From Acidimicrobiales bacterium (GTDB lineage: Bacteria > Actinomycetota > Acidimicrobiia > Acidimicrobiales > Iamiaceae), in the NCBI GenBank assembly GCA_025463365.1, contig JAOBWM010000216.1, positions 1-53,454 on the forward strand: a DNA stretch of 53,454 bases, in the 5' to 3' direction. The notes under the pieces are model-generated. The model was not told the origin of the DNA and did not search any database. It saw only the letters and a list, made by a program, of their open reading frames with translations. Below, piece by piece: positions 1 through 53,454 of the stretch. The position numbers and the translations under genes were made by a program. Each line of letters opens with the position of its first letter. The first letter of the stretch is position 1.

Positions 1-10
1 GGATCGTCGG

Positions 11-16
11 TAGGGT
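11..16 (+). promoter_or_regulatory. putative leaderless -10 box TAGGGT
   Basis: TAGGGT lies six bases before the ATG at 23, with no Shine-Dalgarno sequence between. The same layout (TAnnnT, 6-9 nt, start codon) recurs before about ten other genes in this window. In actinobacteria a -10 box at this distance puts the transcription start at or next to the start codon. This is inferred from pattern only; no -35 box can be judged because the window begins here. Confidence 0.45.
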
Positions 17-22
17 CCTCGG

Positions 23-1132
23 ATGGTCGACGAGGGCACGATCCGGGTTGCGGTGTGGGGGACGGGGAACATGGGGCGGGCGTCGATCCGCGCCGTGGTC
101 GCCAACCCGTTCTTGGAGCTCGCCGCGGTGATCGTGGCCAACCCGGAGAAGGTCGGGCGCGATGCGGGCGACCTGGCCGGGCTCGACCGCTCGATCGGGG
201 TCATCGCCACCGACGACATCGATGCGGCGCTCACCGAGCTGAAGGGAGGCTTCGGCGGCGGCGCGGTGGCCTACATGGCGTCGGGCGACATCCGTCCCGA
301 CGACGCCACAGCCGACATCGAGCGCTGCCTCCGGGCCGGTGCCGTGGTGGTGACTCCGGCGCTCTACGCGCTGTACGACCAGCGCAACGCGCCGGCCGAG
401 GTGAGCGACCCGCTGCTCGCCGCGGCCACCGAGGGTGGAAGCTCCCTGTTCGTCTCGGGCGTCGACCCGGGCTGGGGCAACGATCTCCTCCCGGTCTTGA
501 TCAGCGGGCTGGCCGGGACGGTCGAGCAGATCCGGTGCCAGGAGATCTTCGACTACGCCACCTACGACCAACCCGATTCGGTGCGCTTCCTCGTCGGCAT
601 GGGCCAACCGATGGAGTACGAGCCGCCGATGGTCGCCCCGTCCGTCCCGACCATGGTGTGGGGCGGCCAGGTCCGGATGGTGGCCCGAGCCCTGGGTGTG
701 GAGCTCGACGAGATCCGCGAGACGCTCGAGCGACGTCCCCTCGAGTCGACGATCGAGAACAAGATGGGCACGTTCGAAGCCGGGACCCAGGGCGCGCTTC
801 GCTTCGAGGTGCAAGGGATCGTCGACGGCGAGGTCCGCATCGTGATCGAGCACGTGACCCGCATCCATCGCGACTGTGCCCCCGACTGGCCGCTCCCGCC
901 CGGCGGGGGTGACGGCGTGCACAAGGTGGTCATCGAGGGGCGGCCGCGCATCGAGGTGAACCTCGAAGCCACCGACGAGGACGGCAACCGCGCCGCCGGC
1001 GGCAATGCCACCGCGGCCGCCCGCCTCGTGAACGCCATCCCGTGGCTGCACACCGCGGGCCCCGGCATCTACGACGCACTCGACGTACCGCTCACCCCCG
1101 CGGTGGGCCGGATCGGAAGGACCACGACATGA
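23..1132 (+). CDS. DapB-like NAD(P)-dependent dehydrogenase
   Basis: A 369-residue protein that opens with a Rossmann dinucleotide-binding motif (VAVWGTGNMGRASIRAV, residues 9-25), as in dihydrodipicolinate reductase and the related 2,4-diaminopentanoate dehydrogenase-like families. It is longer than genuine DapB (about 250-270 residues), so a lysine-pathway role is not implied; the longer relatives are amine or keto-acid dehydrogenases of mostly unknown substrate. The start is the first ATG, six bases after a TAGGGT box. The stop overlaps the next start as ATGA, so the CMD-fold protein downstream is translationally coupled and may act on the same compound. Substrate is unknown. Confidence 0.75.
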   Translation: MVDEGTIRVAVWGTGNMGRASIRAVVANPFLELAAVIVANPEKVGRDAGDLAGLDRSIGVIATDDIDAALTELKGGFGGGAVAYMASGDIRPDDATADIERCLRAGAVVVTPALYALYDQRNAPAEVSDPLLAAATEGGSSLFVSGVDPGWGNDLLPVLISGLAGTVEQIRCQEIFDYATYDQPDSVRFLVGMGQPMEYEPPMVAPSVPTMVWGGQVRMVARALGVELDEIRETLERRPLESTIENKMGTFEAGTQGALRFEVQGIVDGEVRIVIEHVTRIHRDCAPDWPLPPGGGDGVHKVVIEGRPRIEVNLEATDEDGNRAAGGNATAAARLVNAIPWLHTAGPGIYDALDVPLTPAVGRIGRTTT

Positions 1133-1620
1133 TCATCGACGTGCCGGAGGGCAAGCACCCGATCTTCTACGTGTGGGGCGAGCTCGTGCCCGGCATCGGC
1201 CCGGCCGCGTCGGCCTTCGCCCAGAGCGTCTACGAGCACACGACGCTCGGCCTGCGCGAGTTCGAGGCCGCCCGGCTGCGCGTGGCCCAGATCAACGGTT
1301 GCCTCTTCTGCCAGGACTGGCGGACGGACCGTGACGGCGAGACGGTGGAGGCGTCGTTCGACCAGGCCGTCACCGACTGGCGGACCACCGATGCGTTCGA
1401 CGACCGCACCCGCCTCGCCGCCGAGTACGCCGAGCGCTACTCGCTCGACCACCACGGCCTCGACGACGAGTTCTGGGGCCGCATGAAGGCCGCCTACGAC
1501 GACCGCGAGATCGTCGAGCTGAGCATGTGCCTCGGCTCGTGGATCGCCTTCGGCCGCCTCAACCACGTCCTCGGCCTCGACGCCGCCTGCGTCCTGCCGG
1601 GCCACCTCTCCAAGCACTGA
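1129..1620 (+). CDS. carboxymuconolactone decarboxylase (AhpD-fold) family protein
   Basis: A 163-residue all-helical CMD/AhpD-type protein. The segment NGCLFCQDWR carries the CxxC pair typical of AhpD-like thiol peroxidases, but the histidine that usually follows (CxxCxxxH) is an arginine here, so peroxidase activity is uncertain. The ATG at 1129 is chosen over the longer frame because it overlaps the upstream stop as ATGA and is preceded by GGAAGG at 1115-1120. It is co-transcribed with the dehydrogenase before it. The gene converges on the GH1 gene with only four bases between stops and no visible hairpin. Confidence 0.75.
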   Translation: MIIDVPEGKHPIFYVWGELVPGIGPAASAFAQSVYEHTTLGLREFEAARLRVAQINGCLFCQDWRTDRDGETVEASFDQAVTDWRTTDAFDDRTRLAAEYAERYSLDHHGLDDEFWGRMKAAYDDREIVELSMCLGSWIAFGRLNHVLGLDAACVLPGHLSKH

Positions 1621-1624
1621 ACGG

Positions 1625-2992
1625 TCAGGCGGCACCGAGGAACTGCTGGAACCAGCGGCCGGAGTCCTTCACGACGCGGCGTTGGGTGGGGTAGTCGACG
1701 TAGGTGAGGCCGAAGCGGGGCACGTAGCCGGCGGCCCACTCGAAGTTGTCCATGAGCGACCAGCAGAAGTAGCCCTCGACCGGCACGCCGTCTCGTTTCG
1801 CTCGGAGCACCTCGGCCAGGTGGTCCTGGTAGAACGCGGTGCGCCGCGGGTCGCGCACGCGGTCACCGACGAGGTGATCGGGGACGGCCACGCCGTTCTC
1901 GGTGACGAGGAGCCGGTCGACCTTGCCGTAGGCGTGCACGCGCTGGAGCGACTCGTACAAGCCGTCGGGCTGCACCTCCCAGCCCATTGCGGTGATCTCG
2001 TAGTTCTTGTGGTCCTTGCTGATCCACGGGATGCCCCGCAGCAGCGGGATCGGCACCGGCTTCACGAGGACCCGCGTGTAGTACTGGACACCGAAGAAGT
2101 CCCAGTCGACGACGATGTCGCGCATGTCGTCGCCCTGCACGTAGCGCTCGACGCGCTGCATCAACGGTGCGTCTTCGGTCGGGTAGCCGAGGCCGAAGTT
2201 GGGCTCGATGAAGATGCGGTTGGCGAAGGCATCGATCGCCGCCGCCGCTCGGCGGTGGCGCTCGCTGTCGCGGTTGGTGCGCATCGGCGTGAGGATGTGC
2301 GTGGTGCCCACGTTCGAGTCGGCCACGTTGGCCCGCAGCACCCGCGCCCCCACGGCCTGGCAGAGGTTCACGTGGTGGCTCGCCGCGAGCATCTTGGCGA
2401 AGCTGCGGACGCCCGGTGCGTGGACACCGGACAGGTAGCCGCCCTGGATGAAGCTGCACGGCTCGTTGAAGACCATCCAGTCCTTCACCCGGTCGCCGAG
2501 CCTCTCGGAGATCACCCCGACGAACTCCTCGAACCACCCGATCACGTCGCGGTTGGCCCAGCCGCCCTTCTGGCTGAGCGCCTCGGGGAGGTCCCAGTGG
2601 TAGATCGTGATCCAGGGCTCGACGCCCGCCGCGAGGCACTCGTCGACGACCCGCGAGTAGAAGTCGAGGCCCTTCTGGTTGACCTGGCCGGTGCCCGTCG
2701 GGAGCACCCGCGGCCACGAGATGGAGAAGCGCTGTGCCTCGAAGCCGAGCTCCTTCACCAGCGCGGTGTCCTCGGGGTAGCGGTGGTAGAAGTCGCACGC
2801 CTCGTCGCCGGTGGACCCGTCCTTGATCTTGCGGGGCTTGTGGGTGAACGTGTCCCAGATCGACGGGCCCTTGCCGTCGGCATCCCACGCCCCCTCGACC
2901 TGGTAGGAGGCATGGGCCACGCCCCACGTGAAGTCGTCGCCGAAGTCGCTCTTGGTCAGCTCGGATGGGCTCGGTGCCGTCATGGGCGCCAT
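1625..2992 (-). CDS. GH1 family beta-glucosidase
   Basis: A 455-residue glycoside hydrolase family 1 enzyme, the normal length for the family. FNEPCSF holds the acid/base Glu177 and VTENGVAV the nucleophile Glu365. Other family marks are the N-terminal WGVAHASYQVEGAW and the C-terminal YFCWSLMDNFEW. There is no signal peptide, so it should act in the cytoplasm on imported beta-glucosides or related sugars. The open frame extends further upstream, but that part is low-complexity Arg/Pro/Ser and overlaps the penicillin-binding protein gene. ATG 2992 has CGGAG about 12 bases upstream; ATG 2983 is the alternative. It lies 28 bases downstream of the penicillin-binding protein on the same strand, so the two may be co-transcribed. 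Confidence 0.9.
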   Translation of the reverse strand: MAPMTAPSPSELTKSDFGDDFTWGVAHASYQVEGAWDADGKGPSIWDTFTHKPRKIKDGSTGDEACDFYHRYPEDTALVKELGFEAQRFSISWPRVLPTGTGQVNQKGLDFYSRVVDECLAAGVEPWITIYHWDLPEALSQKGGWANRDVIGWFEEFVGVISERLGDRVKDWMVFNEPCSFIQGGYLSGVHAPGVRSFAKMLAASHHVNLCQAVGARVLRANVADSNVGTTHILTPMRTNRDSERHRRAAAAIDAFANRIFIEPNFGLGYPTEDAPLMQRVERYVQGDDMRDIVVDWDFFGVQYYTRVLVKPVPIPLLRGIPWISKDHKNYEITAMGWEVQPDGLYESLQRVHAYGKVDRLLVTENGVAVPDHLVGDRVRDPRRTAFYQDHLAEVLRAKRDGVPVEGYFCWSLMDNFEWAAGYVPRFGLTYVDYPTQRRVVKDSGRWFQQFLGAA

Positions 2993-3020
2993 CTTGGCCG
3001 ACGACTCCGAGGCCGGTCTC

Positions 3021-5021
3021 CTACGGGGTGGCGAGCTTGGTGAGGAACTGAGCGGCGAGGGGGGCGGCGACCGCGCCACCGAAGCCGCCGTCCTCCACCA
3101 GCACCGCGAAGGCGATGTCGCCCTGGAAGCCCGTGAACCAGGCATGGGTCTGCGGCGGGGAGGCGTTGCCGAACTCCGCGGTGCCGGTCTTGCCGGACAC
3201 CTCGCCCCCGGGCACGCCCGCCAGCGCGGTCCCGGTGCCGCCGGTGACGACGCCACGCATGAGCTCCTTCAGTTGCAGGATCTGGGCCGGCGGCAAGGCG
3301 GGCCCGACGATGGGCTGGGGCTTGGCCGGGTCGACGATGATCCGCGGCTGGAGGGACCGGCCGCTGGCGACCGAGGCCGACGCCAGGGCCACGGTGAGCG
3401 GGCTGCCCTCGACCTTGCCCTGGCCGATCATGTTGGCGGCGTGCTCGGTGGCATCGGCGGTGACCGGGACCGATCCACCGAACACCGGGACGCCCAGGTC
3501 GAGCTTGCGGTAGCCGAGCAACCCGGCCGTGTCGGTGAGCTGCTGCGCGGTGATCGTCTTCGACTGGCCGACGAAGGCCGTGTTGCACGACTTGGCGAAG
3601 TCGGTGCGGAACGGCACGGTGCCGAGCACCTCGCCCTCGGCGTTCTTGAAGACCTTCCCGACGGTGAACGTCGGCGGGCAGTTGACCGGCGTATCGGGCG
3701 TGACGCCGTGCTCGAGGAGGGTGAGTCCCGAGGCGACCTTGAAGGTGGAGCCGGGCGGGTAGTGCCCGATCATCGCCCGGTTGTACCCCGACGCCGAGGA
3801 CGGGCCGTTCGACACGGCGAGCACGTCACCGGTGCTGATCCGGATGGCCACGAGCGCGGCGGGCTTCGGCGCAGTGGCCATCACCTGGTCCGCGGCGACC
3901 TGGACCCGGGCATCGAGCGTGACGGTCATCGGCTGTCCCGCCACTGCGGGGAACGCCTTGATGGTCCGCGGTGCCTTGCCCGGCCCCACCGGCACCACTT
4001 GGACCGTGAGCCCGGTGGTGCCCGCGAGCTTCGCGTCCTGGGCGCGCTGCAGGCCCGACAAGCCGGTCTGGTCCCCGTCGGCCACCCGGCCGGCCGAGCC
4101 GTCGACGATCTCCTTCGTGGCGGGTCCGACCGTGCCGAGCAGGGCCCGGGCGAAGTCCTTGCTCGGCGCGAGCGGTTGCTTGGCTTCGTGGAAGACGGTG
4201 CCGGGCAGCGGCTGGACCTGGTCCCGGATCGCGTCGTAGGCCTCGCGGCGCAACGTGACCACGGAGACGAACTGGTCGGGCTTGGCCGCCTTGACCCGGA
4301 GGACGAGCGCCCCGGGATCGACCTTCACGATGGCGGCCACCGTGCGGGCCGTCCCTTCGGGGTCCGGGGTGCGGCTCGGCTGGATGCCGATCTCGACGAC
4401 GTCGCGCATGCCGACGAGCGGCTGGCCGTCGAGACCGAGGATGTCGCCCCGCGCCGGGCGCACCCGGACCGACCGCAGCGTCTCCTTCGCGGCCAGGGAC
4501 GGCTCGATCAGCTTCGGCGTGAACGCGATGCGCCAGGTGTCGTCCGCAGAGCTGCGAGTCCCACGTTGCACCGTGATGTCGGTGTCGTAGGTCCACGTCC
4601 GCGTCGCGTCGAGCTTCCAGGTCACCCGGGCCGCGGCAACCGCCTCGCCCACCGCGTGACCATCGGCCCCGCTCCCGCCGCCGAGGACGCGGTCGGGCTC
4701 GTGCGCGAACCGGAGGATCTCGACCTTGGCCGGATGCTCGTTCGGGGCGGGCGTGAGGGCGGCCACGGCCAGGTCGAACTGGGCGACGATCGCCTTGGAG
4801 GCGACCGGCTCGTCGGCGGTGAAGGCGACCTTCGAGAGGTCACCGGCCTGCCAGGCGGCGGCGAACTCGTCGGCCGCGCGGCGAGCCAGGTCCGCAGCGG
4901 GCCCCTCGGGCTTGGAGCCGTCGGACCCGTCACCGGCCGACCGGCCGAACCAGACCACCGCGGCCACGAGCGCCACAACAATGACCACCCCGCCGATGAC
5001 CGCCCCGCGCCCCTTCGTCAC
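3021..5021 (-). CDS. penicillin-binding transpeptidase with NTF2-like N-terminal domain
   Basis: A 666-residue membrane-anchored transpeptidase. A single N-terminal hydrophobic helix (AVIGGVVIVVALVAAVVWF) anchors it outside the cell. An NTF2-like/MecA-N region follows (about 40-155), then a PBP dimerisation region (about 170-330) and the transpeptidase domain with STFK (Ser425), SCN (478-480) and KTGTAE (611-616). All three active-site motifs are intact. This arrangement matches the class B lipoprotein-like enzymes of actinobacteria that cross-link peptidoglycan. GTG 5021 is preferred because GGAGAGG lies eight bases upstream; the GTG at 5030 would sit directly on that site. The GH1 gene follows. 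Confidence 0.9.
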   Translation of the reverse strand: MTKGRGAVIGGVVIVVALVAAVVWFGRSAGDGSDGSKPEGPAADLARRAADEFAAAWQAGDLSKVAFTADEPVASKAIVAQFDLAVAALTPAPNEHPAKVEILRFAHEPDRVLGGGSGADGHAVGEAVAAARVTWKLDATRTWTYDTDITVQRGTRSSADDTWRIAFTPKLIEPSLAAKETLRSVRVRPARGDILGLDGQPLVGMRDVVEIGIQPSRTPDPEGTARTVAAIVKVDPGALVLRVKAAKPDQFVSVVTLRREAYDAIRDQVQPLPGTVFHEAKQPLAPSKDFARALLGTVGPATKEIVDGSAGRVADGDQTGLSGLQRAQDAKLAGTTGLTVQVVPVGPGKAPRTIKAFPAVAGQPMTVTLDARVQVAADQVMATAPKPAALVAIRISTGDVLAVSNGPSSASGYNRAMIGHYPPGSTFKVASGLTLLEHGVTPDTPVNCPPTFTVGKVFKNAEGEVLGTVPFRTDFAKSCNTAFVGQSKTITAQQLTDTAGLLGYRKLDLGVPVFGGSVPVTADATEHAANMIGQGKVEGSPLTVALASASVASGRSLQPRIIVDPAKPQPIVGPALPPAQILQLKELMRGVVTGGTGTALAGVPGGEVSGKTGTAEFGNASPPQTHAWFTGFQGDIAFAVLVEDGGFGGAVAAPLAAQFLTKLATP

Positions 5022-5268
5022 CCTGTGCACCTCTCCGTCGATGTCAGCGGCCGAACCTAGTGAGCGGCCTCGTGGTCCTGACGGCTGGTTCGGTCACACA
5101 TGACGCGCGATCGGGTGACGATCTTCGTCACGGACGCGGCGCGGTCACGGGGAGCGGTCGACAGGCGTCCCGCGGCCACGGAACGAGCGCTCGACGTCCC
5201 CAGCGCGAGCTGGCCCAGCCGCCCTACGGTCGCCGCCGTCCCGTCCGACTCCAGCCAGGAGCGATCCG

Positions 5269-5904
5269 ATGGCCCGCCTCACGCCCGTTCCCCGAGCCGA
5301 TGCCGCCGAGGGCATCGTCACGACGATGTACGACTTCATCTTCGGCGACCGCGATCCGGTCGCGGAACCGGGGCTCAGCAACGGCACGCCCGGTGACTGG
5401 TGGACGGTGTTCGCCCAGAGCCCTGAGCTCATGGCGCACTGCGTCAGCGGGTTCGCGTTCTACCGCTCCGACGAGCGCGAGCTCCCCAAGGAGCTGCGCG
5501 AGCTGGCCCAGACCCGCACCGGCTGGGCCAAGGAGAGCCGGTTCGTCTACTCCCAACACTGCAAGGCGAGCCGGGACAACGGCGTCCCCGAGGAGAAGAT
5601 CGCGGCCATCGCGTCGTGGCAGACGAGTGATGTGTTCACCTCCGCCGAGCGAGCGGTGCTCGCGTGGACCGACGCGCTGGTCTTGCAGGGCGGACGGGCA
5701 TCGGACGAGACGTTCGCGGCCCTGCGCGAGCACCTCTCCGAGCTGGCGATCCTCGAGCTCACCTACATCACCTGCTGGTACGACCTGCATGCGGTGATGA
5801 GCAAGGCCCTGCGCCTGGAGCTCGACGACGTGGAAGACCGGATGACCGAGCTCACCGGGCCCGGCATCACCCGCTCGCTGCGGCCTGACGCCGAGCCCGA
5901 GTAG
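5269..5904 (+). CDS. carboxymuconolactone decarboxylase family protein
   Basis: A 211-residue CMD-fold protein. The core helix pattern FVYSQHCKASRDNGVPEEKI, followed by a trypsin-like spacing of small and aromatic residues, is typical of the large actinobacterial CMD family. The CxxC pair of AhpD is absent (only QHC), so thiol peroxidase chemistry is unlikely. The ATG at 5269 has AGGAG eight bases upstream. It is divergent from the penicillin-binding protein gene with about 250 bases between, which hold the promoters for both but no clear operator. It is only distantly similar to the CMD protein at 1129-1620. Substrate is unknown. Confidence 0.75.
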   Translation: MARLTPVPRADAAEGIVTTMYDFIFGDRDPVAEPGLSNGTPGDWWTVFAQSPELMAHCVSGFAFYRSDERELPKELRELAQTRTGWAKESRFVYSQHCKASRDNGVPEEKIAAIASWQTSDVFTSAERAVLAWTDALVLQGGRASDETFAALREHLSELAILELTYITCWYDLHAVMSKALRLELDDVEDRMTELTGPGITRSLRPDAEPE

Positions 5905-6002
5905 CTCGCGCCGACCAGCGCGGAGGGTGGTGACGCCGCCCGACGGCCGGACCGGCAAGAATGGCGAAGGCGTCAGGCGACACATGCGGGAGGAGGCTCG
6001 GG

Positions 6003-7418
6003 ATGGACTCCGCGATCGGTCGGCGCGACCGAAGGAACCAGGACCAGCGCGGGCTCGTCCGACCCGGCGTGCCTCATGAACCTCCCACGCCCGCGCCCCG
6101 AGCCCGGTCGCGCCCGGCCTCCACCATCACCATGGCGGTGGTGGCGGTTGCGGGCGTGTGCGTCGCGTCGTGCACCAGCACCCCCCGCCCGGCGATCGAG
6201 GTGAGGTCGAACGCGCCCCGCGCCAAGGCCATCAGCGAGGACGCGGTCGGCGGCGCGTCCATCGCGCGAAACGTCGCCGCACGCCTGTACCCGGCGCTCG
6301 CCAAGGAGGCCGGCTCGGGGAACATCGCCTATTCGCCGACCAGCATCGCCGTGGCCCTCGGCATGGCTCGGGCCGGCGCCCGAGACGCCAGCGCCCAGCA
6401 ACTCGATCGCTTCTTGGGCTCGCCCGGTCCCGCCCTCGACCGCGGTCTCAACGGACTCAGCTGGAACCTGTCCGATCGCGCGGGGAAGCGCAAGGACGTG
6501 AACCGCCAGGACGCCATGGTCGAGCTCGAGCTGGCCAACTCGTTCTGGGGCCAGCGGGACATCTCGTGGAAGCGCCCGTTCCTCGACGTGCTCGGTCGCG
6601 AGTACGGGACCGGCATGTTCGAGGTCGACTACGAGAAGGACGCGGCCGGCAGCCGCCTGGCCGTCAACCGCTGGGTGGCCGAGCAGACCCACGGGAAGAT
6701 CCCGGATCTCGTGAAGCCGAACGTCTTCGATTCGCAGACGCGCCTCTCCCTCGTCAACGCGCTCTACTTCGCCGCCCCGTGGGCCGCGCAGTTCGACGGG
6801 GCCCGAACGCGACCCTTCACCACCGTCGCCGGCACCAAGGTCGACGCGTCGATGATGCACCACCTGCTCCACACGACCTACCGGCGCGGCGACCACTGGC
6901 AGGCCGTCACCATCCCCTATGCCGGCAACGAGCTGGCCATGACGCTGCTCGTACCCGACGCCGGCTCGCTCGCCACGGTCGAAGCCTCGCTCGACCCCGC
7001 GTTCATCGACATCCTCGACGCGCCTGCCGCCCCCGACAGCAGCGCCAACCGGGCCGTGAGCCTGACGATGCCGATCTTCGACCTCGACGACCGGCCCGAC
7101 CTCACCGCCGCGCTGAAGGCGGTCGGGGTCACCGCCCCCTTCACCACCACTGTCGACTTCCGTCCCGTCACCACCGACCCACGCGCCCCCGGCCTCCAGC
7201 TCGCCGAGGTCGTGCACCAGGCCACGGTGTCGGTCGACGAGAAGGGCACCGTGGCGTCGGCTGCGACGGTCGACGTCTTCCGGGCCACCGGTGCCCCGCT
7301 CGAGACCAAGCCCCCGATCGACCTCGTGGTGGACCGGCCCTTCCTCTTCCTCATCACCGACCTCGTGACCCACGCCCCGCTCTTCATCGGCCGGGTCGCG
7401 GACCCGACCAAGCCCTAG
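6003..7418 (+). CDS. serpin (serine protease inhibitor), probable lipoprotein
   Basis: A 471-residue serpin. Hallmarks include the helix region NIAYSPTSIAVALGMARAGA, the breach/strand region LVNALYFAAPW, and the reactive-centre hinge VDEKGTVASAAT followed by DRPFLFLITD. The small hinge residues at the P15-P9 equivalents (GTVASAA) fit an inhibitory serpin that can insert its loop. The scissile bond probably lies near FRATG, but loop length makes P1 uncertain. A hydrophobic stretch ends in VCVASC with Cys57, a lipobox, so it is probably anchored outside the membrane. The ATG at 6003 is chosen because GAGGAGG lies six bases upstream; the ATG at 5961 has no such site. The N-terminus before the signal helix is unusually long and basic. 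The target protease is unknown. Confidence 0.88.
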   Translation: MDSAIGRRDRRNQDQRGLVRPGVPHEPPTPAPRARSRPASTITMAVVAVAGVCVASCTSTPRPAIEVRSNAPRAKAISEDAVGGASIARNVAARLYPALAKEAGSGNIAYSPTSIAVALGMARAGARDASAQQLDRFLGSPGPALDRGLNGLSWNLSDRAGKRKDVNRQDAMVELELANSFWGQRDISWKRPFLDVLGREYGTGMFEVDYEKDAAGSRLAVNRWVAEQTHGKIPDLVKPNVFDSQTRLSLVNALYFAAPWAAQFDGARTRPFTTVAGTKVDASMMHHLLHTTYRRGDHWQAVTIPYAGNELAMTLLVPDAGSLATVEASLDPAFIDILDAPAAPDSSANRAVSLTMPIFDLDDRPDLTAALKAVGVTAPFTTTVDFRPVTTDPRAPGLQLAEVVHQATVSVDEKGTVASAATVDVFRATGAPLETKPPIDLVVDRPFLFLITDLVTHAPLFIGRVADPTKP

Positions 7419-7424
7419 CGCGGT

Positions 7425-7991
7425 CTACCAGCGGGCGAGACGCTGGGTGGCCTTGGGGTCGTAGAGGCAGACGACGTCGGCCACGTACTCCAGGCGCAGG
7501 GCGGCCTCGAGCATGGCCGCTCCCGAGCCGGCTTCGGGCAGGTGGGAGGTGATCACGACGTAGGGCGCGGGATCCGGGTGCGCCCGCAGGAGGGCGCCGT
7601 TGGCGACCGCCTTCTTCAGCGTGTCGGTGCGGCGCAGGCCCGGCCGGTGGCCCTGGACGCTGCCCTTGTACTCGAACCAGACGACGACGCCGGTCGGGCT
7701 CATGGCCTCCTGATCGATCTCGACGCCGACCTCGGTCAGCACGCGGCGGCCGTGGAGGTCGTAGCCGAGGTGGCGCAGAAGCGTGTCGCACTGCTCGGCG
7801 AACTGCCGACCCTGGATGCCCGCCGAGGCCTGGAACGACGGGGCAGCCGGGGGTGACGCGATGGCCGGCTCGGCCTCGCTCGCGGTGGCGGGCTCAGCGG
7901 CCTCGATCGCCTCGATCGCCTCCGCGTCGACGGCGTCGGGCTCGGCGGGAGGAGCCGCAGCGACGAACGGGAGTTGGTCGGACGGGTCCAT
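7425..7991 (-). CDS. PD-(D/E)XK nuclease-like protein
   Basis: A 188-residue protein. Residues 1-55 are low-complexity Ala/Glu/Pro. From about 60 a compact alpha/beta domain shows VGVEID, then VVWFEYKGS (Glu107, Lys109), which looks like the ExK half of a PD-(D/E)XK nuclease site, then RPGLRRTDTLKKA (116-128). The latter motif and its surroundings recur in the C-terminal domain of the DNA methylase at 21535-23013 (RPGLKRTDTLWKA), so the two share a domain. The ATG at 7991 has a TAGCGT box nine bases upstream and no Shine-Dalgarno. The gene ends six bases from the serpin stop. Nuclease activity is an inference; the fold may only bind DNA. Confidence 0.6.
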   Translation of the reverse strand: MDPSDQLPFVAAAPPAEPDAVDAEAIEAIEAAEPATASEAEPAIASPPAAPSFQASAGIQGRQFAEQCDTLLRHLGYDLHGRRVLTEVGVEIDQEAMSPTGVVVWFEYKGSVQGHRPGLRRTDTLKKAVANGALLRAHPDPAPYVVITSHLPEAGSGAAMLEAALRLEYVADVVCLYDPKATQRLARW

Positions 7992-8000
7992 GCCGGCCGA

Positions 8001-8006
8001 ACGCTA
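8001..8006 (-). promoter_or_regulatory. putative leaderless -10 box TAGCGT
   Basis: On the minus strand TAGCGT stands nine bases before the ATG at 7991. It lies in the 26-base gap after the DUF480 gene and matches the TAnnnT-start layout seen elsewhere in the window. Inferred from pattern. Confidence 0.35.
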
Positions 8007-8017
8007 CGGCACGCCGT

Positions 8018-9268
8018 TCAGGACGGGCGGCGAGCGAGGACGTACATGCGCTCCGTCGGGGTCTCGGCGCCGACGTAGGGACCGCGCCGGTACCACTCGA
8101 TGTCGACCAATCCGGCCGTCTCCACCGCATCGAGCACGCGGTCGGGGTGGTGGAGCGCGAACGTCACCTCGACCGCGACGCCGAACAGCTCGGTCATGGG
8201 GCGGGCCTCGTCCCCGAGGTGCACGGCGATGGCCAGCCACCCGCCCGGGCGCAGCGCCCCGGCGAGCAACGCGACCGCCGGCCGCAGCTCGGACGCGGCG
8301 AGGTGCACGAGCGAGTACCAGGCGGTGATCGCTCCCCATCCGGTGGCGTCGGCGACCGGTCGTGGCAGTGCGGTGAGGTCGGCGACCGCAAAGGACAGCT
8401 CGGGAAAGCGGCGGCGGGCCTCGTCGACCATCCCGGGAGACAGGTCGAAGCCCGTCACCTCGGCACCCGCCGCCGCCAGGTGGAACGCGATCTGGCCGGG
8501 ACCCGTGCCGGCATCGGCCACCGGGCAGCCATCGGCGAGATCTGCGATCCGCTCGAGCAGCCAGCGGTCGAACGGCTTGGCGTCGAGCTCGTCGAGGAGC
8601 TGGTCGGCGTAGGCCGTGGCCACCTGGTCGTAGGCCATGACGACCTTGGCATCGCGAGCGGCCGAGCCCCCCGCCAGCACCGTCTCGGACGCCTCGCCGG
8701 GCGGCACCGCCGAGGCGGCGGGTCCGGCGCGGCCGGGATCCGGGGTCGTGATCTCGACCGGGCCGAGCAGGTGGATCCACCGGTTGTCCTGCTGGCCGGG
8801 CAGGCGCGCCAACTCCTGCACGAGCGGCTCCGGGCGATGGGCGAGGCGGTCGAGCGTGGCCGCCACCTCGGCGCGATCCTCGAAGCCGTGGAGGCGCTCG
8901 GTGCGTGACTTCAGCTCGCCGGGAGCGTTCGGACCTCGCAACAGCAGCACCGTGAGCACCGCCCGCTCGTCGGACCCCAGTGCCAGCCTCTCGTCGAGGA
9001 CCTGCCGGTACTTCACGGTGCGGGCACCGCTGCTGGCGTAGATCATGCGGGCCAGGCCGCGGGCCTTCAACCGGTCGATGGCATCCATGATCATCCGGTC
9101 GTCGAAGTCGACCACCGGGTCGCGGCTCGAGCTCTGGTTGCATGCGGTGCGCAGGCCGTTGAGCGTCATCGGGTACGAGGCGGGAACGGTCCGCTCCTTC
9201 TCCAGCAAGCTGCCGACGACCCGCTGCTCCACCGGGTCGAGGACGGGCAGGGCGGCATCGCTCTCCAT
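8018..9268 (-). CDS. DUF480 (YceH-like) and SAM-dependent methyltransferase fusion
   Basis: A 416-residue two-domain protein. Residues about 8-190 match the YceH/DUF480 winged-helix family (PVEQRVVGSLLEKERTVPASYP, the ACNQSSSRDP motif and LLRGPNAPGELKSRTERLHGF). Residues about 205-416 form a class I methyltransferase (VADAGTGPGQIAFHLAAAG as the SAM loop, GFDLSPGMVDEAR as motif II, LRPGGWLAIAVHLG later). YceH alone is about 215 residues, so this is a real fusion with no stop between. The ATG at 9268 is six to seven bases after a TAGGGT box and is the first start matching the family N-terminus. It is divergent from glgE. The methyl acceptor is unknown. Confidence 0.78.
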   Translation of the reverse strand: MESDAALPVLDPVEQRVVGSLLEKERTVPASYPMTLNGLRTACNQSSSRDPVVDFDDRMIMDAIDRLKARGLARMIYASSGARTVKYRQVLDERLALGSDERAVLTVLLLRGPNAPGELKSRTERLHGFEDRAEVAATLDRLAHRPEPLVQELARLPGQQDNRWIHLLGPVEITTPDPGRAGPAASAVPPGEASETVLAGGSAARDAKVVMAYDQVATAYADQLLDELDAKPFDRWLLERIADLADGCPVADAGTGPGQIAFHLAAAGAEVTGFDLSPGMVDEARRRFPELSFAVADLTALPRPVADATGWGAITAWYSLVHLAASELRPAVALLAGALRPGGWLAIAVHLGDEARPMTELFGVAVEVTFALHHPDRVLDAVETAGLVDIEWYRRGPYVGAETPTERMYVLARRPS

Positions 9269-9275
9269 GGCGCGC

Positions 9276-9317
9276 ACCCTACGAGGCCGTGCCCGGGCAC
9301 CCGGTTCGGCCGCGAAC
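9276..9317. promoter_or_regulatory. divergent promoter region with palindrome
   Basis: The short gap between the DUF480 fusion and glgE holds a minus-strand TAGGGT (9276-9281), seven bases before the ATG at 9268. It also holds a perfect 12-bp palindrome GTGCCCGGGCAC (9289-9300) and a smaller inverted repeat GTTCG/CGAAC (9304-9308, 9313-9317). In DNA this GC-rich, short palindromes arise by chance, so an operator role for the glg operon is only possible. Confidence 0.3.
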
Positions 9318-9329
9318 GGGGCGTGGACG

Positions 9330-11399
9330 ATGGCCGATCCGTCGCGCTTTCGCATGGCCGGAGGCATCATGTCGGGCATCATCGGGAAGGCACCCCCATT
9401 CGTCTCGGCCCAGGAGCCATCCTCCCTCGTGCCCAAACCTGGCCAGCTCAGCTCGTCGATCAAGGTCCCCCATCGCAAGCCGGACCGGATCCGGATCGGG
9501 GACCCGCGCCCGTTCGTCCCTGCCTCGCCGTCGGGACCCAAGCGGACCGTCGGTGACCGCGTCGAGCTCAGCGCGACCATCGTGCGGGACGGACACGAGA
9601 TCCTCCGGGCCGACCTCCGCGTCAAGGGTCCAGGTGCCACCGCCTGGGTGACCGTTCCGATGACGCAGCTCCACCCGGACGCGCTCGACGTGCGCTGGGC
9701 CGCGTCGGTCACGGTCGATCGGCCGGGCCGATGGACGTGGACGGTCCGCGCCTACGTCGACCGCCTCGCATCCTGGCGGCGCGAGCTGCAGCGGAAGGTC
9801 GAGGGGGGCCAGGAGGACCTGTCGAGCGAGCTGGCGGAGGGTGCACTGCTGCTGGCGGCCGCGGCCAAGCGGGCGGACAAGGCAGACCGCACGCTGATCA
9901 AGCACGGCCGCGACCTCGTGGCCGACGACGAGGCGAGCCAGGACGAGCGCGTGGCCGCGGCCCTCGACGAGGCCCTGCGGGCGGCCTGCGATCGCCATCC
10001 GGACACCTCGGGAGCAGCGAAGCTCGACCCGCAGCCGCTCGACGTCGATCCGGTGCTCGCCCGCTTCGGCGCTTGGTACGAGCTCTTCCCCCGCTCGTGG
10101 GGAGGCCTGGCCGCCGTCCGTCGCCGGCTCCCCGCGATCGCCGAGCTCGGGTTCGATGTCGTGTACCTCCCGCCCATCAGCCCGATCGGCCTGACGAACC
10201 GCAAGGGCCGCAACAACGCCGTGGCCGCGGGGCCCGCCGACCCCGGTTCGCCGTGGGCCATCGGCGATGCATCCGGGGGCCACGACGCCGTGCACCACGA
10301 CCTCGGCACCGTCGACGACGTCGTGGCCCTCACCGCAGACGCCCGCGCGCTGGGCATGGAGGTCGCGCTCGACCTCGCGATCCAGTGCTCGGCAGACCAC
10401 CCGTGGCTCACCGAGCATCCCGAGTGGTTCAGCCGGCGGCCCGACGGCACGCTCAAGTACGCCGAGAACCCGCCCAAGAAGTACCAGGACATCTACAACG
10501 TCGACTTCGAGACCTCCGATTGGAGAGGGCTGTGGCAGGCGCTCGCCGACGTCGTGCTCGCCTGGGTCGACCGCGGGGTGCACGTGTTCCGGGTCGACAA
10601 CCCGCACACCAAGCCGGTGGCCTTCTGGGCATGGCTCATCGAAGGCGTGCGAGCCCAGCACCCCGAGGTGATCTTCCTCGCCGAGGCGTTCACCCACCGG
10701 GCGATGATGCAGGAGCTCGGGCGGATCGGGTTCAGCCAGGGCTACACCTACTTCACCTGGAAGCAGTCCAGCTGGGAGCTCGTCGAGTACGTGAGCGAAC
10801 TCGCCGGCGCCGAGCGCGAGCTGTTCCGGCCGAACTTCTTCGTCAACACCCCCGACATCCTCACCGAACAGCTCCAGCATGGCGGCGAGGCCACGTTCGT
10901 GAGCCGCCTGATCCTGGCGGCCACCCTCTCCCCCTCCTACGGCGTCTACTCGGGCTACGAGTCGCTGGAGCACGTGGCCGTGCGCGAGGGCTCCGAGGAG
11001 TACCTCGACTCCGAGAAGTACGAGGCCCGAACGCGCACGCTCGACGGACCGCTGCTCCCGCTCATCGCCGACCTGAACGCCATCCGCCGTTCGCAGCCCG
11101 CCCTGCAACACCTCGAGGGCACCCGGTTCCTCGAGACCGAGAACCCCGCGCTCCTCGCGTACGCCAAGCAGGCGCGGAACGGCGACCGCACCGACACCGT
11201 CCTGTGCGTGGTGCTGCTCGATCCGGAGGCCGCCCAGGAGGGCGTGTGCGTCGTGCCGTACGACATCGGGCTTCCGCCCACGTTCGACGTGGTGGACCGC
11301 CTGACCGACGAGCGCTTCACCTGGCAGCTCGGGCGGAACTACGTGCGCCTCGAGCCCGGCTCGCGGCCCGCCCACGTGCTCGCGGTGGTGGCGACGTGA
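9330..11399 (+). CDS. glgE: alpha-1,4-glucan:maltose-1-phosphate maltosyltransferase GlgE
   Basis: A 689-residue GH13_3 enzyme that adds maltosyl units from maltose 1-phosphate to the ends of alpha-1,4-glucans. Its N-terminal domain (about 40-240) carries the inserted helical bundle typical of GlgE, followed by the catalytic barrel from GAWYELFPRSWGG. HVFRVDNPHTKP gives the nucleophile Asp423 and FLAEAFTH the acid Glu452; NRKGRNN and YNVDFET are also family marks. It is close to the roughly 700 residues of mycobacterial GlgE. The start is uncertain: ATG 9330 is used here, while ATG 9369 has GGAGG only four bases upstream. The stop overlaps the maltokinase GTG as GTGA. First gene of the six-gene operon. 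Confidence 0.93.
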   Translation: MADPSRFRMAGGIMSGIIGKAPPFVSAQEPSSLVPKPGQLSSSIKVPHRKPDRIRIGDPRPFVPASPSGPKRTVGDRVELSATIVRDGHEILRADLRVKGPGATAWVTVPMTQLHPDALDVRWAASVTVDRPGRWTWTVRAYVDRLASWRRELQRKVEGGQEDLSSELAEGALLLAAAAKRADKADRTLIKHGRDLVADDEASQDERVAAALDEALRAACDRHPDTSGAAKLDPQPLDVDPVLARFGAWYELFPRSWGGLAAVRRRLPAIAELGFDVVYLPPISPIGLTNRKGRNNAVAAGPADPGSPWAIGDASGGHDAVHHDLGTVDDVVALTADARALGMEVALDLAIQCSADHPWLTEHPEWFSRRPDGTLKYAENPPKKYQDIYNVDFETSDWRGLWQALADVVLAWVDRGVHVFRVDNPHTKPVAFWAWLIEGVRAQHPEVIFLAEAFTHRAMMQELGRIGFSQGYTYFTWKQSSWELVEYVSELAGAERELFRPNFFVNTPDILTEQLQHGGEATFVSRLILAATLSPSYGVYSGYESLEHVAVREGSEEYLDSEKYEARTRTLDGPLLPLIADLNAIRRSQPALQHLEGTRFLETENPALLAYAKQARNGDRTDTVLCVVLLDPEAAQEGVCVVPYDIGLPPTFDVVDRLTDERFTWQLGRNYVRLEPGSRPAHVLAVVAT

Positions 11400-12943
11400 C
11401 CGCGCGCCGGACCGCACCACCGGCGGCCCAGACCGCCGGGCCCGGCGCCGTCGACGCCGGCGCGTCCGATCCCGTGGGCACGAACGTGCCGGCCGGCGAC
11501 ACCGCCGCCCTCGCCCGATGGCTCACCGAGCAGCGGTGGTTCGCCACGCCGGATCCCGCCGCCGGGGGCGAGAGCGGATCGGGCGTGATCGCCATGGCTG
11601 CCGTCGAGCTGGAGACCGCGCCAGCGATCGCCACCGTCGTGATCGACACCGCGAGCGGCGACCGCTACCAGCTCTCCCTGCCGGCCGCGGCCGCGATCGA
11701 GACGCCTCCCACCGCACTCGCCGCAGCGAGCGGACGCCGTGCCCCCGGACGGGCGGGTCGTCCGATGGCCGACCTCGGATCCGACCCCGACGCGCTCGAT
11801 GCACTGGGCCGGTTCGTGGCCGAGGGCGGCACCGCCGCCAACCCCGCCCTCGGCACCGTCTCGGGCCACTGGCTGCCGGGGGCGACCCCCCTCGGCACCG
11901 GGCCGGCCCGGCTGCTCGGCGCCGAGCAGTCCAACACCTCCGCCGTCGTCGGTGGCTCGCATGTGCTGAAGTTGTTCCGCCGGCTGCAGGCGGGCCCGCA
12001 TCCGGAGCTCGAGGTCGGGCGCCACCTGGCCGCCGCGGCACCTGGGACGCCCGTCGCCCGGCTGTCGGGCTGGTACGAGCTGGCACCGGCGCGCGGTGAG
12101 GTGACGGTCCTGGGAGTGGTCCAGGAGCTCGTCCCCGGCGCACTCGACGGGTGGAGCCTCGTCCTCGGTGCCCTCGCCGGCGATCCCGGCGGCCTCCTCC
12201 ACCGCCTGCACCACCTCGGGTCGGCGCTGGCCGCGCTGCACGACGCCCTGGCCCTCCCCGCCACAGGTGGAGCGACCGCAGCCGATGCCGACCCCGAAGC
12301 GCCCGAGTCGTTCGGCGCCACGCCGCTCGGTGCCGATCAGGTCCGCCAGATCGTCGAAGGTGTGGCGGGCGAGGCGTCCCGGCTGCTGGCCACGTCGATC
12401 GACCGGCCGGCCGGCCTCGCTCCCGTGGTGGGTCGCGCCGACCAGGTCGCGGACCTCGCCCGCTCGCTGGCCGCGGCTGTCGGCGACGACCTCGGTGCTG
12501 CCATCCGCCACCATGGCGACCTCCACCTCGGGCAGACGGTCGTCGGGCCGGATGGGTGGGTGATCCTCGACTTCGAGGGCGAGCCCAACCGACCGCTGGC
12601 CGAGCGCCGCCGACGACACTCCCCGCTGCGCGACGTCGCCGGGATGCTCCGCTCGATCGCCTATGCCGCGGCAACCCACCGGCGGGCCGCAGGGGTCCGC
12701 CTCTCGCCCGGATGGGAGCCGGCGGCTCGCGCCGCGTTCCTCGACGGGTACCTGGCCGCCGTGGAACCGTCGCTGGTGCCCGCCTCCGCGGTCGCCATTC
12801 GGCGCCTGCTCACGCTGTTCGAACTGGAGAAGGTCGTGTACGAGATCGGCTACGAGGTCGCCCACCGTCCGGACTGGGTCGTCCTCCCCGTCGGCGGACT
12901 GCGCGCCCTGCTGGACCAGCACGCGCCGGGATCGGCATCGTGA
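11396..12943 (+). CDS. mak: maltokinase (Mak/Pep2-like)
   Basis: A 515-residue kinase that phosphorylates maltose to maltose 1-phosphate, the donor for GlgE. The C-lobe has the aminoglycoside-phosphotransferase-type catalytic loop HHGDLHLGQ (Asp375) and metal motif ILDFEGEP (Asp392), both as in Pep2. The N-terminal region has the maltokinase LARWLTEQRWFA start and the LLGAEQSNTSAVVGGSHVLKLFRR strand. GTG 11396 overlaps the glgE stop (GTGA), and the gene ends in another GTGA overlap with glgB. It is a stand-alone kinase, not the TreS-Mak fusion found in some actinobacteria, and no treS is present in this window. Confidence 0.9.
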   Translation: MTARRTAPPAAQTAGPGAVDAGASDPVGTNVPAGDTAALARWLTEQRWFATPDPAAGGESGSGVIAMAAVELETAPAIATVVIDTASGDRYQLSLPAAAAIETPPTALAAASGRRAPGRAGRPMADLGSDPDALDALGRFVAEGGTAANPALGTVSGHWLPGATPLGTGPARLLGAEQSNTSAVVGGSHVLKLFRRLQAGPHPELEVGRHLAAAAPGTPVARLSGWYELAPARGEVTVLGVVQELVPGALDGWSLVLGALAGDPGGLLHRLHHLGSALAALHDALALPATGGATAADADPEAPESFGATPLGADQVRQIVEGVAGEASRLLATSIDRPAGLAPVVGRADQVADLARSLAAAVGDDLGAAIRHHGDLHLGQTVVGPDGWVILDFEGEPNRPLAERRRRHSPLRDVAGMLRSIAYAAATHRRAAGVRLSPGWEPAARAAFLDGYLAAVEPSLVPASAVAIRRLLTLFELEKVVYEIGYEVAHRPDWVVLPVGGLRALLDQHAPGSAS

Positions 12944-14910
12944 CCAGCCCGAAGGCCACCCCGCCCGGCACCGAGGGACCCGACGGGCCCGACGGGCCCG
13001 GCGGCCCCGACCCGCTCGGGTTGGTCGGGGAGCTCGATCGCCACCTGTTGTCGGAGGGCCGGCACCTCCAGATCCACGACCACCTCGGCGCGCATCCGGT
13101 CACGGTCGAGGGCCCGGACGGGGCCGTCGACGGGGTGATGTTCTCCGTCTGGGCCCCGGCCGCCGCCCACCTCGCCGTCGTGGGCGACTGGAACTACTGG
13201 GATCGCACCACCACACCCATGCAGCGGGTCGAAGGATCCGACGTCTGGGGCGCGTTCGTGCCCGCGGCGCGGGAGGGGCATCGGTACAAGTTCGCGGTGA
13301 CCGGACCCGACGGGGACACCGTCGAGCACGCCGACCCCCTCGCGTTCCGCACCGAAGGTGCGCCCTCGACGGCGTCGATCGTGCACCGCCTCCGCCACGC
13401 GTGGGCCGACCAGCGCTGGATCCACACCCGCGGCGGCGGCGAACCGTGGTCCCGCCCGATGTCGATCTACGAGGTGCACCTCGGCTCGTGGCGACGCGAC
13501 CCCGCCGAGCCGCTCCGCGAGCGCACCTTCCGCGAGGTCGCGCCGGAGCTGGCGGCCTATGCCGCGGACCTCGGGTTCACCCACGTCGAGCTGCTCCCCG
13601 TGATGGGGCACCCGTTCGCCGGCTCCTGGGGCTACCAGGTGACGTCGTACTTCGCCCCCGCCGCTCGCTGGGGGACGCCGGAGGACCTCGCGTTCTTCGT
13701 CGACACGCTGCACCAGGCCGGCGTCGGCGTCATCCTCGACTGGGTGCCCGCCCACTTCCCGAAGGACGAGTGGGCGCTGGCTCGCTTCGACGGCCGTCCG
13801 CTCTACGAGCACCCCGACCCGCGGCGTGGCGAGCAACCGGACTGGGGCACGTACGTGTTCGACTTCGGCCGGGGCGGGGTGCGGAGCTTCCTGCTGTCGA
13901 ACGCTCGCTTCTGGCTCGACCGCTACCACGCGGACGGCCTGCGGGTGGATGCCGTCGCCTCGATGCTCTACCTCGACTACTCACGCGCGGACGGCGCCTG
14001 GCTGGCCAACGAGCACGGAGGGCGCGAGAACCTCGAGGCGGTGTCGCTCCTCCAGGAGGTCAACACCGTCGTGCACCAGGCCCACCGCGGGATCGTCTCG
14101 ATCGCGGAGGAGTCCACCGCCTGGCCGGGCGTCTCGCGTCCCGTCGATGCCGGCGGCCTCGGGTTCGGCTTCAAGTGGAACATGGGCTGGATGCACGACA
14201 CCCTCGACTACCTGTCCGAGGAGCCCGTGCACCGGCGGTTCCACCACCACAAGCTCACATTCGGGCTCCACTACGCGTTCAGCGAGAACTTCGTGCTGCC
14301 GCTCTCCCACGACGAGGTCGTGCACGGCAAGGGCTCCCTCCTCACCCGAATGCCGGGCGACCGCTGGCAGCAGCTCGCGAACGTCCGGTCGCTGTTCGGA
14401 TGGATGTGGGCCCACCCCGGCAAGCAGTTGCTGTTCATGGGCGGTGAGTTCGCCCAGGAGCGCGAATGGAACCACGACCGCTCCCTCGACTGGCACCTCC
14501 TCCAAGACGCCGGCCATGCCGGGGTCCAGCAACTCGTGCGCGACCTCAACGCGGCATACCGCGACCGGCTCGCGCTCTGGACGATCGACTTCGATCCCGA
14601 GGGCTTCGCCTGGTTGGTGGCCGACGACACCGACCAGAACGTCGTCGCCTTCCTCCGCATCGGATCCAACGGCGAGGAGCTCGCCTGCATCGCCAACTTC
14701 TCGCCGGTGCCCCGCCACGACTACCGGATCGGGCTCCCGACCACCGGCGAGTGGGTCGAGGTCTTGAACACCGACGCCGAGCACTACGGCGGCTCGGGCG
14801 TCGGCAACCTCGGGGCCGTCGTGGCCGATGGGCCCCCGGCCCACGGCCAGCCCACGTCGGCCCGCTTCACCCTTCCGCCCCTCGCGGTCACCTGGTTCGA
14901 GCCCGCGTGA
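12940..14910 (+). CDS. glgB: 1,4-alpha-glucan branching enzyme GlgB
   Basis: A 656-residue GH13_9 branching enzyme that forms alpha-1,6 links in glycogen-like glucan. A CBM48 domain (about 60-150, with FSVWAPAA and VGDWNYWD) precedes the barrel. GLRVDAVASMLYLDYSR carries nucleophile Asp337, SIAEEST the acid Glu390, and LSHDEVVHGKGS the transition-state His/Asp. The all-beta C-terminal domain is present. The first 30 residues are a Pro/Gly/Asp-rich tail with a GPDGPDGPGGPD run. GTG 12940 overlaps the maltokinase stop and the gene ends in a GTGA overlap with treZ, so translation is coupled at both ends. It branches the linear chains made by GlgE. Confidence 0.94.
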   Translation: MTSPKATPPGTEGPDGPDGPGGPDPLGLVGELDRHLLSEGRHLQIHDHLGAHPVTVEGPDGAVDGVMFSVWAPAAAHLAVVGDWNYWDRTTTPMQRVEGSDVWGAFVPAAREGHRYKFAVTGPDGDTVEHADPLAFRTEGAPSTASIVHRLRHAWADQRWIHTRGGGEPWSRPMSIYEVHLGSWRRDPAEPLRERTFREVAPELAAYAADLGFTHVELLPVMGHPFAGSWGYQVTSYFAPAARWGTPEDLAFFVDTLHQAGVGVILDWVPAHFPKDEWALARFDGRPLYEHPDPRRGEQPDWGTYVFDFGRGGVRSFLLSNARFWLDRYHADGLRVDAVASMLYLDYSRADGAWLANEHGGRENLEAVSLLQEVNTVVHQAHRGIVSIAEESTAWPGVSRPVDAGGLGFGFKWNMGWMHDTLDYLSEEPVHRRFHHHKLTFGLHYAFSENFVLPLSHDEVVHGKGSLLTRMPGDRWQQLANVRSLFGWMWAHPGKQLLFMGGEFAQEREWNHDRSLDWHLLQDAGHAGVQQLVRDLNAAYRDRLALWTIDFDPEGFAWLVADDTDQNVVAFLRIGSNGEELACIANFSPVPRHDYRIGLPTTGEWVEVLNTDAEHYGGSGVGNLGAVVADGPPAHGQPTSARFTLPPLAVTWFEPA

Positions 14911-16718
14911 CCGGGCGCGGCGCCGGGCCGAGGCTGCCGTTCGAGGAACCGCTCGGCGTGCAACCACGGCCCGAGGGCGGGTTCGTCGCCCGCATCTGGG
15001 CACCCGACGCCGAGCGGGTGGCCGTCGTCGTCGGCGACCCCGATCACCCTGAAGACCCGGTCCGTCCCCTGCTCGCCGAGCGGGCCGGGAACGGCACCTG
15101 GACCTGTCCCATCTCCTGGCTGCGCCACGGCCAGGAGTACCGGATCGAGCTCGACGGCACCGAGTGGGCCGACCCGTGGTCGCGCTGGCAGCCGTCGGGG
15201 ACCACCGGCCCCTCCGCGGTGGTGGACCCCGCGGCCATCGGCGCCGTCCCGCCCGGATCCGGCGGCCGACCGGCGCGGCCCGTGCGACCGCTCGCCGACG
15301 CGGTCATCTACGAGCTCCACGTCGGTGCCTTCTCGGCGACCGGGGACTTCTCGGGCGTCATCGAGCACCTGGGCCGCCTCTTCGACCTGGGTGTGACCCA
15401 CATCGAGCTCATGCCCGTCGCCCAGTTCCCGGGGCGCCACGGCTGGGGCTACGACGGCATCTTCTGGTCCGCCGCGCACGCGGCCTACGGCGGTCCCGGT
15501 CGCCTCGTACAGCTCGTCGACGCGGCCCACGAAGCCGGCCTCGGGGTGATCCTCGACGTCGTCTACAACCACGTCGGTCCGACCGGAGACGAGGTGTACG
15601 CGGCCTTCGGGCCGTTCTTCACCGATCGCCACACCACCCCGTGGGGTCGGGCGATCAACGTCGACGGGCCGGGCTCGGGCGCGGTGCGCGAGACGATCCT
15701 CCAGAACGGGGAGTGGTGGGTGGGTTCGGTCGGGGTCGACGGCCTCCGGGTCGACGCGTGCCATGCGATCGTCGACCAGTCCGCTCGCCACGTCCTGGCC
15801 GAGCTGGCCGAGCGCGTCCACCAGCTGCACCCCGGCGCCGCGGTGATCGCCGAGAGCGGGCTCAACGACCCTCGCGTCGTACGGCCCGAGCATCGCGGCG
15901 GTTGGGGCTTCGACGCGGATTGGTCCGACGACTTCCACCACGCGCTACGCGCCCTGCTGACCGACGACCGACAGGGCTGGTACGCCGACTTCGGCCACGT
16001 GTCGCAGCTCGCCAAGGCGTTCGGCCGACCGCTCGTGCACGACGGCACCTGGTCGGAGTACCGGCAGCGCCGCTTCGGCGCACCCGCCGACGACGTGGCA
16101 CCCGAGCACTTCGTGGTGTTCAGCCAGAACCACGACCAGGTGGGCAACCGGCCGCTCGGGGACCGGATGCCTCCAGTGGCACGACCGCTCGCCGCGCTGT
16201 GCACGTTGCTCAGCCCCTTCACACCGCTGATCTTCATGGGCGAGGAGACCGGCGAGGACGCCCCGTTCCCCTTCTTCTCGGACCATCAGGATCCGTTCCT
16301 CGCCGATGCGACCCGCGAAGGGCGTCGCCGTGAGTTCGCCGACTTCACCGCCGCGACCGGCGAGGCGATCCCCGACCCCCAGGATCCGCAGACCTTCGAC
16401 GGGTCGAAGCTGCGCCGGAACGGGTGCGGAACCCTCACCGAGCTCTACCGACACCTGCTCGCGGTGCGACCCCGCCTCGACCGCGAGCCGATCACCGCGA
16501 CGTTCGACCAGTCGGCGGGGTGGCTCCGGGTGGATCGGGGTACGTCGGTCCTCGTGGCCAACTTCGGTCGCTCGCCGGCGTCGGTGCCGTGCCCGCCGGG
16601 CCACACCGAGGTCGCCACCCACGTCGGCGTGGCCGACACCGTCACCGCGGAGGACCCGCACCTGGTGCTCCCCGCCCTGGGGGGCGCCCTCCTCTGGAAG
16701 GACCCCATCGTTTCGTGA
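14907..16718 (+). CDS. treZ: malto-oligosyltrehalose trehalohydrolase TreZ
   Basis: A 603-residue GH13_10 enzyme that releases trehalose from maltooligosyl-trehalose made by TreY. An N-terminal CBM48-like domain (FVARIWAPDAERVAVVVGD) leads into the barrel. ELHVGAFSATGDF, GYDGIFW and VVYNHVGP are family marks. GLRVDACHAI gives nucleophile Asp283, VIAESGLND acid Glu316, and FSQNHDQVGNRPLGDR the third motif typical of trehalohydrolases. Start and stop both lie in GTGA overlaps (with glgB and glgX). TreY is encoded two genes downstream, so both halves of the glucan-to-trehalose route are in one transcript. Confidence 0.93.
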   Translation: MTGRGAGPRLPFEEPLGVQPRPEGGFVARIWAPDAERVAVVVGDPDHPEDPVRPLLAERAGNGTWTCPISWLRHGQEYRIELDGTEWADPWSRWQPSGTTGPSAVVDPAAIGAVPPGSGGRPARPVRPLADAVIYELHVGAFSATGDFSGVIEHLGRLFDLGVTHIELMPVAQFPGRHGWGYDGIFWSAAHAAYGGPGRLVQLVDAAHEAGLGVILDVVYNHVGPTGDEVYAAFGPFFTDRHTTPWGRAINVDGPGSGAVRETILQNGEWWVGSVGVDGLRVDACHAIVDQSARHVLAELAERVHQLHPGAAVIAESGLNDPRVVRPEHRGGWGFDADWSDDFHHALRALLTDDRQGWYADFGHVSQLAKAFGRPLVHDGTWSEYRQRRFGAPADDVAPEHFVVFSQNHDQVGNRPLGDRMPPVARPLAALCTLLSPFTPLIFMGEETGEDAPFPFFSDHQDPFLADATREGRRREFADFTAATGEAIPDPQDPQTFDGSKLRRNGCGTLTELYRHLLAVRPRLDREPITATFDQSAGWLRVDRGTSVLVANFGRSPASVPCPPGHTEVATHVGVADTVTAEDPHLVLPALGGALLWKDPIVS

Positions 16719-18913
16719 CCACGACCGAGCCGACCCCGCTTGGGCCGACACCGCCGAGGCCGACGCTGCCGAGGACGAACCCGCCGAGGCCGACCTGGCC
16801 GGGCCGACCGTTCCCGGTCGGAGCCACATGGACGGGTGCCACCACCAACTTCTCGCTCTTCTCCGAGCACGCCACCGCGGTCGAGCTGTGCCTGTTCCAC
16901 GACGACGGCACCGAGGAGCGCGTGCCGGTCGTCGAGCGCAAGGCGTTCCACTGGCACGTCGAACTGCCCGACGTGGGGCCGGGTCAGCGCTACGCCTACC
17001 GGGTGCACGGGCCGTGGGACCCGGCCCAGGGACACCGGTTCAACCCGGACAAGCTGCTCATCGACCCCTACGCCAAGGCGATCGACGGGCTCGTCGACGA
17101 ACGCGCAGCCAGCACCCTCCCCTACATCCCGGGTGACGATCCCGCCCACGATGGATCCGACCTCGAGGTCGACGACGAGGACGACGCGGTTGCCATCCCC
17201 AAGAGCGTCGTGGTCGACGAACGCTTCGACTGGGAGGGCATCGAGCGACCCCGTACCCCGCTGTCGAGGACGGTCTTCTACGAGACGCACGTCAAGGGGT
17301 TCACCCAGCGGCACCCGGGCGTCCGCGATGACCTCCGCGGCACCTACGCCGGCCTGGCGTCGGACGAGGCGATCGCGCACCTTCTCGAGCTGGGCGTCAC
17401 CGCGGTGGAGCTCCTCCCGGTGCACCACATCGCCGATGAGGGCTTCCTGCGCGACCGGGGCCTGACGAACTACTGGGGCTACAGCACGATCGGCTTCTTC
17501 GCCCCCCACGCGGGGTACGCCGCCACCGGCACGCGCGGCGAGCAGGTCCGCGAGTTCAAGGGGATGGTCAAGGCGCTGCACCGCGCCGGCATCGAGGTGA
17601 TCCTCGACGTCGTCTACAACCACACCGCCGAGGGCAACCACCTCGGGCCGATGCTGTCGATGAAGGGGATCGACAACCGCTCGTACTACCGCTCGATGCC
17701 CGACGACCAGCGGTACTTCCTCGACTGGACCGGCACCGGCAACTCGGTCAACGTCGTGCACCCGAGCGTGCTGCGCCTCGTGCTCGACTCGCTGCGCTAC
17801 TGGGTCACCGAGTGCCACGTCGACGGCTTCCGGTTCGACCTCGCCTCGGTGCTCGGCCGCGAGACCTACGACTTCGACAAGGGCGCCGGCTTCTTCGACG
17901 CGATCCACCAGGACCCGGTGCTCTCCGAGGTGAAGCTGATGGCCGAGCCCTGGGACGTCGGCGCCGGCGGCTACCAGGTGGGCAACTTCCCGGTGCTGTG
18001 GGCCGAGTGGAACGGCCTCTACCGCGACGACATGCGCGACTTCTGGCGCGCCCGGGGCGCGCTCGGCAACCTGGCCGACCGGCTCGCCGGCTCGAGCGAC
18101 CTGTACGGCGACGACGGGCGCCGGCCCTACGCATCGGTGAACTTCGTGACCGCCCACGACGGATTCACCCTCGCCGACCTCGTGTCGTACGACCACAAGC
18201 ACAACGAGGCCAACGGCGAGGACAACCGAGACGGCACCGATGACAACCGGTCCTGGAACTGCGGCGTCGAGGGGCCGACCGACGATCCCGAGGTGCGGGC
18301 GCTGCGGGCTCGCCAGCAGCGCAACCTGCTCACCACCCTGCTCCTGTCCCAGGGCGTGCCGATGGTGGTCGCCGGCGACGAGATGGGGCGTACCCAGGGC
18401 GGCAACAACAACGCCTGGTGCCAGGACAACGAGATCAGCTGGCTCGACTGGGATCTCGACGACGACCAGCGCGCGCTGCTCGCGTTCACCCGCCGGCTCA
18501 TCGCATTGCGCCGCGGCCACCCGGTGTTCCGGCGGCGGTCGTTCCTGCGGGGCCACACCACCTCGGCCAACGCCGTGCCCGATGCCTGGTGGTTCGCCAC
18601 CTCCGGCCGGCGGATGACCCGGCGCGAGTGGGAGAACCCCGACGCCCACGCCGTCGGGCTGTTCCTCTCGGGCGATGCCATCACCGAACGGGACCCGCAC
18701 GGCGGCCGCATCACCGACGACTCCTTCCTCGTGCTCGTCAACGCCTGGCACGAGCACGTGACCTTCACGCTCCCGGCGGCCCGGCTCGGCCGACGATGGA
18801 CGTTCGAGCTCGGGACCGCCACGCCCGATGCGCCAGCCGGCGACTGGTCGGTCGGCGCCCGCGCCGACGTGGTGACGGCCGGCCGGTCGGTCACGGTCCT
18901 GCGTCGCGGGTAG
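16715..18913 (+). CDS. glgX: glycogen debranching enzyme GlgX
   Basis: A 732-residue GH13_11 isoamylase-type enzyme that cuts alpha-1,6 branches, giving linear ends for TreY. CBM48 domain about 25-150, then the barrel. [14 protein letters not shown] holds nucleophile Asp375, [19 protein letters not shown] the acid Glu411, [13 protein letters not shown] the third motif, and [16 protein letters not shown] is a GlgX signature. The first 20 residues are a Thr/Pro-rich stretch with no match to the family. GTG 16715 overlaps the treZ stop. The gene ends 12 bases before treY. Isoamylase-like TreX enzymes commonly travel with treY and treZ, and this gene fills that slot. Confidence 0.93.
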
Positions 18914-18925
18914 GGCGGCGATCCC

Positions 18926-21022
18926 ATGACCGCACCCTCGGCGTGGCGGGCCACGTACCGCCTCCAACTCACCGCCGACTTCACGTTCTCCGATGCCGCC
19001 GAGATCGTCCCGCACCTGCGCGACCTCGGCATCTCGCACCTGTACCTGTCCCCGTCGCTCGAGTCGGTGGCCGGCTCGACCCACGGCTACGACGGCACCG
19101 ACCCGACGCGCGTCTCCGAGGAGCGCGGCGGCGAGGAAGCGTTGCGGGCCCTTGCGTCCACCGCGCACGAGGCCGGGCTCGGGGTGCTGCTCGACATCGT
19201 GCCGAACCACCTCGCCGCCTCGGACGAGACGCCGTGGTGGGCCGATCTCGAGATGCGGCCACGGATCTTCGACTACGACCCCGACACCGGCTGGTACCGG
19301 CGCTTCTTCGACATCGACGGGCTGGCCGGCGTCCGCCAGGAGGACCCGGACGTCTTCGACCGCACCCACGTGAAGGTGCTGGAGCTCGTGCGCGACGGCG
19401 TGATCGACGGGCTGCGCATCGACCACCCCGACGGCCTCACCGACCCCGCGGGCTACCTGTCGAGGCTGGCGCGGGAAGCCGGCGTGCCGATCTGGGTGGA
19501 GAAGATCCTCCACCCAGGCGAGGCCCTGCGGCCGTGGCCGGTGGCCGGCACGGTTGGCTACGAGTTCGCCGACGATGCCACCGCACTGTTCGTCGATCCC
19601 GCCGGGGAGGCGGCGATCACCGAGGCATACCGCGAGCTCACCGGGGACCGATCGACGTTCGCGGAGGTCGCCCTCGCCGCCAAGCGCGAGCAGCTGGAAG
19701 GTCCGTTCACCAAGGAGCTCGACCGGCTCGCCTCCCTGGAGCCCGACCTCTCGCCGGTCGACCTGGCCGAGGTGATCGCCCGCTTCGGGATCTACCGCAC
19801 GTACGTGGACCCGTCGACGGGACTGGTCACCGAGGCCGATCGGGCCGCAGTGCACCGCGCGGTTGCGGGTGCTGGCGCGCCAGACGTCATCGCTCGGCGC
19901 CTCCTGCTCGACGAGCCCGGCCACGACGAGTTCGTCCTCCGGTTCCAGCAGACCGCCCCGCCCGTCACCGCCAAGGGAGTCGAGGACACGGCCTTCTACC
20001 GGTCGGTCCGGCTCCTCGCCCGCAACGAGGTCGGCACCGATCCGGACCGGTTCAGCCTCTCCGTCGACGCGTTCCACGCCGGGTGCCTCGCCCGCGCCGC
20101 GGCCACGCCGCACGGCCTGCTGGCCGCCACCACGCACGACACCAAGCGCTCGGCTGACAGCCGGGCCCGGATCGGCGCGCTGGCCGGCCTGGCGGACGAG
20201 TTCGACCTGCTCGTCCGCCGGTGGTTCGTCCTCGGCGACGTCGTGAGTGACCGGCTGCGCGACGAGGGGGTGATCTCCGGGCCGACGGAGATCGAGCGCT
20301 GGTTCGTGCTGCAGACCCTCATCGGCTCGTGGCCGATCACCTCCGACCGGCTCGACGAGTACCTCGTCAAAGCGTTGCGGGAGGCCGGGCTCGCGACGGG
20401 GTGGGTGGATCCCGACGAGGCGCACGAGATCGCCGTGCTGCGCTGGTCCCGCGAGCTGCTCTCCCTGCCCGCGTTCGAGACCGACTTCCTCCCGTTCGTC
20501 GAGCGGGTGGCCAACGCCGGCGAGTGGGCGTCGGTCGGCCAGACGCTGCTGCGCGCCACCACCCCCGGCGTGTGCGACGTGTACCAGGGCGACGAGACCT
20601 GGTTCCTCTCGCTCGTCGACCCCGACAACCGGCGAGCGTTCGACTGGGACCGGCGGCGCACGCTGCTCGCCGAGGTGCGCGCCGGTGCCGAGCCGACCCG
20701 GGCGACGGCGAAGCTCCACGTTCTGCACCACGCGCTCGCACTGCGGTCGCGCCGGCCCGAGCCGTTCGCCCCCGGAGGCAGGTACGGGCCGATCGACGCC
20801 GGACGGGCCACCGTGGCGTTCACGCGTGGGGACGCTGAGATCCTGGTGGTGGCGACGCTTCGTCCCGATCCCGGAGCCCGGCTCGCAGTGGCGCCGGGAC
20901 GCTGGCGCGACGCCCTGGCCCTCGGCGGCGCCGCTTCCGGTGGTGAACGAGACCTGCCCGCCGAGGTGACCGTGGCCGAACTGGTGGGCCCGTTCGGCGT
21001 GGGCCTCTGGGAGCGGGCCTGA
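18926..21022 (+). CDS. treY: malto-oligosyltrehalose synthase TreY
   Basis: A 698-residue GH13_26 enzyme that turns the reducing-end alpha-1,4 link of a maltooligosaccharide into an alpha,alpha-1,1 link. The N-terminus [13 protein letters not shown], the motif [28 protein letters not shown] (nucleophile Asp166), IWVEKIL (acid Glu192) and [15 protein letters not shown] are all TreY signatures. It is slightly shorter than many homologues (700-800 residues). It begins with ATG 12 bases after glgX, the only junction in the operon without an overlap. It is the last gene; no clear intrinsic terminator is seen in the 49 bases before the next gene. Confidence 0.93.
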
Positions 21023-21071
21023 GCCGACGAGTCGCCAACTGATCCAAGGCCCACGGGGGTAGAACGGCTCC

Positions 21072-21449
21072 ATGCCGGACGAACAAGATGCTGCCGAGGC
21101 TCTCGATGACGACGAGCTGTCCACCGACGAGCTGGGTGACGCCGGCGAGGGCTGGGAGCCGCCCGATCGGCCGCCGGGCGTCCAGGCCTACGGCGCGGCG
21201 GGTGGCGAGCCCCATGCCACCGAGAGCGTGATCGCCCGAGCGGCACGCGAGGAGCCCGAGGAGCTCCCCGATGACATCGACGCGGACGGCAACGAGGTCC
21301 AGGTCGAGGGCGAGGAATGGGGCGACGACCAGCCGGCGGAGGTCGCCGCACTCCATGCCGTCGACGAGGGTCTCGGTGACTTCGACTCCGATGTCGACGA
21401 TCCCGACCTCGAGGCGGCCTGGGAGACCGACCCGGAGGTCGACCGCTAG
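21072..21449 (+). CDS. DUF5709-like acidic protein
   Basis: A 125-residue, strongly acidic protein. The pattern STDELGDAGEGWEPPDRPPGV followed by ESVIARAAREEPE resembles the DUF5709 family of actinobacteria, which has a conserved SPPxRPW-like core; here it is EPPDRPPGV. It has no cysteine, signal peptide or membrane segment. The ATG at 21072 follows a TAGAAC box (21060-21065) by six bases and lacks a Shine-Dalgarno, so it may have its own leaderless promoter rather than being part of the trehalose operon. Function is unknown. Confidence 0.65.
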   Translation: MPDEQDAAEALDDDELSTDELGDAGEGWEPPDRPPGVQAYGAAGGEPHATESVIARAAREEPEELPDDIDADGNEVQVEGEEWGDDQPAEVAALHAVDEGLGDFDSDVDDPDLEAAWETDPEVDR

Positions 21450-21522
21450 CGCTGCTCGCGGCGACGGCGCGCGCGTCGAACATGCGCGCGATCTGATCCG
21501 GTTGGCTGTCACCCCCCGCCGG

Positions 21523-21528
21523 TAGGGT
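21523..21528 (+). promoter_or_regulatory. putative leaderless -10 box TAGGGT
   Basis: TAGGGT lies six bases before the ATG at 21535, the same spacing as in front of the first gene of the window. No Shine-Dalgarno is present. Inferred from pattern. Confidence 0.45.
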
Positions 21529-21534
21529 TCGTCC

Positions 21535-23013
21535 ATGGCTCCAGGACCGGCTGAGGCGGCAGATCGACCCAAGCGGCGTCCGGGCACATCCACGTCCAAC
21601 TTCGGCGTCGGCCGCCGCGAGAACCACGACGCATCGGGCTTCTATGGCCGCTTCGGGGTGCCCGAGCTGTCGACGGAGTCGACCATCTCGGAGCGCAAGG
21701 CGATCGACGAGATCTTCGTCGGACCGTCGAACGACATGCACCAGCTCGACGACGACTCGGTGGCTCTGGTGGTCACGTCGCCCCCGTACTTCGCCGGCAA
21801 GGCCTACGAGGAGGCGCTCGGCGAGGGGCACATCCCCGCCACCTACCTCGAGTACCTCGACATGCTGGAGGACGTCTTCGCCGAGTGCGTGCGCAAGCTC
21901 GAGCCGGGCGGCCGCATCGCGGTCAACGTCGCCAACCTCGGCCGCAAGCCGTACCGCTCGCTGTCGAGCGACATCATCGGCATCCTCCAGGACCGGCTCC
22001 ACCTCCTGCTCCGAGGCGAGGTCATCTGGATCAAGTCGAGGGGCGCCGCCGGCTCGTGCGCGTGGGGCTCGTTCCAGCGCCCGACCAACCCCGTCATCCG
22101 CGACCTGAGCGAGCGCGTGATCGTGGCGAGCAAGGGCCGCTTCGACCGAGCCCTGAACCAGCGCCAGCGCGGGCAGCGGGGACTCCCCTCCGAGGTCTCG
22201 CTGTTCCGGGACGAGTTCATGGAGGCCACCACCGACGTGTGGGAGATCGCGCCTGAGCGTGCCAGTCGCGTCGGTCATCCTGCGCCCTTCCCCGTCGAAC
22301 TCCCCGAGCGCCTCATCCACCTCTACACCTACCGGGATGACCTGGTGCTCGACCCGTTCATGGGATCGGGCACCACCGCGGTGGCCGCCATGGCCACCGG
22401 CCGGCACTACGCCGGATACGACACCGATGCCGACTACGTCCAGGCGGCGACAGACCGCGTCGCCGCCGAGCGAGAGCGGCTCGAGGAGCTGCACGCCCGT
22501 GAAGGAGCCCCTCGGCGGGTGGTGCTCTCGCCCATCCCCGCTCCTGCCGACGACACCGAGGACTTCCAGGTTCGGGCCGTCCGGGAGGGACGCGCGGCGC
22601 GAGACCTCGCCCGCGAGGCGCTGGAGCAGTGCGGCTTCACCGACATCTCGGCGAACGTGTCGCTGCCCGAAGGCGTCGAGGTCAACTTCGTGGCGCGGGA
22701 CGCGAACAACCAGCGCTGGTACTTCGACGTGTCCGGTGGGTTCACGTCCAGCAGGCCCGGCCTCAAGCGGACGGACACGCTCTGGAAGGCGCTCGGCAAG
22801 GCCGCCGTGCTCCACGAGACGCACCGTGATGTCCCGCTGGTCCTGCTGACCACCGACTCGCCGGCTCCCGGGAGCTCCGGCGCCGCCGCCCTCGCCGCCG
22901 TGACCGGCACGAAGCACCCGATCCGCGACCTCATCGTGTTGAGCTCCGCCGCCGACCTCGATCGGCTTCGCGTCCACGGTCGGGGCAACACCAGGCGAGG
23001 CGGCCGTGCCTGA
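21535..23013 (+). CDS. DNA methyltransferase (N4-cytosine-type, class beta) with nuclease-fold C-terminal domain
   Basis: A 492-residue protein. Motif IV is VVTSPPYF (81-84 TSPP), and motif I, DPFMGSGTT (273-281), comes after it, so the order is the permuted class beta. SPPY favours N4-cytosine, though N6-adenine cannot be excluded. Residues about 345-480 form a second domain with EGVEVNF, WYFDVSGGF and RPGLKRTDTLWKALGKAAVL (from 407). This domain is clearly similar to the stand-alone protein at 7425-7991. The place of its nuclease ExK motif reads DVS, so the fused copy is probably inactive and may bind DNA. No separate restriction enzyme is adjacent. It may be a solitary epigenetic or repair-linked methylase. 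The next gene overlaps its end by eight bases. Confidence 0.85.
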   Translation: MAPGPAEAADRPKRRPGTSTSNFGVGRRENHDASGFYGRFGVPELSTESTISERKAIDEIFVGPSNDMHQLDDDSVALVVTSPPYFAGKAYEEALGEGHIPATYLEYLDMLEDVFAECVRKLEPGGRIAVNVANLGRKPYRSLSSDIIGILQDRLHLLLRGEVIWIKSRGAAGSCAWGSFQRPTNPVIRDLSERVIVASKGRFDRALNQRQRGQRGLPSEVSLFRDEFMEATTDVWEIAPERASRVGHPAPFPVELPERLIHLYTYRDDLVLDPFMGSGTTAVAAMATGRHYAGYDTDADYVQAATDRVAAERERLEELHAREGAPRRVVLSPIPAPADDTEDFQVRAVREGRAARDLAREALEQCGFTDISANVSLPEGVEVNFVARDANNQRWYFDVSGGFTSSRPGLKRTDTLWKALGKAAVLHETHRDVPLVLLTTDSPAPGSSGAAALAAVTGTKHPIRDLIVLSSAADLDRLRVHGRGNTRRGGRA

Positions 23014-23374
23014 CAGCCCGAACGCCGGCTGGCCGGGCAGGGTGGCGGTCGCGATCCTCCGCTCTGACCCGCCAGAGGTGTTCGTGGCGTCGGATTCCGA
23101 GGTGCTCGGTCGGGTGCTCGCCCTCCGTCTCGTGGCCAAGACGGCGCCCGAGGAGCTACCGGTCGAGTCGGTCCGCTCGATCCGCGCCGCGCTGCTCGCC
23201 GAACGCTGGGGCGACGCCGTCGCCGATTGGATCGACGCGACCGGTGACGTGATCGACGCCTACCCCGACGACGACATCTGGACCGACGAGCGCCTCGACA
23301 GCGAGGCCGCGTCCTTCGAGATCAAGCTCGCCCGGATCTTCGAAGGCGACCTGCCCGACGCACGCGACGGGTAG
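23006..23374 (+). CDS. hypothetical protein coupled to the DNA methylase
   Basis: A 122-residue protein without recognised family. It is acidic in its second half (DAYPDDDIWTDERLDSEAA), with no membrane segment or signal peptide. The GTG at 23006 lies inside the end of the methylase gene (eight-base overlap), so it is translationally coupled and probably works with it. The N-terminal part AVAILRSDPPEVFVASDSEVLGRVLALRLVAKT looks like a small alpha/beta domain. Third codon positions are GC-rich like its neighbours, supporting a real gene. Confidence 0.6.
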   Translation: MPDSPNAGWPGRVAVAILRSDPPEVFVASDSEVLGRVLALRLVAKTAPEELPVESVRSIRAALLAERWGDAVADWIDATGDVIDAYPDDDIWTDERLDSEAASFEIKLARIFEGDLPDARDG

Positions 23375-23414
23375 CGGCGGACCGGGTCGAGCGTGGAGGT
23401 CGGCGGCGAGAAGT

Positions 23415-24200
23415 TCAGGCCGCAGCCATCGCCTCGCTTGCCTGTTCGGCGAGGACCTGGCGCTGGGCGGCCACGATGCGGGGGTAGGCCTTGGTGTAGC
23501 GCGGCACCCAGACGAACCGCAGCACGGTGCGGACGAGGCGGGGCAAGCCGCCGAGCAGGGCCGCCTGCTGCTCCGGGCTGGCGCTCGGGAGCAACCACGG
23601 GGCGATGAACGGCAGGACCTTCTTGCCGTCGTCGCCCATGGCCTGGCCGTGGCCCTGTTCCATCGCCACCCGTGGCACCGAGGCGAGGAAGATCGGGAAC
23701 GTCTCGGCCTCCTCGCGGTCGAGGTGGTCGTCGAGGCAGGCCACCAACGCTTCGGTCGCCCGCACCGCGTCGTCGCGGACCGATGCCGCATAGCGCTCGG
23801 GCATCGATGCCACCAGGGCACCGTCGGACGCCACGACCACCAGGGCGGCGAGGGACTCGGACACGGCGACGAGGTGCTCATCGAGGACGTGGTGGTCGCT
23901 CGCCATGGTGGCCTGGAGCGCCTCCGCAGCCGGGTCGTGGGCGACCATCATCGGGAAGAAGATGGTGTCTTCGACCGTGTGATGGTGCTCGATGCCGGCG
24001 AGCATCTGGGTGTACCAAGCCTGGAGCTCCTCGGCCCCGGCGCGGTCGGTGGGGTCGAGCGCGCCGAGGGCCACGGCGAGGGCCCGGCTCTGGGTCCGCA
24101 TGGCCTGGTGCATGACGTCGAACATGAGGAGGTCGGCCTGGGTGCTGGGCTCGTTCGTCGAGAGGGCGGCGGAGATGGCGGTGACGGTTGCGGGGGACAT
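23415..24200 (-). CDS. hemerythrin HHE domain protein
   Basis: A 261-residue protein with a four-helix hemerythrin-like bundle. HHHTVEDTIFFPMM and HLDREEAETFPIF supply two HxxxE iron-ligand motifs, with DHHVLDEHL between them. Such proteins bind a di-iron centre and take part in oxygen, nitric oxide or iron stress handling. Residues about 190-261 form an extra tail, rich in hydrophobic and aromatic residues (LPFIAPWLLPSASPEQQAAL), not found in minimal HHE proteins. The ATG at 24200 has AAGGAG ten bases upstream; the open frame extends further but without family resemblance. It converges with the methylase operon and is divergent from the pirin gene. Confidence 0.8.
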   Translation of the reverse strand: MSPATVTAISAALSTNEPSTQADLLMFDVMHQAMRTQSRALAVALGALDPTDRAGAEELQAWYTQMLAGIEHHHTVEDTIFFPMMVAHDPAAEALQATMASDHHVLDEHLVAVSESLAALVVVASDGALVASMPERYAASVRDDAVRATEALVACLDDHLDREEAETFPIFLASVPRVAMEQGHGQAMGDDGKKVLPFIAPWLLPSASPEQQAALLGGLPRLVRTVLRFVWVPRYTKAYPRIVAAQRQVLAEQASEAMAAA

Positions 24201-24393
24201 GCAGGGATGGCTCCTTGGCTGGGCCCTCCGGCGGAGGGGCTGCTCCACATCGTGCGGATGCCCGCTTGGACGCCACTTGGGAGCGACGTGAAGCCATCTC
24301 ACATGCGGTTCGACCAGCACGAACGACGCCGGGATGCGAGGGTGGGCGCGGCAACGGGATGGCCCTGACGGGGGATCGGATCGTCCCGACGAA

Positions 24394-24417
24394 ATAGTTG
24401 ACATGACAACTATGTTG
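24394..24417. promoter_or_regulatory. MarR-type operator before the pirin gene
   Basis: A perfect inverted repeat, ATAGTTG (24394-24400) and CAACTAT (24407-24413), has a six-base centre. A further GTTG (24414-24417) pairs with CAAC at 24407-24410, so three half-sites sit side by side. This AT-rich island stands out in very GC-rich DNA and has the size and layout of MarR-family operators. TTGACA at 24398-24403 could be a -35 box, but no -10 is visible 16-18 bases later. It lies 60 bases before the pirin start, so the pirin gene is the likely target. No marR gene is in the window. Confidence 0.55.
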
Positions 24418-24475
24418 TCGAGTGGGAACCGAGAGCGATCCTGAAGCGATCAGGCGCTCGGAAGGAGCCGGAACC

Positions 24476-25441
24476 ATGCCCGCAGTCACCGTCGACGATC
24501 TCCTCACCCTCCCCCGGGTCAACGAACCCGGCCCGGGCGCCGCCGAGCGCACGGTCAAATCCGTCACCACCGCACCGAAGGGCTTCGAGGGCGAAGGCTT
24601 CCCGGTCCGGCGGGCCTTCGCCGGGGTCGATGCCGCAGACCTCGATCCGTTCATCCACATGGACCAGATGGGTGAGGTCGAGTACGGCGCCGGCGAGCCC
24701 AAGGGCACGCCGTGGCACCCCCACCGCGGCTTCGAGACCGTCACCTACATGATCGACGGCGTGATGCAGCACCAGGACTCCCACGGCGGCGGCGGGGTGA
24801 TCCGCGACGGCGCGACCCAGTGGATGACCGCGGGAAGCGGCATCTTGCACATCGAGACGCCGCCCGAGTGGTTGGTCAAGGCCGGTGGTCTCTTCCACGG
24901 CATCCAGCTGTGGGTGAACCTGCCCGCCGCCGACAAGTGGACCGCCCCGAACTACCAGGGCCTCGAAGGCGAAGACGTCACGCTGCTCACCTCGCCCGAC
25001 GGTGGTGCGCTGATCCGGCTGATCGCCGGTGACCTCGGGGGCCACGCCGGCCCGGGCAGCACCCGCACCCCGATCACCCTCGCCCACATCACCCTGGCCC
25101 CCGGCGCACGGGTCCGGATCCCGTGGCCCGAGCGGTTCAACGGCCTCGCCTACGCGCTCAGCGGCGCGGGCACGGTCGGCGCTGAAGTTCGTCCGCTCGA
25201 GGGCGGGCAGCTGGCCGTGACCGGACCGGGCGACACCCTCACCCTCACCGGCGCCCAGAGCCCCGATTCCCGGACCGACTCGTTCGACGTGCTCGTCCTG
25301 GGCGGCCAGAAGATCGGCGAGCCGATCGCATGGAGCGGTCCGTTCGTGATGAACACGCGCGCCGAACTGCTCCAGGCGTTCCAGGACTACGAGGCCGGCA
25401 AGCTCGGCGTCATCCCCCACGGCGCCCTCGGCATCACCTGA
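24476..25441 (+). CDS. pirin family protein
   Basis: A 321-residue bicupin of the pirin family. The N-terminal cupin carries the metal-binding pattern HPHRGFETVTYMIDG, then MQHQDS and GSGILHIE, giving the His/His/His/Glu iron site. FHGIQLWVNLP is also conserved in pirins. Some bacterial pirins have quercetin dioxygenase activity and others regulate metabolism by protein binding; the sequence does not choose between these. The ATG at 24476 has AAGGAG eight bases upstream. The operator at 24394-24417 suggests induction by a small aromatic or redox signal through a MarR regulator located elsewhere. A strong hairpin follows the gene. Confidence 0.9.
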   Translation: MPAVTVDDLLTLPRVNEPGPGAAERTVKSVTTAPKGFEGEGFPVRRAFAGVDAADLDPFIHMDQMGEVEYGAGEPKGTPWHPHRGFETVTYMIDGVMQHQDSHGGGGVIRDGATQWMTAGSGILHIETPPEWLVKAGGLFHGIQLWVNLPAADKWTAPNYQGLEGEDVTLLTSPDGGALIRLIAGDLGGHAGPGSTRTPITLAHITLAPGARVRIPWPERFNGLAYALSGAGTVGAEVRPLEGGQLAVTGPGDTLTLTGAQSPDSRTDSFDVLVLGGQKIGEPIAWSGPFVMNTRAELLQAFQDYEAGKLGVIPHGALGIT

Positions 25442-25495
25442 CGGGGAGTCGGCCGGGTCCGCTCGTGGGACTCGGTACCGAGCCCGAGGAGAACA

Positions 25496-25525
25496 GAGGC
25501 CCACCGGCCAGAGCCGGTGGGCCTC
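25496..25525. terminator. bidirectional hairpin terminator
   Basis: A perfect 13-bp stem (25496-25508 with 25513-25525) encloses a four-base loop CAGA. It lies between the convergent pirin and MFS genes, so it can serve both. On the plus strand no T-run follows; on the minus strand TGTTCT follows, a weak U-tract. Confidence 0.75.
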
Positions 25526-25591
25526 GTCGCGTGCGGGACCGGGGTGGGGACGATCCCGCTGCGGGATGGTGCGGCGAACCGCGGTTCGATC

Positions 25592-27310
25592 TCAGTCGAG
25601 GGCGGGGGTGGGGATGCGCTCGTCGTCGATGCCCGAGGGGGGCTCGGGGTCGATCCCATCGTCCTCGCGGAGGGTCGGGGCCGGGGTGAGCTCGCCCTCG
25701 TCGATCAGGGCTCCGGCGGCACCTTCGTCCTCGAGCGTGTCGGCCGGGATGGCGCCCGGTGCGACGGCATGGCCCGAGGCGGCGGCGCCGGTCCCCTGCG
25801 GCAGCAGGAACCACGCCGCCACCGCCGCACCGAACACGACGACCGCACCGACCGCGGCCGCCACGCCCAAGCCGTCGACGAAGGCCGACTTGGCCGCGGA
25901 GGCGAGGGCGTCACCGTCGGCGCCACCCGCCTTACCCGCCACGCCGAGCGCACCGGCCAGCCCCGACGTCGCCGCCGAGTGCGCCTTGGCCGGCAGGGCA
26001 GCGATGGCCGGGCCGATCGAGGACGTGTACTTCGACGTGACCAGCGAGCCGAGGATCGCCACGCCGAGGGCACCGCCCAGCTCACGGGTGGTGTCGTTCA
26101 TGGCCGATCCGACGCCGGCCTTGCCGAGCGGCACCGACGACATGATGAGCGTGGTGAGCGGCGTCATCGTCATCGACATGCCGATGGCCAGCGGGAGGAT
26201 CGACAGGTAGACCATCCCGAGCCCGCTGCCGGTCTGGACCTGGGAGAACACCGCGAGACCGAAGGCGGTCGAGCCGAGGCCGACCGGCACGACGCGCGAC
26301 GCACCGAAGCGCGCCACGATCCGAGGGACCTGTGGGGCCAGCCCCATCATCACGGCGGCCATCGGGAGCTGGAGCAGGCCCGACTTGAAGGCCGAGTAGC
26401 CGAGGACCAGTTGGAAGTACTGGGCGACGAGGAAGAACGTCCCGAACATGGCGAAGAACGTGAGGGTCATGCCCCCGGAGGCGACGCTGAAGCGGCGGTC
26501 GCGGAACAGCCGGAGGTCGAGCATCGGGTACCGGGCCTTCAGCTCCCGGCGGATGAACAAGCCGAGGAGGGCGAACGAGAGGGCGAACGTGCCGAGCGTC
26601 TCGAACGAGCTCCAGCCGTGGGCCGGAGCTTCGATGATGGCGTAGACGAGGCTCCCGAGGCCGAGGATCGACAGCAGCGCGCCGGGGATGTCGAGCGGCT
26701 GCTGGTCGGGATCCTTCGACGACGGGATCAGGACCCGACCGGCGATCAAGGCGATGAGGATGATCGGGACGTTGACGAGGAAGACCGAGCCCCACCAGAA
26801 GTTCTCGACGAGGTAGCCCGATGCCACCGGACCGATGGCCGCGCCACCACCGGCGATGCCGGCCCAGATGCCGATCGCCTTGGGCCGCTCGTGGGCGGGG
26901 AAGACGTTGGTGAGGATCGAGAGGGTGGAGGGCATGACGAAGGCGGCAGCCACACCCATGACGCCGCGGGCGGCGATCACCTGGGAGGCCGAGTGGGCGG
27001 TGGCGGCGATGCCGGCACCGATCAGGAAGACGAACAGGCCGACCTGCAGGGCGCCCTTGCGGCCGTAGCGGTCACCGATGGTGCCGGCGGTGAACAGGAG
27101 TCCGGCGAACACCAAGGAGTACGCATCGACCATCCACTGAAGCGAGGAGGTGGAGGCATCCAGCTCCCGGGCCAACGTCGGCAGCGCCACGTTCAGGCTG
27201 GTGTTGCCGATGATGACGATCATCAGGCTCGTGCACAGCACCGCCAGGGTCTTCCACCGGCGGGCATACACCACCGGGTCGATCCCATGTTCCAGCGCGA
27301 CTGCATCCAT
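25592..27310 (-). CDS. MFS drug transporter of the EmrB/QacA (DHA2, 14-TM) type
   Basis: A 572-residue inner-membrane transporter, probably a proton-driven exporter. Motif A is GDRYGRKGALQVG between helices 2 and 3; motif C-like GIAGGGAAIGPVASGYLVENFWW is in helix 5; and the length fits 14 helices. The last 50 residues are a soluble acidic tail. The ATG at 27310 has GAGGAG six bases upstream. It is divergent from a tetR gene 177 bases away, the classic arrangement of a pump and its repressor, so export of an antimicrobial or toxic metabolite under TetR control is likely. The substrate is unknown. Confidence 0.9.
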   Translation of the reverse strand: MDAVALEHGIDPVVYARRWKTLAVLCTSLMIVIIGNTSLNVALPTLARELDASTSSLQWMVDAYSLVFAGLLFTAGTIGDRYGRKGALQVGLFVFLIGAGIAATAHSASQVIAARGVMGVAAAFVMPSTLSILTNVFPAHERPKAIGIWAGIAGGGAAIGPVASGYLVENFWWGSVFLVNVPIILIALIAGRVLIPSSKDPDQQPLDIPGALLSILGLGSLVYAIIEAPAHGWSSFETLGTFALSFALLGLFIRRELKARYPMLDLRLFRDRRFSVASGGMTLTFFAMFGTFFLVAQYFQLVLGYSAFKSGLLQLPMAAVMMGLAPQVPRIVARFGASRVVPVGLGSTAFGLAVFSQVQTGSGLGMVYLSILPLAIGMSMTMTPLTTLIMSSVPLGKAGVGSAMNDTTRELGGALGVAILGSLVTSKYTSSIGPAIAALPAKAHSAATSGLAGALGVAGKAGGADGDALASAAKSAFVDGLGVAAAVGAVVVFGAAVAAWFLLPQGTGAAASGHAVAPGAIPADTLEDEGAAGALIDEGELTPAPTLREDDGIDPEPPSGIDDERIPTPALD

Positions 27311-27473
27311 CCCGAGCTCCTCGTCGTTCCCGTCACGAAGCCCGATTCCGCTCCGTCAGCGGTGCATAACCCTAGGGGGCTCGAAGCAGTTCCCAGCCAG
27401 GAATTCCCCTGATCTGCGCGTGACATGCGCCATAGGCGGGATCTGAGCCGGACCAGAACGTGACCTGTTTCGC

Positions 27474-27479
27474 TACGAT
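27474..27479 (+). promoter_or_regulatory. putative leaderless -10 box TACGAT for tetR
   Basis: TACGAT lies eight bases before the ATG at 27488, with no Shine-Dalgarno. The 27311-27487 gap must also hold the pump promoter and the TetR operator. The only palindrome noticed is CCCTAGGG at 27370-27377, too short to call an operator with confidence. Confidence 0.4.
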
Positions 27480-27487
27480 CACGAGTC

Positions 27488-28129
27488 ATGGCCCGACCGC
27501 GCAGTACCGAAGCCCACCGGGCGGCGCTCGATGCCACGGTCGAGGTGCTGCTCGAAGGCGGCGTCGAGGGCGTGACGCTCGATGCGGTCGCGGCCCGATC
27601 CGGCGTGGCCAAGTCCACCCTCTACCGGCACTTCGGCTCCAAGGAGGCCCTCGTCGTCCAAGCGGCGCGCGGCTGCCTGGTCGAGCACCCCACGCCCGAC
27701 ACGGGGAGCCTCGCCGGGGACCTGCGCTACCTGTTCGACCGCTGGGGCGAGGCCGAGGAGCGCAAGCGCATCCCCGAGCTGCTCCCGATGTTGCTCGACC
27801 TGGCCAACCGCGAGCCCGCCATGCACGACGTCGTCGAAGCGGTGCTCGAGGAGCGCCGCCGGCCCATGCGCACGATCCTGCAGCTCGCCCAGCTCCGAGG
27901 CGAGATCGCCCCCGACCTCGACCCCGAGATGCTGCTCGCCATCATCATCGGTCCGTTCACGTACCGGCGAACGGTCGACCGCTTGGAGATCACCGAGGAG
28001 TTCGCGGAGCTCGTGCTGCAGTCGGCCCTCGCCGCCCTGCACGCGACCACCGCGCCCGCCGCTTCCGAAGCTCCCGCCCCTTCCGCCGCGCCCCCGTCGA
28101 CCTCGGCGGAGCCCACGCCCGCGCAGTGA
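27488..28129 (+). CDS. TetR family transcriptional regulator
   Basis: A 213-residue TetR-type repressor. The N-terminal helix-turn-helix reads VTLDAVAARSGVAKSTLYRHF (about residues 28-48), very typical of the family. A ligand-binding helical domain (about 60-180, TetR_C-like with FTYRRTVDR near the end) follows, then a 25-residue Ala/Pro/Ser tail. It is divergent from the MFS pump and probably represses it. Its stop codon TGA is the first three bases of an 18-bp tandem repeat, so the low-complexity tail and the stop may have been shaped by the repeat array next to it. Confidence 0.9.
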   Translation: MARPRSTEAHRAALDATVEVLLEGGVEGVTLDAVAARSGVAKSTLYRHFGSKEALVVQAARGCLVEHPTPDTGSLAGDLRYLFDRWGEAEERKRIPELLPMLLDLANREPAMHDVVEAVLEERRRPMRTILQLAQLRGEIAPDLDPEMLLAIIIGPFTYRRTVDRLEITEEFAELVLQSALAALHATTAPAASEAPAPSAAPPSTSAEPTPAQ

Positions 28130-28382
28130 CGCTCGGGGTGACGGTTGCGCGCCGGGTGACGGTTGGAGGGCGGGGTGACGGGTGCGGGCCGGGCGTGACG
28201 GTTGGGGGCGGCATGACGCTCGGGGGCGGTGTGACGCTCGGGGACGGCATGACGCTCGAGGGGTGGCGCGACGCTCGGGGGTGGCGCGACGCTCGGGGGC
28301 GGCGTGACGCTCGGGGCGCATGACGCTCTGGGGCGGCGTGACGCTCGGGGCGCATGACGCTCGGGGGCGGCGTGACGCTCGA
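28127..28382. repeat. 18-bp minisatellite, about 15 units
   Basis: About 15 head-to-tail units with consensus TGACGCTCGGGGGCGGCG start at 28127, 28138, 28157, 28176, 28196, 28214, 28232, 28250, 28269, 28287, 28305, 28321, 28339, 28355 and 28373. Most steps are 18 bases, a few 16-20 (first 11). The central and right units are the most alike. The first unit supplies the TGA stop of the TetR gene. Minus-strand open frames across it give only Arg/Pro/His repeats and are not credible genes. The rest of the gap, 28383-28549, shows nothing recognisable. Confidence 0.85.
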
Positions 28383-28549
28383 ACGCCGGTCGCGCCGTTC
28401 CCGGCATCGTTTTCCAGGGTCTGATCCAAGCGACAGGCCTCGGCCGCGCCGCTCTCTGGCCGCTCGCGGCGACGACTGATGGTTCCGGCCAAGCAGCTCC
28501 TCGCTTCGCTACGCGCTTGGACGGCGTGTGGACGTTGCCAGGCGACGCA

Positions 28550-29419
28550 CTAGGACCGGTCGATCGGAAGCTCCCCGGCGCGGCGCGCCTCCTCGATCGC
28601 CCGTCGCACCGCTGGCTCGAGTTCCACGTCGGCGGGGATGCCGTCGAGCAGATGCGGCGCGGAGGACCCGCCGAGGTCGGCCGCCTTGAGGACCGCCGGC
28701 TCGATCTCGGCGTCGGCCGGAAGATCGGCGAGTGCCAGCACGGCGCGGAGCGGATCGGCGCTGGGTACCGATCGCGACGCAAGGGGCTCGGTCGCCGGAG
28801 GTGTCAGAGACGAGGTTCCGGAGACCGATCCGGTAGGTGGCGGGGTCGCCTGATCGAGACCAGCGGCGACGGCAGCGTCGCGAGCCGCGGCGGCTCGCGG
28901 GGTGCCGGAGCCGTGTGGTCCCGGCACCGCGGGCTCGCTGTCCTCGTGTGCGACCGGGCCGAGGTCGGTCCGGGCCATCGCCACCGTGCGACGCAGGATG
29001 GATTCCTCGCCCTTGGTGAACCAGACGGGGACGGCGCCCACCGACACACGCACCCGGCTGGCCGACGTCCGCATCGGCGCGAGTTCGGCGAGGGGCGAGC
29101 GGGAGGCCACCGTGGATGGCCGGGCTCGCCAGAAGCTGCGCTTGATCAGCACCACCTGGTCGTCGCAGATCGCCACGGCGCGAGGAGGCGACACGAAGTG
29201 GAGGATGGCGAGCACGACGAGGAGTCCGAGGATGAAGTACCCCCCGGTCAACACGTAGAACCCGATCGATCCGACCACCAAGAAGACGGCGAGCATGAGG
29301 CTCGCGGCTACCGGCTCGGCCCCGGCCCGACCGACGACCAAGGCGCGGATGTGGTCGTCCGGCAGCAGCTCGTCGGCCATGGCCTGGTATCTCGTTCGAT
29401 TGGACGCATTGAGCGCCAT
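28550..29419 (-). CDS. membrane protein with PH-like cytosolic domain, unknown function
   Basis: A 289-residue protein. Two adjacent hydrophobic helices (about 38-57 and 60-78, LMLAVFLVVGSIGFYVLTGG and YFILGLLVVLAILHF) are followed by a strand-rich segment (AVAICDDQVVLIKRSFWRARPS to VPVWFTKGEE). That layout resembles bacterial PH-domain membrane proteins of the YdbS/DUF304 kind. The C-terminal half is Pro/Ala/Ser-rich and probably disordered. The ATG at 29419 has AAGGAGGAG about seven bases upstream, one of the best ribosome sites in the window, and rules out the longer frame. No function can be named. Confidence 0.7.
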   Translation of the reverse strand: MALNASNRTRYQAMADELLPDDHIRALVVGRAGAEPVAASLMLAVFLVVGSIGFYVLTGGYFILGLLVVLAILHFVSPPRAVAICDDQVVLIKRSFWRARPSTVASRSPLAELAPMRTSASRVRVSVGAVPVWFTKGEESILRRTVAMARTDLGPVAHEDSEPAVPGPHGSGTPRAAAARDAAVAAGLDQATPPPTGSVSGTSSLTPPATEPLASRSVPSADPLRAVLALADLPADAEIEPAVLKAADLGGSSAPHLLDGIPADVELEPAVRRAIEEARRAGELPIDRS

Positions 29420-29609
29420 GTCCGTGCTCCTCCTTCGACGGCGCCCGCGCGCCGCGATCGGATCCGTGTGTCCGTGCGACCCCATCGGCACCAGTCCCCG
29501 ATCTGACAGCCTTCGACCGACCCACGCCCGCACACCCGCACCTGCACGCCCAGCCACCCAGCACCCAGCACCCAGCACGCCGGGCGCACGAGCGTGCCAG
29601 CCTGGTGCG

Positions 29610-29789
29610 ATGGATTCCGTCACCGTCACGATCCCGCACCGTTCGGCCGTCGAGCTCGACCGGCTGCTCGCTCTCGTCGAGCCAGCCGTCACCGGCGGAG
29701 CCGGCTTGTCCGCCAACCAGCTCGCCAGCGCCGACCTGACCGATGAGGCCCTGGCCGCCGCCCACACCGCCATCCACCAAGCCCTCTGA
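29610..29789 (+). CDS. small hypothetical protein
   Basis: A 59-residue protein. It begins MDSVTVTIPHRSAVELDRLLALV and has no recognisable family, signal peptide or membrane helix. Nearly every third codon position is G or C, as in real genes of this genome, which argues for coding. No Shine-Dalgarno or TAnnnT box precedes the ATG, so the start is uncertain. It stands alone between a divergent membrane protein gene and a metallo-beta-lactamase-fold gene. Confidence 0.45.
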   Translation: MDSVTVTIPHRSAVELDRLLALVEPAVTGGAGLSANQLASADLTDEALAAAHTAIHQAL

Positions 29790-29950
29790 TCGACCCACGG
29801 CACGCGGATTCCGGCGGACACAGGCGCGACCCAGGCCCGACGCGCCCGCGGCGTCGATCACCGATGCGACGCAAGAACCTCGCCCCCGCGCGCCCGGATC
29901 CGTGGGCACGAGGGTCGACAGTGACGTGCGTTCGGCGTATGGATGTCTTC

Positions 29951-30682
29951 ATGGACACACGCGTCGATGAGATCGCCGATGGCATCTTCAGGCTCTCCAC
30001 CCTCGTGCCGGACGCAGCGCCAGGCGGCTTCACGTTCAACCAGTTCGTCGTTCGAGCCGAGGAACCCCTGCTCTTCCATACCGGACCGCGAGCGCTGTTC
30101 CCACTCGTGTCGGAAGCAGTCGAACAGGTCTTGCCCGTCGCATCACTCCGATGGATCACCTTCGGTCACGTTGAGGCCGATGAATGCGGGTCCATGAACG
30201 AATGGCTGGCGGTCGCGCCGAACGCCACCGTTGCCCACGGCGTCATGGGCAACCTCGTCTCGCTCAACGACCTGGCCGACCGGACCCCGCGTGGGTTGGC
30301 CGACGGTGAAGTACTCGATCTGGGCGGCAAGCGGATGCGCCACATGGACACACCGCACGTACCGCATGCATGGGAGGCTCGAGTGCTGTTCGAGGAGTCG
30401 ACGGCGACGCTGTTGTGCGGCGACCTCTTCACCCAGACCGGCAATGGGCCAGCTGTGACCGGCGGCGACATCGTCGGCAACGCCGTCGACACCGAGTCGA
30501 TGTTCTCGTACACCTCATCAGCACCGAAGCTCGCTGCCACCGCACGACGACTGGCCGATCTTGCTCCGCGAACACTCGCGTGCATGCACGGCTCCTCGTT
30601 TCAGGGTGACGGCGGCATGGCCCTGCGCGAGCTCGCGGACGCGTACGACGAGCACTTCGCCGGCCCTGTCTCCGCGTCGTGA
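29951..30682 (+). CDS. metallo-beta-lactamase-fold protein, oxygen-binding di-iron (ODP) type
   Basis: A 243-residue MBL-fold protein. The metal site reads FGHVEADE: His73-x-Glu75-x-Asp77, the HxExD form of flavodiiron/ODP proteins rather than HxHxDH of zinc hydrolases. Further ligands are likely in HVPHAWEA, LLCGDLF and CMHGSSF. ODP proteins sense or reduce oxygen or nitric oxide, usually with a flavodoxin partner; none is fused here. The ATG at 29951 is preferred because family alignments begin near MDTRVDEIADGIFRL; ATG 29939 is possible. It lies just before tRNA-Ala, with 116 bases of unremarkable DNA between. Confidence 0.75.
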   Translation: MDTRVDEIADGIFRLSTLVPDAAPGGFTFNQFVVRAEEPLLFHTGPRALFPLVSEAVEQVLPVASLRWITFGHVEADECGSMNEWLAVAPNATVAHGVMGNLVSLNDLADRTPRGLADGEVLDLGGKRMRHMDTPHVPHAWEARVLFEESTATLLCGDLFTQTGNGPAVTGGDIVGNAVDTESMFSYTSSAPKLAATARRLADLAPRTLACMHGSSFQGDGGMALRELADAYDEHFAGPVSAS

Positions 30683-30798
30683 ACCTGCGCCACGCCGGGC
30701 TGCGGATCGGACGGCCGGCTCGGCGTCGCGAGCCTGGACGCTCCCCGGCCAGTGCCACAAGGCCTGACCAGGGCAACGCGCATGGATGGTGCGGGCGG

Positions 30799-30871
30799 TG
30801 GAGACGATGGGAATCGAACCCACGACCCCCTGCTTGCAAAGCAGGTGCTCTGCCAACTGAGCTACGTCCCC
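30799..30871 (-). tRNA. tRNA-Ala(UGC)
   Basis: A 73-nt tRNA on the minus strand. It folds into a standard cloverleaf: acceptor GGGGACG with CGTCTCC (one G-U pair), D arm with AGCTCAGTTGGCAGAGC, anticodon stem CCTGC/GCAGG with loop TTTGCAA (anticodon TGC) and T loop GGTTCGATTCC. Discriminator is A; the following CC is encoded but not a full CCA. Its 5' end overlaps the left copy of the 17-bp repeat that bounds the genomic island, so the element inserted at the 5' rather than the usual 3' end. Confidence 0.95.
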
Positions 30872-30880
30872 GGGGGTTGT
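30864..30880. repeat. attL: left 17-bp direct repeat of the island
   Basis: ACGTCCCCGGGGGTTGT, identical to 44241-44257. The first eight bases are the 5' end of tRNA-Ala. Beyond the exact core, the next 50 or so bases on the right of each copy remain similar: a GAAAACCC motif starts 14 bases after each core, followed by GCGAGG. The attachment region is therefore longer than the exact repeat. Confidence 0.75.
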
Positions 30881-30886
30881 AGGGAT

Positions 30887-30902
30887 TCTGGTGGAAAACC
30901 CC
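30887..30902. repeat. left inverted arm of the island
   Basis: TCTG then GAAAACCCC, beginning seven bases after the left core. It is inverted relative to GGGGTTTTC plus CAGA at 44222-44236, just inside the right core. Arms of this kind are expected for recombinase or transposase binding. Confidence 0.5.
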
Positions 30903-31015
30903 GGTAGCCGGCGAGGATAACCAGGGGCCGCCTGCCAGCACGACTGCTTGGGGCGCTGCACGGGCTCGGGGGGCTCGTTCGGGGCCTCGGACCCGAACAT
31001 GGGGCGCCAGAACAA

Positions 31016-31032
31016 GCCCGCCTCGGGCGGGC
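31016..31032 (-). terminator. hairpin terminator of the transposase operon
   Basis: GCCCGCC (31016-31022) pairs with GGCGGGC (31026-31032) around a three-base loop. On the minus strand it comes six bases after the transposase stop and is followed by TTGTTCT, a short U-rich tail. Confidence 0.6.
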
Positions 31033-31037
31033 CGGAC

Positions 31038-32420
31038 TCAGGCGGCGTTGGCCGTTCCCTGAAGCGCCGCGGATCTAGATCGAGCAAGTCCAACAGCGAT
31101 GCTGTTGTAGACGAGGGCATACCCAAGGAGGTCGAGCAGTTGGGCGTCTGCGCCGTTTGAGTGGGCTCGGTTGATCCAGAGGGTGTCCTCGAGCTGGCGG
31201 TTGTTCGCCTCGCTGTCTGATCGGAGCGGGTACAAACGCTCGTAGTCGGGATCATCCGGTGGGATCAGGCGAAAGTTCTCGGACCGGTTCACCTTGTCCG
31301 TTTGCGTGGTGTCGGCGCGGACCCAGATCCTTCCTCCGCCGAGATGGTCCGGTAGCTCGTACTGACCGTGCCAGTAGTAGGTGCCGTCAGCGTTGCGTCC
31401 CGGTTTGGTCCGCAGGCGCTTCAAGGGTACGAAGACCTCGTCACCCTCTACATCAAAGTCAGCGATGCCGATCTGACTGCCCAACGCGTAGAGGCTGATC
31501 CGACGACCCTCGACCTCTCTGGTTTCGATTAGCGCAGACTTTTCCTCACGAGCTGCTTCGGCAGTCTCCGCACGCTTCGCGGTGGGCGGCGAAATCGGCA
31601 GGAGGCCAGCCCGCAGGATGGACCGGACGTGCTTGCCTCGAAGCGCCCCGTCGTAGACCACTGCTTGAGCTCCGGGAAGAGACGGCGTGATTCGCTCGAT
31701 GCATTCAACGGCAACTTGGGCCTCGCCAGTGGTGGAGGAAACGTGGTCGAGTCCGAGGATCATCCGCCCATGCCAGTGGGGCGTACGACCACTCATCATC
31801 AGGAACTTGTTGCCGTAGGCCGGGTTGCCTCCACCTTCCATATGGAGCTGTGCGGTGGGATCGGCTTTTCGGTGGCCGAGGATCTCGCCGGTCGCCTTGT
31901 CGACGATCGGCACGTTCCGCTTCGCGCGGTAGAGCGGTGTGATCACCTTGCCGTCCCCCGTGATGGTGCGGAGTTCGCCTGGGTGCGTGAAGGAGCCACC
32001 GGTTGAGGGGTCGGCGATGCCCATTTCGATCGCTTGGCGGGCACTTCCGATCTCGAACTCTCGGACGAGCGTGCGCAGCGTGTCGGGCTGCCGCAATCGG
32101 ATCTTGGCGTACTGCCAGTGGTGCCGCTGGGGAGCCCCGGATGGCGCCCACATTTCGGGACGGTCTGGATAACGCTCCCGTGCGGCGGCCATCACGGTCG
32201 GCCAGTGGCTGCGTAGTTCAGCGGCAGCCTTCCGTGCGCTCCACCCGATGCTGATGTACGCGTCGAAAAGGACCCAAACCCATTCCGGGTAGTGCCGAGG
32301 AGCGCCGGGTGTTCCGGGGGCCCGTCGTGGCGCCGACTCCCCCAGTTGCCAAAGTGCCTCGTTGGCGAGGACGAACTCGAGCTTCTCCATTGAGTTGAGG
32401 CTCATCTCCGGGCGGGCCAC
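31038..32420 (-). CDS. DDE transposase-like protein
   Basis: A 460-residue protein. Candidate catalytic acids sit in TGDGKVI (Asp156), AVVYDGALRG (Asp257) and LRSDSEANNRQLED (Glu404), with a helical N-terminal region (WSARKAAAELRSHWP) that looks DNA-binding. The last motif, followed by a hydrophobic helix with NSIA, matches the glutamate region of DDE_Tnp_1/IS4-type transposases. GTG 32420 is chosen because it overlaps the stop of the upstream recombinase-fold gene (TAGTG); TTG 32435 and ATG 32405 are alternatives. The pair is probably co-translated. A diverged fragment of the same family lies at about 45115-45300 outside the island. No flanking short target duplications typical of IS elements were found. 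Confidence 0.6.
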   Translation of the reverse strand: MARPEMSLNSMEKLEFVLANEALWQLGESAPRRAPGTPGAPRHYPEWVWVLFDAYISIGWSARKAAAELRSHWPTVMAAARERYPDRPEMWAPSGAPQRHHWQYAKIRLRQPDTLRTLVREFEIGSARQAIEMGIADPSTGGSFTHPGELRTITGDGKVITPLYRAKRNVPIVDKATGEILGHRKADPTAQLHMEGGGNPAYGNKFLMMSGRTPHWHGRMILGLDHVSSTTGEAQVAVECIERITPSLPGAQAVVYDGALRGKHVRSILRAGLLPISPPTAKRAETAEAAREEKSALIETREVEGRRISLYALGSQIGIADFDVEGDEVFVPLKRLRTKPGRNADGTYYWHGQYELPDHLGGGRIWVRADTTQTDKVNRSENFRLIPPDDPDYERLYPLRSDSEANNRQLEDTLWINRAHSNGADAQLLDLLGYALVYNSIAVGLARSRSAALQGTANAA

Positions 32421-33469
32421 TAGTGCTCGTTCCAACGGTGGCCGACCAATGCAGCCGTCGCGTCGAGGCTGCCGTATCCGAGCCGGCGAGCGGCTGCTTC
32501 GATGCTTCCGGTCTCCTCAAGGACCCGACGTCCAGCCCATGCGGTAACGGATCGTGCGGTGACCTCTCGCGCTCGCCAAACCCCCGCCCTGATCATGACA
32601 ATCCGCACCAGCTCCGTGGCGCGGGTACGCCGGCCGTTCCCAGTCGATGAGGACGACCCGACCAGGACCCATTCCCAAGACGCACCATCGAGGCGGCGCA
32701 AGTGAGTAACCGCCCACGGTGAGAGTGGAATCGTTCGGTCGACCAGCGTGTCGAGGCCGACCCTGACGAGTGCTGCGTCAAGGTTCAAGTGACCGTGACG
32801 CACGTTTCCGATCTCGGCGGTCGATGCACCCGTCTCCATCAGTGCCCACGCCGCCGGCTCGCGCGTGGCGACCAGCGTGCCGGGAGCTGCCGATCGACAG
32901 AGCTCCACCTCCCGCGTGGTCAGAGGCCGCACTGCTCTCGGTTCACGCTGCGGCGAGACGACATCCAACAGGGGGTCGTGGTCCGAGAGGCCCACATCGC
33001 GGAGGATGCGAAAGAGGAACCGAAGGGCTGTTCCTCGTAGCTCGACGGTGCGGGAGCTGGGTCCTGCCCCCCCTACCAGCGGAGCAACCATGAATCGAGT
33101 GGCGATTCCTTCTCGTGAGACGCCGGCAACAGTCGTCACCCCGCCAGCGTTTCGTGCATATCGGGCGAAGCGTCGCCAGATGCCTGCGTAGATGTCGAGG
33201 GAGGTTTCGGCGCACAGCCGACCGCTTCGCGCTCGGTCGACCGCGAACTCGATGGCCTCATCGAGGTTCACCACTCCACTCGCGAACCGATCGCCCACCT
33301 CAGCCAAGACAATCAACCGACCGAGGTCGCGCCGGTCGAAGCCGGGCAGCACCAGCTCGACCGCCTGGTGCCCCACCACTCCCGGCTCGAGCCGTGACCA
33401 TGACCGGGGGCGCGGCCAGTCCAAATCGAGGCTGAGTTGGAGGTTGGAGCGAGTGGTCAAGGAAGTCAT
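32420..33469 (-). CDS. tyrosine-recombinase-fold protein lacking catalytic residues
   Basis: A 349-residue protein whose C-terminal half follows the order of a tyrosine recombinase: ALMETGASTAEIGNVRHGHLNLD, then TIPLSPWAVTHLRRL, VTARSVTAWAGRRVLEE and AARRLGYGSLDATAALVGH. However, each position expected to be catalytic differs: the first Arg (TGxR) is Ser, the HxxRH box reads RSVTA, the later His is Tyr and the nucleophile Tyr is Val. It should therefore bind DNA but not cleave. The N-terminal region has a SAM-like core-binding domain (about 85-170). ATG 33469 has no good Shine-Dalgarno. It is translated just ahead of the DDE protein, with which it may form one recombination machine. Confidence 0.6.
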   Translation of the reverse strand: MTSLTTRSNLQLSLDLDWPRPRSWSRLEPGVVGHQAVELVLPGFDRRDLGRLIVLAEVGDRFASGVVNLDEAIEFAVDRARSGRLCAETSLDIYAGIWRRFARYARNAGGVTTVAGVSREGIATRFMVAPLVGGAGPSSRTVELRGTALRFLFRILRDVGLSDHDPLLDVVSPQREPRAVRPLTTREVELCRSAAPGTLVATREPAAWALMETGASTAEIGNVRHGHLNLDAALVRVGLDTLVDRTIPLSPWAVTHLRRLDGASWEWVLVGSSSSTGNGRRTRATELVRIVMIRAGVWRAREVTARSVTAWAGRRVLEETGSIEAAARRLGYGSLDATAALVGHRWNEH

Positions 33470-33482
33470 GAGTTCGGGAACA

Positions 33483-33542
33483 CCTACGTTCGGGAGCGTA
33501 GGGTATCGCGGACACAGACTTTCCCGCCATCGGTGCTACGAT
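33483..33542. promoter_or_regulatory. divergent control region with inverted repeat and -10 box
   Basis: CCTACG (33483-33488) and CGTAGG (33497-33502) form an inverted repeat with eight bases between, 14 bases upstream of the recombinase-fold gene. On the plus strand TACGAT (33537-33542) lies six bases before GTG 33549, suggesting a leaderless transcript for the helix-turn-helix gene. The inverted repeat may be its operator, controlling the recombination genes. Confidence 0.4.
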
Positions 33543-33548
33543 GGCGCT

Positions 33549-34277
33549 GTGGAGTCGATGGCACCAAGGCGCTTCCCCCTTGAGACCGAAGGCGAATGGC
33601 TGGCCATCGGTCAGAAGGGATGGGCGGTCTGGCACCACCCGGATTCCAGTTCTGTGGCCTTTATTCGCTTCGAGAGCTTCGGACCGGTTTGGATGATCGG
33701 CGAGGTCCGATTCGTCAGGCTCGACATCAGCTACCGACTCCAGGCCAACGATCTGAGGCTGCTGGCCCTCGGTCGTGTGCAGTCCATGGCTTCCGACCCC
33801 GACATCAAAGCTCTGCTCGATGCGGGCCGTTCGAGCGAGGCCCTGCCAGTCCTCGACCCATCCCAGGGGTCCGTACGGTCGATCGTGGATGCCTGCGAAC
33901 GCCTCCCCGAACGGCCGAGAGCATCGTCGCTTGCCATATCCGTGCCTCCGAAGGGCCAGCGGGACATGTACTTCTACGACATCCTCGAGACGGTCTACCG
34001 CCGAGCGGCGAGCCAGAGCAGCCATCCGGCCAAGGACATCGCCGAAGCCAACGGCGTGCCGGTTACCACGGTGCATTCCTGGCTCAAGGCGATGCGCAAG
34101 GTTCGAGCCGAACAGGCTCAGCAGGCCGCGACAGTCGCAGTGGGCCTGGCAGCCATAAACCAGCTGGTGAAGCAGCTTCCGGACGAACCCATCGGGTCCC
34201 TGACCTTCGTGGAGGAGACCCTCGACGACGGCTCCATCCAGCTGAGCGTACAGACCGAACCACCCAAGGAATCCTGA
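33549..34277 (+). CDS. helix-turn-helix protein of the island
   Basis: A 242-residue protein. Residues about 158-183 (AKDIAEANGVPVTTVHSWLKAMRK) form a clear helix-turn-helix of the kind found in small actinobacterial element proteins that pair an AEALGV-S-x-V turn with a W recognition helix. The N-terminal half (WAVWHHPDSSSVAFIRFESFGPVW) is a beta-rich domain I do not recognise. GTG 33549 is used because of the TACGAT box six bases before it; ATG 33558 is possible. It is divergent from the recombinase/transposase pair and probably regulates it or takes part in excision. Confidence 0.6.
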   Translation: MESMAPRRFPLETEGEWLAIGQKGWAVWHHPDSSSVAFIRFESFGPVWMIGEVRFVRLDISYRLQANDLRLLALGRVQSMASDPDIKALLDAGRSSEALPVLDPSQGSVRSIVDACERLPERPRASSLAISVPPKGQRDMYFYDILETVYRRAASQSSHPAKDIAEANGVPVTTVHSWLKAMRKVRAEQAQQAATVAVGLAAINQLVKQLPDEPIGSLTFVEETLDDGSIQLSVQTEPPKES

Positions 34278-34315
34278 AGCAGCGCCGGGGCGGGTCTCCA
34301 CCAGGGTCGCCGCGT

Positions 34316-34621
34316 TCACCCCCAGACCGCGAAGCGGAACCAAGCGAGGCGCTCCTCGCCCAGGTGCACAGCCAGTCGCCGATCAACCGCCGCAGCTGAC
34401 GATCCGGTCCACTCCTCCCACAGCCGCCACGAGACCGAGAGCTGGAGCACCGCACGGGTTGCCAGCAACGCTTCGAGGGCGACTGATTCTGAGCCGTCCA
34501 GTCGCAGGGACCCGGCGGCATCGAGGAGCGATTCGTGACATTCCAGCCAGTCCTCGATGAACTGGGCGAACACCCCCGCACCGTCGAGTCCAGGGCGCGG
34601 GAGCCGCGTACGATCCACCAT
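34316..34621 (-). CDS. small hypothetical protein of the island
   Basis: A 101-residue helical protein (FIEDWLECHESLLDAAGSLRLDG and LATRAVLQLSVSWRLWEEW) with no recognised family. It has a strong ribosome site, TGGAGGT, about seven bases before ATG 34621, which makes it convincing. It is convergent with the helix-turn-helix gene and divergent from the AlpA-like gene. Confidence 0.6.
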   Translation of the reverse strand: MVDRTRLPRPGLDGAGVFAQFIEDWLECHESLLDAAGSLRLDGSESVALEALLATRAVLQLSVSWRLWEEWTGSSAAAVDRRLAVHLGEERLAWFRFAVWG

Positions 34622-34697
34622 GTCAGTACCTCCAGTTAGGTAGTGGCCGGGCCCCGGGCAGTTGGCGCTGCGCCGGGGCCACCTCTTGTTGCCTTAA

Positions 34698-34746
34698 GCC
34701 AACACACTACCGCCGCTGTTGGCCTGACACAACTACCCTTGGCCTG
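34698..34746. promoter_or_regulatory. operator-like repeats before the AlpA-type gene
   Basis: GCCAACA (34698-34704) and TGTTGGC (34717-34723) form a perfect 7-bp inverted repeat with a 12-base spacer. TTGGCCTG occurs twice, at 34719-34726 and 34739-34746. TACCCT at 34734-34739 lies eight bases before the ATG at 34748 and fits a leaderless -10. The cluster is AT-richer than its surroundings and sits between two divergent genes. Confidence 0.45.
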
Positions 34747-34747
34747 C

Positions 34748-34954
34748 ATGGGTCCGCGACACGATCTCGACGACCTTCTTGATGCCGAGCAGGTCGCTGC
34801 TCTCCTCGGCCTGAGCAGCACCGGCGCCGTGAGCGTCTACAAGCGCAGGTACCCCGACTTCCCAGAGCCCGCGATTGTGCGGGGCTCTGGCCGCTGCCAA
34901 CTCTGGGTTCGCCAAGAGGTCGAGGCCTGGAAGGCCGGCCGTCCTCAGGAGTGA
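34748..34954 (+). CDS. AlpA/MerR-like excisionase-type DNA-binding protein
   Basis: A 68-residue winged-helix protein. LLDAEQVAALLGLSSTGAVSVYKRR followed by FPEPAIVRGSGRCQLWVRQEVEAWKA is the usual pattern of AlpA/helix_turn_helix-17 proteins (recognition helix, wing with W and EVEAW). Such proteins act as excisionases or activators of integrase genes in mobile elements. The start at 34748 follows the AlpA-family N-terminus and a TACCCT box. It points the opposite way to the recombination genes and has its own operator-like repeats. Confidence 0.72.
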   Translation: MGPRHDLDDLLDAEQVAALLGLSSTGAVSVYKRRYPDFPEPAIVRGSGRCQLWVRQEVEAWKAGRPQE

Positions 34955-35041
34955 CAGGATTCGGGCCCGTCAGCTCTTTCGAAACCGTCGGACGAACTCA
35001 ACGAGACTGACCTCAAGGGCGCGACCACCGCCTGCCCGTCG

Positions 35042-37453
35042 TCACTGCACGGCCTCCAAGCTCTTCTTCTCGAAGTACCGGAACTTCTGGATGGCATCGT
35101 TCATCTGCCCGATGTTGAAGACCCCGACGTCGGTGAGCTTCCGGAACCCGTCAAGGCTCAAGCCGGTGGCCCGCAGGAAGAGGTCGGTGTCCAACGATTC
35201 GATCACGTGAAGGAGGCGCTCCTCGCGGAAGTCCGTGACGTACATGAAGATCAGCACCTTGGCGCTGACCTTCTTGAGTTTCTCCCGGATGTTCCTCCGG
35301 CGCTGGGCCAGCTCCCTCTTCGGCTTCTTCTGCTCGGCGTTCGACCCGCCGGCCCTCTTCACCTGACCGAGCTTTTGGGAGGCCGTGACGACCTTCTCGG
35401 CCTCCTCGCGGATGTTGCGGAAGTCCTCGATCTGCTCCAGCTCGGCGATGAGGTCTTGGTCCTGGAGGAGCCGGCCCATCGTGACGCCGGTGAGGTTGTA
35501 GAGGTCGACTGAGCGCCACTTGCGGGCCAGGGAGTTGGCGCTGATGCCGCCGTGGGCCCAGTCGAGAATGGCATCGGTGTCGAGCCGCTCCATCTGACCG
35601 CCGTCGATGGCGAAGATCGGGAGGAAGTTCAAGAGCTCTCTGAGGACGTCGTGCTGGGTGGTGTCACGATCGGCGGAGTTATTGGCGATCTCGGTGCCGT
35701 ATAGGGCGACGAGGCTGAGCGCGCGGTTCGGGTCGAACTCGAAGACGTACGCCGTCTCCTTCCTGATCACTCCTTCGTCCTTCCACGGGGACTGCACCCG
35801 GAAGGCCGCCTGGAAGTAGGACTCGGGTGCCTTCAGTGACCGGAGCATGAAGATCGAGGACCACTCCGGCACGGTGACGCCCGTCATCAACTTGCCGCAG
35901 GACAGGGCAATCGACCCGCTCTTGCCCTCGGTCTCCGCCCGCCTGATGGCCCGTCGCATCGGCTCGAGGGCGGCGGCGCCGATCTTCGCCTTCGTGCCCG
36001 CGGCCACGTGGATCTCGTAGGTCGAGAAGAAGGCGTCGGACCGCAGGAGGTCGGCCATCGCCTCACACGCGGCCACGTCGGGCAAGAACCAGACGGAGTG
36101 GCGGACGGCTTCCTTGAACTGCGCCGCCTCGTAGGGGAAGGGCGGCTTCTCGCCTCCAATGATGGCGCCGGCGATCTGCTTCTTGCCTCGGACCAGGTCG
36201 AGGAACGAGGCGACGTGGTCACCATGGTCGAAGGCGGAGGTATCGCCGATCTTCTTGGCCTTGAAGAACGTGTTGAGGTCGAATCCATCGAACTCGCCGT
36301 CGTCGGCCCAGGCGCCCGCGGCATCGCCCATCGAGTAGGTGAACATCTCCATCCGCGGCAGCTCGGCATAGGGGTTGGGGCCCACTGATGCCTCGCACGC
36401 TCGCTTCTCGCGCTGCTCGTCGATGTAGGTCCAGTTGAAGACCTGGTCCTCGGCGTACTCGCCATTGGTGATGGCCTTGAAGGGCGTTCCCGACAGGTGA
36501 AGGTGGAACGTCGTGCTCAGCCCGAAGTCCACGTCGACGAGGTCCGCCTCGGTGTCGTTGGACTGGTCGAACGCCTTCTCGACGAGCTTGGCGAAGGCGG
36601 CGTCGGCCTTGTCCTGGGGATCGTAGAGCTCCCGAGCGGTGGCTGTGGAGGCGCCGAAGTGGAACTCGTCGATGACGATGCAGTCCCAGTCGACGATGTG
36701 GAGCGTCTCGTTGCGCGGCTTCGGCCTGCCTTCGGCATCACGACCGGTCACGTCCTGGAAGGAGGCAAACCAAACGAACGGGTCGGCGCCATCGACGATG
36801 GCATCTGCGAGTGCGGTGGGCGTCTCACGATCGACGTAGCACCAGTCGATGAAGTCGACGTGGCCGAGCAGGTCGTCACGCCAGGCGGTGCGGACGGCGG
36901 GCTTGTAGGTGAGGACGAGGACCTTCTTCCAGCCCATCTCCCGCGCGAGCTGGTAGGTGGTGAACGTCTTGCCGAAGCGCATCTTGGCGTTCCACAAATA
37001 CTTCGGAGCCGGGGTGTCGCCGGCGTGCTTGCGGAAGTACGCGGCGGTCTGGCGGACCGCTTGCGCCTGCTCAGGACGGGGTTCGAAGGTGTGGATGCGC
37101 TCGGGGTTGAAGGGCACACCCTTCTGCAGCGAGACCACCGCCGCCTGCACCTCGTCGAGCGTCGCCTCGAACCACTCGCCCGCGACCTGTAGAACCCCGG
37201 CGTTCGTGAGCGCGTGGTGAACGTCGTGGTCGCCAAAACCCGAGCCGTCGGGAGAGTCGGCCGGTTCGGAGTGGAACAGAATGTCGACGCCATGCAGCCC
37301 GGGGAATGCGGTGTTGACCTGCTCCTTAACCCGGGCAATACCGGGCTTCTTGGTCTCACCCACCTTGATCCAGAACTCGCCCTTCTGTCCCGTCGAACGC
37401 TTCCACGGCTTCGCGTGGCCATCGTGGGTGTAGGCGTAGATGAACTTGTTCAC
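35042..37453 (-). CDS. GIY-YIG nuclease-SF2 helicase fusion, restriction-type
   Basis: An 803-residue protein. Residues 1-70 resemble a GIY-YIG/T5orf172 nuclease (FIYAYT, then FWIKVGETKK and IARVKEQ). From about 145 it is a superfamily 2 helicase: WNAKMRFGKTFT as Walker A (Lys162), CIVIDEFHFG as box II (DEFH 262-265), LSGTPFK as motif III-like, and ESYFQAAFRVQSPWK as motif VI. The last 200 residues are helical and basic (KRELAQRRRNIREKLKK). GTG 37453 overlaps the stop of the methylase frame (GTGA). Last gene of the ImmA-HD-methylase-helicase operon. It is probably the translocating/cleaving subunit of a restriction system that recognises unmodified DNA. Confidence 0.78.
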   Translation of the reverse strand: MNKFIYAYTHDGHAKPWKRSTGQKGEFWIKVGETKKPGIARVKEQVNTAFPGLHGVDILFHSEPADSPDGSGFGDHDVHHALTNAGVLQVAGEWFEATLDEVQAAVVSLQKGVPFNPERIHTFEPRPEQAQAVRQTAAYFRKHAGDTPAPKYLWNAKMRFGKTFTTYQLAREMGWKKVLVLTYKPAVRTAWRDDLLGHVDFIDWCYVDRETPTALADAIVDGADPFVWFASFQDVTGRDAEGRPKPRNETLHIVDWDCIVIDEFHFGASTATARELYDPQDKADAAFAKLVEKAFDQSNDTEADLVDVDFGLSTTFHLHLSGTPFKAITNGEYAEDQVFNWTYIDEQREKRACEASVGPNPYAELPRMEMFTYSMGDAAGAWADDGEFDGFDLNTFFKAKKIGDTSAFDHGDHVASFLDLVRGKKQIAGAIIGGEKPPFPYEAAQFKEAVRHSVWFLPDVAACEAMADLLRSDAFFSTYEIHVAAGTKAKIGAAALEPMRRAIRRAETEGKSGSIALSCGKLMTGVTVPEWSSIFMLRSLKAPESYFQAAFRVQSPWKDEGVIRKETAYVFEFDPNRALSLVALYGTEIANNSADRDTTQHDVLRELLNFLPIFAIDGGQMERLDTDAILDWAHGGISANSLARKWRSVDLYNLTGVTMGRLLQDQDLIAELEQIEDFRNIREEAEKVVTASQKLGQVKRAGGSNAEQKKPKRELAQRRRNIREKLKKVSAKVLIFMYVTDFREERLLHVIESLDTDLFLRATGLSLDGFRKLTDVGVFNIGQMNDAIQKFRYFEKKSLEAVQ

Positions 37454-39098
37454 TCGTCGATGTCCTCGTCGGCATCGGGCTCGTTGGGGAGCCGGTACTT
37501 CGAGCCACCGGGAAGGTGCGAGGCCGGGATCGCCGATTCGAGCGACAAGATCGGCTCGCGGGGCTGGATCGTCGCCTCGATGTGGGCGCTCTCCGCCTTG
37601 GTGAGACCGAACTCCTCGTAGAGATCGGGGTCGGTCCAGCGCTTCTTCATGTCGAGCTGGGGGACGAAGCGGAAGCGGTCGGGCGTGACGTGTTGCGTGA
37701 CCTTCCGCTGCAGCACCAGGAACCGCACGAACTTCGATGCCAGGTAGTAGGCGAAGTTCTCCGTCTCTTTCTTGGTCTTGAACATCCCGGCGATGAAGTA
37801 GGTCTGGGTGCAGGCGGAACCCGGTGCCACCGGGATCGGCTCGCCAAGGACGTAGGACACCTCGCGCCCGTGCCCGTCCCCTGCCATGGGCAGCAGCACC
37901 TTCCACGCGTCGATCCACTGGTGGTTGCGTTGGATCTGATCCGGCCGGCTGTAGCCGACGCGTTGTTGTAGAGGAGCGGGATGGCTCCCTCGAAGGGCTC
38001 GGCCACGCTGCCCGGGTAGTTCGAGCGCATCGTGAGCCCGAAGGGCTTGGTGACGGAGCACCAGGCCTCGATAGATGGCAGCTTCCTCTTCCGCACCTTG
38101 TCGATGATCGGTACCGCTCGATTGTCTCGCACGAGCACCCCTTCGCCTGCTCGGAGATCGCGGGTCACGGTCGACACAACGGTCCCGTCGATCCGAGTGG
38201 AGAACTCGCAGTCGCCGTCGTGCTCGCGGTCCCACAGGAAGTAGGAGACGCCTCCCTTGATCTCGACCTGAGGGAAGACGTCGAACAGCTTCGGGTTGTC
38301 GACCACCTTCGCCAACCGCCGATCGTTCAGCATCTGGTCGCGAAAGCCATCAAGCCCCTTGCCCCCGGCGAACCAGCGAGAGGGGGTGATCATCACGACG
38401 TAGCGGGGGTCCATGGCGATGGCCCGCTGGACGAAGAAGTGGTAGATCGTCGAAGCCGTGGCGCCGTGGCCCTCAGTCCCGATCTGGTACGGCGGGTTGC
38501 CGACGATCACATCAAACTTCATGTCAACCAGGTCCTTCGTTGGATACGTCCCATGAATGAACGAGTAGGCGTGCTGCTCGCGCTTTTCGCGGATCAGCTT
38601 CGCCGGAGCACGACACATGACGCACTGCTTGCCCTGCCGGTCGAGGGTGTGCTGGGTCTCGACGAACTGCACGTTCCCGTCGGCGCGGTCGAAGACGACC
38701 ACCCAGTCCTCGATAGCTTCGTCGACGACCGCGACGCCCGTGGCATCCTTGGTCTGGTACAGCGACCGGCGGGCGATGTCTGCGGAGAGGCTCGTGATAG
38801 CGGCGCCGAAGATCATGTGGCGTTGGATGTGGTCGCGCCGCAAGCGGGCGTCTGGCTGCCAGCCTTGGAGGCCGACCATCAGTCGCTTGAATACCTCGCG
38901 GAGGAAGACGCCAGACTTGGTGGCCGGGTCGAGCCACCGGTACTCGGGATTGGTCCACACCTCCGGAGGGAGCGTGTCGAGCATGGCGTTGGCGACCTTC
39001 GGAGGGGTGAAGACCTCGTCGTTGGGGAGCTGCGCCAGCGTCTCCAGCACGTCTGGCACATGGAACGAGACCGACGAGCTGGAACTCTTTGGGGTCAC
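37450..39098 (-). pseudogene. Eco57I-like N6-adenine DNA methyltransferase, frameshifted
   Basis: The reading frame from GTG 39098 carries a SAM motif LDPATKSGVFLREV (Asp57), the catalytic motif FDVIVGNPPYQIG (Asn201), and a long target-recognition region. At about 37962, after AIPLLYNN, the frame is lost. The continuation (RVGYSRPDQIQRNHQWIDAW and onward) is in the -1 frame and runs to 37450. Reading both gives about 549 residues, normal for this type. A single missing base explains it; no canonical slippery heptamer is present. The first stop upstream overlaps (GTGA), and the second frame ends in a GTGA overlap with the helicase. If the break is real, modification could be lost while the nuclease remains. 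Confidence 0.75.
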
Positions 39099-39703
39099 GG
39101 CTTCATCGCCGACGTCAGCTCGCGGTAGTGAATCGCCGGGAGCGGCTCCGGCGGCGGATTGAAGAGGTCGAACTCCGGGTCCTCGAGGTAGGAGGGCGTG
39201 CGCACGAAGGTCTCGTCGTCGCCCGGAGCCCATTCGACGAGCCGGATCAAACTGGCGTCCTCAAGGGTGTGGCCTCGGACGACGTTGGCCGAGAGGATGA
39301 CACCGAGGGCCTCGGAGAACTCGGGCGTCGGTTCGTGGCCCTTCCCGGCGAACTCCTTGTCGAGCAGGGCTCGCATCCGCTCACGGGCTTCAAGGACATT
39401 GTCCTCGCTGATGTCGATGGCGTAGATCGAGGCGACCGCTCGCAACGTGGCGAACTCGTACCAGTTCGGCGTGCCGCCGTGCTCCTGCTCGCTGACGAGT
39501 GAGAGCTTCCGGGCCAGGATCGCCACGAGGAAGTTGCCGTGGCCACACGCCGGCTCTAGGAAAAGTGCGTCGATGTCGCGAAACACGTCCGGGATGAGGG
39601 CAAGCATCGCTTTGACCTCGCGCTCGGGTGTGTAGACCTCGGCCAGCTCACGAACGCGCTCGCGGGATTTGATCTGGCCCGTCTGACCTCGATCGCCGTC
39701 CAC
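39095..39703 (-). CDS. SAM-binding methyltransferase-like protein of the restriction operon
   Basis: A 202-residue protein with VYTPEREVKAMLALIP and the SAM loop LFLEPACGHGNFLVAIL (50-58 region), then IYAIDISEDNVLEARERM as motif II. It ends soon after FDLFNPPPEPL, where a catalytic NPPY would be expected but is altered. It looks like the N-terminal part of an N6-adenine methylase and may assist the following methylase as a second subunit. GTG 39703 is the likely start; the longer frame is overlapped by the HD gene. Its stop overlaps the next GTG. Confidence 0.65.
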   Translation of the reverse strand: MDGDRGQTGQIKSRERVRELAEVYTPEREVKAMLALIPDVFRDIDALFLEPACGHGNFLVAILARKLSLVSEQEHGGTPNWYEFATLRAVASIYAIDISEDNVLEARERMRALLDKEFAGKGHEPTPEFSEALGVILSANVVRGHTLEDASLIRLVEWAPGDDETFVRTPSYLEDPEFDLFNPPPEPLPAIHYRELTSAMKP

Positions 39704-39812
39704 GATGCAATCTTGCCCTCTCAGCCTCAGTGCCGTCGGCCCCCTGGTCGAACCGCCAGCGACCAGCCGCCGCAGCGGCCCCTGTTCGTGGAGTAGAGAG
39801 CTCAAGCGACGG

Positions 39813-41651
39813 CTAGGAGCCCGGCGCGTGTTCGTCGGATTCGACGAGGAGTTCCGCCCGCCGCAAGAGGTCCGAGTACGTGGCTCCTCGCCCCTTGTGC
39901 GCCGCCACGTCCTGCCGGAGCCGCCGCCGAGTCTCCGTCTGGATCGAGTCGTCCAGTTGCAGGTACGCGTCGATTTCAGCCAGCACAAGGTCAACTGGCC
40001 ACGGGACAGGCTTGCCGCTGCGGTCCATGAACCTGAGCCCGAGCTGTTCACCGAGGCTCGACAAGAGACGACGTTCAGTTGCGTCGTCCAGCTCGGGATG
40101 CCCAAAGACCGTCACACCCCACAGGCTCTCGTGGGAGCGGTAGATGTCGCTGACTCGTAGGTTGATGGCCTTGTCGAGTTCGTTAACGTGCCCGTTCTGG
40201 TCCACGAGTACACCAGCGACCTTGAGCCGCATCTTTGGTGATGGGAGCCACACGGCAACTCTCCATGCCTCCGGGACCTCAGCCCATTCGGCGGCGCGTC
40301 GCTCGACCTGCCGGCGCTTGTCGGGCTTGCCGAACTGGTCGAAGACCCTTTTTGCCAGCGCCTGGTCCTCCTTGGCATCGGCGCGACCAATGCGCCTGTA
40401 GAGCTGCCGGTTGAGTACGTCATCTGCCAGATCGCCCACGGCCTGGCGGCGCTTGTCGCCACCGGCGCCTTGTCCCCAGTCGCGCAGGCTCTCGAGCAAG
40501 CCGTCGTCTCCGAAGGCGAGGAACTTGGCTTCAAGCACGGCTCGAACCTCTGCCAGGCGTTCCTCGAAAATCTCAGCGCCCTCGAGACGGACTGCCTCCC
40601 GCAACGCATTCCCATCGTTCGGATGCGCCGCCGCCGTGCGCGGGTCGTGTCTTCCCACAACGTCCACCCAGACGGCGTCGGCCCACATCTCGAGGAGCTT
40701 CCCGATCATCGCGTCGGCGGCCAGTTTGGCGTGGTGGGTCAGCGCCCTCTCGGAGAGCTCGTAGCGGAACCGGAGGTACTTCACGAGCTCGGTGACGACG
40801 TCATGTCGGTCATGGCCGTCGCGAGTAACGCGAATCACCATGCGCTTCGGGAAGTACCGCTCATTGGAGGAGCTGACGTAGAAGTCGTGCATGAAACGAC
40901 GACCGATTGCGATCGGAAGACCACAGAACGCATGATCGCGGGCCAGGTAGTCCATCAGGTCGGCACAGATGGTGTTCCCGACGATGTCAGCTACGAAGGG
41001 ATAGACGTAATCGTCCTGCGGCCAGGGTGCGTCATCGTCCCCTGGCTTACTGACGATGAGCATCTTTAGCTGCTCAGCGAAGGCGGGATCGGCGCTTGCG
41101 AACAGATCAGCAAGTTCACGGGGAAGGCTCGACCAGATTGCCTCGTAGCGCGGCTCGTTGTGGTCATGAGACCTGAGAACCCCGAGGTCGTCTTCAATTG
41201 TGTGCCCAAAGGGAACGTGAGTGACGTCGTGCAGCAATGCCCCTAGCCGGGCCAGAACCGTCACCTTCGCGAGCTCCTTGTCGAGCTGTGAAAGGGTCTG
41301 GTTGCGCGGGATGCGGCTCGACCACTCGCTGAACAAATCGTCTGCTGGGCGTGGACCCCGCCGGTTGTCGATCACCGCATCCAGAAGGTCCTGCGCCGCA
41401 CGAAGGGCGCCCAAGGAATGCGATAGCCGGCTATGGGTAGCACCGGGATAAACGAGGTGGGTGGTTCCGAGCTGCCGGACGCGACGCAGTCGCTGCAGAG
41501 CAGAGCTGTCGAGGAAGGTTGCTTCCAGGACATTCACGAAGATGTCGCCGTGGATTGGATCCGTGATTGTCTTGCTGGGTTCGAGCCATCGGGAGGGAAT
41601 CCCCCACGGCTCAGAAGCTGCTTGCTCTGCGGTCAATCCCCACTTTGGCAT
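39813..41651 (-). CDS. HD-domain phosphohydrolase (dGTPase/SAMHD1-like)
   Basis: A 612-residue protein. DPIHGDIFV near the start, ATHSRLSHSLGALRAAQDLL, and LGALLHDVTHVPFGH with His141-Asp142 make an HD metal site of the SAMHD1/dGTPase group. ADIVGNTICADLMDYLARDH supplies the later Asp. The C-terminal 250 residues are unassigned. Relatives hydrolyse dNTPs, and several anti-phage systems use that to starve phage replication. ATG 41651 has TGGAGG five bases upstream. It lies 27 bases after the ImmA-type gene and before the methylase genes on the same strand. A 109-base gap (39704-39812) separates it from the next gene. Confidence 0.8.
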   Translation of the reverse strand: MPKWGLTAEQAASEPWGIPSRWLEPSKTITDPIHGDIFVNVLEATFLDSSALQRLRRVRQLGTTHLVYPGATHSRLSHSLGALRAAQDLLDAVIDNRRGPRPADDLFSEWSSRIPRNQTLSQLDKELAKVTVLARLGALLHDVTHVPFGHTIEDDLGVLRSHDHNEPRYEAIWSSLPRELADLFASADPAFAEQLKMLIVSKPGDDDAPWPQDDYVYPFVADIVGNTICADLMDYLARDHAFCGLPIAIGRRFMHDFYVSSSNERYFPKRMVIRVTRDGHDRHDVVTELVKYLRFRYELSERALTHHAKLAADAMIGKLLEMWADAVWVDVVGRHDPRTAAAHPNDGNALREAVRLEGAEIFEERLAEVRAVLEAKFLAFGDDGLLESLRDWGQGAGGDKRRQAVGDLADDVLNRQLYRRIGRADAKEDQALAKRVFDQFGKPDKRRQVERRAAEWAEVPEAWRVAVWLPSPKMRLKVAGVLVDQNGHVNELDKAINLRVSDIYRSHESLWGVTVFGHPELDDATERRLLSSLGEQLGLRFMDRSGKPVPWPVDLVLAEIDAYLQLDDSIQTETRRRLRQDVAAHKGRGATYSDLLRRAELLVESDEHAPGS

Positions 41652-41678
41652 TTGCCCCTCCAGGCCCCACGCACGGGC

Positions 41679-42329
41679 CTAAGAAGCTACCACCAGGCCC
41701 ATGAGTCTCGCCGAGAGATCCGGGGCAGCCAACAGTGCCAGGACCGGGAACGACGCGATACCGGGATCGTCCGACGCTATTGCCCATTCGGGAAGTAGGA
41801 GGTGGGCGGCGAACAGGTCAGCGACCACCTCCTCCCTGTCAACGTATGAGACCACCCGGTCGCCGCTTGAGGCGTGGTAGTAGCGCGAGTGGCCAACCTC
41901 ATGCGCAATCCGCCAGGCGTGGGTGGCAGCTACAAAGCTCTGGTCGTCTGGATAGAGGTGCGCATGGGCCCGATCGGAGGGCGACACATCCGGGTCGACG
42001 ACGATTCGGAAGCCGCCCGACAGGCGAGGGAGCAGCAAGGCGTCCTCACGGTCGAACTTCGCCGAGAGGCGCCGCATGTCGACGGTGAAGGCCCCGGTCG
42101 CCTCTAACGCTGATGGAAGTAGGTCGACGAGGCCCGCGAGCGGAAGATCGAGTTCCTTGCGAGCGAGGTCCACCTCGGTCCGCGCCCAGTCCATCTCCTC
42201 GCCGGTCGGGGAGACATCGCACCAGTACGAGCCGACGATGTCGACGCGGGTCGGGAGGGACCCTCCCGGGACACCGTGAGCAAGAGCCCGGGTTGGGGCC
42301 GCATGGAAATCCCATCGGTGTAGTTCCAC
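41679..42329 (-). CDS. ImmA/IrrE-type zinc metallopeptidase
   Basis: A 216-residue protein with the zinc motif RIAHEVGHSRYYH (HEVGH 143-147) and the downstream VDREEVVADLFAAHLLLP, the usual third ligand and Ala-rich helix of ImmA/IrrE peptidases. These enzymes cleave XRE-type repressors, switching on mobile or stress genes. GTG 42329 is supported by TAAGTT six bases upstream (42336-42341, minus strand); no Shine-Dalgarno is present. The first 40 residues do not match the family, so a start at ATG 42194 is possible. It is divergent from an XRE gene, the normal partner, and is followed by the HD gene. Confidence 0.8.
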   Translation of the reverse strand: MELHRWDFHAAPTRALAHGVPGGSLPTRVDIVGSYWCDVSPTGEEMDWARTEVDLARKELDLPLAGLVDLLPSALEATGAFTVDMRRLSAKFDREDALLLPRLSGGFRIVVDPDVSPSDRAHAHLYPDDQSFVAATHAWRIAHEVGHSRYYHASSGDRVVSYVDREEVVADLFAAHLLLPEWAIASDDPGIASFPVLALLAAPDLSARLMGLVVAS

Positions 42330-42335
42330 AGGTGC

Positions 42336-42424
42336 AACTTACGCGCATGCCACGCGCGTAGCAATCGCGAGGGTGGGCCTCTACGCGCATAGCCCTGGAA
42401 GCCCGGTCATTCGAGACATACCGT
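42336..42424. promoter_or_regulatory. divergent operator-promoter between ImmA and XRE genes
   Basis: A perfect inverted repeat TACGCGC (42340-42346) and GCGCGTA (42354-42360) has a third half-site TACGCGC at 42382-42388. The minus-strand -10 candidate TAAGTT (42336-42341) touches the first arm. On the plus strand TACCGT (42419-42424) stands seven bases before the ATG at 42432. This is the layout of an autoregulated XRE switch: a repressor bound to the TACGCGC arms would cover the ImmA-operon promoter. Confidence 0.6.
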
Positions 42425-42431
42425 GTTGCCC

Positions 42432-42956
42432 ATGCAGGAGGTGCGGGACGAAAGCGCTGCTGTCCCCTCACCCCCGTGGGGGGACGAGGATGCGATACGG
42501 CTCGGGCTCGCGCGCACGCGCATGGGGCTGACCCAGAAGCGACTTGCCGAGCGGTTCGATGCCACCCAAGGCTCCGCCAGTCGCTGGCAGCGCGTTCCAA
42601 CGCCGCAGCAACCTGCGCCGGGGCGCGTCGCGGCCCTACGCGATTTCTGCGCTCAGGTTCTAGACGGACAGGACGAAGAGTTCGCCGGTCCGGAGCCCGT
42701 CCGCCCAGAGGCTCACGAGGAAGGTCGCGAGGACAACGACGTCGGTTCGACGTCAGATTCGGACGCGTTCGCCGATGCCATCTGGCTCAGCACCGGTGAA
42801 CGAGCGCTCGCTGACCGACAGGCCGCACTAGTGGATGCCACGATCAACCACCTCGCCACGACCACCGAGGGCTACACGGAGGCTGATGGAGCCGCTCATC
42901 GATGGTGCGCTCAGGTCCTAGGCCTGGGATACGGCATGGCACCGCCCGACAACTGA
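42432..42956 (+). CDS. XRE family transcriptional regulator
   Basis: A 174-residue protein. The N-terminal helix-turn-helix reads LGLARTRMGLTQKRLAERFD followed by ATQGSASRWQR (about residues 22-52). The middle is acidic and probably flexible (EGREDNDVGSTSDSDAF), and the C-terminal third is a small helical domain. It is likely the repressor of the island switch and the substrate of the adjacent ImmA peptidase, by analogy with ImmR/ImmA pairs. ATG 42432 is preferred because TACCGT lies seven bases upstream; GTG 42423 falls inside that box. Confidence 0.75.
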   Translation: MQEVRDESAAVPSPPWGDEDAIRLGLARTRMGLTQKRLAERFDATQGSASRWQRVPTPQQPAPGRVAALRDFCAQVLDGQDEEFAGPEPVRPEAHEEGREDNDVGSTSDSDAFADAIWLSTGERALADRQAALVDATINHLATTTEGYTEADGAAHRWCAQVLGLGYGMAPPDN

Positions 42957-42999
42957 GGGTCACCGCCCACCCTGGTCTGCGGCGTCCCACCCCATCAGG

Positions 43000-43005
43000 T
43001 AGACC
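43000..43005 (+). promoter_or_regulatory. putative leaderless -10 box TAGACC
   Basis: GGTAGACC ends six bases before the ATG at 43012 of the SIR2 gene. The final base is not T, so it is a weaker member of the TAnnnT-start class. It would let the SIR2 gene be expressed independently of the XRE gene. Confidence 0.35.
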
Positions 43006-43011
43006 CATCGC

Positions 43012-44106
43012 ATGTCTGGGGAGGGTCAACCACCAGTCCGCCGCCTCACGATCTCGTTTCTAGGGGCCGGCGCCTCCAAGGCCGCAGGGCTCCCCCTGAC
43101 TGAGGAACTCCTGGACCGCATCTACCCCCGCTCTGGGCCCAGCTCCTGGCACGGTGTCCGAACTCAAGCTGCCTGGAAACGGGCGCTCGGCTCGGCCGTG
43201 AAGGTTCTCTACCCCGGCGGCGGAGACCCCGCATTCCGTCCGAACGTCTCAGACCTGTTCACCATCCTTGAGGTCATGGCCTCCGTCCACAGTGGGCGCG
43301 AGCGGGTTCCTCTTGACGCTGAGACCCTCCTTCGCGAGCTTCGGCTCGAGATCGCGGGCGGGCTGCACAGGATGCTCCGCCGTATGGACATCGCGGAGGC
43401 GCCTCACACCAAGTGGTTCAAGTCGGCGAACCGGCCCTCGGTGGTCATCACCTCAAACTGGGATTCTCTCAGCGAGCGAGCCGCCGTTGAGGCCGGGCTC
43501 ATCCCCCTGCTGCGCTGGCCAACCAATGGAGCAGGCGCTCGACGCCAGAAGCTCCGAGCCAATGAGATCGTGATTCTCAAGCTCCACGGATCCACCGACT
43601 GGGGGCGGTATGCGGACCGAGCCGTCACCCTGTCGCCGCTCAAGGACTGGTACGCCAAGCTCGACACTGCGGTCGGTGAGTCCACCCCTTTCGGGCGAGC
43701 AACCAAGCCAGCCGATCTCCTGCTGCGCTTCTTCACGATTGAGGGCGCAACGGACGGGCTCCCATCCGTCTCCGGGTTCACGTCCCCGCTCATGGCCACC
43801 ATGGCGTTCGGCAAGAAGACCCAGATCGACGCTCTCCGTGATCTGTGGGATGACGCGTACTGGGCGTTGTCCCGCGCTCGCGTGCTCGACCTGGTCGGGT
43901 ACAGCTTCCCGGATGACGACCTTGAACTCCGGGCGCTCTTCCGGACGGCGACGCGCCGCGCGGGCCGAGCAGACCTGGATGAAAGTCTGACACTCACCGT
44001 CCGGAACCCGTCGCCGGAGGCGCACGACCGGGCACGTCAGTTCCTGGGTCCGACGCTGGGCTCCGACTATCGGGGGGCCGATGAGTGGGTGCCCGGCTTC
44101 TCCTGA
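43012..44106 (+). CDS. SIR2-like domain protein, probable NAD-consuming defence effector
   Basis: A 364-residue protein of the prokaryotic SIR2_2 type. FLGAGASKAAGLP (GAGAS 18-22) is the NAD-binding loop, ITSNWDSL (147-151) carries the conserved Asn and Asp, KLHGSTDW (His192) supplies the catalytic His, and GYSFPDDD (296-303) closes the fold. It lacks the Cys zinc ribbon of protein deacetylases, so it belongs with the NADase SIR2 domains of Thoeris, DSR and short-Argonaute systems. No sensor domain is obvious beyond the N-terminal helical insert (about 30-120). It is the last gene of the island, 55 bases after the XRE gene. It probably triggers abortive infection when activated. Confidence 0.8.
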   Translation: MSGEGQPPVRRLTISFLGAGASKAAGLPLTEELLDRIYPRSGPSSWHGVRTQAAWKRALGSAVKVLYPGGGDPAFRPNVSDLFTILEVMASVHSGRERVPLDAETLLRELRLEIAGGLHRMLRRMDIAEAPHTKWFKSANRPSVVITSNWDSLSERAAVEAGLIPLLRWPTNGAGARRQKLRANEIVILKLHGSTDWGRYADRAVTLSPLKDWYAKLDTAVGESTPFGRATKPADLLLRFFTIEGATDGLPSVSGFTSPLMATMAFGKKTQIDALRDLWDDAYWALSRARVLDLVGYSFPDDDLELRALFRTATRRAGRADLDESLTLTVRNPSPEAHDRARQFLGPTLGSDYRGADEWVPGFS

Positions 44107-44221
44107 ACCTGCGGTCATGATCATGCTGCCGGCCGGGGCTCGCCCAGCGAGGAAGCCATTCCAGATCCGACCGATCACCGTTCCACGCCCGCGTAGCCCG
44201 ACTGCTCCGACCTGCCGAGGA

Positions 44222-44236
44222 GGGGTTTTCTACAGA
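44222..44236. repeat. right inverted arm of the island
   Basis: GGGGTTTTC with CAGA shortly after, ending five bases before the right core. It is the inverse of the left arm at 30887-30902. Confidence 0.5.
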
Positions 44237-44240
44237 CCCC

Positions 44241-44257
44241 ACGTCCCCGGGGGTTGT
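44241..44257. repeat. attR: right 17-bp direct repeat of the island
   Basis: Exact copy of 30864-30880. It is not part of a tRNA: no cloverleaf can be built around it. A GAAAACCC motif follows at 44271-44278, with the same 13-base gap as at the left copy, so the host side resembles the former upstream region of tRNA-Ala. Confidence 0.75.
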
Positions 44258-44343
44258 GGAATAACTGGGAGAAAACCCGGGCCTGGCGAGGCTAGCGAGA
44301 ACGCCCCCGCAGTCGTCTACCGGTAGGGGTCGGCGGCATCGGC

Positions 44344-44802
44344 CTAGATGACCGGTAAGCCAAACAGCAGGACCTCGGCGCAGACGTTTAGCAAGAGCGA
44401 CCCGGCCAGAACGCCCACCAGGCAGCGGGTCCTCCCAGTTGACCATGAGCGCCGCGTCGCCCAACCCAGCGCAGCCAGGTCGGCCAGCAACACCACCGCG
44501 CCGACCGCCTTGGTCACTCCCGGAGAGCGGACGCTGCCCTCGAAGAGCAGGAAGTCATGAGCGAAGGGGGCTAGAAGCAGCAGGCCGACACACACGGCTA
44601 TGCAGATGCACGCCTTCCGCCCTCTACCAACCGGCACCGCGCGACGGTACCTAGGCCGGACCAGTAGTGCGGTGATGTCGGTCGCGGACAAGATCCAGTC
44701 GACACCCAGCCGCCATCGCCGGGGTCCGCTTGATCCCCGGCTTGCCCTCCTGCTTGTGGTGAGCGACTGGTGCAGGCGGGCCGGCCTGTCGTACGAGCTC
44801 AC
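44344..44802 (-). CDS. small membrane protein, unknown function
   Basis: A 152-residue protein. Three hydrophobic stretches are visible in the second half (CICIAVCVGLLLLAPFAHDF, VTKAVGAVVLLADLAALGW, CLVGVLAGSLLLNVCAEVLLF). The first 45 residues are basic and do not look like a folded domain. GTG 44802 begins the frame, but no ribosome site supports it, so a later start is possible. It stands just outside the right repeat of the island. Codon use is weaker than in core genes, so it may belong to an older insertion. Confidence 0.45.
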   Translation of the reverse strand: MSSYDRPARLHQSLTTSRRASRGSSGPRRWRLGVDWILSATDITALLVRPRYRRAVPVGRGRKACICIAVCVGLLLLAPFAHDFLLFEGSVRSPGVTKAVGAVVLLADLAALGWATRRSWSTGRTRCLVGVLAGSLLLNVCAEVLLFGLPVI

Positions 44803-44849
44803 CCCCTGAACCAGCTCCCCAGCGCTTTAACCAGTTGGCGGTTTGCCTC

Positions 44850-45060
44850 TTACGGCCTGGGTGCCTCTGACAGGTCGGCTGCGTCGCACTCGAGGACGAT
44901 CGCCAACCGACAGATGGTCTCCAGGCTGGCGTTGCGCCGGCCAGTCTCAAGCGAGGCGTAGTAGGAGCGGTTCACTCCGGCCTTGAGGCCAAGGCCTCCT
45001 GCGAGAGGCCCGACTGGTGCCGGTACCGGCGGACCCGCTTCCGCTGTGATCTTGCCTTCG
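44850..45060 (-). pseudogene. XRE-type regulator, frameshifted remnant
   Basis: Two minus-strand frames together give a standard helix-turn-helix protein: RKRVRRYRHQSGLSQEALA in one, then LKAGVNRSYYASLETGRRN and SLETICRLAIVLECDAADL in another. A single-base loss near 45000 separates them. No start codon and ribosome site of its own is clear; the upstream end runs straight into the transposase fragment. Confidence 0.6.
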
Positions 45061-45114
45061 ACGATGGTCACCGATCCATCGGCAGCGGAGCATCCACCGC
45101 AACACTTGGGATGG

Positions 45115-45300
45115 GCCGATGGCATGAGCTGGTAGTTCTCGGACCGGTTGATCGTGCGTTGGCGATCTTCCTCGGTTGTGTCGGCGCGGATCATGGTCGT
45201 GTCGCCGCTGAGGTGGTCGGGCAGCCGGCAGACGCCGTACCGTCCGCGGGGCTGGAACTGGGAGAGACCCGGCTGGTTGCAACGGAGTATTGGCCCACCA
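45115..45300 (-). pseudogene. fragment of a DDE transposase related to the island enzyme
   Basis: One minus-strand frame reads RLPDHLSGDTTMIRADTTEED and NRSENYQLMP, matching ELPDHLGGGRIWVRADTTQTD and NRSENFRLIP in the intact island transposase (about 31240-31370). The DNA also shares stretches such as GTTCTCGGACCGGTT. The rest of the gene is missing. Both copies point the same way, suggesting an older related element inserted at or near this site. Confidence 0.65.
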
Positions 45301-45392
45301 TCAGGCGGGATGTACTCGGTTGACGCGTCGTCGCCGAGGTCGTCATCACATCGGTTCGTCGGGCTCGTGGTCGAGTCGGGCAGGATCGGCGA

Positions 45393-46049
45393 GTGGGTGA
45401 CGACGAGCGCGCGGCTGACGACATCGCCACCGATCGGCTCTCGCTGATGGTGATGCCGGGGTGGTTGCTCGAGCAGGTCGTGTCCGTGCTGGCAACATCC
45501 GATGCGGCCGATCCGATCGAAGGACTCGGTCCGGCTGCGGCATCGGCGCAGGAGGTCTCGTGGCCGGAGGTTGGGGTCGTCCCGCACGAACTGCTCGACT
45601 CGGTGCCGGCCGGTCGGCGGCTGGAGCAGTTGGCGTCGGACCCCGAACTGGCGCCGTGGCTCGTCCGAGCGATCGTCGTCGCTGATGCGAGCGCGCCCAC
45701 CGGTCGCCGCGTGGTCGGGCACCTCGGTGGGCACGGGCCGCCAGACGAGGACGGCATGGTCGAGGTCGGCTACACGGTGCTCGTCTCGGAGCGCGGCCGG
45801 GGGCTGGCAACGGCCGCTGCTCGGGCGTGGTTCGACTGGGCCCACGCCCATGGTGCGCGGGTCGCGCGGCTGTCGACCGTCCCCGGCAACGGACCGTCGC
45901 GGGCGGTGGCCCGCAAGCTGGGGCTGGTCGAGATCGGCGCCGAATGGGACGAGGACGACGCATGCTGGGAGCTCGTCTACGAGGCCCCGCTCCCGCTCAC
46001 CCCACCCGTCACCGAGCAACCGCCGACCCCATCGACCGATCGTTTCTGA
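45393..46049 (+). CDS. GNAT family N-acetyltransferase
   Basis: A 218-residue GNAT. DGMVEVGYTVLVSERGRGLATAAARAWFDWA contains the acetyl-CoA loop (RGRGLA, Q/RxxGxG/A type), and GNGPSRAVARKLGLVEIG is the usual final strand-helix with the N-S-x-A pattern. The N-terminal 90 residues lack clear family signals. GTG 45393 is the first start in frame. It resembles the RimJ/RimL-type amino-group acetyltransferases, but the substrate is unknown. The stop codon lies inside the first 46-bp palindromic repeat. Confidence 0.8.
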   Translation: MGDDERAADDIATDRLSLMVMPGWLLEQVVSVLATSDAADPIEGLGPAAASAQEVSWPEVGVVPHELLDSVPAGRRLEQLASDPELAPWLVRAIVVADASAPTGRRVVGHLGGHGPPDEDGMVEVGYTVLVSERGRGLATAAARAWFDWAHAHGARVARLSTVPGNGPSRAVARKLGLVEIGAEWDEDDACWELVYEAPLPLTPPVTEQPPTPSTDRF

Positions 46050-46089
46050 GCGGCCCACGTCGCACCGACGCGACACAGAGCGCTCAGAA
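46044..46089. repeat. 46-bp palindromic repeat, copy 1
   Basis: Starts TTCTGAGCGGCCCACG and ends GCGCTCAGAA. Outer arms TTCTGAGC/GCTCAGAA and inner arms near GTCGC/GCGAC can fold into a two-stem hairpin. It contains the GNAT stop codon (46047-46049). Paired with copy 2, 81 bases later. Confidence 0.85.
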
Positions 46090-46124
46090 GGGAACGCCCC
46101 ACCGACCGACCGGGCACCCACCCT

Positions 46125-46170
46125 TTCTGAGCGGCCCACGTCGCAGCGGTGCGACACAGAGGGCTCAGAA
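46125..46170. repeat. 46-bp palindromic repeat, copy 2
   Basis: Same outline as copy 1, with GTCGCA and TGCGAC as inner arms and one outer change (AGGGCTCAGAA). Confidence 0.85.
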
Positions 46171-46547
46171 CCGGGACACGCCTGACCGGGCGACTGACCG
46201 GGCGACCGGGCACCGACCGGGTGACCTACCGACCCGGCGACCAGGGCACCGGGTGACCGTGGGGCGACCGTGGGGCGACGGGGGCCGCGGCGGAACTTGG
46301 GCTTCCGGTTTGTCGGAGCTTGTCGGGATGGTGGGATTTGTCGTGGGCGAATCGTCGGAGTGTCGCCACACACGGACCATCCACCACCACGGAGCGAGCG
46401 GGATTTAGCGTCGCGGACAACGTCGGGACTGGACCTCGCCGATGTGTTCCATCACGAGGCGAACGTCCGGATTCAGCTCGACACGGGGCTTGGTCCGTCG
46501 CGCCCGCGCGGCGGTTCGGCTCCTCCCGCGAGGCAACGAGGACGGTC
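46171..46547. other. non-coding stretch with short GC-rich tandem repeats
   Basis: TGACCGGGCGAC occurs twice in tandem (46183-46206) and GACCGTGGGGC twice (46255-46276), with similar degenerate units between. After about 46300 nothing recognisable is seen until the ribosome site of the next gene (GAGGA at about 46538). Open frames here have no protein-like composition. Confidence 0.5.
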
Positions 46548-47456
46548 GTGAACACCCCACAACACCAAGACCCCCACTCCGACGAGGCAGACGAGGCGAA
46601 GGCCGCGGAGCTGCTCGCCGTGCTGCACGACGACGACGTCGTGATCGACCTGCGTGACGCTGAGGTCATGGCCACGCATGCGCCGGAGGTGAGCGTCGAG
46701 GACGGCCAGGTCGTGATCGACCTGCGCGAGCTGGCCCCCACCGGGCGCATCATCGAGCCCGGCCCCAGGATGTGTGGCCGCCCGCCGGACCTGCTGCCGG
46801 GCTTCGAGCTCGTCCGCATCACCGGCGGCGATCGGTGGATGGACGCCGAGGCGTTCGTCTACGACATCTACCGCGAGCTCGAGTACACCGAAGAGTCCAC
46901 GAGCCACCAGGTCGAAGAGCTCGCTCGCTTCCGCGACAACTCCCACTTCCACGCCGTGATCGCGGACGACGGCGACGGCCAGATCGTCGGCACGATCCGC
47001 GCCATCTTCGCTCCGTTCGAGGGCCTCCCGGTCGGCAAGTTCGACCGGGTGGACTTCGAGGACGAGAACCCGATGTGCGAGCTGTCCTCGATCGTCGTCG
47101 ACCCTCGCGTCCGCAGCCAGGGGTTCATCGAGCATCTCTACCGGGCCGGTTGGGCCGATGCCTTGCGCAGCGGCGCCAACGCCATCACCGGCCTGGGCGA
47201 GAAGTGGCTGCTCGACACGTTCCGCGACACCTACGGCCTCCCGTTCGTGCCCGTCGGCGTACCCGAGTGGTACATGGGCGGCGAGGTGATCCCGATGATC
47301 ATGTCGACCGGACCGGCGTCGGCCATGGCGATCTCCCGGGCCAACCCCGACTTCTGGGCGTGGAGCCTCGAGACCCTGACGGCCGAGGAGATCGAAGCAC
47401 TCGGCTACACGCCTTCGATCCCCGCCGGTCACACGGTCGCCCGTTCCAAGACCTGA
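46548..47456 (+). CDS. GNAT-fold acyltransferase resembling LuxI/FeeM synthases
   Basis: A 302-residue protein. From about residue 85, AEAFVYDIYRELEYTEES, then HFHAVIADDGDGQIVGTIRAIF, ELSSIVVDPRVRSQG and a long C-terminal part follow the strand order of LuxI-type and N-acyl-amino-acid (FeeM) synthases, which use acyl-ACP. The first 70 residues are acidic with two copies of a VVIDLR motif (DDVVIDLRDAE, GQVVIDLREL). GTG 46548 has GAGGA five bases upstream. It is flanked on both sides by pairs of the 46-bp repeat. A role in making an acylated signal or lipid is possible, but the match is by pattern only. Confidence 0.55.
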   Translation: MNTPQHQDPHSDEADEAKAAELLAVLHDDDVVIDLRDAEVMATHAPEVSVEDGQVVIDLRELAPTGRIIEPGPRMCGRPPDLLPGFELVRITGGDRWMDAEAFVYDIYRELEYTEESTSHQVEELARFRDNSHFHAVIADDGDGQIVGTIRAIFAPFEGLPVGKFDRVDFEDENPMCELSSIVVDPRVRSQGFIEHLYRAGWADALRSGANAITGLGEKWLLDTFRDTYGLPFVPVGVPEWYMGGEVIPMIMSTGPASAMAISRANPDFWAWSLETLTAEEIEALGYTPSIPAGHTVARSKT

Positions 47457-47480
47457 CCGGAGACCTGACCCGAGACCTGG
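47451..47480. repeat. 12-bp tandem repeat at the end of the acyltransferase gene
   Basis: ACCTGACCGGAG, ACCTGACCCGAG and a partial ACCTGG follow one another. The gene's TGA stop is inside the first unit. Confidence 0.6.
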
Positions 47481-47593
47481 CTGGCCCCGGCGACCGTTTG
47501 GGGACCGGACGCCTGGCACCGTGACCGGACGACCTTGGTTGGGTTGGCTCCCCGAGCCGCCACCGACCAACCGGCCCACCACCGGCCGACCCG

Positions 47594-47639
47594 TTCTGAG
47601 CGGCCCACGACGCACCAGTGCGACACAGAGCGCTCAGAA
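47594..47639. repeat. 46-bp palindromic repeat, copy 3
   Basis: Outer arms TTCTGAGC/GCTCAGAA, inner GCGCACC-AG-like centre with TGCGAC. Eighty bases before copy 4. Confidence 0.85.
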
Positions 47640-47673
47640 CCGGGTACCGACCACCCACCCACCCGCCCGCCCG

Positions 47674-47719
47674 TTCTGAACGGCCCACGTCGCACCAGTG
47701 CGACACAGAGCGCTCAGAA
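47674..47719. repeat. 46-bp palindromic repeat, copy 4
   Basis: As copy 3 with TTCTGAAC in the left arm and a perfect inner GTCGCA/TGCGAC. The remaining bases to 47816 show nothing further. Confidence 0.85.
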
Positions 47720-47816
47720 CCGGGTACACCCATCAGCCCATCGAGAGGGCAGCGCCGGCGCGCCCTACCCGTGGCAGCCCGCCGGCCCGGCAGCGCGCCC
47801 CACGGCTGCGGGCGGG

Positions 47817-48296
47817 TCAGGAAACGGCGGCGGCGAGGCGGCGGGCGCGGCCTTCGCGGACCCGGCGGCGGACGCTCCACACGGCGTTGCCGCCGAAGCC
47901 GGCCATCAAGATTGCGAGCACCCACCACACCGCCACGGGGAACTCGGCGTCCTTGCCGGCCCACGCGACGTACAGGTACGGGGCGATGAACGAGATGGCC
48001 GCGGTGATGCCCCAGCGCCCGGCGGCACCGGTGTCGCGGTCCACGAGCGAGGTCGCGACGCGGGCCACCCCGATGGCGTAGGGCACCGCGGTCAACAGGT
48101 CGATGGCACCGAAGACCCAGATGTTGAGGCCGTAGCGCTCGAGCGTCTCCTTGGCCACCATCAGCCGCACGAGGGTGAACAAGACGATCGTCAGGACCCA
48201 TGAGATGGTGAGGTAGCGGCGGAGCGTGGCGCGCGGGGTCACGGTCACATCGTCGGCGCCTTCCCCGTCGCGTTCCACCACAACTGACTCCGGCAT
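47817..48296 (-). CDS. small integral membrane protein, unknown function
   Basis: A 159-residue protein. Four hydrophobic helices: YLTISWVLTIVLFTLVRLMV, WVFGAIDLLTAVPYAIGVA, WGITAAISFIAPYLYVAW and VAVWWVLAILMAGFGGNAVW, with a basic C-terminal tail (RRRVREGRARR). The arrangement is seen in small actinobacterial membrane proteins without known role. ATG 48296 has GGGGA seven bases upstream. It is divergent from the GGDEF-EAL gene 161 bases away. Confidence 0.7.
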   Translation of the reverse strand: MPESVVVERDGEGADDVTVTPRATLRRYLTISWVLTIVLFTLVRLMVAKETLERYGLNIWVFGAIDLLTAVPYAIGVARVATSLVDRDTGAAGRWGITAAISFIAPYLYVAWAGKDAEFPVAVWWVLAILMAGFGGNAVWSVRRRVREGRARRLAAAVS

Positions 48297-48457
48297 CTCG
48301 TGATCCCCAATCACCGTGCGTGGGTGCACGGTAGCGGCTCGTGGCGAAACAGACAGGTCGGACAATTTGCTCGGATCCTGAGGCCGAGAAACCACAGTGT
48401 CACCTGTCTCATCGGTCAGGCTGTAGATCGGTCGATCTCGGCCGACGAGAGAGGCAC

Positions 48458-51400
48458 ATGCGCAACAGATACTGGATGCTCTTCCTCGTGGTCGGAACGG
48501 CCGCGGGTACAGCGGCGGCCGCGTTCGGCCCGTCGGTCCAAAGTGCTGTCGCGCTCGCACTCGGGATCATCGCGGCGGCCTCGGGCATCATCGCCTCGCG
48601 AGAGATCCCTGGTCCTGGCCGTCAGACCTGGACCTTCTTCGGCATCGGGGGTGCCGGCATCGTCGCCGCCGGCCTGGTTCGCTCGGCGTTGCGCGTGGTC
48701 GCTCCGGGCATCGCCGAGTTCCCGTCGCCGGCCGACGCCTTCGTGGTCCTCGCCTACTTGGCCCTGATCATCGGTACCTACCGCATGGGCAGCGTGCGGT
48801 CGTCGGGCCGCAACCGCGCCGCCCACCTCGACGGCCTGATCGTCGCCATCGGGGCAGCCACGGTCGTGTGGTCGCTGGTGCTGTGGCCGTACATGGTCGA
48901 CGGCTCGGTCCCGCTGGCCGATCGCCTCATCAACGCCGGGTTCTCGATCCTCACGACCGTCCTGCTCGCCGCCACCGTGCGCCTCGCCGTGGGCCCCGGG
49001 GTGCGGACCACGAGCTACTACCTCTTGGCCTGCGCGGTCGGCCTGATCTTCTTCACCGACGTGGCTGCCACCCTCGCGACGGTCGACGGCCGCCACTCGG
49101 GCCTGTCGCTCCTCCTGGGGCCGTTCATCTACACGCTGTACGGCGGCGCCGCGTTGCACCCGGCGATGCCCCGGTTGTTCGAGCCGCCCGACGACAAGGT
49201 CCTGCTGCTCACCCGCAAGCGCATCGTGCTGCTGGCCGCCGGCCTGCTCGTTCCGCCGGTGATGATGATCTGGGTCGACGTCACCGAGGGGTCGCTCGAC
49301 GTGAGGGTCACCGCGGTCGGCTCGGCCCTGCTCGCCATCGTCGTGCTGGCCCGGTTCCGCCTCCTCGTGCGAGCCCAGGAGCAGGCCGTCGAGCTGCAGC
49401 GCATCCAGCGCGAGGCCAACGCCGACCTCGCCGCCGCATCGAGCCGCCACGCCATGCACCGGGCCACCCTGCGCGCCGTCATGCGTCTCGCCGGCGATCT
49501 TCCGGAGCTGCGCGTGTCGATCACCCAGGTCGCCGGGCAGTCGCTGCGGGTCCTCGACGCGATCGGCCACGACGCCGAGGCCGCGGTCGGCATGTCGATC
49601 GCCATGGACCAGGTGCCCGACGCCATCGTCGAGGGGCTGTCCCAGCTCCAGCTGGCCGCGATCGACACGCCCCACGCCATCGATCTCGGGTCGGGCGGGC
49701 CCACCAAGGCCGCGGTCAGCGTCCTCGTCGCCCCGCTCAGCTCGCAGCACGACCTGAGCGGCGCCCTCATCCTCACGTCCACGCAGCAGGCCGGCACGAC
49801 GATCCGCCAGAGCATCGAGACCCTCGCCTCGACGGTGTCGCTCGCCCTCGAGAGCGCGGTCCTCACCGAGAACCTCCTGCGCCGTCGCAGCGAGCGTCGC
49901 TTCCGGGCCCTCGTCGAGAACTCGTCGGACATCGTGCTGGTGGTCGACGGCGAGCGGCAGATCACCTTCGCCAGCCCCGCCGCCCACCGGCTCCTCGGCC
50001 TGCCCGAGAAGTCCCTGCTCGGCAGCCACCCGGCCCGGTGGGTCCACCCCGACGACTGGCCGACGCTCGCCCACGTCCTCGATGCCGACAACAGCCTCCC
50101 GCGGCCGGACTCCGACGAGGTCGAGGTGCGGATGCGCCACGTCGACGGCAGCCACCGCTGGTTCGAGATCCGGACCCGCGACCTCTCCCACGACCCCGAG
50201 ATCCAGGGCTTGGTCGTCACCGCCCGCGAGATCACCGACCGCAAGGCCACCGAGCAGCAGCTGGCATCGAGCGAGGCCCGGTTCCGCGCCCTCGTCCAGA
50301 GCTCGAGCGACGTCGTGGCGGTCATGGCCGACAACGGCTGCTTCACCTACGTGAGCCCGGCCATCAGCGAGATGCTCGGCTACACCCCCGAGGAGCTGAC
50401 CGGCACCCCGGCCGTCGCCCTGCTGCCCCCGGCGAGCGTCGCCGAGTTCCAGACCAGCTACCCCGAGCTCTCCCAGCGCCGCCTCCCCGACGGGGACCTG
50501 TCGACCCGCCGCATCGAAGCCCAACTCCACCACCGCTCGGGCGAGCTGCGCACGGTCGACATCACCGTCACCGACATGCGCAACGACCCAGCCGTCGGCG
50601 GCGTCGTCCTGAACGCCCGTGACATCACTGTGCGCAAGGCGCTCGAGGCGGACCTCCGCTTCCAGGCGCTGCACGACACGCTCACCGGCCTGGCCAACCG
50701 CACGATGTTCACGCAGCAGACCGCGGCCGCGCTGCGGAACCTCGACGACGACACCGTCGTGGGGGCACTGTTCATCGACCTCGACGACTTCAAGACCGTC
50801 AACGACAGCCTCGGCCACGCCGTCGGCGACCAGCTCCTCCAGGAGGTGTCGAGCCGGCTCGTCACCTCCCTGTCGAGCGACGACCTCGCGGCCCGCCTCG
50901 GTGGCGACGAGTTCGCGGTCCTCGTGGTCGACGCCGAGGACGAGGAGGGCGTGGTCTCCCTCGCCGAGAGCGTCCTCGCGATCGTGGCCCAGCCCTACCG
51001 CATCCAGGGCCGCGAGATCCGGGTGACGGCCAGCATCGGCATCGCGTTCGCCGACGAAGAGGCCATCGACGCCGAGGTCCTGCTGCGCAGCGCGGACGTG
51101 GCCATGTACCTCGCCAAAGACCGTGGCAAGAACCGCCACGCCATCTTCGAGAGCCACATGCACACGAGCGTGTTCGAGCGCCTCGAGCTCAAGGCCGACC
51201 TGGTCCGCGCCATCGACGACGGCCAGCTGCGGTGCTTCTACCAGCCCATCGTCTCGCTCCAGACCGGGCGGATCACCGGCGTCGAGGCCCTCGTCCGCTG
51301 GATCCACCCCACGCGTGGCCTGCTCAGCCCCGACGCGTTCATCCCGCTCGCCGAGGACACCGGGCTCATCGTCCCCCTCGGCAAGTGGGTGCTGCGCGAG

Positions 51401-51979
51401 GCGTGCCAGCAGCTGCGCATCTGGCAGCTCAAGCTCCCCCCGAGCTCCACGCTCACCATGAGCGTGAACCTGTCGGTGCGCCAGCTGGCCCACGAGCACA
51501 TCGTGCGCGACGTCCGCAACGCGATCGACGACGCGGCCCTCGACCCGTCGACGGTCACGCTCGAGATCACCGAGACGACCCTCATGCACGACACCGAGGT
51601 CACGCGCTTCCGCCTCGACGAGCTGCGCCGCATCGGCGTCTCGCTCGCGGTCGACGACTTCGGCACGGGCTACTCCTCGCTCCAGTACGTGCAGCGCTTC
51701 CCCATCGACGTCATCAAGATCGACCGCAGCTTCGTGACCGGGCTCGGCACCAACCCGGGCGACAGCGCGGTGGTGCAGTCGATGATCGAGCTCTCGCAGC
51801 GGCTGGGCGTGCACACCGTGGCCGAGGGCATCGACCGCCCGGAACAGGTGACGCTCCTCCAGTCGCTCGGCGCCGACCTCGGCCAGGGCTACCTGTTCTC
51901 CGAGCCCGTCCCCGCGACCGGCATCGACGCCCTCCTCGAAGCCAGCCCCCACGGCAACCCCCGCTTCCAGCTGCACTAG
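48458..51979 (+). CDS. membrane PAS-GGDEF-EAL cyclic-di-GMP enzyme
   Basis: A 1173-residue protein. About eight membrane helices fill residues 1-300, then a coiled linker (QEQAVELQRIQREANADL), a GAF-like region (about 320-470) and two PAS domains (about 480-605 and 605-725; SDIVLVVDGERQITFASPAA and SDVVAVMADNGCFTYVSPAI). The diguanylate cyclase domain has LGGDEFAVLV (GGDEF 815-819), with all five signature residues intact. The phosphodiesterase domain has GVEALVRW (EAL 943-945), EITET, DDFGTGYSSLQY (from 1066) and IKIDRSF. Both active sites look competent, so it may switch between making and degrading c-di-GMP on a membrane or PAS signal. ATG 48458 follows AGAGAGG by three bases. Confidence 0.93.
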   Translation: MRNRYWMLFLVVGTAAGTAAAAFGPSVQSAVALALGIIAAASGIIASREIPGPGRQTWTFFGIGGAGIVAAGLVRSALRVVAPGIAEFPSPADAFVVLAYLALIIGTYRMGSVRSSGRNRAAHLDGLIVAIGAATVVWSLVLWPYMVDGSVPLADRLINAGFSILTTVLLAATVRLAVGPGVRTTSYYLLACAVGLIFFTDVAATLATVDGRHSGLSLLLGPFIYTLYGGAALHPAMPRLFEPPDDKVLLLTRKRIVLLAAGLLVPPVMMIWVDVTEGSLDVRVTAVGSALLAIVVLARFRLLVRAQEQAVELQRIQREANADLAAASSRHAMHRATLRAVMRLAGDLPELRVSITQVAGQSLRVLDAIGHDAEAAVGMSIAMDQVPDAIVEGLSQLQLAAIDTPHAIDLGSGGPTKAAVSVLVAPLSSQHDLSGALILTSTQQAGTTIRQSIETLASTVSLALESAVLTENLLRRRSERRFRALVENSSDIVLVVDGERQITFASPAAHRLLGLPEKSLLGSHPARWVHPDDWPTLAHVLDADNSLPRPDSDEVEVRMRHVDGSHRWFEIRTRDLSHDPEIQGLVVTAREITDRKATEQQLASSEARFRALVQSSSDVVAVMADNGCFTYVSPAISEMLGYTPEELTGTPAVALLPPASVAEFQTSYPELSQRRLPDGDLSTRRIEAQLHHRSGELRTVDITVTDMRNDPAVGGVVLNARDITVRKALEADLRFQALHDTLTGLANRTMFTQQTAAALRNLDDDTVVGALFIDLDDFKTVNDSLGHAVGDQLLQEVSSRLVTSLSSDDLAARLGGDEFAVLVVDAEDEEGVVSLAESVLAIVAQPYRIQGREIRVTASIGIAFADEEAIDAEVLLRSADVAMYLAKDRGKNRHAIFESHMHTSVFERLELKADLVRAIDDGQLRCFYQPIVSLQTGRITGVEALVRWIHPTRGLLSPDAFIPLAEDTGLIVPLGKWVLREACQQLRIWQLKLPPSSTLTMSVNLSVRQLAHEHIVRDVRNAIDDAALDPSTVTLEITETTLMHDTEVTRFRLDELRRIGVSLAVDDFGTGYSSLQYVQRFPIDVIKIDRSFVTGLGTNPGDSAVVQSMIELSQRLGVHTVAEGIDRPEQVTLLQSLGADLGQGYLFSEPVPATGIDALLEASPHGNPRFQLH

Positions 51980-52177
51980 CACCGGGCCTGCGAACCAGCC
52001 CGGGCGACGCGACGCATGCGGCGCGAAGGTCCGGACACCAGGGAGACGTGAGCTCCGAGGGCCCGGGCCAAGCGTTCCGGCGACGAACGAGGAGCCGGCG
52101 ACGAGTTCCTGCTCCGACCGGTGCCGCCGGCCGCGCCCGGGCGTCGGCCCCGCACCAGGCAGGAAGCGGTCGCCAGG

Positions 52178-52183
52178 TAGCGT
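52178..52183 (+). promoter_or_regulatory. putative leaderless -10 box TAGCGT
   Basis: GGTAGCGT ends seven bases before GTG 52191. The rest of the 210-base gap from 51980 shows no hairpin or repeat of note. Confidence 0.45.
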
Positions 52184-52190
52184 CCCTCGA

Positions 52191-53393
52191 GTGTCGGATG
52201 CTCCTGCGTTCGTGTCCCGCCTCGTGCGGCTGCCCCTCACCGACGACGACGGTGAGGCCCTCGGCCGCGTCCACGACATCGTCCTGGCCCCCTCCGGCGA
52301 CAAGCTCCGCGTCCTCGGGATCGTGGCCAACATCCAGCGCCGCAACATCTTCGTGAACATCGCCCGGATCGCCGACATCGACGCGACCGGCGTGCGCCTG
52401 ACGGGTGGCACCGTCAACCTCCGCTCGTTCCATCGCCGGCCCGGCGAGCAGCTCGCGGTCGCCGATCTCTTCGACACCAAGATCGACGACCAGTACCTCA
52501 CCGACCTCGCCATCGCCCCCGGACCGGACAGGGCCTACTGGTTCGTCGTGCGCGCCGCCCTCGGTCGCCACGGCCCGCTGCGCCGCCGCGCGCCGGAGGT
52601 CGTGCCCTGGGAGCGGGTCGCGTCGCACTTCTCCAGCACGCCAGCCATGGACCAGGCCGCCGAGCTCCGCGACCTCCACCCCACCGATGTGGTCGCACGC
52701 CTCCAGGCGCTGCCGCCGGCCCGGCGCCAGGAGGTGGTCGCCCTCCTCGCCGACGAGCAGGTTGCCGACCTCCTGGAGGAGATGCCCGAGGAAGAAGCCG
52801 TCCGCCTCATCGAGACGCTCGACCTCGAACGGGCCGCCCACATCCTCGAGGAGATGGAGCCCGACGACGCCGTCGACCTCCTCGCCGACCTGCCCGAGAA
52901 CGAGCGCGCCGCGCTGCTGCAGGAGATGCGTCCCGAGGAATCCGTCCCGCTTCGCCGGCTGCTCGCCTACGACGAGAACACCGCCGGCGGCCTCATGACC
53001 TCGGAGCCCGTTGTCCTCGCCCACACGGCCACCGTCGCCGAGGCGCTGGCCTCCATCCGGGTCCGCGAGATCCCGGCGGAGCTGGCGGCCCAGGTGTTCG
53101 TCACCCAGCCGCCGACCTCGACCCCCACGGGTCGCTTCGTCGGCGTGGTGAGCTTCCAGCGGCTCTTGCGTGAGCAGCCCTCGACCACCCTCCAGGAGTG
53201 CGTCGGCGACACACCCGATCCCGTCGGTCCCGACCTGCCGCTGCGTGCCGTCGCCGAACGCCTCGCGTCCTACGACCTGCTCGCCGTGCCGGTGTGCGAC
53301 CATGCCGGCCGCCTCGTCGGCGCCGTCACCGTCGACGACGTGCTCGACCACGTCCTGCCCGAGGGCTGGCGCCGGGGCGCGGTTCGTCGATGA
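52191..53393 (+). CDS. PRC-barrel/MgtE-N/CBS domain protein
   Basis: A 400-residue cytosolic protein. An N-terminal PRC-barrel-like part (LVRLPLTDDDGEALGRVHDIV) is followed by MgtE intracellular-N repeats (about 165-275: LHPTDVVARLQALPPARRQE, DEQVADLLEEMPEEEAVRLI, LDLERAAHILEEMEPDDAVDLL), then two CBS domains (about 275-395; TAGGLMTSEPVVL and LLAVPVCDHAGRLVGAVTVDD). MgtE's channel helices are absent, so it is not a transporter itself. It probably senses magnesium or nucleotides and acts with a partner. GTG 52191 follows a TAGCGT box. Its stop overlaps the start of a further gene (ATGA). Confidence 0.85.
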   Translation: MSDAPAFVSRLVRLPLTDDDGEALGRVHDIVLAPSGDKLRVLGIVANIQRRNIFVNIARIADIDATGVRLTGGTVNLRSFHRRPGEQLAVADLFDTKIDDQYLTDLAIAPGPDRAYWFVVRAALGRHGPLRRRAPEVVPWERVASHFSSTPAMDQAAELRDLHPTDVVARLQALPPARRQEVVALLADEQVADLLEEMPEEEAVRLIETLDLERAAHILEEMEPDDAVDLLADLPENERAALLQEMRPEESVPLRRLLAYDENTAGGLMTSEPVVLAHTATVAEALASIRVREIPAELAAQVFVTQPPTSTPTGRFVGVVSFQRLLREQPSTTLQECVGDTPDPVGPDLPLRAVAERLASYDLLAVPVCDHAGRLVGAVTVDDVLDHVLPEGWRRGAVRR

Positions 53394-53454
53394 GGCCTTC
53401 GAGCCGGCGGCCAGTGGTACGAGCGCCGCGCCGCGCGGCCGCGGCCGCGGCCGC
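53390..53454 (+). CDS. start of a further gene, cut by the window edge
   Basis: ATG 53390 overlaps the preceding stop as ATGA and opens a frame MRPSSRRPVVRAPRRAAAAA to the edge. A DUF1003 membrane protein often follows a PRC/MgtE-N/CBS gene in actinobacteria, and a basic N-terminus would fit, but only 21 codons are visible. The last 20 bases are a GCGGCC-type run. Confidence 0.35.
   Translation, partial: MRPSSRRPVVRAPRRAAAAAA

What the first reader, a model, noticed from the sequence alone, without database searches (positions are those of the whole stretch)
35042..42329. Candidate defence operon: ImmA peptidase, HD hydrolase, two methylase genes, GIY-YIG helicase
Five minus-strand genes with tight or overlapping junctions combine a restriction-type methylase and nuclease-helicase with a SAMHD1/dGTPase-like HD enzyme and a repressor-cleaving peptidase. 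I do not know this gene set as a named system. It suggests two layers: restriction first, then nucleotide depletion.
Basis: partly seen in the sequence, partly recalled or inferred. Interest (0 to 1): 0.8.

Follow-up and report, generated by a model that had tools for sequence, protein, structure and literature searches.

The report
dNTPase–peptidase pair beside a restriction system
Two genes, an enzyme that probably destroys DNA building blocks and a protein-cutting partner, recur together across distant bacteria and one phage contig beside different DNA-restriction systems, so this looks like an uncatalogued plug-in antiviral module rather than one five-gene system.

Summary
The five minus-strand genes exist (35042-42329), but they are two units. 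M1-M2-GIY-YIG-helicase is a known-type three-gene restriction-modification (R-M) module, found complete in 13/13 other loci, never with the HD or peptidase gene. Its methylase M2 is frameshifted here near 37960. The other unit is ImmA-HD: a full-length SAMHD1-type dNTP hydrolase with an intact active site, beside an ImmA/IrrE (M78) peptidase with HExxH...E. In 9 of 10 genomes with a full-length relative of this rare HD subfamily, an M78 gene is adjacent on the same strand, upstream in three and downstream in six, often overlapping; 0 of 23 control loci have one. Yet HD-ImmA is operon-like with other R-M systems elsewhere (Dcm-Vsr-GHKL; Hma) and next to Dcm-REase-Vsr in another, so 'restriction plus nucleotide depletion' survives in looser form. 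Best explanation: an uncatalogued two-gene defence module, dNTP depletion under peptidase control, as a swappable second layer. Pairing is shown; biochemistry and defence are inferred. The cluster sits on a 13.4-kb island at tRNA-Ala with a recombinase and a SIR2 gene.

The parts
41679..42194 (-). ImmA/IrrE (M78)-type metallopeptidase, 171 aa, HEVGH + EE zinc ligands; ORF open to 42329
   Evidence: PADLOC capP 1.2e-5; HExxH and E invariant in 7 aligned relatives; model (mean pLDDT 66.5) aligns with CapP 7t5t, Z 6.6, and M. tuberculosis regulator 6d2s, Z 7.7, both below Z 8
39813..41651 (-). SAMHD1/EF1143-type HD dNTP triphosphohydrolase, 612 aa, intact H78/H141-D142/D231 metal site
   Evidence: PDB profile search 1.8e-32 to 9mr6, SAMHD1 about 1e-28; AlphaFold model pLDDT 83, Foldseek 1.2e-13 to 3irh; invariant catalytic residues
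39095..39703 (-). M1: methyltransferase-like partner subunit with SAM motif but no NPPY; GTG start at 39703 inferred
   Evidence: alignment with six plasmid relatives; weak PADLOC MTase hits
37450..39098 (-). M2: Eco57I-type N6-adenine methyltransferase with NPPY, interrupted by a one-base frameshift near 37960
   Evidence: Pfam Eco57I 2.4e-28; PADLOC PDLC03375 and PDLC03626 on both halves; intact relatives L002 and L003
35042..37453 (-). GIY-YIG-type nuclease plus SF2 (ResIII-like) helicase, 803 aa
   Evidence: PADLOC PDLC03626 4.2e-25; 51% identical to GIY-YIG nuclease family proteins on mycobacterial plasmids
42423..42956 (+). helix-turn-helix gene divergent from ImmA-HD, candidate repressor and peptidase substrate (inferred)
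   Evidence: PHROG transcriptional repressor 9.9e-5, PADLOC RmrA N-terminal part 4.5e-5; the same divergent HTH/ImmA/HD order in L021
30864..30880 (.). left copy of a 17-nt direct repeat at the 5' end of tRNA-Ala: island border candidate
44241..44257 (.). right copy of the 17-nt direct repeat
32420..33469 (-). XerC/D-like tyrosine recombinase of the island
   Evidence: NCBIfam TIGR02225 1.9e-4, below the curated cut-off

Best explanation
The conserved unit is a two-gene module: a SAMHD1-type dNTP triphosphohydrolase (HD) and an ImmA/IrrE-type metallopeptidase. It sits on a mobile defence island next to an unrelated three-gene GIY-YIG/Eco57I R-M module and a SIR2 gene. Most likely working: the peptidase senses a sign of infection, probably DNA damage or single-stranded DNA produced by restriction or phage replication, as its characterised relatives do. 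It then releases the HD enzyme, in this window by cleaving the divergently encoded HTH repressor; where no HTH gene is evident it may process HD or another partner. HD hydrolyses dNTPs and stalls phage DNA synthesis, or the cell. The module thereby backs up whichever restriction system it sits beside. Shown: the pairing, its conservation in both gene orders, intact catalytic residues, the SAMHD1 fold (predicted model), and neighbouring modification systems. Inferred: dNTPase activity, what the peptidase senses and cuts, and the defence role.
For: An M78 gene adjoins HD in 9 of 10 genomes: window, G190/L009, L012, L013, L016, L019, phage contig L020, G531/L021, G514/L062; the exception is Planctomycetota FR_29, L014-L017. 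0 of 23 control loci have an M78-motif gene (Fisher p = 2.6e-7, approximate, because the strict motif scan alone missed two positives, L013 and L062, found by a looser scan and Pfam). Both orders occur (ImmA upstream in window, L013, L021; downstream in six), always on one strand, overlapping in six of nine. HD is full-length SAMHD1-like: 1.8e-32 to 9mr6, about 1e-28 to SAMHD1; Foldseek 1.2e-13 to the E. faecalis HD protein solved with dGTP/dATP; H78, H141, D142, D231 and Q60, R75, H145, H150, Y235, D239 invariant in nine relatives. ImmA zinc residues invariant. Neighbours: Dcm-Vsr-GHKL, Hma, Dcm-REase-Vsr, TcmP-like PDC-M30A + DUF5131. Relatives of the peptidase act this way: ssDNA enhances PprI cleavage of DdrO, and also CapP cleavage of CapH (PMC10904395). 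dNTPases are established phage-defence effectors (PMC12265719).
Against: No experiment. Ten genomes is a small sample, largely metagenome-assembled. The ImmA model is of middling confidence and the gene is short (171 aa), lacking the C-terminal ~100 residues of the downstream-type relatives. Divergent HTH genes were seen only in the window and L021, so a common repressor target is not shown. HD and ImmA distances correlate only weakly (Mantel r = 0.51, p = 0.046). HD allosteric residues were not tested.
Confidence: 0.6

Rival explanations
1. Five-gene system: HD and ImmA are integral parts of the GIY-YIG/Eco57I restriction system and act in one pathway.
For: All five genes are co-directional with short junctions in the window.
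Against: 13 other complete M1-M2-helicase loci lack HD and M78 genes; the other HD loci lack M1/M2/helicase; the HD/M1 gap is 109 nt while the R-M genes overlap each other.
Confidence: 0.07
2. Toxin-antitoxin-like control: HD is a toxic dNTPase held down by the peptidase, which degrades HD or keeps it inactive; losing the peptidase or blocking it during infection frees HD.
For: Tight translational coupling and both gene orders; in Clover the partner of a dNTPase restrains its toxicity (PMC12265719); no HTH gene is evident beside most downstream-type pairs (by eye).
Against: Characterised M78 peptidases (PprI, CapP) cut repressors; the window and L021 have a divergent HTH gene as expected for that mode.
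Confidence: 0.2
3. The peptidase is an ImmR/ImmA-type control gene of the mobile island, and HD is a nearby metabolic or maintenance enzyme; adjacency reflects mobile-element packing.
For: The island has a recombinase and border repeats, and ImmA-like genes are common in mobile elements (general knowledge).
Against: Pairing holds in nine genomes with different surroundings, in both orders with overlaps, including operon-like placement with Hma and with Dcm-Vsr-GHKL, against 0 of 23 controls.
Confidence: 0.1

Closest known systems
Clover (CloA dNTPase + CloB nucleotidyltransferase) and the bacterial dGTPase defence
   Same: HD-fold dNTP hydrolase as the likely effector, paired with a regulatory gene in a two-gene unit
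   Different: The partner here is an M78 peptidase, not a nucleotidyltransferase; PADLOC dGTPase hits HD only at 5.1e-5
CapH/CapP of CBASS, PprI/DdrO, ImmR/ImmA
   Same: ImmA/IrrE-type peptidase, in the window beside a divergent HTH gene; structural alignment with CapP 7t5t at Z 6.6
   Different: The coupled effector is a dNTPase, no cyclase; HTH not evident in most relatives
SAMHD1 and E. faecalis EF1143 dNTPase
   Same: Full HD core plus C-terminal lobe, metal and substrate-pocket residues retained
   Different: No SAM domain; C-terminal region beyond residue ~450 only partly comparable; partnered with a peptidase
Type IIG / Type ISP-like ATP-dependent R-M enzymes (PADLOC PDLC03626 REase_MTase_IIG)
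   Same: SF2 helicase and Eco57I-type methylase; both window proteins match one fused model
   Different: Split over three genes; GIY-YIG-type nuclease instead of Mrr; M2 frameshifted here
Hma defence system
   Same: In L019 the HD-ImmA pair follows Hma genes on the same strand
   Different: Hma itself is not in the window

Membership tests
SAMHD1/EF1143-type dNTP triphosphohydrolase | H...HD...D metal-binding residues | tested here: met
   H78, H141-D142, D231 invariant in nine relatives, aligned with SAMHD1 and 9mr6
SAMHD1/EF1143-type dNTP triphosphohydrolase | SAMHD1-like fold over the core | tested here: met
   Foldseek 1.2e-13 to 3irh, TM (target) 0.67
SAMHD1/EF1143-type dNTP triphosphohydrolase | dNTP hydrolysis and allosteric activation | not testable with these tools
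   needs enzyme assay
ImmA/IrrE (M78) metallopeptidase | HExxH plus downstream glutamate zinc ligand | tested here: met
   H98 E99 H102, E121/E122 invariant
ImmA/IrrE (M78) metallopeptidase | Pfam Peptidase_M78 match | tested here: inconclusive
   window protein gave no Pfam hit at E 0.01; partner peptidases of HD in L013, L016, L020, L021 score above the gathering cut-off
Clover | CloB-type nucleotidyltransferase beside the dNTPase | tested here: not met
   no nucleotidyltransferase among the window neighbours scanned
CapH/CapP-type module | HTH repressor next to an M78 peptidase, controlling an effector operon | tested here: inconclusive
   divergent HTH in window and L021, not evident in the others; cleavage not testable
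Type IIG/ISP-like R-M module | ATP-dependent helicase with Walker A and DExH, plus NPPY methylase | tested here: met
   WNAKMRFGKT, DEFH, SGTP in the helicase; NPPY in M2; PDLC03626 on both
Type IIG/ISP-like R-M module | intact methyltransferase reading frame | tested here: not met
   M2 shifted near 37960; sequencing or assembly error not excluded

The most novel reading that the evidence does not exclude
HD-ImmA is a new two-gene antiphage system: a SAMHD1-type dNTPase unleashed by an ssDNA/DNA-damage-sensing ImmA/IrrE peptidase, carried as an interchangeable second layer beside different restriction systems, so that restriction products themselves could trigger nucleotide depletion.
Probability: 0.4. 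Interest if true: 0.75.

Novelty: new variant of a known kind. Interest (0 to 1): 0.55.

Why it matters
dNTP depletion is a shared weapon of human (SAMHD1) and bacterial immunity, and how bacterial dNTPases are kept harmless until infection is open apart from Clover. A conserved peptidase partner would give a second, protease-based switch, and its repeated placement beside restriction systems makes layered defence directly testable.

Tried and rejected
Five-gene conserved system: rejected by the neighbourhood survey. General HD proteins on plasmids and phages paired with M78: none of ten inspected; those are other HD subfamilies, several clearly housekeeping. Single-protein search of viral contigs with HD found nothing; alignment searches found one phage contig, L020. 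349 genomes of the phylum of L016 gave only L016's own genome. HD hits in G402, G622 (short proteins, partial matches) and G521 (fragment) were not counted. Promoter/terminator scan uninformative: 0 promoters, 4 terminators versus 4.5 expected. No solved relative of the helicase or M2 by single-sequence search. Literature searches found no description of an HD-ImmA defence pair; this covers open-access papers only. A Pfam scan of small flanking ORFs for HTH genes was prepared but not run; absence of HTH there is by eye. A search for the island's empty site in relatives was not conclusive.

Full report
What is there. The window carries five minus-strand genes between 42329 and 35042: an ImmA-like peptidase, an HD protein, a small methyltransferase-like protein (M1), an Eco57I-type methylase (M2) and a GIY-YIG/helicase protein. 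Family searches support each name, weakly for the peptidase and M1. Start-site inspection puts the ImmA gene at 42194-41679 (171 aa), 27 nt before HD. HD ends 109 nt before the likely M1 start, while M1/M2 and M2/helicase overlap by 4 nt. This already hints at two units, ImmA-HD and M1-M2-helicase.

The restriction module. Helicase relatives on plasmids and in other genomes of the window's phylum come with M1 and M2 directly upstream in all 13 loci examined. None has an HD or M78 relative nearby by tblastn with several queries or by motif. Both M2 and the helicase match one PADLOC Type IIG fusion model (PDLC03626), so this is a split version of a known ATP-dependent R-M architecture. In the window M2 is broken: alignment with intact relatives shows the frame moving by one base near 37960, after ...IPLLYNN and before VGYSRPDQI. 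Whether that is a real lesion or an assembly error cannot be decided here. M1 has a SAM motif but no NPPY.

The HD-ImmA pair. The HD protein belongs to a rare subfamily: 2 of 296 genomes of the class (counting its own). With an alignment of two members (A1), a scan of 84,980 species genomes gave eight loci, viral contigs one, and further genome searches two more usable ones. Counting genomes with a full-length relative, an M78/ImmA gene is adjacent on the same strand in nine: window, G190 (L009), Solirubrobacteraceae L012, L013, Porticoccaceae L016, Thermoleophilia L019, phage contig L020, G531 (L021), G514 (L062). The exception is a planctomycete with several copies (L014, L015, L017). L018 is only a partial match and was not counted. 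None of these other loci holds M1, M2 or the helicase (L062 by gene inspection). In 23 control loci (13 helicase loci, 10 loci of other HD proteins; 303 kb) no M78-motif frame was found. Gene order varies, ImmA upstream in three and downstream in six, with overlaps of 4-41 nt in six. Keeping adjacency while order changes argues for a functional link. Distances of the two proteins correlate only weakly (Mantel r = 0.51, p = 0.046).

What the proteins probably do. HD aligns over its core with SAMHD1 (about 1e-28), 9mr6 (a fungal SAMHD1, 1.8e-32) and EF1143 (2o6i, 4.1e-26). Its AlphaFold model (pLDDT 83) finds the same structures (best 3irh, E 1.2e-13). Metal ligands H78, H141, D142, D231 and substrate-pocket counterparts Q60, R75, H145, H150, Y235, D239 are invariant in nine sequences; the roles of the pocket residues are from general knowledge of SAMHD1. 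dNTPase activity is therefore likely but inferred. The peptidase has invariant HExxH and EE. Its model (pLDDT 66) aligns with CapP at Z 6.6 and a mycobacterial regulator at Z 7.7; both are under the Z 8 that the tool flags as possibly generic, so the motif and the sequence hits carry the assignment. Published relatives cut HTH repressors, and ssDNA enhances this for PprI and CapP (PMC10904395). The window has a divergent HTH gene at 42423-42956, as does L021; PADLOC's RmrA models match the window HTH with their N-terminal part and the peptidase with a later part. Repressor cleavage is thus the leading model for this window, and direct processing or restraint of HD the main alternative elsewhere.

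Company it keeps. HD-ImmA is co-directional and nearly contiguous with a C5 methylase-Vsr-GHKL set in G190 and with Hma genes plus DUF3644 in L019. It is divergent from a C5 methylase/Type II REase/Vsr set in G514, near a PDC-M30A-like TcmP and DUF5131 gene in L016, and lies between terminase and primase genes in a phage contig. So five of nine pairs, the window included, have a modification, restriction or candidate defence neighbour, each of a different kind except for the two C5-methylase/Vsr cases. Defence neighbours alone do not prove a defence function, since islands collect such genes.

The island. The cluster lies in a lower-GC stretch (64.7% versus 71.0% and 70.4% outside) from tRNA-Ala to 44.24 kb, flanked by an exact 17-nt repeat (30864-30880, 44241-44257), with a tyrosine recombinase. 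It also holds an HTH-SIR2 pair. This is probably a mobile defence island, so R-M and HD-ImmA may simply have arrived as co-travelling systems.

Verdict. Observation partly confirmed; interpretation partly supported. The novel part is the HD-ImmA pair, which PADLOC 2.0.0 does not recognise as a system (only weak hits of the single proteins) and which my literature searches, limited to open-access papers, did not find described. It is best rated a new variant of a known kind (dNTPase-based defence with a new regulator), not yet shown to defend.

Noticed in passing
window 30864-44257: 13.4-kb low-GC island at tRNA-Ala bounded by an exact 17-nt direct repeat, with a tyrosine recombinase; the repeat lies at the 5' end of the tRNA gene, unusual for such elements.
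   Followed up: partly
window 43012-44106 (+) with HTH 42423-42956: SIR2-like gene (PADLOC SIR2 1.4e-8) 55 nt behind the HTH gene, a further candidate defence gene divergent from ImmA-HD.
   Followed up: partly
window ~37960: One-base frameshift in the Eco57I-type methylase; an active helicase-nuclease without its methylase would be hazardous, so the R-M unit is either inactive or misassembled here.
   Followed up: partly
L020 8296-11452: HD-ImmA pair inside a phage contig between terminase and primase genes: phage-borne copy.
   Followed up: partly
window 31038-32435 and 45108-45225: DDE transposase-like gene and a 73-75% similar fragment 13.9 kb away: perhaps the remnant of a second insertion-sequence copy.
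   Followed up: no
L003 10774-18418 (Mycolicibacterium plasmid): The same GIY-YIG R-M module sits beside TIR, HIT-domain, helicase, DUF1156 and DUF499 genes: another stacked defence region.
   Followed up: no
L014, L015, L017 (Planctomycetota FR_29): Several similar, partly decayed copies of the HD gene with similar flanks in one genome, without ImmA.
   Followed up: no
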